34,741 bases of DNA, taken from positions 16,976 through 51,716 of the forward strand of contig PLJN01000195.1 of NCBI GenBank assembly GCA_003140235.1, written 5' to 3'. Numbering within the stretch: position 1 is the first letter of the stretch; each line of letters opens with the position of its first letter. This DNA is from Acidobacteriaceae bacterium. Its GTDB lineage: Bacteria > Acidobacteriota > Terriglobia > Terriglobales > Acidobacteriaceae. The notes under the pieces are model-generated. The model was not told where the DNA came from and made no database searches. It saw only the letters and a program-made list of their open reading frames with translations. The position numbers were made by a program, and so were the translations under genes. Below are positions 1 to 34,741 of this stretch, piece by piece.

Positions 1-339
1 CGCGAGGAACAAGGTTGTTAGAAAATCATTAGCCTCGCCGTGAGCAAACTTGGCGATAATGTCCGCCGTGGCCGGTGCGACCACCAGCGCATCAATGGAC
101 TGGGCCACAGCTATGTGTTCAACAGCGGACTCGATGTTAGGTTCTTCTGCGCCTGCACTAAACAGATCAGTAATGACTTTTTCTCCGCTGAGCGCGGCGA
201 AGGTGAGAGGCCGTACAAACTCCTGGGCGGCGCGAGTCATCACGACCTGTACGCGCACGCCACGGTCCTGCAGCAGACGCACAAGTTCCGCCGCCTTGTA
301 AGCAGCGATCCCGCCGGAAACGCCAAGAGCAACCTTCAT
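1..339 (-). CDS. coaBC: Phosphopantothenoylcysteine decarboxylase / phosphopantothenate-cysteine ligase, N-terminal part
   Basis: The first 113 residues of a CoaBC (Dfp) flavoprotein are visible; the gene runs off the left edge. The bifunctional enzyme joins cysteine to 4'-phosphopantothenate and decarboxylates the product on the way to coenzyme A. The start MKVALGVSGGIAAYKA is the typical N-terminus of the FMN-dependent CoaC domain. The later segment VVAPATADIIAKFAHGEAND matches the family's APATANTIAK..G.ADD motif. The ATG at 339 leaves a 43-bp gap to the rpoZ stop at 383, so this is probably the last visible member of a yicC-gmk-rpoZ-coaBC operon. That order is common in bacteria. Confidence 0.93.
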   Translation of the reverse strand, partial: MKVALGVSGGIAAYKAAELVRLLQDRGVRVQVVMTRAAQEFVRPLTFAALSGEKVITDLFSAGAEEPNIESAVEHIAVAQSIDALVVAPATADIIAKFAHGEANDFLTTLFLA

Positions 340-382
340 GAGAAGATTGTAATCCGGCAGCGCCTTGGGTCCAAGTCAGGTG

Positions 383-619
383 TTAGACCGAGGCCCCTGA
401 CTGGTTACCGCTGTCTGTACCAGCTTCCGCCGGTATATCTTGTCCATTTTTGACAATGAACTGGACCTTGCCCGCGGCGATTTCTTCCTGGGCAATTTTG
501 CAGGCTTTGTGGGTGTTGGTGGTGACCAGCGGAGGAGCTCCGCCGCTGAGCTGGCGGGCACGGCGCGCGGCCACCAGGATGTACCGGTAGTTGCTGTCGA
601 AACCTTCTATCAGCTTCAT
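383..619 (-). CDS. rpoZ: DNA-directed RNA polymerase omega subunit
   Basis: This 78-residue protein is the omega subunit, which helps assemble and stabilise RNA polymerase by binding beta'. It begins MKLIEGFDSNYRYILVAARR, where the segment reading RY..V..AARRARQL is the family signature. It continues with THKACKIAQEEIAAGKV, matching the conserved K.A.EEI..GK stretch. The start at 619 was chosen over an upstream in-frame ATG at 715 because GAGGTG lies just in front of it and because ATGA overlaps the gmk stop. The upstream extension would lie wholly inside gmk. The C-terminal tail is short and polar. Confidence 0.93.
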   Translation of the reverse strand: MKLIEGFDSNYRYILVAARRARQLSGGAPPLVTTNTHKACKIAQEEIAAGKVQFIVKNGQDIPAEAGTDSGNQSGASV

Positions 620-1341
620 CGTTTCACCTCGGCATTTTCCAGGACGGCAGGTAAAGCCACATCGAACGACGCCAGTATATTTCTGATCTTCTCTTCCATG
701 TTCGACTTCAGGCATTTTTCCGCCGTCGTCAGGAACCGCTGGTCTTCGTTAGAAAATGGTTTTCCCGCACGCCTAATACGCTCGGCCAGTACGATGGCTT
801 GCAATTGGTCCACCGACTGCTCGAGCCGGTCGTTCACCAGAATATAGTCGTAATTGGGATAGTTCTCAATCTCTTTTCGCGCCGTGTCCAGACGGCGCTT
901 GATGACTTCCTCCGAATGCATGTTTTCGCTCTGGCTGCGTTTGCGTAAACGCGATTCCAATTCCTTGCGGCTCGGTGGCAGCACAAAAATACTGAGCGCT
1001 TCCGGCATCTTCTTCTTGACCTGCCGCGCACCCTGGACATCAATGTCCAGCAGCAGATCGTGGCCGTGTTCACGCGCCTGCTCCAGCACGCTTCGCGCGG
1101 TGCCGTAGTAGTTGCCAAACACCTCTGCAAATTCCAGAAACTCGTCGCGGTCCTTCATCGCTTCAAATTCCGAGCGGGTAATAAAGTGATATTCGCGGCC
1201 GTCCTGTTCGCTGCCCCGGGGAGGACGTGTGGTGTAGGAAATCGAAAACTCCAGACTGGTGACATACTGGCGCAGTTCGTTCACCAGCGTGGTTTTTCCC
1301 GAACCGGACGGCGCTGAGATGATGTAGAGAATTCCGCTCAT
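616..1341 (-). CDS. gmk: Guanylate kinase
   Basis: A 241-residue guanylate kinase phosphorylates GMP to GDP with ATP. The P-loop SAPSGSGKTT is at residues 9-18. It is followed by the GMP-binding region with S.S.TTR.PR.GE-like sequence (ISYTTRPPRGSEQDGREYHF) and by the DIDVQGARQVK segment. Length is slightly above the usual ~205 residues because of a C-terminal extension. The start at 1341 overlaps the yicC stop as ATGA, indicating translational coupling. A start nine codons upstream (1368) is possible but would lie inside yicC. The 3' end overlaps rpoZ, again as ATGA. Confidence 0.95.
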   Translation of the reverse strand: MSGILYIISAPSGSGKTTLVNELRQYVTSLEFSISYTTRPPRGSEQDGREYHFITRSEFEAMKDRDEFLEFAEVFGNYYGTARSVLEQAREHGHDLLLDIDVQGARQVKKKMPEALSIFVLPPSRKELESRLRKRSQSENMHSEEVIKRRLDTARKEIENYPNYDYILVNDRLEQSVDQLQAIVLAERIRRAGKPFSNEDQRFLTTAEKCLKSNMEEKIRNILASFDVALPAVLENAEVKR

Positions 1342-2219
1342 TCGAGGTTTTGTACCTGCTCCCGGCATTTTTCAATTTCTGATTTCATCTGTAACCCTAG
1401 TTCGGTGATGTGTATCGCGTCGCCCGCCACTCCGGACGTTTTGGACAGCAGAGTGTTGGCCTCGCGATTGAGCTCCTGCAGCAGAAAGTCCAGTTTCTTG
1501 CCAACCTCGCCGCCCTGGTCCAGCAGCGTCCCAAAATGCTGGATATGGTTTTCCAGGCGCACCAACTCTTCCTGAATATCGCTGCGCTCAGCCAGAATGG
1601 CCGCTTCTTGCAGAATGCGGTCTTCGTCAGCATTCTCTACTAATTCCTGCATGCGTGTTTTGACTTTCTCCAGATAAGCGCGCGACACCGCGGCCCGCAG
1701 CTTGGCCACTTCCTGCGTGACGATGTCCAAGGCCGCAAGGCGGCGGCGCAACTCCGCTTCAATGCTCTGCCCTTCCTGCTCCCGCATGACGTTCAGTTTG
1801 TGGATGGCTTCATCCAATCCCGCCAGCACAGATGCGGCAAAGGTTCCATCCAACGGCGCGGAAGCACCCAAGGCACCCGGCAATCTAAAGACCGCGTTGA
1901 GGTCGGGCTCGCCCACAGTGCCGAACTCGCTGGCTGCTTTCCTGAACGCCGTCACATATCCGGCCACCAGATCGCGGTTGAATTCCACGCCGTTGCCGCT
2001 GGAGCGTTCAATGTTCAGTGTGACGTCCACGTGGCCGCGCGCCAGCTTTTCTTTGAGCACGCGGCGGACTTTCATTTCCAGTTCGTCGGTGTCGGGCGGC
2101 ATGCGGAGTTGTGTATCGAGAAAACGATGGTTGACTGATTTCAAGGACAAAGTGAAGGAGACTCCGTCAGAGGACGAAGACTTCACCTGCGCGAACCCGG
2201 TCATGGAGCGAATGGGCAT
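1338..2219 (-). CDS. yicC: YicC/YloC-family endoribonuclease
   Basis: A 293-residue member of the YicC/YloC family, whose characterised members are endoribonucleases involved in RNA turnover. The N-terminal MPIRSMTGFAQ and the C-terminal segment LDFLLQELNREANTLLSKT are the two hallmark motifs. The middle is strongly helical. Length is normal for the family. It is the first gene of the tightly overlapping gmk-rpoZ-coaBC set. A 140-bp gap holding a large inverted repeat separates it from the ABC exporter gene upstream, so it may have its own promoter. Confidence 0.93.
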   Translation of the reverse strand: MPIRSMTGFAQVKSSSSDGVSFTLSLKSVNHRFLDTQLRMPPDTDELEMKVRRVLKEKLARGHVDVTLNIERSSGNGVEFNRDLVAGYVTAFRKAASEFGTVGEPDLNAVFRLPGALGASAPLDGTFAASVLAGLDEAIHKLNVMREQEGQSIEAELRRRLAALDIVTQEVAKLRAAVSRAYLEKVKTRMQELVENADEDRILQEAAILAERSDIQEELVRLENHIQHFGTLLDQGGEVGKKLDFLLQELNREANTLLSKTSGVAGDAIHITELGLQMKSEIEKCREQVQNLE

Positions 2220-2228
2220 GGGATTTCA

Positions 2229-2352
2229 GCAATTAGCAATTAGCAAATGGCAATTAGCCAAAGCTTTCAATTAGAAAAATGGCATTTGTCTGATCACACT
2301 TGGCAAAAGCCCAACTGCTCCGGCCAATTGCTATTTGCTAATTGCTAATTGC
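2229..2352. repeat. Inverted repeat made of GCAATTA heptamers
   Basis: The arms 2229-2259 and 2322-2352 are inverted copies that I align as 29 matches in 31 bases. Each arm is built from heptamers of the form GCAATTA, with one GCAAATR variant. About 62 bases lie between the arms. The right side carries one further heptamer that runs up to the ABC exporter stop codon at 2360. Together this fills nearly the whole gap between the exporter and yicC. Confidence 0.85.
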
Positions 2353-2359
2353 TAATTGC

Positions 2360-4195
2360 TTAGTTCATTTTCGGCTCTAAATTCATAAACTGCAATTCAT
2401 ATAATTTGCGGTAAGTTCCCAGCCGGGTGAGCAGGTCTTCATGGGTGCCGGAATCGGTGATCCGGCCATATTCCAGTACAACAATGCGGTCGACGCGGCG
2501 GATGGTGGTCAGCCGGTGGGCGATCACCAACACCGTGCGCCCAATCATCAGGTTCTGGAGCGCGGACTGCACCAGGGCTTCCGACTCGTTGTCCAGCGCG
2601 GACGTAGCTTCGTCCAAGATAAGGATTGGAGCGTTCTTCAAGAGCGCGCGGGCAATGGCCAGACGCTGGCGCTCGCCTCCGGAAAGACGCAGGCCTTTTT
2701 CTCCGATGATGGTGTCGTAACCCTCCGGAAGTTTCATGATGAAGTCGTGCGCCAGGGCGGCTTTCGCGGATTCGACGATGGCTTCATGCGCCACGTCCGG
2801 ACGCCCGTACGCAATGTTGTTGCGCACCGTATCGTTAAACAGGATTGTCTCCTGGGTCACGATCCCGATCTGCGCCCGCAGCGACGCTTTGGTCAGGTCG
2901 CGAACGTCGTGGCCGTCAATCTTGACGGCGCCGGACGTCACGTCAAAAAAACGGGGGACAAGCTGCACCAGCGTGCTCTTCCCCGCTCCACTCGATCCCA
3001 CAATAGCCAGGACTTCTCCGGCACGCACTTCCAGATTCACGTCACGTAATATCCCGGGCGTGTCTCCATTTTGTTCCGCATAGGAAAAGCTGACGTTCTC
3101 GAAAGAAACTTTGTCTTGAAACGGCGGTAGCACCACGGCGCCCGGCTTTTCTTTGATTTCTTCTTCCTCATCCAGGAACTTGAAGACTTCTTGCGAGGCG
3201 CCCATGGCCTGGCGAAAACTGTTGTTGAATCCGGCAAATTTGCGGACAGGGTTGTAAAGGCTGATGACGGCAATGATGAAGACCATGAACTGGCTGCCGT
3301 CTGTAAATACCGCCCGCTTGATCAGATCGCGGCCCAGGAACAGCAGGAATGCAATCCCGATCGCGCCAGTAATCTCCATGAGCGGACCGCTCACGGCCTG
3401 GGCGCGCACCGATCTCAAGTTTGCGCGAAACAGCTTTTTCGCCGCCGCGAAAAAGCGCCCGGTCTCCCAGGATTCCATGCTAAAGGCTTTGACGATGCGG
3501 TTGCCGGTAATGCCTTCATGGAGAATATTCTGAATGTCGGCCAATTTGTCCTGGCCCTTGCGAGTGGTTTGCTGCACGCGCCGCCCGATCCTCCCGGCGG
3601 ATATCACCACGAAAGGAACAAACAACAAAAGCACCAGGGCCAGCTTGCCGCCGGTCACAATCACCACGCATACGGTAAAAATCAGCGTGAAGAACTGCTG
3701 CAGGAAGTCCGCCAACACGACTGAGAGCGCAACCTGCACCCGGTCAATATCGTTGATCACGGTGGAGACCAGCGTGCCGGTGGTGTGGCGGGAGAAGAAA
3801 CCGACAGACCGATACAGCAGGCTTTTGTACAACTTGTTGCGCAGGTCGGTAATGAGGCCCAACCCGGCGTAGTTCACAAGGTATGTCCCCAGATAATCGC
3901 ACACGCCTTTGATGATGGTTGATCCCACCAGGGCAACGGCGACGATCGACAGAACATTGTGAAAATGACTGGGAATAAATTGCTGGAGGTTCACCACATG
4001 GTTGGTGCCAGGGATAGTGAACAGGCGGATGGCGTCAGTTTGCGTGCCGGGACTCAGAACCGGACCCAGGATGGGTCTGATGAGCAGCATGCGGAAGCCT
4101 TCCATGAGGCCAACCGCCGCCATGAGCAGCACCGAAGCGGCGAACTGCAGCCAGTAGGGCCGCAGATAGGCCAGCAACTGCTTTACCTGCTGCAT
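2360..4195 (-). CDS. ABC exporter, MsbA-like permease/ATPase fusion
   Basis: A 611-residue half-transporter with an N-terminal six-helix ABC membrane domain (about residues 15-320) fused to a C-terminal ATPase. Walker A is GSSGAGKS (400-407), the signature is LSGGERQ (504-510) and Walker B is ILILDE (524-529), followed by the H-loop AHRLTT. This architecture matches the MsbA/lipid flippase and multidrug exporter group, which works as a homodimer in the inner membrane. The setting beside housekeeping genes favours a lipid or lipid A export role, but the substrate cannot be read from sequence. It is 122 bp downstream of rapZ on the same strand. Confidence 0.92.
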   Translation of the reverse strand: MQQVKQLLAYLRPYWLQFAASVLLMAAVGLMEGFRMLLIRPILGPVLSPGTQTDAIRLFTIPGTNHVVNLQQFIPSHFHNVLSIVAVALVGSTIIKGVCDYLGTYLVNYAGLGLITDLRNKLYKSLLYRSVGFFSRHTTGTLVSTVINDIDRVQVALSVVLADFLQQFFTLIFTVCVVIVTGGKLALVLLLFVPFVVISAGRIGRRVQQTTRKGQDKLADIQNILHEGITGNRIVKAFSMESWETGRFFAAAKKLFRANLRSVRAQAVSGPLMEITGAIGIAFLLFLGRDLIKRAVFTDGSQFMVFIIAVISLYNPVRKFAGFNNSFRQAMGASQEVFKFLDEEEEIKEKPGAVVLPPFQDKVSFENVSFSYAEQNGDTPGILRDVNLEVRAGEVLAIVGSSGAGKSTLVQLVPRFFDVTSGAVKIDGHDVRDLTKASLRAQIGIVTQETILFNDTVRNNIAYGRPDVAHEAIVESAKAALAHDFIMKLPEGYDTIIGEKGLRLSGGERQRLAIARALLKNAPILILDEATSALDNESEALVQSALQNLMIGRTVLVIAHRLTTIRRVDRIVVLEYGRITDSGTHEDLLTRLGTYRKLYELQFMNLEPKMN

Positions 4196-4316
4196 GAGAC
4201 ACCAGTGCGCGCTGGAAACATTCCCACCATTCTAACGGAGCACCGCTTCGCGCGCGGACGTCTGGGTAAAGTATTGTGAAGGCCGGATGGCTCTTTGGCT
4301 TAACGGAGGCAATGAT

Positions 4317-5213
4317 TTACCGGGGACAATCGCGGTGGACCACTTTGGCTTTATAGCCCGCCGAGGCCAGCCGCTTCTTGACCTCTTCGGAGATCATCAC
4401 CGACCGGTGCTGGCCTCCGGTGCAGCCGAATCCGATGGTGAGATAACTTTTCCCCTCACGCACATAATGCGGAATCAGATAAACGAGCAACTCGGAGATT
4501 CGGTCAATAAATTCCAGCGTCTGCGGAAACGAGCGAATGTATTTGGCCACGGCGGGATGGCGTCCGGTGTGATTTCGGTACGCAGGAACAAAATGCGGGT
4601 TGGGCAAAAAGCGAACGTCGAACAAAAGATCAACTTCGCTGGGCACGCCGGCCTTGTATCCGAAACTGACTAATGAAATGAGGATCGTCCGGTCGGTGCG
4701 CTCGGCCGTGAATTTTTCATTTACGTGGGCTCGCAGTTCATGGACGTTGAACTTACCGGTGTCGACCACAATGTCGGCCAGGGCGCGAATGGGCTTGAGC
4801 ATCTTGCGTTCCTGGGCCAGCGCGCGCTTGACCGTGGTCTCCTTGCCCAGCGGATGCGGCCGGCGGGTCTCGCTGAAGCGCCTTATCAGAACGTCATCCG
4901 AGGCCTCGAGAAAAAGCACCGTGGTGTTGAGCTGTTTCTTCAACCCGCGAATAATCGCAGGGAGCTTTTTGAGCTGCTCGCCTTCACGAATGTCCGTTAC
5001 CAGCGCCGCTTTCTCAATCTCCGGCGACTGCTTGGCCAACTCGGCAAAGCGCGGAATCAAATCAATGGGAAGATTGTCGGCGCAGTAGTAGCCCAGGTCT
5101 TCAAAAGCCATGAGCACGGAGGCTTTGCCCGAGCCGGACATTCCGGTGATCATCACCAGATGGTTCGCGCGCTCGTGCGGACGACTTCGGCCAGATTTCA
5201 CAGAGGCGGCCAC
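4317..5213 (-). CDS. rapZ: RapZ/YvcJ-family RNase adaptor, nucleotide-binding
   Basis: A 298-residue RapZ/YvcJ protein. In enterobacteria RapZ delivers the small RNA GlmZ to RNase E and senses amino-sugar precursors; the role outside that group is less clear. The nucleotide-binding loop GMSGSGKA is at residues 24-31, followed by the family segment AFEDLGYYCADNLP. The C-terminal domain holds GFGCTGGQHRSV, the conserved phosphate-sugar-binding stretch. Walker A ends K-A instead of K-S/T. The first ATG is used; the next in-frame ATG is M21 (MITGMSG), close to the shorter N-termini seen in many relatives. Confidence 0.92.
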   Translation of the reverse strand: MAASVKSGRSRPHERANHLVMITGMSGSGKASVLMAFEDLGYYCADNLPIDLIPRFAELAKQSPEIEKAALVTDIREGEQLKKLPAIIRGLKKQLNTTVLFLEASDDVLIRRFSETRRPHPLGKETTVKRALAQERKMLKPIRALADIVVDTGKFNVHELRAHVNEKFTAERTDRTILISLVSFGYKAGVPSEVDLLFDVRFLPNPHFVPAYRNHTGRHPAVAKYIRSFPQTLEFIDRISELLVYLIPHYVREGKSYLTIGFGCTGGQHRSVMISEEVKKRLASAGYKAKVVHRDCPR

Positions 5214-5268
5214 AAAATCGATACTACCATGAAGGCGAGGCTATCGTTGCGACCTTGGCATATATCAC

Positions 5269-6000
5269 TTACGCCCAGATTTGCATTAACAACTCCTTCG
5301 CATCGATTGGTGATTGTTCCGGTAACGCTACTACCTGGCCACTGCGAATGCGGCGCGCGGTCCACAGTAGCGCGTATGCGTCGATCAAGTCCTCTGTAAT
5401 TCGGCTATGCGCCTGTATCTGGGAGGCTACGGTCGAGAAATGCTTTTCCAAGAGACTGATTCTCTCGCGCCTGCCTTCCAAGGAATGTTTCGAGCAGCTC
5501 ATCGCTTCACCGTCATTAATCTGAGCGAAGCTCACTTCAGGATGCCCTTCTCTGACGCAGGATTGCATTTCGGGAGTAAGAAGCCTGTCTACTTCCGTGA
5601 TCTTAGGCACAATCGCCCAGGCTTGCTTCGTTAATCCCTTCCCCTCGGTTGTTAGCCTGTATTTCTTCGCCTCCGCATAATCGGAGCACGCTAACGTTGG
5701 ACGGAGCGGCGCGCTAAAAACGCAGCAGCTACGTCGTTTCAATAGGCGACGCGCTTCTTGGTCAGCGAAGCGCGTGCCTTTGTCCAGAAGACCAATGGGA
5801 ATGTCGACGACAACTAACTGGTAATGGCGTTCGAGAACCACACGAAATTCGGGGACGACATCAACATCAACTCGCCCATCACATGTCTCTGACACGATGA
5901 CCCAGCCGCCCTTGCAGCCGTCTATTCCGGCAATTAACGAGTTAGAGGAGAGTGTAGCCACGCCAAATAATCGGCCCAGCCGGACATCAGTCGGCTTCAA
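5269..6000 (-). CDS. DUF429 predicted RNase H-like nuclease
   Basis: A 243-residue DUF429 protein, a family predicted to be an RNase H-fold nuclease. Motifs seen are GIDGCKGGWV near the N-terminus, VVDIPIGL, EGHPEVSF and a late TEDLIDAYALLWTA. Their acidic residues would form the predicted metal site. The start used is TTG at 6000, because TTGA overlaps the stop of the 66-aa gene upstream; a GTG 13 codons later is also possible. The gene is visibly less GC-rich than rapZ on its left. Its biological role is unknown. It lies in one direction with a DNase II-like gene, so two nuclease-type proteins are adjacent. Confidence 0.85.
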   Translation of the reverse strand: MKPTDVRLGRLFGVATLSSNSLIAGIDGCKGGWVIVSETCDGRVDVDVVPEFRVVLERHYQLVVVDIPIGLLDKGTRFADQEARRLLKRRSCCVFSAPLRPTLACSDYAEAKKYRLTTEGKGLTKQAWAIVPKITEVDRLLTPEMQSCVREGHPEVSFAQINDGEAMSCSKHSLEGRRERISLLEKHFSTVASQIQAHSRITEDLIDAYALLWTARRIRSGQVVALPEQSPIDAKELLMQIWA

Positions 6001-6197
6001 TTATCAATCTGCGTAAAGTACGCGTTCATCAGATCCAGGACTTCTCGTCGCCGCTCCAGGGACGCGCCGAGTGGAGGTTGCAGAACACGAATGCTGATGG
6101 CGTCCCGATCAGAAATCGAGCGGCTCACCAGCCTCTCGATAGTGAGTTTCTGGTCCGGCGATAAGTCCTTGGCTTGATATATCAATGCCTCCTCCAA
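5997..6197 (-). CDS. Small hypothetical protein coupled to the DUF429 gene
   Basis: A predicted protein of up to 66 residues that I do not recognise as a named family. It is charged and probably helical, with a central TIERLVSRSISDRDAISIRV stretch and a C-terminal RRREVLDLMNAYF. The start is uncertain: TTG at 6197 gives 66 residues, while a TTG at 6185 sits directly behind a strong GGAGGAGG. The stop overlaps the TTG start of the DUF429 gene, so the two are probably co-translated. It is 25 bp downstream of the DNase II-like gene. A role as a partner or regulator of the nuclease is conceivable but only inferred from coupling. Confidence 0.6.
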   Translation of the reverse strand: MEEALIYQAKDLSPDQKLTIERLVSRSISDRDAISIRVLQPPLGASLERRREVLDLMNAYFTQIDN

Positions 6198-6222
6198 CTC
6201 ATTTCTTACCGCGAATTCCCGG

Positions 6223-7344
6223 CTACTTCTTTGTCGCTCTGACTGCCCTGGCTGTCTTGGCTTCCTTAATCGCTTTCTGCTGCTTGTCGGCTTTGGATCC
6301 TTTTTTCACGTGGACGGTGACATCCATCAGAATCGCCGATATGCTGCTCCATAGCGGTTCGCATTGGAACGCCACCGTCCCCCCGCTCCGTTTACGCATC
6401 GGGACAGTGAAGTTTATGTCCCCGACACAAACATAGTGGGTCGCCTCGCTCCGGGCGGAAATGGCCAGCTTGGCATGGTCATCCGGTTCGGGCCACGCGG
6501 CGTCGATCCCCAGCGGATTCAAATCGATCCCCTTCATATCCACAACAGTGTGAACCTTGTCACTGTCTATGGAAGGTGGAGTAGGATCATGCTCCCAGGT
6601 TTCCACGTCCAGATTGTCATGCAGTGTGGGTCCGACCAGATCGTTGTAAAAATCGAGACCCCAGTATTTGTTCTTGGCGATGGACATGAATTTCGTTCCG
6701 GCCTTGGAAGTAAACGGGATCACCGCGCTGACCGGTGTGTTCCCGTTCGCTACCTGATTTTGAATCAACTTGACCCGCGGATCGTCGGGCATCTTGGCCA
6801 ACTCGTTCGGGACTTTCGAAGCCAGATACACTTGGGGTTGCTGCGCCGTAAACATCTGCTTGGCGATGGCCTGGGCCACTGTGGCGTCCTTCAAAGTGAT
6901 ACAAAGAAGCGTTTGCGCGTTGGGCTCGCCCGTTGTCGGAAAACTGTAGGTAGCCTTCGGTGGAAACTTGGGAGTGGACTGGACCAGCCAGAATGCCGTG
7001 TTCGTCGCCAGGTCAAAAGCGAGGACGCCCTTGGTATGCCCGCGTGAACTGTTGGTCTTGCCCGTGATCGGATTCTCGTCGTTATAGAAGAACCATCCCA
7101 GGCGCTGGTTGGATGCTGCGGCAGTACCGTAAAGCTGTTGCAGCGTTTCTGGCAGGGCCCCGTTCTTGTCCACACGATTGGGTGAAAGCGTGAGTTTGCC
7201 ATCCGTCGGCTTCCGGGCATCGAAGTAAACATACTCCGTGCCGGTCATCTTGGCCCCGCTTTTTACGGTAGACTTGCCGGCAATTTTGTACATGAACCAC
7301 CAATCGACTGGGTTCCCGGTTTCATCCATTGCATTGAGTGGCAT
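6223..7344 (-). CDS. Deoxyribonuclease II-family protein
   Basis: A 373-residue protein with the DNase II fold signature, a pseudodimer of two HxK half-sites. The first is RGHTKGVLAFD (His103, Lys105). The second is DDHAKLAIS (His290, Lys292), followed by YVCVGDINF. The N-terminal GNPVDWWFMYKI matches the start of mature eukaryotic DNase II, which cuts DNA without metal at acidic pH. Unlike the lysosomal enzymes there is no signal peptide: residue 1 lies almost directly before the domain. The C-terminus ends in a Lys/Ala-rich basic tail (about 347-373). AAGGAG lies 6-7 bases before the ATG. Cytoplasmic action, or export by a signal-independent route, are both possible. Confidence 0.85.
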   Translation of the reverse strand: MPLNAMDETGNPVDWWFMYKIAGKSTVKSGAKMTGTEYVYFDARKPTDGKLTLSPNRVDKNGALPETLQQLYGTAAASNQRLGWFFYNDENPITGKTNSSRGHTKGVLAFDLATNTAFWLVQSTPKFPPKATYSFPTTGEPNAQTLLCITLKDATVAQAIAKQMFTAQQPQVYLASKVPNELAKMPDDPRVKLIQNQVANGNTPVSAVIPFTSKAGTKFMSIAKNKYWGLDFYNDLVGPTLHDNLDVETWEHDPTPPSIDSDKVHTVVDMKGIDLNPLGIDAAWPEPDDHAKLAISARSEATHYVCVGDINFTVPMRKRSGGTVAFQCEPLWSSISAILMDVTVHVKKGSKADKQQKAIKEAKTARAVRATKK

Positions 7345-7528
7345 GGCATTCTCCTTATTACTACTAGTCAGATCACAACATCATAGGACGATGCTGAACA
7401 GCCGTCAAAGCAACTAGCGTATCGGCCCAATGAGTGCGTGAATGAACTAGCCTCGCACGAGTGATTTGCGCGCGTGATAGTTACGATCAGCGCAGTTTCA
7501 GCAGGTTTCGTAACGCTGCGGGAGTCGC

Positions 7529-7591
7529 TGAACATGTTCAACAATTCCCTTGACGTGGCTGGCCACTGAATGCATAATTGAACACGTTCAA
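7529..7591 (+). promoter_or_regulatory. Promoter lying between two TGAAC-N2-GTTCA palindromes
   Basis: TTGACG (7550-7555) and CATAAT (7573-7578) are separated by 17 bp, a good sigma70-type promoter for the gene starting at 7606. A perfect palindrome TGAACATGTTCA lies at 7529-7540, upstream of the -35. A second, TTGAACACGTTCAA, lies at 7578-7591, touching the -10 and covering the expected transcription start. Two copies of the same operator-like site around a promoter suggest repression by a dimeric, perhaps TetR-type, regulator. No such regulator is encoded in the window. Confidence 0.7.
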
Positions 7592-7605
7592 ACAGGAGGC
7601 CCAAA

Positions 7606-8091
7606 GTGACTGAGTCCGCAATAGACAAAAGAGAACGAAACCGGAACTGGCTCATCATTGGTGCGGGCGTTGGGGTTTCTTACGGCTTCGCCGTGCGGCT
7701 GCTGTCCCATTTTCTCGACAGAGATAGCTCAATGGTAATGACCGTGGCCTTTACCTGTTTCTTGCCCTTTGCCATGGGTTGCGTTGCCGTTTACTTCGCG
7801 GAGAGCAGTGAGGCCCAGCGGGTCGGCACATGGCTGCTCTTACCGTGGGCAGCTCTTGTCGGCGCATTGGGGGCAACGCTGCTGGCACTACTGGAAGGTT
7901 GGATTTGCATCATCATGTTCCTTCCACTGGGCATGGCCCTTTCAAGCCTGGGCGGACTGACTGCGCGCTTTCTCAAGTCCAGACGAACCAGAAACGTTTC
8001 CCTGACGTGCGTGATGATCTGGCCGCTCTTGATGATGCCCTGGGAGGGCCGTGTCTTCTACCAATCAGAATTGCGCGAAGTCGAAACGTGA
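7606..8091 (+). CDS. Multi-helix membrane protein, N-terminal half of a membrane-SRPBCC protein
   Basis: A 161-residue protein with about five hydrophobic helices (near residues 14-35, 42-64, 72-92, 94-125 and 130-146). Start GTG at 7606 follows AGGAGG at 7594-7599. As I recall the family, relatives are single proteins in which these helices precede a SRPBCC lipid-binding domain. Here the stop TGA at 8089-8091 overlaps a GTG that opens the SRPBCC frame. Joining the frames by one extra G gives a smooth REVETVIDIQASPAVVW junction. So this is either a true split into two coupled genes or a one-base deletion. Function is not known. Confidence 0.75.
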   Translation: MTESAIDKRERNRNWLIIGAGVGVSYGFAVRLLSHFLDRDSSMVMTVAFTCFLPFAMGCVAVYFAESSEAQRVGTWLLLPWAALVGALGATLLALLEGWICIIMFLPLGMALSSLGGLTARFLKSRRTRNVSLTCVMIWPLLMMPWEGRVFYQSELREVET

Positions 8092-8609
8092 TTGACATTC
8101 AAGCATCGCCAGCGGTGGTTTGGCGGAACATAGAACGCGTGCCGCCGATCCGTCGCGATGAGCTGCCGCCTTCATGGGCCCGCAGTATTGGGTTCCCTGA
8201 CCCAGTGGAAGCAACTCTGTCGCAGGAAGGCGTTGGCGGGGTCCGCCGTGCTTCTTTCGCGGGAGGTGTGCTGTTCCTTGAGACCGTGGATATATGGGAG
8301 CCCGAGCACCGTCTTGCATTCTCCATCGCGGCCCAGACCGATCAGATTCCAGCCACCACGCTGGATGAGCATGTGCGAGTGGGAGGTCCTTACTTTGACG
8401 TGCTACGCGGACAATACCGGCTCGAACCACTAACGAATGGAATGACCCGTTTGCATCTTTCCAGCCGGCATCGCATCTCGACCGACTTCAACTGGTATGC
8501 GCATCTCTGGACAGACGCGGTCATGTCAGATCTGCAAAAGAGAATCTTGAAGGTTATTCGGCAACGCTGTGAGGCGGCCCAACTGACGCCAGACGGTCCA
8601 CGGAACTGA
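8088..8609 (+). CDS. SRPBCC-domain protein (polyketide cyclase/START-like)
   Basis: A 173-residue protein formed mostly of one SRPBCC fold, a ligand-binding helix-grip domain. Sequence from IDIQASPAVVWRNIERVPPI through GVGGVRRASFAGGVLFLETV, WEPEHRLAFSI and the C-terminal FNWYAHLWTDAVMSDLQ is a continuous match to how I remember the C-terminal half of membrane-SRPBCC proteins. GTG at 8088 overlaps the preceding stop as GTGA, with no convincing ribosome binding site, so translation would depend on coupling to the membrane half. The 3' end overlaps a HicB-like gene on the other strand by 56 bp. The ligand is unknown. Confidence 0.75.
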   Translation: MIDIQASPAVVWRNIERVPPIRRDELPPSWARSIGFPDPVEATLSQEGVGGVRRASFAGGVLFLETVDIWEPEHRLAFSIAAQTDQIPATTLDEHVRVGGPYFDVLRGQYRLEPLTNGMTRLHLSSRHRISTDFNWYAHLWTDAVMSDLQKRILKVIRQRCEAAQLTPDGPRN

Positions 8610-8745
8610 CGCGTAGGGCCAAGGCAAGGACATTGGCCTTTGCTTGGTTCTCCGTTTCGCCGTAAGCCAGCACGCCCGGAATATCAGTGACTTCGGCAAT
8701 CCAGCGGTCATCTTTTTCGCGATCAGTTTCTATGCAGAAATTCAC
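8554..8745 (-). CDS. HicB-like antitoxin-family protein, orphan
   Basis: A predicted 63-residue protein starting with GTG at 8745. The segment FCIETDREKDDRWIAEVTDI followed by PGVLAYGETENQAKANVLAL is a clear HicB/DUF1902-type partial RNase H fold. The C-terminus (VSSVDRLASVGPPHSVAE) departs from the usual VLADRLEHGE ending. No hicA is visible on either side: downstream is the antisense SRPBCC gene and upstream is a hairpin and the TonB receptor. It is therefore a solitary or decaying antitoxin-like gene. A longer frame to 8820 exists, but its extra N-terminus has no family resemblance. Confidence 0.65.
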   Translation of the reverse strand: MNFCIETDREKDDRWIAEVTDIPGVLAYGETENQAKANVLALALRVSSVDRLASVGPPHSVAE

Positions 8746-8806
8746 TTTTGGTGTCCTCGCGGATTCGGCTGTTTCCCTAATTTTCACACAGTATCCGTCG
8801 TCAGCG

Positions 8807-8834
8807 GGGAGACGCGGCAAGGACCGCGTCTCCC
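8807..8834. repeat. Palindromic repeat, GAGACGCGG type
   Basis: Perfect 11-bp arms GGGAGACGCGG (8807-8817) and CCGCGTCTCCC (8824-8834) with a 6-base loop, just after the TonB receptor stop. No T-run follows on either strand. Two related palindromes occur at 27925-27947 and 28036-28056, so this is a dispersed element rather than a plain terminator. Confidence 0.75.
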
Positions 8835-8862
8835 ACTGATCCAGGCTATTTCGCCGTCCGCC

Positions 8863-11280
8863 TCATTTCATCTTCCACGATTCACCACCCAGCGTAATCC
8901 TCAACCCGGAGCGGAACGTCAGCGGTAAGGCCGGGAAACCGAAAGCCGCGTCGTAGTGCTCGTTAGCCAGGTTCTCCACGCTCGCGTAGAACGCCAGATA
9001 TCGGTTGATCCGGTAGCTGCCGGAAAAATCAATCTTCTGGTAGCCCGGCGCCAGGTTGCGATTCGGCAGGAGCATGGTATTGCCGAAGAAGCTGTCGGAG
9101 AGGAACGTGCTGTCGTCGCGTCGGGACGACAGGTATCCGGTGAGCGATAACGCAAGCTTCGGACGGGAATAATCCAGCGCAAAGCTTCCCGTATGCGGCG
9201 CGCGCCGGAACGGCCGGCTTCCCTTCAGCGGCCCAAACGCGCCGATGAGCACATTGGGAAAGTTCGGGTTGATGGATGGAAACAGAGCGTCACTGGTAAA
9301 GGATCGAATCACCACTGCATCAAGATATGTGTAACCCGCCCTCGCCCGGAATCCATGGCCAAAGTTGAACTCCAACTCGTTTTCCGCTCCCAAGGCCCGC
9401 GTGGCCCCGGAATTCAGGGTAGCGCCAAAAGGCGCGAGTGACATCGGCACGCCGAACTGCGGCAGCGCCGTGGGATCTACAAATTCGACCTGATTGATAA
9501 ATTGGTTGTGAAAGAAAGTCGCCGACAATTTGCCCCGCCCGCTCCAGAACACTTGCTCCACACCAACGTCAAAGCTGCGCGACCGCTCTGGCGCCACGGG
9601 ACCAATGTGGAACTGCGCGATTGTTTGTGCTCCGTTCGGTTGTGTCGATAGCACTCCAAAGAGCGAGAAATTCGCGTCAAAAATGGACGGCTCTTTGATT
9701 CCCTGTCCGTAGTTGAATTTCAGCTTGGTGCCGTTCCATCCGCCGCTCGATTGCGGACGCACCAGGTAGTACGCCAGTGAAGCGCGCGGCACGGCCGAGA
9801 TGCCGAACACTGCGTTGTGCTCCACCGATCCGCCGAGCGTGGCGTAAAGGCGATTGCCCAGACTGCCATGCACTTCCCCGATGTAGCTATAGTTGGTCCG
9901 GTCGGCCAGACTCTTGGTCCCGAACGAGGTGTATCCGCGCTCATTCTCCATGCGAAAACCAAACAACGCCGTCAAGTGCGAGTTGAATGCGTAGTCGGAC
10001 TGGACATATCCAAAGTCCCGGGCAATGGAACTGTTGAACAACGATGGATACACACCGCCGAAGTCCAGGATTGCCTGGCCGGTGGTACTGAACCCATTCG
10101 CGCCATGGATCGTCACCGTCTTACCCAGGAAATTTCCGAACAACGGATCAGGAATACCGGTGGGTGAAGGATTGTCTTGAAACCGGCGCAGCCGCGTGGC
10201 GCCGTAGCGGAACAGGTTGTGCCAGTGGGACGTAGTCTGGTTCTGCAGCGTCACGCCGATGTAAGCATTCTGGTCTTTTTCGAACGAATCGTCGGGGATG
10301 CCAAAGAAATCAATCGGCTTGGGCAGGCCGTTCGCGGAAGTCGAGCGTCGCGTCGTAACGCGCAGCTCCGTCGAGGAATTGATCGCCCACCCAACATTCC
10401 CCAGATAGGTTGCGTTGTGAAAGAAACTGTTGGGCACACTGTTGTCGGTGTCAAAGCGCGAGAAGTCACCAAAATAATCCAGCCGGCGAAATGCTCCGCC
10501 GAGTGAGCCGTCATGATGCAGAGTATGAAAATTCCCAGCATCAAACGCATAGGAGAGCTCCGGCAGCGGGGTCGTCCCCCGGCGCGTGGTAATACTGACG
10601 ACGCCGGACATGGCGTCTGACCCATAGAGCGCGCTGTTGGGACCGCGCAATACCTCAATCTGCTCCACACCGGTGGTCGCCTGCGGACCAAGGTCCGTGA
10701 CGCCGCCGATTTCGTTCATGGGAATGCCGTCGATCAAGAACTTGTTGGCATTGCTGTTCCCGCCGCGAATAAACAGTGACGTCTGTCCGCCACGCTGGCC
10801 CGCCTGAACAATCTGCGCTCCAGGGACCTGGCGCAGCGGTTCCAGAACGTCCAGCTTGTTCGCAAGCTGATCGCTGGACAACACGGTGATGGACGCCCCA
10901 ACTTGCGACTCAGGAATCTGCGTGCCGGTAGCGGTAACGACGACTTGCTGAGACACCGTACCAACCCGGAGTGCGAGATTGACGTCAGTGGATTTGCCGT
11001 TGCCGACGTAGATCAGACCACTTTGTTGCGGCGCAAATGAAGGCGCGTCCGCCTTGACCTGATACCGGCCAGCAGCGAGTGATGTAAAACTAAAAGCTCC
11101 GGACTTGTCGGTGGTCGTCTCGCCAGCTTGTTTTTCTTCATGAAATAATTTGACGGTAACGTTCGGCACTACAGCGCCGAGCGGATCAGTAACCACGCCG
11201 CGAATACTGCCGGAGTCCGCGGCAAATGCAGAAACCACTGCGAGCGCAAGCACCAGGCCCGCGCGATAAAACTTTTTCAT
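8863..11280 (-). CDS. TonB-dependent outer-membrane receptor, BtuB-like
   Basis: An 805-residue outer-membrane receptor. A signal peptide (MKKFYRAGLVLALAVVSAFA) is followed by a carboxypeptidase-regulatory-like beta domain (about 25-105, SIRGVVTDPLGAVVPNVTV). Next comes a TonB plug (about 115-235, with LFIRGGNSNANKFLIDGIPM and VEQIEVLRGPNSALYGSDAM) and then a long beta-barrel. The ATG at 11280 was preferred to an upstream in-frame start at 11310 because GGAAGGAG lies eight bases before it and the signal peptide begins there. Two cobalamin riboswitches in the leader indicate corrinoid import, so it probably does the job of BtuB. No BtuCDF-type genes are in the window. Confidence 0.9.
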   Translation of the reverse strand: MKKFYRAGLVLALAVVSAFAADSGSIRGVVTDPLGAVVPNVTVKLFHEEKQAGETTTDKSGAFSFTSLAAGRYQVKADAPSFAPQQSGLIYVGNGKSTDVNLALRVGTVSQQVVVTATGTQIPESQVGASITVLSSDQLANKLDVLEPLRQVPGAQIVQAGQRGGQTSLFIRGGNSNANKFLIDGIPMNEIGGVTDLGPQATTGVEQIEVLRGPNSALYGSDAMSGVVSITTRRGTTPLPELSYAFDAGNFHTLHHDGSLGGAFRRLDYFGDFSRFDTDNSVPNSFFHNATYLGNVGWAINSSTELRVTTRRSTSANGLPKPIDFFGIPDDSFEKDQNAYIGVTLQNQTTSHWHNLFRYGATRLRRFQDNPSPTGIPDPLFGNFLGKTVTIHGANGFSTTGQAILDFGGVYPSLFNSSIARDFGYVQSDYAFNSHLTALFGFRMENERGYTSFGTKSLADRTNYSYIGEVHGSLGNRLYATLGGSVEHNAVFGISAVPRASLAYYLVRPQSSGGWNGTKLKFNYGQGIKEPSIFDANFSLFGVLSTQPNGAQTIAQFHIGPVAPERSRSFDVGVEQVFWSGRGKLSATFFHNQFINQVEFVDPTALPQFGVPMSLAPFGATLNSGATRALGAENELEFNFGHGFRARAGYTYLDAVVIRSFTSDALFPSINPNFPNVLIGAFGPLKGSRPFRRAPHTGSFALDYSRPKLALSLTGYLSSRRDDSTFLSDSFFGNTMLLPNRNLAPGYQKIDFSGSYRINRYLAFYASVENLANEHYDAAFGFPALPLTFRSGLRITLGGESWKMK

Positions 11281-11286
11281 TTCAAG

Positions 11287-11304
11287 TCTCCTTCCCCTCG
11301 GAAG
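11287..11304 (-). promoter_or_regulatory. Hairpin touching the Shine-Dalgarno of the TonB receptor gene
   Basis: On the minus strand CTTCC (11304-11300), loop GAGG and GGAAG (11295-11291) form a 5-bp stem. Its 3' arm is the start of the GGAAGGAG ribosome binding site (GAG at 11290-11288). It sits between the proximal riboswitch and the ATG and could serve as the translational switch. The stem is short, so this is a suggestion only. Confidence 0.4.
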
Positions 11305-11321
11305 AGGCACAATTGCATACG

Positions 11322-11492
11322 CAGTGGGACCGGTCTCCTGACTTGCGACTTGAACGCCGGGGCCTTCCCGCCAAGGTAGGCAGTGGCTTGCCGGTTTTGG
11401 TTGTCGCTTACAGTTGCGGGGCAGTAGCAGAATTTCACTGCTTTCCCGAGCATCCCCCTGCCATCACAGAGGCGCAACACTGCGCGCCTCCA
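11322..11492 (-). ncRNA. Cobalamin riboswitch, proximal copy
   Basis: On the minus strand the conserved core reads GGGAAAGCAGTGAAATTCTG, then GCTACTGCCCCGCAACTGTA with AGCG (11428-11405). It continues to AAGCCACTGCC, the B12 box region. It closes with CGCAAGTCAGGAGACC (11347-11332), the standard 3' segment. Binding of adenosyl- or related cobalamin normally turns expression down. The element ends about 40 bases before the ATG of the TonB receptor. End positions are approximate. Confidence 0.93.
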
Positions 11493-11679
11493 ACGGACTC
11501 GTCTTGCGTCAAACATCCCCAAAGGCATCCGCGCCTGAATGCTAGACCGTTGAACCGTGTCCAGAAAAACAGCGCTGACACCATGGGCCTTGAGGGACAA
11601 CTACAGCTTTACGTTTAAGAACAAGTCGAAGGCTGTCCGGCTCTCCCTTAGAAGCCGGAAACACCCAATCAGATGGGGA

Positions 11680-11838
11680 CTTGGCCGGTCTCCTGACTTG
11701 CGCTTCTCCGATCCTGAGCACCTTCCCGGTTTCCCAGTGGCACATCGCTCAGTCTCTCAGCGCTTACAGTTGCGGGGCAGTGGCGGATTCTCACCGCGCT
11801 TCCCATTACCAAGTGCAGAATTTATATCTGAGCGGAAG
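11680..11838 (-). ncRNA. Cobalamin riboswitch, distal copy
   Basis: A second complete core: GGGAAGCGCGGTGAGAATCC, then GCCACTGCCCCGCAACTGTA with AGCG (11784-11761), GTGCCACTGGGAA, and CGCAAGTCAGGAGACC (11702-11687). The 3' segment is identical to the proximal copy and lies 355 bp upstream of it. About 190 bp with no gene lies between the two elements, including a CCGGCT/AGCCGG hairpin near 11640-11665 that has no T-run. A TTGACA on the minus strand at 11906-11901 may be the -35 of the common promoter; the -10 is not clear. Ends approximate. Confidence 0.93.
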
Positions 11839-11859
11839 GCGGCAGGTCAAGCCGTACAA

Positions 11860-11885
11860 ATTGGGTAATTACCAATTTACCCAAT
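11860..11885. repeat. Inverted repeat ATTGGGTAA/TTACCCAAT
   Basis: Perfect 9-bp arms at 11860-11868 and 11877-11885 with 8 bases between them. It lies in the AT-rich stretch between the distal riboswitch and the divergent SnoaL-like gene, close to a TTGACA on the minus strand. It could be an operator or part of the AT-rich repeat family seen elsewhere in the window. Confidence 0.6.
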
Positions 11886-11991
11886 GACCCAATTCGCTCA
11901 TGTCAATAGCATTTAAGCGACCTCCCAGAGTTACGTCTGTAATCTGGTCATCACGTCGTGAAGAAGCTCTAATGATCAGCGAGCCAGCTTG

Positions 11992-12516
11992 ATGAAAACA
12001 GATTCCCCAGACTCAGCCAGATTCGACATCTCGGCCAGAACGAACCACGCGCCTCAGTTCATGGGAGCGGAAGTTGCCGGCCGCGATGCAACCGACCAGG
12101 AAAAAGTCACCCCGGAACTGGTCCAGGCAGCTGTGCGGCGCTTCTGGGACATCATGCTGTCCAAGTCCTCCGAACACCTTGTGGACGCGTATGCCACCAA
12201 CGGCATGACCTTCCGCGTGGGATCGGTGAGCATTGAGCCGGGATTCATGGGCATTGCTCAGAGGTCGCGCGAATACTTCCATGAGGCCTGTATTCTCCAT
12301 GTGGAACTCGGCCCCATTGAAGTGGTCCTGCTGAACGACACCACAGCAATTGCGATTTACACTTTTCAGTTCCACGCCCTGAACAGGGCGGTGGCCAGCG
12401 CGCGGGAAAACCTGAAAGAAGAGAGCATTCCCAACGGCCGAGCCACCCAAGTCTTCCGCCGCTCTCCAGACGGCAAGCTGCGAATCCTGCACGAACATCT
12501 CTCCAGCGCGGTCTAA
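11992..12516 (+). CDS. SnoaL/DUF4440-like protein
   Basis: A 174-residue soluble protein that looks like a nuclear transport factor 2 (SnoaL/DUF4440) cone fold. A helical VQAAVRRFWDIMLSKSSEHL is followed by YATNGMTFRVGS, then strands ending FRRSPDGKLRILHEHLSSAV. Such proteins are small-molecule enzymes or binding proteins, and the substrate cannot be told from sequence. ATG at 11992 is used; the codon before it is TTG in frame. The ribosome binding site is weak. There is no signal peptide. It is transcribed divergently from the riboswitch-controlled TonB gene, but no sign of shared function is visible. Confidence 0.7.
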   Translation: MKTDSPDSARFDISARTNHAPQFMGAEVAGRDATDQEKVTPELVQAAVRRFWDIMLSKSSEHLVDAYATNGMTFRVGSVSIEPGFMGIAQRSREYFHEACILHVELGPIEVVLLNDTTAIAIYTFQFHALNRAVASARENLKEESIPNGRATQVFRRSPDGKLRILHEHLSSAV

Positions 12517-12565
12517 AAGAAGTTGGCAATTGCCAAAACCGGGTAATCGGGTAATTTACAAATTA

Positions 12566-12590
12566 CGGCGATTATGGCAATTTTGGCAAT
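12566..12590. repeat. 9-bp-period repeat, copy 1
   Basis: CGGCGATTATGGCAATTTTG and following GCAAT: units of nine bases of the form GGCAATTTT. The flanking 12541-12565 has related GGGTAAT units. Shares its core with copies at 12682 and 13414. Confidence 0.8.
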
Positions 12591-12681
12591 CTTTCTCTGG
12601 ACATAACAATTTTGACAACCTTTCCTCATGACAGAGATATTTTCAATTGCCACGAATCTGCTAATCGAGTAACGTAAATTC

Positions 12682-12720
12682 CGGCGATTATGGCAATTCT
12701 GGCAATTTTGGCAATTCGCC
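12682..12720. repeat. 9-bp-period repeat, copy 2
   Basis: Four consecutive nine-base units beginning at 12683: GGCGATTAT, GGCAATTCT, GGCAATTTT and GGCAATTCG. It ends 13 bp before the start codon at 12734 and so forms part of that gene's 5' leader. Confidence 0.8.
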
Positions 12721-12733
12721 CAAGGAGCCAATC

Positions 12734-13312
12734 ATGAAACTCTCGCGTCTGATTTTAGTGATCGTATTCTCTCTTGCTGTTCTGATCTCCGGTGTCGGCG
12801 GACAGAATGGACCAACGGTCCCCTCCTGGGTACATCCCGGGCTAACGGTAAGCTACGACGGCGTTTCCGCCTCGGTCGTCAATGGACGGCCCTCCCAGAG
12901 CGTCCAGGTTGTGATGACCACCCGCGTGACGGCCGTGGCCGGTAACCGCGTCTCCGCCACCACCCAACTCCAGACCGTAGGTACGCCTCTCCGGAGCACT
13001 CACCCTTGGACATGCACCTCGACCGGAAACTGCAACACAGACGCCACAGGCATGTCCGGCCAGTTCTGGGTCGATCCCGCCAACCCCACAGGTTCCGTCC
13101 ACGGAGCACACGGCGAACCGTACACCATCAACGGCCGCTCGCCCTACTCCTACCGCGGCCACACCTGGGACAGCACCACCATGACCTACAACAACCCCGC
13201 CACCGGATGGCAACTCTTCATGGTCTTCGAAACCAAAACCGGGTTGGTGCTCGCTTATTCTGAAACGAGTCCAGCCCAGCAGGTTCATACTTATTTCAAG
13301 GGGATGAGATAG
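12734..13312 (+). CDS. Exported hypothetical protein
   Basis: A 192-residue protein with a clear signal peptide (MKLSRLILVIVFSLAVLISG, cleavage near GVGGQ) and a mature part rich in Thr, Ser, Gly and aromatic residues. Two cysteines (CTSTGNC) may form a disulphide. I recognise no domain. CAAGGAG lies 6-7 bases before the ATG. It is flanked on both sides by copies of the same 9-bp-period repeat in the same orientation. It stands alone, with no close co-directional neighbour. Confidence 0.7.
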   Translation: MKLSRLILVIVFSLAVLISGVGGQNGPTVPSWVHPGLTVSYDGVSASVVNGRPSQSVQVVMTTRVTAVAGNRVSATTQLQTVGTPLRSTHPWTCTSTGNCNTDATGMSGQFWVDPANPTGSVHGAHGEPYTINGRSPYSYRGHTWDSTTMTYNNPATGWQLFMVFETKTGLVLAYSETSPAQQVHTYFKGMR

Positions 13313-13767
13313 GTAGAGGACAGTGGTTGAATTCATCATCCACTTGTCATTCGACCCTGAGCCTGGCGAAGGGGAGGAATCTGCTTTGCGCGCACGTGGG
13401 TCGTTTCAAAATTCCGGCGATTATGGCAATTTTGGCATTTCTGGCAATCGTTCCCGGGATTCCCATAATAGAACTGAGTGCCGAAACGGGACACACTACA
13501 CACCTAGAGTCTCTAAAACTCCTTGACCGCAGTTAGTTTTGCCCTTAGAGTTCCGGCCAATTGCACCACACCAATCACAACAATCTATAAAGCTCCCCTG
13601 AGAGGGGCGACAGTTTGCGGAGTTTGAAGGGATTTGAGGCCAAACACCGTTCTTCAAGAAGATCAACTTGCGGCTAGCGAAACGGAGATTGTATTTATTC
13701 TCAAGGCCTTGAGCCAGTCTCGCGGTACGGCGGAATGCGTATATCAGGTTACGGGGAGGAGATTTCT
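13313..13767. other. Intergenic region with repeats, no gene seen
   Basis: This 455-bp stretch has no convincing coding frame. It holds a segment at about 13347-13383 reading GTCATTCGACCCTGAGCCTG and onward to GAGGAATCTGC, which resembles dispersed GTCATTC...GAGGAATCTGC elements. It also holds copy 3 of the 9-bp-period repeat. The last 250 bp is AT-richer and presumably carries the promoter of the six-gene cluster, but no clear -35/-10 pair was found. Confidence 0.6.
13414..13450. repeat. 9-bp-period repeat, copy 3
   Basis: CCGGCGATTATGGCAATTTT followed by GGCATTTCTGGCAATCG. With its AAATT leader it matches copy 2 almost exactly over the first 23 bases. It lies after the exported protein gene, so copies 1-2 and copy 3 bracket that gene. 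Confidence 0.8.
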
Positions 13768-15024
13768 GTGGGTAAGGCAAGGCGAAGCTGTTCTTCGTTG
13801 AAATGGAAGGGTCCATTGTGTCCTTTGCCCTTCATCTTGTACGTGATGCTGATCACTGCCTCAGGTAATTCTCAGATCTTTTACCACAAATCCAATGATG
13901 ATGCCGCTCAAAAGGCCTTGCAATTGAGCAAAGATGCTTCCCTTGCGGGGACACTTGATCCAGCATTAAAGAACCTCGACGTACTTGAAGATAAGGAAGC
14001 GAACATTGAATTTGACAATATGGCGCGTACGGCTCGCGCCGCCATAGACGCGACGAGTTGTTGGGGTGGGGTCATTTATGCAGTGTGCACGCTGAAGAAC
14101 TCGCCCCCTGCCATCGACTCACCATGCGCCCAGATACAAGGGAAAGTCACTCCTACCGAGCAGGGATGTAAGTTGGCGCTAGGAGATTTTGCCTCAGGCT
14201 TCACATTTCCTTTTCTCTCTACGCAAGAAATCCAGAAACGGCAGGAAGAACTGAAGAAGTCGCTCGATGACCTTAAGCACAAAGCCGATAAGTCAGCAGA
14301 TGTAACCTCCACGCTCACGGCAGCCTCCGAAGCTGTGAAACAAGCCCAGGATCTCTACGATCAAGGTATTGGATACCTGGCGAATGCCTCTTTCGTGAGC
14401 TCTCACACGCATGAATTTCAAGCTACGAAAGACGCGCTTGCACTGCTTTCCGATGATTTAGCTGGTCTGCAGGCGATTGAAAAAAAGAGAAAAGACATCA
14501 CTGATAAGGTGAAAAGTCTGTCAAATCCGCTCGCGTCATTGGAATCCGATCGTCTCCAAGCCGAACTAAATCACATCGAAGCATTACTTCGAATCTCGAG
14601 GCTGCGAGATCAAGAAGAGAATTACTTGCAGGTCAAGATCATTGGTACTTTCGAGACGGCATTGAAGAAGTACCCGGTTAATCTTAGCGATCGGATTGAT
14701 GCATCTTTCGCAAATTGTGGTAGCCAGAGCAATGCGTCGAGTCTTTGCGGCCGTGACCGCCTCAGCGATCTTGGCGAGGCACTTCAACTCTATACTGCTG
14801 CTTTGATTTGGGGAAAGGGCGCGGAGCAACTAAACGAGCTTCGGACCGCGCGTGAAGCGCACAGATTTTCCATTGAGGTGAGCATAGTCGACGCAAAGGC
14901 AGCCGATCTAGTCATCTCGACGGGCGTTCAAAGACTTGCTTTGTACCACCAAGGCGGCATCAAGCCGGAAACCCTAGCCCAGCTCATTTATGCGGCGGCG
15001 ACGATTGGCGTCGCTGCGAGGTAA
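13768..15024 (+). CDS. Exported helical/coiled-coil hypothetical protein
   Basis: A 418-residue protein with an N-terminal basic then hydrophobic segment (KWKGPLCPLPFILYVMLITA) that acts as signal peptide or anchor. The mature part is mainly helical with coiled-coil stretches (for example QKRQEELKKSLDDLKHKADK and a later LQAIEKKRKDITDKVKSL). Several Cys (CWGGVIYAVC, later CGSQ and LCGR) could form periplasmic disulphides. GTG at 13768 is chosen because GGGGAGGA lies before it; an in-frame ATG at 13735 lacks such a site. Base composition is lower in GC than neighbouring genes. I know no family for it. It opens a tight three-gene set, with a 5-bp gap to the next gene. Confidence 0.75.
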   Translation: MGKARRSCSSLKWKGPLCPLPFILYVMLITASGNSQIFYHKSNDDAAQKALQLSKDASLAGTLDPALKNLDVLEDKEANIEFDNMARTARAAIDATSCWGGVIYAVCTLKNSPPAIDSPCAQIQGKVTPTEQGCKLALGDFASGFTFPFLSTQEIQKRQEELKKSLDDLKHKADKSADVTSTLTAASEAVKQAQDLYDQGIGYLANASFVSSHTHEFQATKDALALLSDDLAGLQAIEKKRKDITDKVKSLSNPLASLESDRLQAELNHIEALLRISRLRDQEENYLQVKIIGTFETALKKYPVNLSDRIDASFANCGSQSNASSLCGRDRLSDLGEALQLYTAALIWGKGAEQLNELRTAREAHRFSIEVSIVDAKAADLVISTGVQRLALYHQGGIKPETLAQLIYAAATIGVAAR

Positions 15025-15029
15025 CCGAT

Positions 15030-15767
15030 ATGTCAAGACTTCTGATCTTCATCTGTATTATATCTGCACTCGCCTTAGCAGCAGACGCACAAAAGCCCCA
15101 GCCCAAGACCGATGCGCAGAAGTATGCCGCTGCTTTGGCTGATTACTTGGCAAAGATCGATGCTGAGTTGGCAAGCAAGCGTAAGGCCGAGAAAGACTAT
15201 TACACGGCGACTGCTGACGCCTACGAGGCACACTACTCTGATGACCTGCTTCAGACTCTGACCCTTGAAAGACGGGAGCGAGGTGAGGGATTGGCAGATC
15301 AAGTGCTCGCGAAGTCTGCACCTCTCACGTTGACGGCTTTGAGGATGCAAATGCTTGAGCAATCCCGGTCAGAGATCGTCAGCATGCGAAAGTTTGCTGA
15401 TGACGAACGGGCAATTCGTAGCGCCTATTTGTCGGGTGTCACTCAGCTTGATGCGAATGCAACTAAAGTCAAGGCCTTGCGCGACTCTCTTGACCAGCTT
15501 TCGCTCCCGAAAAGCGGTTGGGGGAACATCAAAGATCTTGGCACGTTTGGTGAGGAGGCCGGCGCAGCATATACGAAGCTTAAATGTGGAGACGTCAAGA
15601 AAGAAATCGATCAACTGACGAAGCAAAAGGCAGAATTAGAAAAAGTTACGAATCCGTCCAATGCTCAGACAGCTAAGCTGAAAAGTATTGCCAACAGCGT
15701 TAGTACTGATCAGAAATATTTGGACAACAGCTGCAAGGATTCTTCGAGTGGTGGAGGAGGAAATTAA
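15030..15767 (+). CDS. Exported Lys-rich coiled-coil protein
   Basis: A 245-residue protein. A clean signal peptide (MSRLLIFICIISALALAADA) is followed by a charged, mostly helical mature part with heptad-like stretches (KIDAELASKRKAEKDYYTAT; VKKEIDQLTKQKAELEKV). It ends in a Ser/Gly tail SSSGGGGN. Two Cys near the C-terminal half (LKCGDV, NSCKDS) may pair. GAGG in the end of the previous gene serves as ribosome binding site. No family recognised. Probably periplasmic, and by arrangement probably a partner of the preceding exported protein. Confidence 0.75.
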   Translation: MSRLLIFICIISALALAADAQKPQPKTDAQKYAAALADYLAKIDAELASKRKAEKDYYTATADAYEAHYSDDLLQTLTLERRERGEGLADQVLAKSAPLTLTALRMQMLEQSRSEIVSMRKFADDERAIRSAYLSGVTQLDANATKVKALRDSLDQLSLPKSGWGNIKDLGTFGEEAGAAYTKLKCGDVKKEIDQLTKQKAELEKVTNPSNAQTAKLKSIANSVSTDQKYLDNSCKDSSSGGGGN

Positions 15768-15770
15768 TCA

Positions 15771-16160
15771 ATGAACCCAAGCAACCCCATCTCGCTAGTA
15801 GGCGCAGAGGATCCGATTGATTTGGCAAAGCAAATCGACCAGGAACTCCAGGCAATTGGCTTGATCGTTCAGGCTTTGAACAGCCAGCCAGCCTCGCCCG
15901 ACATTACGAATTTATTGGCTCAGGCGTCAGCAACTCGAGACCACCTGAATCTGTTGAAAACGCATATCGCAGCGGCAACAACGGTTTTCAAGATAGATCC
16001 TGCTGACGATCATTACCTAACCCTGAAGGCGATTGGCGACCGGCTGGATGCGGCTATTAAGAAAGCGTCCCTTGTAAGCTCCTCAATCGATGAGCTGAAC
16101 TTGCTTCTCAGTACTGTCAACAAAGGGTTTCAGATCGCGCATACGTTGACTGCAGCATAA
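15771..16160 (+). CDS. Small helical hypothetical protein
   Basis: A 129-residue, mostly helical protein without a signal peptide or membrane segment (MNPSNPISLVGAEDPIDLAK at the start; TVNKGFQIAHTLTAA at the end). GGAGGAGG lies about ten bases before the ATG, and only 3 bp separate it from the previous stop, so it is the third gene of a likely operon. No motif suggests an activity; it may be a cytoplasmic partner or chaperone of its neighbours. The 245 bp after it holds one short frame (16209-16394) with no ribosome binding site, which I do not count as a gene. Confidence 0.7.
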   Translation: MNPSNPISLVGAEDPIDLAKQIDQELQAIGLIVQALNSQPASPDITNLLAQASATRDHLNLLKTHIAAATTVFKIDPADDHYLTLKAIGDRLDAAIKKASLVSSSIDELNLLLSTVNKGFQIAHTLTAA

Positions 16161-16405
16161 AAAAACGCGTGCACTTCGCAGGGATGCAATCCTCCGAATA
16201 GTCAACTTATGGATGCAACAAAACTTAAGCCTAGCTTGAATGGCCATTCCGGAGTCATATCTTACCGGCTTGGTGTGGCCCTAGATGAGCTACGCAAGTG
16301 CACCCCTCAAGCTAGCGTTCACCCAATTTTGATTAAGGGTGTGCGGTCGCCTCGGGAAGATGTTCTTCTCGACCAGACAATTGCCAATACTTAAGGAGAC
16401 GCGCC

Positions 16406-17683
16406 ATGCTTGAACAACTGGATACAGCGATTGGCTTTGTCACGGTACTGCTGCTGCTGAGCTTGACCATTACCGTCGTAGTCCAAGCCATTGCCTCGCT
16501 GCTCGATTTGCGTGGCAGAAATCTGGTATGGGCCTTGGCCAACCTTTTTCAACAGATCTCTCCGGAAGCGAACAATCAAGGCAAGAGCAGAAAACTGTTG
16601 CCGGCGCGCATGACAACTGTCGCGAAAGAGCTTGCCAAAGCGGTCGCCACTCATTCCGCCCTCGCTTCCACTGGGCTTCTGGGCGTGTACAAGGCCAAGG
16701 CAATCCGACCGGACGAGTTGATGGCGGTCCTGCAAAAGCTTGCCGCGAATCCCGATGCCCTAAGCGATGGCGCGAAACAGGTGCTGACCACGCTCCTAAC
16801 CAATCGTCTGCCCGGCAACAATGAGAACACGGCTTCCATGCAGGCGCTCGCCACCGAGTTCACCAAGCGCTTCCCGGTGCAACAAGTAACGCTGCACGAT
16901 GCGTTGATGGACATAGCCGGAAGCACAACACGGATTGCTGCAGGACTCGATCAGTGGTTTAAAACCGTGATGGATCGCGCCGCAGACCGCTTCGCCCGCA
17001 ACTGCAAGTTCTGGACCGTCGTGGGGGCAGTAGTGCTCGCGTTTGGTTTCCATATCAATGCGTTGCACGTCTACCGCCAGATCGCTTCCGATCCCGCCAC
17101 ACGTGCCAAGCTGGTGGCGGCTTCCGACTCCGTGATGCAGCGAGCCGAAAAAACCATGACAACCTTGGGCAGTAAGGCTCTCAACACTCTGGCCGCGGAC
17201 TCAGCGCTCAGCAAAGAACAGCAGGACGCGCTCAAGACTGCCCCGAGCGATCTTGCCGATTGTGCCCATGCGCGCTATTGGATGATGAGCCAGGACGCGT
17301 TGAAAAATGACCAGCGACTCTTTGGCCAATTGGACGTGGCTTGCACAGCCGCCGCGAAAGGACAATTGACAGCGGTGAGCCCCGATCTCTCCGCTATCAA
17401 CGGCCAGCTTGCGAATGCCGACCTTCATTTGTTTAAGGACTTCAGTTTCAAGCACGTCCCAGAGCCGTTTAACGGCGTAACAGTCACCGTCGCCCAACAA
17501 CTGGGCGGCGAACTGCTGACGGTCCTGTTGCTGAGTCTTGGTGCTCCTTTCTGGTACAACACTCTGCGCCAGCTCTCAAACCTGAAGTCTTCTGTCTCCC
17601 GGAAGGTCGACAACGAGGCCCAGGCGAAAGGCTCGACTGACCAGAAACAGAAACAAGCAGACGCGACAGCATCCGGCGGATAG
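16406..17683 (+). CDS. Three-helix membrane protein of unknown function
   Basis: A 425-residue protein with a hydrophobic helix at about 10-32 (VTVLLLLSLTITVVVQAIAS), a second at about 203-222 (VVGAVVLAFGFHINALHV) and a third at about 366-384 (GGELLTVLLLSLGAPFWYN). Between helices 2 and 3 is a helical soluble region with two or three Cys. AAGGAG precedes the ATG. The C-terminus is Lys/Gln-rich and polar. I do not recognise a named family. The 12-bp spacing to the amidase gene that follows suggests they are made together and that this protein could serve as its membrane partner or passage. That role is inferred only. Confidence 0.75.
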   Translation: MLEQLDTAIGFVTVLLLLSLTITVVVQAIASLLDLRGRNLVWALANLFQQISPEANNQGKSRKLLPARMTTVAKELAKAVATHSALASTGLLGVYKAKAIRPDELMAVLQKLAANPDALSDGAKQVLTTLLTNRLPGNNENTASMQALATEFTKRFPVQQVTLHDALMDIAGSTTRIAAGLDQWFKTVMDRAADRFARNCKFWTVVGAVVLAFGFHINALHVYRQIASDPATRAKLVAASDSVMQRAEKTMTTLGSKALNTLAADSALSKEQQDALKTAPSDLADCAHARYWMMSQDALKNDQRLFGQLDVACTAAAKGQLTAVSPDLSAINGQLANADLHLFKDFSFKHVPEPFNGVTVTVAQQLGGELLTVLLLSLGAPFWYNTLRQLSNLKSSVSRKVDNEAQAKGSTDQKQKQADATASGG

Positions 17684-17695
17684 AGGTAGATAATT

Positions 17696-18490
17696 ATGGT
17701 CAATGCGGCAACTGCGATTCCCATTTTTCCCGGACATACCATAGGCCTGCGGGACCCTGATACACAGTCAACCGTGCTCATCCAGCGTCGGATAAACCAG
17801 GTTGGCTGCGGACCGGTCGCAGAAGATGGCGACTTCGGCCCGCAGACCCAGGAGGCCGTTGAGCTCTTCCAGACCCGCGCGGCAGACCATTTCGGCCTGC
17901 CACTCGCGGTAGATGGCAGCGTGGGCCCGCTGACATGGGCGAGCCTCTTTGCCGTTCCCGAAGTGCCGACAGTGCAGACTGCTCCGGCGCCTCTTCTTGC
18001 CGCGACACTCAAATTCGCGGCGACCCAGATTGGTGTGATGGAGCAGCCTCTCGGCTCCAATCGCGGCCCCGAAGTTGACGAGTACCTCCGCTCCGTTGGT
18101 ATTGATCCAACTACCGGGAGCTTCCCCTGGTGCGCAGCCTTCGTATATTTCTGTTTCCGACAGGCAGCCATTGCTCAGGGCGTGGCCAATCCAGTCATTC
18201 AGACCGGTGGCGTTCTCGACCATTGGAACCGCGCCGGCGCCGCCGGTATTCGCCGGCTCGGCACGGATGAGTGCATTGCGAATCCTTCCCTCGTCACGCC
18301 AGGACTGATCTTCATCATCATCAACAAGAACGGAAGCGGACATACCGGACTGGTGGAAGCCGTCACCGGAACCTATCTGACGACCATTGAAGGAAATACG
18401 AACGACAACGGATCTCGCGAAGGGGTGGGCGTGTTCCGCAGGCAAAAACGCACGATTGCCAGCATAAGCCGGGGGTATATTTCGTACTAA
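17696..18490 (+). CDS. Peptidoglycan-binding / CHAP-like amidase (TIGR02594-like)
   Basis: A 264-residue cell-wall enzyme candidate. Residues about 25-88 form a PG_binding_1 domain (EDGDFGPQTQEAVELFQTRA and DGSVGPLTWASLF). Residues about 103-260 form an NlpC/P60-CHAP type cysteine amidase. It has PWCAAFVYFCF with catalytic Cys146, GHTGLVEAV with His216 and TIEGNTN with Glu232/Asn234. Such enzymes cut peptide links in peptidoglycan. There is no signal peptide, so it must be released by lysis, by a holin-like or secretion route, or act on incoming material. GAGGT precedes the ATG. Neighbours are a three-helix membrane protein and a twin-patatin protein. Confidence 0.88.
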   Translation: MVNAATAIPIFPGHTIGLRDPDTQSTVLIQRRINQVGCGPVAEDGDFGPQTQEAVELFQTRAADHFGLPLAVDGSVGPLTWASLFAVPEVPTVQTAPAPLLAATLKFAATQIGVMEQPLGSNRGPEVDEYLRSVGIDPTTGSFPWCAAFVYFCFRQAAIAQGVANPVIQTGGVLDHWNRAGAAGIRRLGTDECIANPSLVTPGLIFIIINKNGSGHTGLVEAVTGTYLTTIEGNTNDNGSREGVGVFRRQKRTIASISRGYISY

Positions 18491-18607
18491 ACAACCGTCA
18501 AGCCCTGAAGCTCAGGCGTTTTCGATGGGTGCTCTCCCAAGGTAGCGCAGGTCTTTTAGATCTCTTCATTACCAACAAGAATCGTGCGGCAACAGGAGTT
18601 CTCCCAT

Positions 18608-21600
18608 ATGGCCGGTCGCCAAGCGGCAGATGCTTCGAAAAATGGGCGTAAGCCAGGTCCCGTCCCACAGCAAGATGCCGGGCAGACTCAGCATGAAGAT
18701 GAAGGCGTGTGCTTTACCGCCGGGATTCAGGGTGCTCCCTTCGGCGCCGGTGTAATCCACGCTTATCTGGCCGCCCGACGTGGTGCTCCTCGCGTTGTAG
18801 CCGGCATCTCGCTGGGTTCACTCACCGCGGCAGCTTTTCAGCGTGCTTTCCGTGAGTGCCAGAAGGACCCGGGCAGTGCAGACACCCGCTGGCAATGGTA
18901 TCGCCGCTATCTGCGGAGCATTTCCGAGAAGCCTTTTGACGTGATATGGTCCGGCATTCCCAACCAGTCTGACTTCTTCGCTGAATTCATTCCGGTCAAG
19001 GACCCGGTACCGGAAACGATTCTAGACCCTGTCGTGCGCGAGAAATTCATCGAGGGGGAACTCCAGGCCCGCCGTGATTTGACCCTTTTCGTAACGCTCG
19101 GTCACTGGGTCTCCCGCATGCCGCTCAAGGTCGGCAGCGTGGCCGATTTCGTCATCCAGTATGTTCGCTTGAAAGAGAAATATGGACACTCGGCGATCCG
19201 CCGTTTTCTGGCTTTCTTATATACGCTCCTTAAGATTCTGTTCGTGCCTGTTTTCCATACCGCGCTCCATCCTATGTTCATCAACGAGGCACGCTTTGGC
19301 AAAAAAAACCAGTGGCCGGAGATCACCTTCGTTGCCACTTGCTTCATGCTGACGCCGCCGCTGCTGCTGCTCGGATGGGTGCTCCAGAACGCAGCCACAC
19401 ACCCTTTCTGGCAATTAATCGGATACGCAGTTGCGGTTACGGTCTCCGCATTCCTTCTCCTGTGGTGGCTGAAGAAGAACTCACGGCCTTTGCTTGGCTG
19501 GCCTCTGTATGGCGCTTGCGTAAGTTTCTCATTAGCCTTTTTCCTGGCCGGCCTCTTCGTCTTCGCTTGGGACTTTTGGAAGTTTGCACAATTGCTACAG
19601 ACCACCCACTTCCCCGTAGCCGACGGTATTGGTCGTGTTCTTGTCAACGTTAATGGCCCCTTACTCGAGGTCATAAAAGAAGCGTTGAGCCTTTTATTCC
19701 TTGTAGTCTTTATTGCCACTCTTTTATTGGTCCGCAGAATAATTGCAGAAGCCCAGCCCAAACGAAGGCGGGCGATCGACGCGGGCCTGGCCCTGCCCAT
19801 CAAGAAGCTCCTACAAATGATTTTCAAGTCTCAAGGCTGGGGATGGATTACTGTGGCCCTCATCGTTCTGTCGCTCGGCGTCGTAATCGCCAGCGGCTTC
19901 CCCGGGGCGTTCAGCACATGGCTGCTGTCCCTTGCCTCGCGTCTCCACATTAGCGACGCGCTCAACACATTTACCAACGGTGTATCTTCCCTGATCGACA
20001 ACGCCTACAACTTCAACCGCAGAATCATGATCGTCGCCACGGCCATTTTTCTGCTTTATCTGGTGAGGAAGGGCCAGCCGCTGACCGCCAGCGAGGTTGA
20101 CGCACAACGCTCCGCCAGACGCCGTCGCCGGATCACGGCATTCACTCTGCCTCTGTCCACCTGGATCGCGCTATCCGTCGTGATGTTCAGCGCGCTCGAA
20201 GCCATCTTGCTTCTTGCCGAGGTGAGGTACGCTGCACGCATCCTGTTCGCAGTCTTCTGCATGATCCCTCTGGTCCCCCTAGTCGAGGCCTTTTTGAAAG
20301 AATGGTATCGACGTGCTGGAGTCAGGATCCGCAAATGGCTCGGCTTTCTCGCCGGCGTGGTCTTCGGCAACCTCAATCTGCACAAGGCCCTGGTCCACAA
20401 TTATTACCTCAGGCTGCAACTCTTTCAACTTTTTCAGGAAGACAACAAGGACCCCATCCTTCAGGACGACCCGTTTCCTGTTGTGCTCGTAGCTGCTCCG
20501 TTGCAGGTAATTGGGGTCGGCCACCGCGACCTGGGGGCTTCACAGGTATGGGCCAACACCGGCAGTTCTCTGGTCGACGCGCTGACCGCGACTCTGGCTC
20601 TCCCCGGACTCTATGAACCCACACATCTGGAGAAACCCGCGCGGCTGAAAAAAGACAGCGCCCCGAGCAAGGAGATGGCGAACGGTATCCAAGAGAAGAA
20701 AGGACTGGACGCCTGGTGGTTTCCCGAAGAGCTCAGACCCAAACTTCAGGAGGTCGATATTTGCGATGGAGCAGTGATCCGCCAAAATCCCATCCCGGCA
20801 TTGTTCAATTTTATTGCTCAGGATTGCGACCAAAGCAGAGACCTGGCGGTCCGCCTGTCCGGCGATGGCGACAAACCTAAACTGCACGTGGTCTACAGTG
20901 TGCCCACTGAAGCTCGCGAGCCCGACAAGCGAAAATGCGATACCACCATCGTAGATGTCGGTCTCGACGCCGTGAAGCTGGCCCGCCGCCGCGACACACA
21001 GTTGGAAGTCCGGCAGACGAACCGGCTCAGCCAGATGCAGCAACAGCTCCTTGCGGTTGGAATAGTTTACCCGCGCATCCATCCTATCTTTGCTGACGAG
21101 ATCGCCCCTGACTCCGACCCTAACTTCACAAACCCACTCAACCCTACCCGCGACGAAGTGCTGGATCGCGTGGCTGCCGGCTGCCGCGCCACACTTCAGG
21201 TGCTCTACGCGCGAGACCTTTCCCAGCTTAGAGGTAAGTCAACCACGAAAACCATCCCGTGTCCCCGGCTGATGTTGAAAGTTGCCCGTCGCCCCGGCCA
21301 GCCGCCTGAGTTCCCCGGTTTACCAGAGGTTTGCCAGGCCTGCAACGCAGCCTGCGGAATGCAACTCAAGGCATCCAAACGGCAGAGGGGTAGGACAGTT
21401 CCCAAGCTTGCGACCACCTGGTCCGTGCTGCCCAATGAAGCCGGCCAATCGGCCAGTTTGGGAGACAAGAAAACGACGCTACCGCTCCAAATCCAGGCTG
21501 ACCGCAGGGCTGCTCTCGACCCTACCGATCCCATCTCGGAAGCGGACCTCGATGGAACCAAGCCGCGCATTGTTTTTGTGGCCAGTGGTGGCGTCTTTCG

Positions 21601-23644
21601 CGGCACTTTTCACGGCGGTATGATCGCCGCCCTTCTTACGGCGCGCATCAAGCCCGATCTGGTGGTCGGCGCTTCCGTCGGAACCATCATGGGAGGCGCG
21701 TTGGCTGCCGCCTTCTGTGCTCATGATTATCCCGCCGCCGTTGACCACCTTGAGGAGCTTACGGCCGTGCTGCTCGCGGTGGACCAGGACATCGCTTTCA
21801 CCAAGTCTTTCAAGAATGCCACGCGCGATCTCGGCATCCGTGCTCGCGCTGTCGCCATCTCACCCAACGCGGTCCGCAAAATGGTCCTGGCCGGCGGCAG
21901 CAAAGATGCCGGCTTCGCTGCCGTCGGCGCTCCCTCCGCGCTGATTGACAGCCTTTCCCATCTGCTCCTGATTCCCCACAAGAAGACCGCCGACATCGCG
22001 GCCGAATTCATTGCCGGTCACGTGACCGCTGCCACCAAGCTGCTGCTCGATCAGTTGAAGATCGAAACGCTCAAACGCCTGAGTATCGAAAACTCGCTCA
22101 TCGGCACGTCCTTGATCCAGCCCACGGCCAACCGCCTCCTTAACTCTGATGGCGTTGACCTCAAATCGATTCAGCCGTTCCTGGTGTGCCAGATCGCAGT
22201 CTACGGCACCACAGTCGATTACTGGCGGCGGCAGCCGGTGCTGCTGGGAGACAACAACAAAGACCGCGGACCACTCTATGATTTTGTTGAATCCGCACTC
22301 TGCTCCAGCGCTTTCCCCTGCGTCTTCTCAACACGCCGGGAGAGCGATCTCTATCCCGGCACCGGCTCTTCCACAACGCTGTACAGCGACGGAGGAATGT
22401 TTGACAACCTGCCCTTCCTTCCGGCCATCGAGATCCTGCGCAAGGCCCAGGTCAAGAAGATCAATCAAGATAAGGAAGAAGCAGAGAAAGACAGGAAGGG
22501 CACCGCAGTTGATGTCTCCATTAAATCCTTGTGCCACCGATGGAACGAACCCGACCTTTTCCTGGCTGGCTCCCTCGATGTAAATCTGCATCGGCAGCAG
22601 GACCCCGACAACACTTTCGACAATATCCGCGAGATCACCCGCCGCGCCTCCGCTTTGCAGAACAACGTAAAAATCAAGGGCTTTGAGCAGGTCATGATGA
22701 CCATCGATGACCAAGTCGGCCATCTCGTTGAATGGGCGCAACAGACGCCTGATGATCCCAATCGCGGCAAACTCGAGCAAGACTTCATTGACGGCGTTGT
22801 CAATGCCTCCATTCTGCCGGTCTATCCTGCCGACCCTGAGCACCTGAACGGCACATTTGCGTTTTGCGCCAGCACCGGTCTGGACCAAGGGCGTCTCAAG
22901 GACTCCATCGCCGACGGCTGCTTCCAAACCTTTAAGGCTTTGACCGATCCTGATGCTGCTTCCGATATTGCTGCCGAGGTCAAACCCAGTCCACTCCAGC
23001 GCAGCTTCCGCGCTCTCAAACAATGTGGCAAAATACCTGATATCGAGTGGCAGAAGCCCCCGCAGAAGGGGGTCTCGCCGCCAGCGGGCGAGTGTAAGTT
23101 CTTCCGCTGCTCCAGTTTTTCTGGCGAATGGCCTGCTGCGCAGCCCCTCGACTCCGTACAAAATGTTCAGTGCCCATTCTTCCAGGCAGCCGATCAAATC
23201 GAACGGGAGATTCCCAGGCTGAAATCCGAAAGCGCCGGCCAGCTCAAGGAACTAAAGCAGCGTGAGCGTGACACCCGTCAGCTCGCGAAACAGACGGCAA
23301 AACTTAAGAAGCGTGTCTTGGAGGGTACGGCCACTGCTGAGGATTTTGCAAGGTACCACTTTCAGGATCCTGATTTCAGCCAGGAACTCACAGAATTGCA
23401 GGCTGTGAGCGCGCCTGATGTTGAAGGCCTTGAGAAACGCTACCGCGCAATCCAGGACATGGCCGACCGGATTTCGGATCAGATTTCCAAACACAAATCC
23501 AGTACGCGTAGCCGCCTTGCGGAGAAAGAACAACGCCGAGACTCAATCCGGGAAATATACGACCGGTGCATCACCGACGAAGTGCATAATCGAGCCCACA
23601 AAAAGGCGAAAGTTGTCACAAAAAACCCGGGACAATCCCCATAG
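18608..23644 (+). CDS. Giant membrane protein with two patatin-like phospholipase domains
   Basis: A 1678-residue protein with two full sets of patatin catalytic motifs. Domain 1 has GIQGAPFGAG as oxyanion loop, GISLG with Ser68, and CDGAVIRQNP with Asp720. Between its Ser and Asp lie eight or nine hydrophobic helices (about 195-570). Domain 2 is compact: SGGVFRGTFHGG, GASVG with Ser1023, and YSDGGMFDN with Asp1261. Two Cys clusters occur (CQACNAAC at about 909-916 and four Cys near 1475-1525). The C-terminus is a charged coiled coil (about 1540-1665). Patatins are Ser-Asp lipid acyl hydrolases. AGGAG lies nine bases before the ATG at 18608; an in-frame GTG at 18584 is less likely. It follows the amidase gene by 117 bp. 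Confidence 0.88.
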   Translation: MAGRQAADASKNGRKPGPVPQQDAGQTQHEDEGVCFTAGIQGAPFGAGVIHAYLAARRGAPRVVAGISLGSLTAAAFQRAFRECQKDPGSADTRWQWYRRYLRSISEKPFDVIWSGIPNQSDFFAEFIPVKDPVPETILDPVVREKFIEGELQARRDLTLFVTLGHWVSRMPLKVGSVADFVIQYVRLKEKYGHSAIRRFLAFLYTLLKILFVPVFHTALHPMFINEARFGKKNQWPEITFVATCFMLTPPLLLLGWVLQNAATHPFWQLIGYAVAVTVSAFLLLWWLKKNSRPLLGWPLYGACVSFSLAFFLAGLFVFAWDFWKFAQLLQTTHFPVADGIGRVLVNVNGPLLEVIKEALSLLFLVVFIATLLLVRRIIAEAQPKRRRAIDAGLALPIKKLLQMIFKSQGWGWITVALIVLSLGVVIASGFPGAFSTWLLSLASRLHISDALNTFTNGVSSLIDNAYNFNRRIMIVATAIFLLYLVRKGQPLTASEVDAQRSARRRRRITAFTLPLSTWIALSVVMFSALEAILLLAEVRYAARILFAVFCMIPLVPLVEAFLKEWYRRAGVRIRKWLGFLAGVVFGNLNLHKALVHNYYLRLQLFQLFQEDNKDPILQDDPFPVVLVAAPLQVIGVGHRDLGASQVWANTGSSLVDALTATLALPGLYEPTHLEKPARLKKDSAPSKEMANGIQEKKGLDAWWFPEELRPKLQEVDICDGAVIRQNPIPALFNFIAQDCDQSRDLAVRLSGDGDKPKLHVVYSVPTEAREPDKRKCDTTIVDVGLDAVKLARRRDTQLEVRQTNRLSQMQQQLLAVGIVYPRIHPIFADEIAPDSDPNFTNPLNPTRDEVLDRVAAGCRATLQVLYARDLSQLRGKSTTKTIPCPRLMLKVARRPGQPPEFPGLPEVCQACNAACGMQLKASKRQRGRTVPKLATTWSVLPNEAGQSASLGDKKTTLPLQIQADRRAALDPTDPISEADLDGTKPRIVFVASGGVFRGTFHGGMIAALLTARIKPDLVVGASVGTIMGGALAAAFCAHDYPAAVDHLEELTAVLLAVDQDIAFTKSFKNATRDLGIRARAVAISPNAVRKMVLAGGSKDAGFAAVGAPSALIDSLSHLLLIPHKKTADIAAEFIAGHVTAATKLLLDQLKIETLKRLSIENSLIGTSLIQPTANRLLNSDGVDLKSIQPFLVCQIAVYGTTVDYWRRQPVLLGDNNKDRGPLYDFVESALCSSAFPCVFSTRRESDLYPGTGSSTTLYSDGGMFDNLPFLPAIEILRKAQVKKINQDKEEAEKDRKGTAVDVSIKSLCHRWNEPDLFLAGSLDVNLHRQQDPDNTFDNIREITRRASALQNNVKIKGFEQVMMTIDDQVGHLVEWAQQTPDDPNRGKLEQDFIDGVVNASILPVYPADPEHLNGTFAFCASTGLDQGRLKDSIADGCFQTFKALTDPDAASDIAAEVKPSPLQRSFRALKQCGKIPDIEWQKPPQKGVSPPAGECKFFRCSSFSGEWPAAQPLDSVQNVQCPFFQAADQIEREIPRLKSESAGQLKELKQRERDTRQLAKQTAKLKKRVLEGTATAEDFARYHFQDPDFSQELTELQAVSAPDVEGLEKRYRAIQDMADRISDQISKHKSSTRSRLAEKEQRRDSIREIYDRCITDEVHNRAHKKAKVVTKNPGQSP

Positions 23645-23700
23645 GCCCCTTACCATAGCCCTCGCTAAAGAACTGGAATCGTTGCCGCACTGGTTGCAGT

Positions 23701-23754
23701 GACAAATTTTGGTAGTGTCCCAACACTGTCGTAGGACACTACCCAAATTTTGTC
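23701..23754. repeat. Long inverted repeat after the patatin gene
   Basis: GACAAATTTTGGTAGTGTCC (23701-23720) faces its near-exact inverted copy at 23734-23754 (one base longer), with 13 bases between. It could form a 20-bp hairpin 57 bp after the stop codon. There is no T-run, so a terminator role is possible but not typical. It could also be the remnant ends of a small mobile element. Confidence 0.7.
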
Positions 23755-23901
23755 AGTTGACAACACCCCAACCCTCTCGTGTTACCAAGCGATTGCAAGA
23801 AAGCCATTGCCACTTGGCAGTTAGCAAATAGCCGGACCAAAACCAAATTGGGACCATAGCGATGTCGCAATCGCGAAAAACGAGCTAAGTCCTTGTTAGA
23901 T

Positions 23902-23931
23902 ATTGGGATCAATTGGGATGAATTGGGATCA
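23902..23931. repeat. Three tandem 10-bp units ATTGGGATSA
   Basis: ATTGGGATCA, ATTGGGATGA and ATTGGGATCA follow each other without gaps. It is another short-period tandem repeat confined to intergenic DNA. Confidence 0.85.
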
Positions 23932-23950
23932 ACGAGGGAGGATCACTGTG

Positions 23951-23984
23951 ATCGCGCGTTGATCGCCGAGATCGCCGACATCGG
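23951..23984. repeat. GATCGCC-type direct repeat, left copy
   Basis: Starts ATCGCGCGTTGATCGCC, then an internal GAGATCGCC duplication, then GACATCGG. Matches 24343-24366 apart from the duplication and two bases. The two copies bracket the decayed gene at 24066-24329. Confidence 0.7.
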
Positions 23985-24065
23985 GGAAGCTAAGGCTAAA
24001 ACCAGGAGCTAACGGCTGCAACAGACTGCATTCAAAGGAGATACCAACATGCTGGAAAGAGAGCC

Positions 24066-24329
24066 ATGGAAAACCTGAAACGCGCACGCAAGGTGCCTCG
24101 CTGCGTGCATATTAAACAAGACGGCACAAGGACGTAACCCAAAACGAGAAAGTAGCCCAAAATCAAGCTGCGGCACAAAGAAAAGACCCGCAGTGCGACG
24201 TTGGTACCCTGCGATGCCGCCCATGAGGCCCGCCGCAAGTCCGCCGGCGACCTGCTCTCTGCACTGAATGAAATGCATCGCCTGGCGAACGTGGCGGTGG
24301 ACATAGAGAAAAACAGAGCCAGTACATAG
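24066..24329 (+). pseudogene. Decayed small gene, possibly of a Cys/His zinc-binding-like family
   Basis: One frame of 88 codons begins MENLKRARKVPRCVHIKQDG, is broken by TAA and TAG after residues 23 and 29, then continues as HKEKTRSATLVPCDAAHEAR and on to LLSALNEMHRLANVAVDIEK. The start resembles small acidobacterial proteins beginning C.HIK.DGTRCGSPAL, with the part just after GTR destroyed. AAGGAG at 24037 fits better with a nine-codon frame starting at 24049. Family assignment is from memory and weak; the two in-frame stops are plain. Confidence 0.4.
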
Positions 24330-24342
24330 GGGGATCGCCGTC

Positions 24343-24366
24343 ATCGCGCGTGATCGCCGGCATCGG
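24343..24366. repeat. GATCGCC-type direct repeat, right copy
   Basis: ATCGCGCGTGATCGCCGGCA followed by TCGG, in the same orientation as 23951-23984. The remaining 24367-24532 holds no gene that I can support and serves as the leader of the propeller gene. Confidence 0.7.
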
Positions 24367-24532
24367 AAAACACAGCCGAGGCGGTTGTGCCACAAGATTT
24401 TGGAAGAGGGCGGAGAGGAAACCGGGGTCAGCCAAATACTAAGCACCTGCTCTCTCTCGATCTTGCCATTCGCCGTTTGCTTCACTTACGATGTGCAGTT
24501 CTTAAAGACGATTTTTTTCGGAGGCCCATACA

Positions 24533-27500
24533 ATGTCGTACCCGTTTTCAGCCAAGCGCGTTCTGATGGTGATTGCTACGCTAGCGCTCGCCGCGTGTTG
24601 CTTTGCCCAAGACAAAGATAAAGACAATACGAAGAAAGACCCGAAACAGAAAACCGATGCCAGCAAAACCTCGCAAACGCCAGCAGCCAAACCTGCAGCG
24701 GAAACAACTCCGGCGCCGGACGACACTGACACCGACGCCAAAGGCCCGTGGCATGGGCTAACGTGGCGGCTGGTTGGGCCTTATCGTGGCGGACGCGTGC
24801 TGGCGGTTTCTGGCGTGGTGGGTGATACGCACACTTATTATTTTGGCGGCGTAGGCGGCGGCGTTTGGAAAACTTCTGACGGCGGTTTGACTTGGCGTCC
24901 GGTAACTGACAAGACGAAAGACATGTCGGCCTCCATTGGCGCGATCGCTGTAGCGCCGTCTGACCCTAACGTGATTTACGCTGGGACTGGCGAAGCCTGT
25001 ATTCGCGGCAACATCATTTCCGGAAACGGCGTTTACAAATCCATCGACGCCGGCAAGACCTGGGCTTACACCGGACTGCGCGATACCGATGCGATTGGCC
25101 GCCTGATTGTCCATCCCAAAGATCCGAACATCGTGTACGTTGCGGCGCTTGGCCATGTTTTTGGTCCCAATGCCGAACGCGGCATCTTCCGCACCACCGA
25201 TGGCGGCAAGAACTGGACCAAGGTCCTCTATAAAGATGAAAACACCGGCGCCATTGATGTTGCGTTTGATCCCACGAATCCCAACATTCTTTTTGCCGGA
25301 TTGTGGCAGGCGCGGCGCTCGCCCTGGAGTATGGACGGCGGCGGTCCGGGCAGCGGGCTGTATCGCAGCACCGATGGCGGCAACACGTGGAAGCATCTTG
25401 AAAAACACGGGCTTCCTGAAACTACCATCGGACGCATTGGCGTTGCCGTGGCGTATGCGAATGGCAATCGCGTTTGGGCGCTGATAGAAGCGGACAAAGG
25501 CGGGCTCTTCCGCTCCGACGATGGCGGCGACAACTGGACGCTCATCAACAGCGACCGCCAGTATCGTCAGCGGGCGTTTTATTACACCCACGTGTTTGCC
25601 GATCCGCGTTCGCCGGACGCTGTCTACATTCTTAACACTGGCATGTATCGCTCGATTGACGGTGGCAGGGCGTTTCGTCCTATTCGCACGCCGCATGGCG
25701 ACAACCATGGATTCTGGGTTGATCCTGCCGATGCTGAGCGCATGATTGAGTCCAATGACGGCGGCGCGAACGTGAGCACTAACGGCGGCGCGAGTTGGAC
25801 TACGCAGGGCAATCAACCGACGGCGCAGTTCTATCACGTAATCGCGGACAATCGCTTTCCCTATTTCGTCTACGGTTCGCAGCAGGACAACACTTCTGTA
25901 GGCATTGCCAGCGCGAGTGAACGCGGCGGAATTGATCGTCCGGATTGGTACCCCGTCGGCGGCGGCGAAAGCGGATACATTGCGCCCGATCCGCGCGATC
26001 CGGAAATTGTTTATGCCGGCTCCTACGGCGGTGAGATCACGCGTTACGACCACCATACCGGCCAGGAAAAGAATGTTACGCCGTGGCCGATTAATCCGAT
26101 TGGCCAGCCGGCCATAGAGCAGAAATACCGTTTCCAGTGGACCGAGCCGATTGCCTTCTCGCCGCATTCTCCGAACACGCTTTATTTCGCTGCGCAGGTT
26201 TTGTTCAAGACCACCGACGGAGGAATGAACTGGCAGATCATCAGCCCAGACCTCACGCGCAATGACAAGGTCAGGCAAGCGTCATCCGGCGGACCGATCA
26301 CCAAAGACAACACCGGCATTGAAGTCTACGACACGATTTTTTCTATAGTGGAATCACCGTTGCAGAAAGACCTGATCTGGGTGGGCACCGACGACGGCTT
26401 GGTCCAGATCACGACCGACGGTGGAAAGAATTGGTCCAACGTTACTCCGAAAAATATGCCCGAGTGGGGCACCGTGACCATGGTTGAGGCTTCGCCGTTT
26501 GATGCCGGCACGGCTTACGTCACAGTCGAGCGCCACCGTCTGGACGATTTTGCTCCTTACGCATTCAAGACTACCGACTTCGGCAAGACCTGGACTTCCA
26601 TCACCAACGGCATTCCCGCGGGAGCGTACGCGCATGCGGTCCGCGAAGACCGCAAGCGCAAAGGCCTGCTCTATGCCGCAACGGAAAAAGGCGTCTTCGT
26701 TTCGTTTGACGATGGCGCGAACTGGCAGCCACTGCAAACGAACTTGCCCGTGGCGCCGGTGTGGGACATTTATGTCCACGACAACGACCTGATTGCCGCA
26801 ACGCATGGCCGGTCTTTCTGGATTCTTGACGATCTCTCACCGCTGCAACAGTACAAACCGGAAGTCGCGAATGAAGATGTGCATCTGTATCCGCCCAGCC
26901 CGGCGAATCACACGCAGTTCGGCGGAGGCTTTGGAGGCGGCGGTGGAGCAGTCGGGCAGAATCCTCCGGCAGGCGCTGTGATTTATTACTTCTTGAAAAC
27001 CGCGCCCAAGAAACCGGAAGGCCGGCGCGGCTCTGGGGATGCGACTGCTTCCGACACTGAAGCCGGCAAGAGCACTGGCATCACTTTGGAAATTCTCGAC
27101 CAGAAAGGCCAGGTCATCCGCAAGCTTCCTCCGAAGCCGCAAACCGGCGAAGCCGTTGGCGGCGACGAAGAAGGCTTCGGGCGCCCCGGAGCACGCGCCC
27201 TCCCCGCAGAAGCGGGTTTGAACCGTTACTCATGGGACCTGCACTATGAAGGCGCCACGCGTGTTCCAGGCTCGCCGCTCTGGGCCGGAAATACTGACGG
27301 GCCTGAAGCTCTGCCCGGCACTTATCAGGTACGGCTCACAGTAAACGGCAAAGCATACACCGCGCCGCTCGAAATCAAACCCGATCCGCGGCTGCAAATC
27401 ACGCAGCAGGATTTGGAAAAACAATTCGATCTGCTCATCAAGATTCGCGAGCGTGTTACGCAGGCGCACGACACGGTGAACCAGATTCGCGATATCCGTG

Positions 27501-27871
27501 CTCAGATCACCGCGTTGAACAAACGCCTGGAAGGTCAGCCGCAAGCCAAAGCCGTGGCCGATGCCGGCAAACAACTCGACAAGAAGATGACGGAGATAGA
27601 AGAAGTCCTGATCCAGACCAAAGCCAAAAGCAGCCAGGACGTGCTCAATTATCCGATTCGCCTAAACAACTATTTGGTCGCTCTCGGCGGAGTAGTGGGC
27701 GGCTCGGATTCAGCGCCGACCCAGGTTTCATACGAAGTGTTTGACATGCTGAGCAAACAAGTCGACGAACAATTGGCTAAATGGAAAGTGGTTCTGAGCA
27801 CCGATGTGCCGGCATATGACGCCGTTGTGCAGCAGCAACAAGTGCCGGCAATCATTCTGGCGAAACCATAA
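24533..27871 (+). CDS. Exported VPS10/BNR-repeat beta-propeller protein
   Basis: A 1112-residue exported protein. The N-terminus has a hydrophobic signal (VLMVIATLALAACCFAQ); LAAC resembles a lipobox, so it may be a lipoprotein. A low-complexity Lys/Thr/Pro stretch follows. About residues 75-790 form propeller blades with repeated Asp-box motifs such as TSDGGLTW, TTDGGKNW, STDGGNTW, SDDGGDNW and TTDFGKTW. These are typical of sortilin/VPS10-like and BNR proteins. The C-terminal region has a Gly-rich linker (FGGGFGGGGGAVG), a beta domain and a helical end. CGGAGG precedes the ATG. Such proteins are abundant in Acidobacteriota; the substrate, if it is an enzyme, is unknown. Confidence 0.85.
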   Translation: MSYPFSAKRVLMVIATLALAACCFAQDKDKDNTKKDPKQKTDASKTSQTPAAKPAAETTPAPDDTDTDAKGPWHGLTWRLVGPYRGGRVLAVSGVVGDTHTYYFGGVGGGVWKTSDGGLTWRPVTDKTKDMSASIGAIAVAPSDPNVIYAGTGEACIRGNIISGNGVYKSIDAGKTWAYTGLRDTDAIGRLIVHPKDPNIVYVAALGHVFGPNAERGIFRTTDGGKNWTKVLYKDENTGAIDVAFDPTNPNILFAGLWQARRSPWSMDGGGPGSGLYRSTDGGNTWKHLEKHGLPETTIGRIGVAVAYANGNRVWALIEADKGGLFRSDDGGDNWTLINSDRQYRQRAFYYTHVFADPRSPDAVYILNTGMYRSIDGGRAFRPIRTPHGDNHGFWVDPADAERMIESNDGGANVSTNGGASWTTQGNQPTAQFYHVIADNRFPYFVYGSQQDNTSVGIASASERGGIDRPDWYPVGGGESGYIAPDPRDPEIVYAGSYGGEITRYDHHTGQEKNVTPWPINPIGQPAIEQKYRFQWTEPIAFSPHSPNTLYFAAQVLFKTTDGGMNWQIISPDLTRNDKVRQASSGGPITKDNTGIEVYDTIFSIVESPLQKDLIWVGTDDGLVQITTDGGKNWSNVTPKNMPEWGTVTMVEASPFDAGTAYVTVERHRLDDFAPYAFKTTDFGKTWTSITNGIPAGAYAHAVREDRKRKGLLYAATEKGVFVSFDDGANWQPLQTNLPVAPVWDIYVHDNDLIAATHGRSFWILDDLSPLQQYKPEVANEDVHLYPPSPANHTQFGGGFGGGGGAVGQNPPAGAVIYYFLKTAPKKPEGRRGSGDATASDTEAGKSTGITLEILDQKGQVIRKLPPKPQTGEAVGGDEEGFGRPGARALPAEAGLNRYSWDLHYEGATRVPGSPLWAGNTDGPEALPGTYQVRLTVNGKAYTAPLEIKPDPRLQITQQDLEKQFDLLIKIRERVTQAHDTVNQIRDIRAQITALNKRLEGQPQAKAVADAGKQLDKKMTEIEEVLIQTKAKSSQDVLNYPIRLNNYLVALGGVVGGSDSAPTQVSYEVFDMLSKQVDEQLAKWKVVLSTDVPAYDAVVQQQQVPAIILAKP

Positions 27872-27924
27872 GAAGGGAGAATCACAACGTACCAAAATCA
27901 TGAGGAAGGAAGGATCAGGACGTA

Positions 27925-27947
27925 GAGACGTGGCACTGCCACGTCTC
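27925..27947. repeat. Palindromic repeat, GAGACGTGGCA type
   Basis: Arms GAGACGTGGCA (27925-27935) and TGCCACGTCTC (27937-27947) are perfect inverted copies around one central base. It is the first of two related palindromes in the gap between the propeller gene and the convergent amidase gene. Confidence 0.8.
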
Positions 27948-28035
27948 ACTCTTGGGGACGGCAATAATCGTCGTGTTCATAAGAATCTCACGCGAGATCG
28001 TCGCGAGCGTTGGAAATTTGCCGAAGCGACGAGTT

Positions 28036-28056
28036 AGACGCGGCAATGCCGCGTCT
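28036..28056. repeat. Palindromic repeat, AGACGCGGCA type
   Basis: Arms AGACGCGGCA (28036-28045) and TGCCGCGTCT (28047-28056) are perfect around one central base, with CTACG following. It lies 89 bp from the previous palindrome. The pair sits between convergent genes and could end transcription from both sides. Confidence 0.8.
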
Positions 28057-28108
28057 CTACGTCGATATTTTCGTGACGTCTAGATTTTCGTGAGGACATC
28101 GGCCCTCG

Positions 28109-29947
28109 TTAACCTTCGAGTTTGGGATGTATCAAATGGAAACCGGTCGCGTCCTGGTAGGCTTTGGCCAGCGCCAGCATTTTGGCTTCGCCGTAGAGTT
28201 GGCCCAGGAACGTCAGGCTAACCGTGGTTCCCGGACCGCCGGGTTGCAGTTCTCCGTTGGCGAACTGGGGCTTGGCGGCATCGTCTCCACGCACGCCGTT
28301 GGGCAGAATGATCGCCGGATGTCCGGTGAGATTGGTAATGATCAGTTGTGTGGCGAAGCTGGGAGCGACGATCACATCGACCTGGTCAAAGATTTTGGTC
28401 ATGGCGTCCATGGCCATGGTGCGCGCCCGATTGGCCTGGATGTACTCGACTGCGGGAATAAATCGTGCGGTGCGGAACGTGTTGGGCCAGTCGTTCCTGC
28501 TTTGTTGGGTGAGCAGCTTGTCTTTGCCGCTGCGCGTGAGATCGTCAAACGCGGCGGCGGCTTCCGCCAGCAGGATGTTGCGCATGGCGCCCCACGGATA
28601 TTTTGGCATCTCCACCGGAACCAGGTTGATGCCCATGCCGCGGAGCTTGGTCAGCGCCGCATCGGTGAAATTGCGCTCATATTGCGCGCGGGCGCGGCCT
28701 GCTTCGCGTTGCGCGCTATCGTCATCGCGTTTTTTCTTTTCTTCCGGTGTGAGTTCTTTGGCGTCTTTGGGCGATTCGGGTTGCGGCGGTGGTTGAGGTT
28801 CAAAATCAGTTTTCAGATAACCAACACGAAGTTTGCGCCAGTCGAGATTGGCGTCCCAGTTGAAGGCCGCATTCTGCACCGAGCGATCATGTCCGTCCGG
28901 ACCGTAGATAGCACTCAGCACAATGGCGCAATCTTCCACGGCGCGGCAGAGCGGGCCCAGTTTGTCCATGGACCACGAAAGGGCCATGGCTCCGGTGCGC
29001 GGCACCAAACCAAATGTTGGACGCAAGCCTGTCGTTCCGCAACGCGTGGATGGCGACGCGATCGAGCCGAGCGTCTCCGAGCCAATGGCAAATGCGACGC
29101 AGCCCGCAGCGGTGGCCGATGCCGAACCAGCGGACGATCCGCTGGAACCTTGCTTGTTGTTCCAGGGATTGCGCGTCATGCCTCCGAACCATCTGTCGCC
29201 TTGCGCGAGCGCGCCCAGCGTGAGCTTGGCTACCAGCACTGCGCCAGCTGCGTCCAGCCGCTGGACGACCGTGGCGTCTTCGTCAATCGTCTGCTGCTCA
29301 AAGCCGCCGGCGCCCCATGTGGTGCGATATCCTTTTACCGCCAGCAGGTCTTTCGCGCCCCACGGCAGGCCGTGCAGCGGGCCGCGATATTTTCCGGCAG
29401 CGATTTCAGCGTCGGCTTCTTGGGCTTTGGCTTTTGCGCGTTCTTCCGTCAACGTGATGACAAACTTGAGAGTGGGATCGTAGCGCTTGAGCCGCGCAAT
29501 GTACATCTCGGTCAACGCCGTGGACGAGACTTTCCGCGTGCGCACCAGTTCCGCAAGCTGGCGCACGGAATAAAACGCCACGTCTTCAAGATTCTTGGGC
29601 ACTGCGCCGGTTACGTTGGGCGCGGCGGAAAGCTTCATCGGACGCCGCTCGATTGCCAGCTTCATACCCGAAGGTACTGGATCAAAGACCAGCGCCGGAG
29701 CAACACCATTGGGAATGTGCAGGGCATAGACAGTCTCAAAGTCTTTGGGCAATCCGTTCAAGGAGTCGAGCATGGCGTCTTTGTATTCGTCGGCAATGGG
29801 AACACCGGCGATCGTGGCCGCGTGGTCGATCATGTCGCGCGTGACTTTGCCTTTTTCGTCGGCCATGGCCCAGAGAACTCCGGGCAGCAACGTGGTGGTC
29901 AGTCCAAAACTCGAACACACAGTAAGAAAAGTACGGCGATCCAGCAT
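28109..29947 (-). CDS. Amidase-signature hydrolase with Tat signal
   Basis: A 612-residue amidase-signature enzyme. MLDRRTFLTVCSSFG is a twin-arginine signal, so it is probably exported folded. The catalytic triad is visible: Lys199 in PWGAKD, the cis-Ser in GSSGSSAGS (about 271-272) and nucleophile Ser295 in GSETLGSIASPS. Enzymes of this family cut amides, including glutamyl-tRNA, peptide amides and fatty-acid amides; an exported form probably acts on peptides or other amides. A charged insertion (about 410-445, QPPPQPESPKDAKELTPEEK) looks like a surface loop. AAGGAG lies six bases before the ATG at 29947; a longer frame to 29986 lacks this. Confidence 0.9.
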   Translation of the reverse strand: MLDRRTFLTVCSSFGLTTTLLPGVLWAMADEKGKVTRDMIDHAATIAGVPIADEYKDAMLDSLNGLPKDFETVYALHIPNGVAPALVFDPVPSGMKLAIERRPMKLSAAPNVTGAVPKNLEDVAFYSVRQLAELVRTRKVSSTALTEMYIARLKRYDPTLKFVITLTEERAKAKAQEADAEIAAGKYRGPLHGLPWGAKDLLAVKGYRTTWGAGGFEQQTIDEDATVVQRLDAAGAVLVAKLTLGALAQGDRWFGGMTRNPWNNKQGSSGSSAGSASATAAGCVAFAIGSETLGSIASPSTRCGTTGLRPTFGLVPRTGAMALSWSMDKLGPLCRAVEDCAIVLSAIYGPDGHDRSVQNAAFNWDANLDWRKLRVGYLKTDFEPQPPPQPESPKDAKELTPEEKKKRDDDSAQREAGRARAQYERNFTDAALTKLRGMGINLVPVEMPKYPWGAMRNILLAEAAAAFDDLTRSGKDKLLTQQSRNDWPNTFRTARFIPAVEYIQANRARTMAMDAMTKIFDQVDVIVAPSFATQLIITNLTGHPAIILPNGVRGDDAAKPQFANGELQPGGPGTTVSLTFLGQLYGEAKMLALAKAYQDATGFHLIHPKLEG

Positions 29948-30111
29948 GAAGTCTCCTTGGTGGTGCGAAATGACGATGGTGCGCAATAACGAAGCCCAGA
30001 TGGCTGGCCATTATAAACGGGAGTCGCGCTTTGCGGACGCGATTCGTTCATACAGTACGACGCTGGCATGATTTACTATCTGTACGGAAATCAGTCATGG
30101 GGAGTGATGTT

Positions 30112-30696
30112 ATGAAATCGTCTTCGAACTGCCTCGCTGCAATCATGGTGCTGTTGCTGGTGTCCGCTGTTCCGGCGGACACGAAATTACTCAAGGTCGA
30201 TAAGAACCACTCCAGCGTGGTCTTTCACGTACCGATTTTGGACGGCCTTTCCAAAGTGCACGGCAAGTTCACGGATTTTGATATCAAGGTCCAATACGAT
30301 GAAGCCGATCTGACCAAGTCATCGGTGGAAGCGAACATTAAAGTGGCCAGTATCGATACCGGCATTCCGGACCGCGATAAAGACCTGCGCAGCTCGCAGT
30401 TTTTTGACGCCGATAAATTCCCGAGCATCACATTTTCCAGCAGCCGACTCGAGAAGCGAGCCAATCAACTTGTCGCCGTAGGAACGCTGACCATGCATGG
30501 CGTATCGCAGGAGATTTCGCTGCCCATCACGATCACCGGCAGCTTCAAGAATTCTCGTGGCTTTGCCGCCAGAACGACCTTGAATCGCCGCAACTACGGA
30601 ATGAATTGGAAACACAACGCCGTCGCCAACTTTGTCGGGAACGACATAGAAGTGGAAATCGAACTGCTCACGAGCATACCCAAGGAGACACCGTGA
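30112..30696 (+). CDS. YceI-family exported lipid-binding-like protein
   Basis: A 194-residue YceI protein: a signal peptide (MKSSSNCLAAIMVLLLVSAV), then the lipocalin-like barrel. Motifs are KVDKNHSSVVFHV, VHGKFTDFDIKV, SIDTGIPDRDKDLRSSQFFD, KFPSITFSS and the late GMNWKHNA. Family members bind polyisoprenoids in the periplasm. GGGGAG precedes the ATG at 30112; an ATG at 30097 is in frame but lacks spacing for that site. The stop overlaps the GTG of the following hydrolase (GTGA), so the two are co-translated. Confidence 0.92.
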   Translation: MKSSSNCLAAIMVLLLVSAVPADTKLLKVDKNHSSVVFHVPILDGLSKVHGKFTDFDIKVQYDEADLTKSSVEANIKVASIDTGIPDRDKDLRSSQFFDADKFPSITFSSSRLEKRANQLVAVGTLTMHGVSQEISLPITITGSFKNSRGFAARTTLNRRNYGMNWKHNAVANFVGNDIEVEIELLTSIPKETP

Positions 30697-31769
30697 AACT
30701 CTCTCGCACTGTATTGATGCTGCTTGTCGCTTTCGCTTGTCTGTGTGCTCGCGCTGCCGATTACCCTGCGCCGCAGGAAGGCAACACGATCATAAAAGAC
30801 TTCCAGTTCAAGTCGGGAGAGCGGATGGCGGAAGTAAAGCTCCACTACTACACGCTGGGAGCGCCGCAAAAAGACGCGAGCGGAAAAGTCCGCAATGCTG
30901 TGCTGATTCTGCACGGTACCGGCGGGTCCGGGCGGCAGTTCTTAAGCCCCAACTTTGCTGGAGTGCTCTTTGGACCGGGCCAGCTTCTGGACGCTACCAA
31001 ATACTTTATTATCCTGCCCGACTGTCTGGGCCAGGGCCAATCGAGCAAGCCAAGCGATGGCCTGCACATGCGCTTTCCGCACTATGAATATGACGACCTG
31101 ATCGAGCTCCAATACCGTCTGGTAACACAGGGTCTGGGTGTGAACCACCTGCGCCTGGTGATGGGAACGTCGCAAGGCGGAATGCACACCTGGTTGTGGG
31201 GCGAGCAGCATCCGGATTTTATGGACGCGCTGATGCCGCTGGCCAGCAACACGGTGGAAATCGCCGGACGCAACCGCATGTTGCGGCGCATGATCATGGA
31301 TACCATCCGCAACGATCCTGAGTGGAACAACGGAGAGTATCAGAAACAGCCCCGGGGTTTGTCGGATGCGCTGCATGTTCTCCTGGTGATGGGCAGCAGT
31401 CCGCTGCAAATGCAAAAACTGTATCCCACGCGCGAAAAGGCCGACGCTTACCTGGAAAATTACGTCGCCCGGCAAATGAAGACCACCGACGCCAACGACA
31501 TGCTGTACTACTTTGATGGATCGCGGAACTACAATCCTGAGCCGGACCTGGAACGGATCATCGCGCCGCTCACCGCCGTCAATTCCGCCGATGACCAGAT
31601 CAATCCACCGGAACTGAAGATCATCGATAAAGACATTCAGCGGGTGAAGAAGGGCAAGCTCATTATTCTGCCCATCACCGATCAGACCCGCGGACATGGC
31701 ACGCATACATGGCCGGCCATCTGGGGAGATTATTTGGCGGAGTTATTGCAACGTTCGGAGAAACACTGA
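30693..31769 (+). CDS. Exported alpha/beta hydrolase, MetX (homoserine acetyltransferase)-like
   Basis: A 358-residue alpha/beta hydrolase with a signal peptide (MKLSRTVLMLLVAFACLCAR). The nucleophile elbow is MGTSQGGMH (Ser160), the acid is in NSADDQINPP and the His is in GHGTHTWP. The overall pattern (LILHGTGGSG, CLGQGQSSKPSDG) is that of the homoserine O-acetyltransferase branch. Export makes methionine synthesis unlikely, so an esterase or acyl-transfer role in the periplasm is more probable. GTG at 30693 overlaps the YceI stop, and AAGGAG lies seven bases before it. Confidence 0.88.
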   Translation: MKLSRTVLMLLVAFACLCARAADYPAPQEGNTIIKDFQFKSGERMAEVKLHYYTLGAPQKDASGKVRNAVLILHGTGGSGRQFLSPNFAGVLFGPGQLLDATKYFIILPDCLGQGQSSKPSDGLHMRFPHYEYDDLIELQYRLVTQGLGVNHLRLVMGTSQGGMHTWLWGEQHPDFMDALMPLASNTVEIAGRNRMLRRMIMDTIRNDPEWNNGEYQKQPRGLSDALHVLLVMGSSPLQMQKLYPTREKADAYLENYVARQMKTTDANDMLYYFDGSRNYNPEPDLERIIAPLTAVNSADDQINPPELKIIDKDIQRVKKGKLIILPITDQTRGHGTHTWPAIWGDYLAELLQRSEKH

Positions 31770-31780
31770 GGCCATCAAAC

Positions 31781-32311
31781 ATGAATTCCCACGCTGCATT
31801 ACTCATAGCTGCATTCGCCGGCGTCTTGGTGGCCTCCGCCAGTTCGCGCCAGCAATCCGAACCGGTGAAGAAGCAGTATGAATCTCCCGACAAAGCGCTC
31901 ATCGCGTCCGTAGTCGCCACCAACAGCGGGACCGCCATCGCCAGCAGCGAAAGCCGAATCGAAGTGCATTCGTCAACGGGAGAACTGCTGGCGCAGGAAG
32001 ACTTCACATCACAAGACGGCGAACATGGCTATGCCGTGATCAAGGCCGAGTGGACGCCGGATTCACAGTTCTTCGTCTTCAACCTGGAAAGTTCGGGTGG
32101 CCACTCTCCGTGGCATACGCCTGCAAAGTTTTACTCCCGCAAACAACAGCGCATCATAGGTCTTGACGATGCGCTGCATGATTCCCTGACCGGAGGCGAA
32201 TTTCTGATCAGCGCGCCGGACAAGGTGACAGTTCGCCTGTGGTTCAAGAAAAAGAAAGTCACCGTATCTCTTTCAGAATTGGCGGAGGCGGCAACAACTC
32301 GTGGCCGGTAG
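31781..32311 (+). CDS. Exported hypothetical protein
   Basis: A 176-residue protein with signal peptide MNSHAALLIAAFAGVLVASA and a mature part with beta-strand character (EYSP-like start QYESPDKALIASVVATNSGT; AEWTPDSQFFVFNLESSGGH). The pattern recalls single-blade or surface-exposed periplasmic proteins, but I cannot name a family. The ATG at 31781 is preferred to an in-frame ATG at 31709, which would lie within the hydrolase gene and hide the signal peptide. It starts 11 bp after the hydrolase stop and ends 4 bp before the convergent DUF1326-like gene. Confidence 0.7.
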   Translation: MNSHAALLIAAFAGVLVASASSRQQSEPVKKQYESPDKALIASVVATNSGTAIASSESRIEVHSSTGELLAQEDFTSQDGEHGYAVIKAEWTPDSQFFVFNLESSGGHSPWHTPAKFYSRKQQRIIGLDDALHDSLTGGEFLISAPDKVTVRLWFKKKKVTVSLSELAEAATTRGR

Positions 32312-32315
32312 TCGC

Positions 32316-32987
32316 TTACCTGGCAAACGTGCCAACAAATGCGCTGCGCTTGTCGTGCAGCGTCCAGGAAGAATTCAGGTCGCGGCCACGATATTCATCC
32401 GTCAAGGCAACTGCGGGCATGGCGTGAGTCGTCTCCGTCAGCGGTGGATAAAACGTGGCTTCGTTGCCGCAAAGGTGGTCTTTATCCGTAATGCCTCTGG
32501 TTTCAACCATCACAAATTCGCCGGCTTGCACGCGGGCGCGAGCGTTATGTTCCTGAAGGACTTCCATATCAATGCGAGTATCGACCACGCGCACAACGTG
32601 GCGCAGCAACTCGCCTCCCATTTCCTGGGCGAAGTTGATCAGCGCCTGGCGCTGTTGCGGCGTTGCCTGCTGGTCAATAAAAAGAACAGCTTTGGCCGGA
32701 AACGGTTTTCCATACGGATCGCCAAGCGTCGCATTGGCCTTCACCGCGCCCACGACATTGAGTCCGGCGAGAGAGACGCCGTCCCAGCTTCCGTCCGTGA
32801 TGTGCCACGCGACAATCGCCTGATCGCCCGCTGTGTTCATTTCACCGTTGGCAAAGCATTGTCCGGTGTAGACGTCGGCGCTGCGCGTCTCAATGTATTG
32901 GCCGCTGATGGTTGGAGACGCAGTGTTCCGGGCAAACGCAAACAAACTCACGATGGCGATGGCAATCAGGCACAAAGCTTTACGCAT
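32316..32987 (-). CDS. Exported DUF1326-like protein
   Basis: A 223-residue protein with signal peptide MRKALCLIAIAIVSLFAFA. SGQYIETRSADVYTGQCF is followed by AIVAWHITDGSWDGVSLAGL and VLFIDQQATPQQRQALINFA. This matches the DUF1326 pattern (SG.Y.E...DV...C..., AWH...G..DGV.L.GL, ..D..AT..QR.AL). Function of the family is unknown. ATG at 32987 follows GTAAGGAG by six bases; a longer frame to 33059 has no such site and would bury the signal peptide. Confidence 0.75.
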   Translation of the reverse strand: MRKALCLIAIAIVSLFAFARNTASPTISGQYIETRSADVYTGQCFANGEMNTAGDQAIVAWHITDGSWDGVSLAGLNVVGAVKANATLGDPYGKPFPAKAVLFIDQQATPQQRQALINFAQEMGGELLRHVVRVVDTRIDMEVLQEHNARARVQAGEFVMVETRGITDKDHLCGNEATFYPPLTETTHAMPAVALTDEYRGRDLNSSWTLHDKRSAFVGTFAR

Positions 32988-33067
32988 GGCAAACTCCTTA
33001 CTTCCAAAGTCTACAACCAACGCCATGCCTGCGGAGAGATTTGTGGATTGAGTCGGCACTCACGCCA

Positions 33068-33220
33068 TTATTTTGATGGGCCGGGTTCGTCCGTAGCCGC
33101 TTTCCGTCTCAGTCCAGCAGCGGCAATGGCGAGGCTACGATCACGGAGCTTTTCCAGAATTTTGATCTTCTCGGAAAAACTGAGCGCGGCAAGCTTCGTC
33201 CGCAGTTCTGGTTTACTCAT
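33068..33220 (-). CDS. Small protein paired with nucleotidyltransferase, candidate antitoxin
   Basis: A 50-residue basic, helical protein (MSKPELRTKLAALSFSEKIK at the start, then ILEKLRDRSLAIAAAGLR). The ATG at 33220 overlaps the upstream gene's stop by 8 bp, with GGGAGG before it, so the two are translated together. The overlap and size are what is expected of a toxin-antitoxin partner. I recall similar short proteins beside this type of nucleotidyltransferase, but could not confirm it. Which member would be toxin is inferred from the family of the larger protein. Confidence 0.65.
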   Translation of the reverse strand: MSKPELRTKLAALSFSEKIKILEKLRDRSLAIAAAGLRRKAATDEPGPSK

Positions 33221-33665
33221 GGACGCCTCCCAGATACTTGCGTTCAAATTGCTCCCACCTTGAGGCCAGTCCGTAACGCTGAAGTATGTTTTGCAGCTTA
33301 CCTCGGTCCACGGCTCGCTGCTCGATAAATTGCAAGACTCGGTTGTAATCTTTCGCACGGCCGGTACGTAATGCAATGGCAACCAGGTGCTCTGCTGTCA
33401 TGACCCACGTCTTTACGCCTTCGACTTCTGTTGAAATCGCACCAGCCAGTGCCTCATGGTCCAAAGCATCGCTCGGTGGCAGGAACTGCACCGGCCACCC
33501 ACCAAGGACAACGCCGGAAGCCGTGGGAAGCGTAACGAAGATATCCACGTCGAGCGTTGCCGAAGGCTCCAGATAAAATGTTGCTCCGACTGCGCCGCCA
33601 ATGGCGTATTTGCCGATGACTCCATCGGCTTGCATTTGGTTGATCGTCTCCAACGTGACTTTCAC
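33213..33665 (-). CDS. Nucleotidyltransferase-fold protein, AbiEii/MenT/DUF6036-like
   Basis: A 150-residue protein of the polymerase-beta-like nucleotidyltransferase fold. GG at 23-24 (KYAIGGAVGATFYLEP) and the DVD at 39-41 (TLDVDIFVTL) form the metal/nucleotide site. A helical C-terminal part (EHLVAIALRTGRAKDYNRVL) follows, with the Lys-Asp motif typical of the AbiEii group. Characterised relatives (MenT toxins) add nucleotides to tRNA acceptor ends. It lies 87 bp from a 12-tRNA array and overlaps a 50-residue gene. Catalytic competence and substrate are not shown by sequence. Confidence 0.75.
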   Translation of the reverse strand: MKVTLETINQMQADGVIGKYAIGGAVGATFYLEPSATLDVDIFVTLPTASGVVLGGWPVQFLPPSDALDHEALAGAISTEVEGVKTWVMTAEHLVAIALRTGRAKDYNRVLQFIEQRAVDRGKLQNILQRYGLASRWEQFERKYLGGVHE

Positions 33666-33752
33666 GAATTACCAGCTTTCTCATTCATTGTGACCTAACT
33701 TGGGCAGGGCCGCCAAGAGATACTTTGATGATGAGCAGCTTCTACAAAAAAC

Positions 33753-33827
33753 TGGTCCGGGTGGCAGGAGTTGAACCTGTGTGGACATGCTCCCAAGGCA
33801 TGTGGGTGGCCGCTACCCTACACCCGG
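33753..33827 (-). tRNA. tRNA-Pro(UGG)
   Basis: Acceptor CCGGGTG/CACCCGG, A73 and encoded CCA. Anticodon stem CATGC/GCATG with loop CTTGGGA gives anticodon TGG, with U33 and G37 as usual for Pro. The outermost T-stem pair is an A-C mismatch. This is the last tRNA of the array in the reading direction. Confidence 0.92.
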
Positions 33828-33833
33828 AATTCT

Positions 33834-33907
33834 TGGTGGCTCGTCGCGGAATTGAACCGCGTCCACCGGCTTTTCAGGCCAGCACTCTACCGTCGAGTTC
33901 ACGAGCC
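33834..33907 (-). tRNA. tRNA-Phe(GAA)
   Basis: Acceptor GGCTCGT/ACGAGCC, A73 and encoded CCA. Loop CTGAAAA gives anticodon GAA. T-loop TTCAATT is normal. Only 6 bp separate it from tRNA-Pro. Confidence 0.95.
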
Positions 33908-33912
33908 AAATT

Positions 33913-33986
33913 TGGTGGACGGTGCGAGAGTTGAACTCGCATTGCACGGGTGCAGGCCGTGAGTAATCCCCTTATACGAACCGCCA
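33913..33986 (-). tRNA. tRNA with UGC anticodon, Ala-like, aberrant
   Basis: Acceptor TGGCGGT/ACCGTCC with A73 and encoded CCA. It has a U1-C72 mismatch and a G3-U70 wobble, the classic Ala identity pair. Anticodon stem CACGG/CCGTG encloses CCTGCAC, giving anticodon TGC but with C, not U, at position 33. Reading the loop one base over would give GCA (Cys) but breaks the stem. The T-arm GCGAG-TTCAACT-CTCGC is normal. Amino acid identity is therefore tentative. Confidence 0.65.
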
Positions 33987-33991
33987 AAAAC

Positions 33992-34067
33992 TGGGGTGAG
34001 ATACGAGATTCGAACTCGTGTGTCGAGGTTCACAGCCTCGCGTCTAATCCTCTCGGCCAATCTCACC
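33992..34067 (-). tRNA. tRNA-His(GUG)
   Basis: Acceptor GTGAGAT/ATCTCAC with the extra G-1 opposite C73, the hallmark of His tRNA, and encoded CCA. Loop CTGTGAA gives anticodon GTG. T-loop TTCGAAT is normal. Confidence 0.95.
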
Positions 34068-34076
34068 ATCGAAACC

Positions 34077-34150
34077 TGGAGCTGGCCGAGTGAATCGAAC
34101 ACTCGTCGGAGAGGTACAAGCTCTCTGCACTGCCATTGTGCTAGACCAGC
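34077..34150 (-). tRNA. tRNA-Thr(UGU)
   Basis: Acceptor GCTGGTC/GGCCAGC, U73 and encoded CCA. Loop CTTGTAC gives anticodon TGT. First of three adjacent Thr tRNAs with different anticodons. Confidence 0.93.
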
Positions 34151-34157
34151 AAACTTT

Positions 34158-34231
34158 TGGAGCTGGCACCGCGAATCGAACGCGGATCTCGTGCCTACCA
34201 TGCACGGGCTCTGCCACTGAGCTATGCCAGC
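34158..34231 (-). tRNA. tRNA-Thr(GGU)
   Basis: Acceptor GCTGGCA/TGCCAGC, U73 and encoded CCA. Stem CGTGC/GCACG with loop ATGGTAG gives anticodon GGT. Confidence 0.94.
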
Positions 34232-34233
34232 GG

Positions 34234-34305
34234 AGCTGACGCGGCGATTCGAACGCCGATCACGGACTTACGAGGCCCGCGCTCTGCCCACTGAGCTACA
34301 TCAGC
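34234..34305 (-). tRNA. tRNA-Thr(CGU)
   Basis: Acceptor GCTGATG/CGTCAGC, U73. Loop CTCGTAA gives anticodon CGT. The 3' end reads CCG rather than CCA, so CCA is not encoded here. Confidence 0.93.
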
Positions 34306-34322
34306 ACAACTTCTTTAAGACT

Positions 34323-34398
34323 TGGAGGCGGCGGGGAGAATTGCACTCCCGATGATCCGCTCTGCAGGCAGACGCCTTGCTGTCTTGGCTACACCGCC
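34323..34398 (-). tRNA. tRNA-Cys(GCA) with GUGC T-arm
   Basis: Acceptor GGCGGTG/CGCCGCC, U73 and encoded CCA. Stem TCTGC/GCGGA with loop CTGCAGA gives anticodon GCA. The T-loop reads TGCAATT instead of TTCRANY: position 55, normally pseudouridine, is G. The T-stem GGGAG/CTCCC is intact. Confidence 0.88.
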
Positions 34399-34429
34399 TC
34401 AAACTTCTTCTGGCTCCTTCTCAAACTAG

Positions 34430-34500
34430 AGCGGAGTACGGGAATTGCACCCGTGTTTCCGGACTGGCGATCCGGGGTACTGCTCCTGTACGAACTCCGC
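34430..34500 (-). tRNA. tRNA-Gly(GCC) with C33 and GUGC T-arm
   Basis: Acceptor GCGGAGT/ACTCCGC with U73, as in Gly tRNAs. Stem CCGGA/TCCGG with loop TCGCCAG gives anticodon GCC, but position 33 is C. The T-loop is TGCAATT with G55. All stems are intact. The bases after U73 are CTA, not CCA. Confidence 0.8.
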
Positions 34501-34502
34501 GA

Positions 34503-34576
34503 TGGAGCGAGCAGCGAGAGTCGAACTCGCGTTGTCGGGTTGGAAGCCCGAAGCACAGCCGCTATACCATGCTCGC
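34503..34576 (-). tRNA. tRNA-Gly(UCC)
   Basis: Acceptor GCGAGCA/TGCTCGC, U73 and encoded CCA. Stem TCGGG/CCCGA with loop CTTCCAA gives anticodon TCC. Canonical T-loop TTCGACT. It lies next to the aberrant Gly(GCC). Confidence 0.94.
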
Positions 34577-34589
34577 CCTTCTAAAACTT

Positions 34590-34666
34590 TGGCAGGGGTG
34601 ACAGGATTCGAACCTGCTTGAACTGGTTTTGGAGACCAGCGCCCTTCCTATCGGGTCATCACCCCT
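34590..34666 (-). tRNA. tRNA-Trp(CCA)
   Basis: Acceptor AGGGGTG/CACCCCT, G73 and encoded CCA. Stem CTGGT/ACCAG with loop CTCCAAA gives anticodon CCA. T-loop TTCGAAT. Confidence 0.96.
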
Positions 34667-34667
34667 G

Positions 34668-34741
34668 TGGCGGTCGCAACGGGAGTTGAACCCGTCCCTC
34701 CTGATAGACAGTCAGGCATCCTGCCGCTAGACTCTGCGACC
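34668..34741 (-). tRNA. tRNA-Asp(GUC)
   Basis: Acceptor GGTCGCA/TGCGACC, G73 and encoded CCA. Stem CCTGA/TCAGG with loop CTGTCTA gives anticodon GTC. Its 5' end is the last base of the window, and one base separates it from tRNA-Trp. The array probably continues beyond the edge. Confidence 0.95.

Follow-up and report, generated by a model that had tools for sequence, protein, structure and literature searches.

A membrane protein family found beside leaderless peptidoglycan hydrolases and patatins suggests an undescribed, possibly self-destructive lysis module

Our analysis of a six-gene cluster in an Acidobacteriaceae genome shows that the conserved unit is not the six-gene set, and that its hub is a membrane protein, here called g4, whose pairing with enzyme genes suggests an undescribed, possibly self-destructive lysis module. 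The window, by which we mean the whole stretch of 34,741 nucleotides analysed, carries all six open reading frames on the same (+) strand, as the preliminary description had them. They are g1 (13768..15024, 418 aa from the GTG at 13768), exported and mostly helical or coiled-coil; g2 (15030..15767, 245 aa), an exported helical protein; g3 (15771..16160, 129 aa), a small helical protein without a signal peptide; g4 (16406..17683, 425 aa), the membrane hub protein with a C-terminal SLGAPFW helix; g5 (17696..18490), an endolysin-like PG_binding_1 and CHAP enzyme without a leader; and g6 (18584..23644), a twin patatin with membrane helices inserted in its first patatin domain. The spacings are, in order, 5, 3, 245, 12 and 93 bp, so the genes are tightly spaced within two subsets, g1-g2-g3 and g4-g5, as had been claimed. 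The last spacing becomes 117 bp if g6 is read from the ATG at 18608 (1678 aa) and not from the GTG at 18584 (1686 aa), and for g1 a longer frame opens at 13735 while the GTG at 13768 is preceded by a GGAGGAG-like ribosome-binding sequence; the frames come from a greedy caller, which may err in GC-rich genomes. Promoter-like and terminator-like counts in the cluster show no excess over shuffled sequence.

The cluster is accessory, since in four congeners the same flanking genes enclose none of g1-g6, and its occurrence within the genus is patchy. The flanks are presumably housekeeping genes, including ones which we take to be RapZ, a TonB receptor and YceI, and a sortilin/BNR family match is found by Pfam among the flanking frames. 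Among the loci searched no second copy of the exact six-gene set was found, and a fixed conserved six-gene unit is thus rejected. The gene-neighbourhood search proposed earlier does show co-occurrence of g4 with enzymes recurring in distant bacteria, but not recurrence of the full set.

The earlier claim of a three-helix membrane protein fits g4, which has two helices above the hydropathy threshold and the C-terminal SLGAPFW helix in its AlphaFold2 model (pLDDT 87.2, pTM 0.77; an earlier model from 8 sequences was poor, with pLDDT 66.6). The fold has no significant match in the PDB, the g4 profile gives a single match to PDB sequences (E = 0.023), and for g1-g4 Pfam gives nothing above the curated cut-off. 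Word searches of the open-access literature found no description of the g4 family or of a g4-enzyme pairing. Relatives, roughly 310-650 aa in length, are present in 25 of 297 genomes of the phylum (own genome included), in 84 of 399 genomes of the window's class at E <= 1e-10, and at 70 loci in the genome contig collection, five of which were dropped as copies of earlier loci in the counts over 90 loci given below.

The pairing is clearest for Amidase_2: of 54 genes that come immediately after a g4 homologue, 17 belong to this family, while among 81 distant control genes there is at most 1 (Fisher 3.7e-7, taking 1/81). An amidase directly follows g4 in records from Acidobacteriota, Methylococcales and Acetobacteraceae, and in one Methylococcales locus (L226) the gene order is patatin, g4, amidase, a 194-aa protein and patatin. 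In the discovery set, 15 of 17 amidases begin at -1 to 29 bp relative to the g4 end, which leaves little room for a leader, and the other two (L142, L150) overlap more. None of the 32 Amidase_2 partners examined has a signal-like N-terminus, with starts taken at the conserved domain; the check was drawn from 33 partners (16 discovery and 17 held-out), L226 being missed by the script pattern and an Amidase_2-caspase fusion (L081) being excluded. An SH3-like domain of the amidase (Pfam SH3_3 below cut-off, in L077) extends the g4 chain itself in L161, L162 and L325, and is broken in L321. On the other side, at 36 of the 90 g4 loci the first 300 bp downstream contain no gene in the same direction (two being contig ends and two SH3 fusions), and among 31 new loci of the window's class an amidase adjoins g4 in L353 only. 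In the window's own g4 clade (28 rows) no other member has an Amidase_2 partner, L010 stopping at a contig end, and CHAP pairing is seen in the window only. Because g4 is often without a recognised partner, it may have a general role.

The presence of the amidase is tracked by a short motif in the g4 tail, GE-x-G-[DNIVL], which occurs in 16 of 17 amidase-paired g4 proteins and in 0 of 71 others; the pattern was picked after viewing this discovery set, and the positives include L150, where g4 is split and the motif lies within a fragment. In a tree test with 7 independent pairs, on average 6.9 went the same way and 0 the opposite way (median p = 0.016); L010 and L126 were left out as contig ends, and short or split g4, such as those of L139 and L150, are absent from the tree. 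In held-out loci the motif is found in 18 of 18 amidase-paired against 2 of 45 unpaired g4, and both of these unpaired ones have a broken amidase or amidase remains downstream; L321 was counted as unpaired because its 107-aa match turned out to be a broken g4's SH3-like tail. The first held-out set comprised 40 places fetched from those listed for 57 genomes, of which 8 already seen were dropped to leave 32, and the second 40 places of 84 genomes, of which 9 were dropped to leave 31, with only the last 70 residues checked. The 17 amidase-paired loci of the first set, whose ends were read by eye, are not 17 independent cases because many are close kin; in 13 of them the sequence is GGPFW in place of G[ATSV]PFW, and another has a split g4. 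Since wobble bases vary, the motif is conserved at the protein level, and a disguised ribosome-binding site is rejected, the wobble and third residue being variable and the motif lying well upstream of the amidase start. The g4 of the window is without the motif. In Methylococcus capsulatus, which has a g4-amidase pair, the motif reads GERG.

In the window the wall enzyme is g5, in which PG_binding_1 (5.1e-10) and CHAP (6.5e-9) both exceed the Pfam cut-off and the N-terminal hydropathy is low, so that the description as a PG-binding/CHAP-like amidase without a signal peptide is borne out. PHROGs assigns g5 to endolysins (3.5e-20), and the same call was obtained for all four partners run, the others being two Amidase_2 proteins and one lysozyme; neither g5 nor the one amidase compared had a match among PDB sequences. 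In g5 we also find PWC, GHTG and EGNTN, motifs within which we take the catalytic residues to lie.

The lipid enzyme, g6, matches Pfam Patatin at 1e-24 in three stretches and has two Ser/Asp pairs, Ser76/Asp728 and Ser1031/Asp1269, each with GxSxG and DGG/DGA motifs. Within the first patatin domain, after Ser76 and before the DGA motif at 728, eight membrane helices are predicted. A double patatin with many membrane helices was thus rightly described, and so were catalytic motifs for both wall and lipid cleavage, those of g5 and both pairs of g6 being present. The full g6 architecture recurs in relatives from 4 of 297 and 8 of 399 genomes, counts that take in the window's own genome. Twin patatins stand in the g4 neighbourhood in Acidobacteriota (the window, L077), Verrucomicrobia (L104) and a Woeseiaceae gammaproteobacterium (L148); for a possible fusion of a g4-like N-terminus to the L148 patatin, a search of two sequences gives a best domain E = 0.025, which is not significant. 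Among nine twin-patatin loci from patatin searches, g4 is within the fetched stretch in two (the window and G131) and not in seven, where some stretches end at contig ends and G630 and G886 carry g4 on another contig. Judged by the refuting condition set earlier, the twin patatin is mostly apart. A patatin lies directly downstream of g4 in 4 of 54 cases against at most 1 of 81 controls (p = 0.08), weak by itself. Counted by distance, patatins are 10 of the 459 genes up to three places from g4 and 3 of the 658 beyond, figures that are biased because the seeds were partly taken from near genes.

For the remaining genes of the cluster, hydrophobic, signal-like N-termini are found in g1 and g2, in agreement with two exported proteins, and are absent in g3, g5 and g6; the coiled-coil character also claimed is backed, for g1, by weak matches to coiled-coil families. 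A relative of g1 (E = 1.1e-11) is a lipoprotein-like gene directly after g4 in a Verrucomicrobiales locus (L101), where a 195-aa lipoprotein-like gene is weakly related to g2 (7e-4); this is the only other locus with such relatives, and none of g3 was found in the loci searched. In the discovery set a home-made predictor called lipoproteins in 9 of the 459 genes up to three places from g4 and in 5 of the 658 beyond, and the idea of lipoprotein enrichment near g4 was dropped. Besides Amidase_2, the partner kinds of g4 are patatins, caspases, TPR-S, a STAND NTPase and phospholipase-C-like enzymes: caspases and nSTAND1 are near g4 in L138, TPR-S in L110, L117, L125 and L129, and PF04185 in L012 and L100. 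Most g4 loci have no recognised sensor gene adjoining.

Our tentative reading of the whole, to which we give somewhat less than an even chance, is that the cluster is a variant form of a modular lysis-type system on the chromosome, with g4 holding or gating wall hydrolases that have no leader, and with patatins hitting lipids. The gene anatomy, the recurring pairing, the exchange of enzymes, the missing leaders and the amidase-tracking tail motif are computed results; we infer the topology, docking and gating, how the enzyme crosses the membrane, the lysis of the cell itself and the role of g1-g3. In such a system g4 would sit in the inner membrane and, probably via a cytoplasmic C-terminal tail, hold or gate a phage-type peptidoglycan hydrolase without an export signal, which would be CHAP in the window, Amidase_2 in the best-supported relatives and other wall hydrolases near distant relatives. 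Phospholipids would be hydrolysed by patatins of the g6 kind from their anchorage at the inner membrane, while the probable place of action of g1 and g2 is the periplasm or the outer membrane. The sensors may, for some relatives, be the TPR-S, STAND or caspase neighbours. On a trigger, membrane and wall would be attacked together and the cell would lyse. Several results speak against this reading: an amidase seldom adjoins g4 in the window's class, the g4 of the window has no tail motif, and seven of nine twin patatins are without g4. Alternatively, the leaderless amidase could act on cytosolic muropeptides. The earlier idea of one system against both wall and lipid is supported in so far as both enzyme kinds are co-located with the g4 family in distant bacteria, and is not supported for the exact six-gene set.

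The strongest alternative is a housekeeping envelope module in normal growth, in which the wall hydrolases tethered by g4 would trim peptidoglycan or recycle it while patatins remodel lipids. It suits the commonness of g4 in the class and the lack of a recognised sensor at most loci, and Amidase_2 includes cytosolic recycling enzymes, e.g. AmpD. We nevertheless consider it unlikely, since presence within the genus is patchy, unrelated enzyme folds substitute for each other, PG-binding and SH3-like targeting would be superfluous for recycling soluble muropeptides, and caspases and STAND proteins neighbour g4 at some loci.

Rather improbable, in our view, is an attack module, in which g4 would store or load wall hydrolases and lipases that are then delivered into other bacteria or released onto them, e.g. 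through a contractile injection system or when a few cells lyse. The effector-like mix of enzymes with phage-type SH3-like and PG-binding targeting domains would agree with it, and so would L132 (Methylococcales), where the g4-amidase pair follows a DUF6519 gene (from family search) and genes which we take to encode tail or baseplate proteins. However, relatives of these four L132 genes occur in that locus only, 1 of 90 g4 loci; no immunity gene was noticed at the loci; and DUF6519 has no match in the window's own genome, though control genomes are silent too.

Abortive-infection defence, with the same parts and a phage as trigger, appears very unlikely. TPR-S, nSTAND1, caspases and patatins are domains of conflict systems, and lysozyme- and papain-like peptidoglycan effectors with EAD1 are mentioned in PMC7159879. 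Against this, PADLOC finds no known defence system in the window, giving weak coiled-coil and patatin-effector matches only (the latter 1.2e-4), and a recognised sensor is missing beside most g4 loci. Nor do the flanks of the cluster, presumably housekeeping genes, point to a defence island. Finally, a prophage or phage-remnant lysis cassette is hardly credible and a prophage origin of g4 is rejected: g5 and the amidases do resemble phage endolysins, but a search of 50,697 phage records gives no match to g4, none of its candidate relatives among viral contigs was confirmed, PHROGs has no family for it and plasmids give one weak match, and no phage structural genes are recognised around the cluster in the flanking frames read or by Pfam.

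A wider claim, which we hold to be somewhat doubtful, is that of a new class of lysis machine serving regulated self-lysis in several phyla, with a conserved inner-membrane platform whose replaceable cytoplasmic tail recruits one or another killing enzyme (a phospholipase, a caspase or a wall hydrolase of any of several folds), and with coiled-coil (lipo)proteins that are exported to serve the outer layers. If the reading is true, soil and methane-oxidising bacteria would own lysis modules with a membrane protein unrelated to phage holins, a short tail motif would tell which enzyme the hub carries, leaderless wall hydrolases could be restrained in a new way, and regulated bacterial self-lysis would become accessible in culturable organisms, e.g. 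Methylococcus capsulatus.

Among known systems, the phage holin-endolysin cassette has an inner-membrane protein gene followed by a leaderless peptidoglycan hydrolase gene of interchangeable fold, and the g4 locus likewise sets a membrane protein gene beside a leaderless hydrolase. Unlike that cassette, g4 loci are chromosomal and some have patatin, caspase or STAND neighbours, and g4 differs from holins in its length, its amidase-tracking tail motif and the lack of any phage relative in the collections named above. CapV-type patatin-like phospholipase effectors of bacterial immunity turn a Ser-Asp domain on the cell's own membrane, as is predicted for g6; g6 differs in that a single chain unites two patatin domains with membrane helices inserted, and no cyclic-nucleotide synthase is recognised near it. 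As in the NTP-dependent conflict systems with EAD1, some g4 loci join caspase, STAND and peptidoglycan-cleaving parts, whereas most show no NTPase, and a membrane hub with a tail motif is not encountered in the available part of that source (PMC7159879). LypABC of Caulobacter, unlike the g4 module, is a peptidase/ATPase system, and the words 'patatin' and 'amidase' are absent from its main text (PMC13236601). According to that source, it nevertheless controls lysis from the chromosome by immunity-like genes without holin-endolysin, and chromosomal lysis control is likewise what we propose for the g4 module.

Our reading of the open reading frames agrees with the preliminary description of the cluster, in which six same-strand genes (g1 to g6, 13768-23644) encode two exported proteins, a small helical protein, a membrane protein (g4), a CHAP-like amidase and a twin patatin, here in a draft genome of 4.9 Mb and 204 contigs. 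Pfam assigns g5 to PG_binding_1 plus CHAP and g6 to Patatin, and finds no family over its cut-off in g1-g4; by N-terminal hydropathy, g1 and g2 begin with hydrophobic stretches and g3, g5 and g6 do not. Both patatin motif pairs of g6 are complete, and its first patatin domain encloses eight predicted membrane helices, flanked by Ser76 and the DGA at 728. Pattern matching finds the second motif pair in 10 of 11 twin patatins and the first Asp in 6 of the 11, a set that includes the window's own protein and one fragment (L282). The cluster is accessory: the interval from the RapZ-like gene to the sortilin/BNR gene, read in four congeners (L276-L279), keeps both flanking genes and shows none of g1-g6. 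Three congeners (G002, G005 and G006) have different, divergent g4 relatives. Complete-architecture twin patatins are rare, with matches over both domains in 4 of 297 genomes of the phylum, that of the window included (any patatin match: 103 of 297), and in 8 of 399 genomes of the class when the first 960 residues are the query. Of the nine such loci from both sets, g4 lies within the fetched stretch at two, the window and G131. The neighbouring sortilin/BNR-repeat protein (24533-27871) has multiple matches per genome within its genus: eight of the nine genomes have six to nine and the remaining one has three, split matches being counted separately. A dense array of 12 tRNA genes occupies 33753-34741 on the minus strand.

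Relatives of g4 are found in 25 of 297 genomes of the phylum, 84 of 399 of the class and 57 of 251 of the Methylococcus capsulatus order. They also occur at 70 loci in genome_contigs, many from Acidobacteriota records, with taxa including Acidobacteria, Verrucomicrobia, Gamma- and Alphaproteobacteria, Nitrosomonas, Myxococcota and Calditrichota. The AlphaFold2 model of g4, built from 50 sequences, is nearly all helical (pLDDT 87.2, pTM 0.77). Its top match among PDB folds reaches E = 0.17 with a TM of about 0.1, which leaves g4 without a recognised fold in that library. In the relatives a Pro/Ala/Thr-rich loop precedes the last helix and positive charges flank the helices, which suggests that the C-terminus is cytoplasmic. 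Long relatives of about 575-643 aa occur in a single lineage of the class (L326-L333, L341, L342), have no recognised partner and are present in two copies each in genomes G711 and G732.

At 54 of the 90 non-duplicate g4 loci of our discovery set, a co-directional gene lies within 300 bp downstream. According to Pfam these 54 genes include 17 Amidase_2, 6 PG_binding_1, 4 Patatin, 2 PF04185 phosphoesterases, 2 caspases, 2 TPR-S, 1 nSTAND1 and 1 CHAP, the last being that of the window. The control set comprised 81 genes at least four positions from g4; among the 25 of its 112 families that were listed, no such enzyme family has two or more members, so each has at most one member there, and a caspase gene (L138:8217) belongs to this set. 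Individual loci vary the theme: at L226 two patatin-type enzymes flank g4 and amidase, L082 has the order patatin, 1,077-aa protein, g4, double Amidase_2, L077 runs twin patatin, relative of the 1,077-aa protein (1,034 aa), g4, Amidase_2, and at L081 an Amidase_2-caspase fusion follows g4. Near the distant B-type g4 relatives there are an Amidase_3 with an M74-like protein (L088), a GH19-like protein (L086) and a lysozyme classed as endolysin by PHROGs (L239). The Woeseiaceae record L148 follows the order of the window: its g4 is preceded by lipoprotein-like genes of 320 and 220 aa and then by one of 171 aa, and is followed by a twin patatin; its first three genes have no detectable sequence similarity to g1-g3, and the likeness is therefore of layout only.

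Several further neighbours were observed. The family of about 1,030-1,080 aa lies immediately upstream of g4 (L077:4314-7418, L082:6032-9265, L103:6748-9921 and L316), with no Pfam match in the two members scanned (L077, L082). The PF04185 phosphoesterases, which are phospholipase-C-like, stand immediately 3' of g4 at two distant loci (L012:9865-11094 and L100:9053-10399). At the Sphingomonadales-type loci L144, L145, L146 and L149 the gene convergent with g4 encodes about 265 aa and shares four bases with it. In L132:1-9985 four genes precede the g4-amidase pair, one being DUF6519 and the others resembling contractile-injection tail/baseplate proteins; relatives of this set are absent from the remaining loci of the 90.

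Where an Amidase_2 gene directly follows g4, g4 carries near its C-terminus a tail motif, GE-x-G-[D/N/I/V/L], for example GERGDLxxxG or GERGILG. Of the 90 discovery loci 88 were scored, and there it is present at 16 of 17 paired loci versus 0 of 71 others, the sole exception being the caspase fusion L081. On a g4 tree of 80 rows, made with the tail left out, the 78 scored rows require at least 8 changes of pairing and 9 of the motif; in seven independent tree pairs the two are concordant in 6.9 on average (200 pairings) and discordant in none, with a median p of 0.016 (range 0.016-0.031). Among 32 new loci of the M. capsulatus order the motif occurs at all 17 paired ones and at 2 of the 15 others, where in each case a broken amidase frame comes immediately after g4. 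Of the 31 new loci from the window's class, the single paired one has it and none of the 30 unpaired ones does. In addition, the SH3-like part of the amidase is fused onto the g4 chain in L161, L162, L325 and the broken L321. We regard the tracking of pairing by the tail motif, together with the SH3-like continuation of the g4 chain, as strong evidence for joint action of the amidase and g4, probably through contact. The g4 of the window falls in a sister clade in which both Amidase_2 pairing and the tail motif are unseen, and 30 of the 31 new loci of its class have no amidase beside g4. The window is thus a case in which the g4 hub is combined with a CHAP enzyme and a twin patatin, and it does not reproduce the well-supported amidase pair.

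All 32 amidases examined (of 33, L081 being excluded) begin at the conserved domain, and in the discovery set 15 of 17 start -1 to 29 bp from the end of g4; they are therefore without recognisable export signal. Phage endolysins likewise lack one, and PHROGs finds the tested amidases endolysin-like. Features ascribed to holin, AmpD and CapV form the background here. The simplest mechanism to involve every part would have g4 act in the membrane as a gate or as a holin-like protein, paired with an endolysin of its own, and phospholipases alongside break the membrane. Such a module may tentatively be read as serving self-lysis. Service in envelope upkeep seems rather unlikely, use in attack somewhat more so, and anti-phage defence quite improbable. 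That it is a phage remnant is hardly credible; searches found no g4 relatives in phage records, none confirmed in viral contigs and one weak match in plasmids.

Word searches of the open-access literature turned up no account of a membrane protein of this kind alongside amidase and patatin. EAD1 systems are described with lysozyme- and papain-like peptidoglycan effectors (PMC7159879), patatins are reported in other operons (PMC12419801), and LypABC is described as controlling lysis (PMC13236601).
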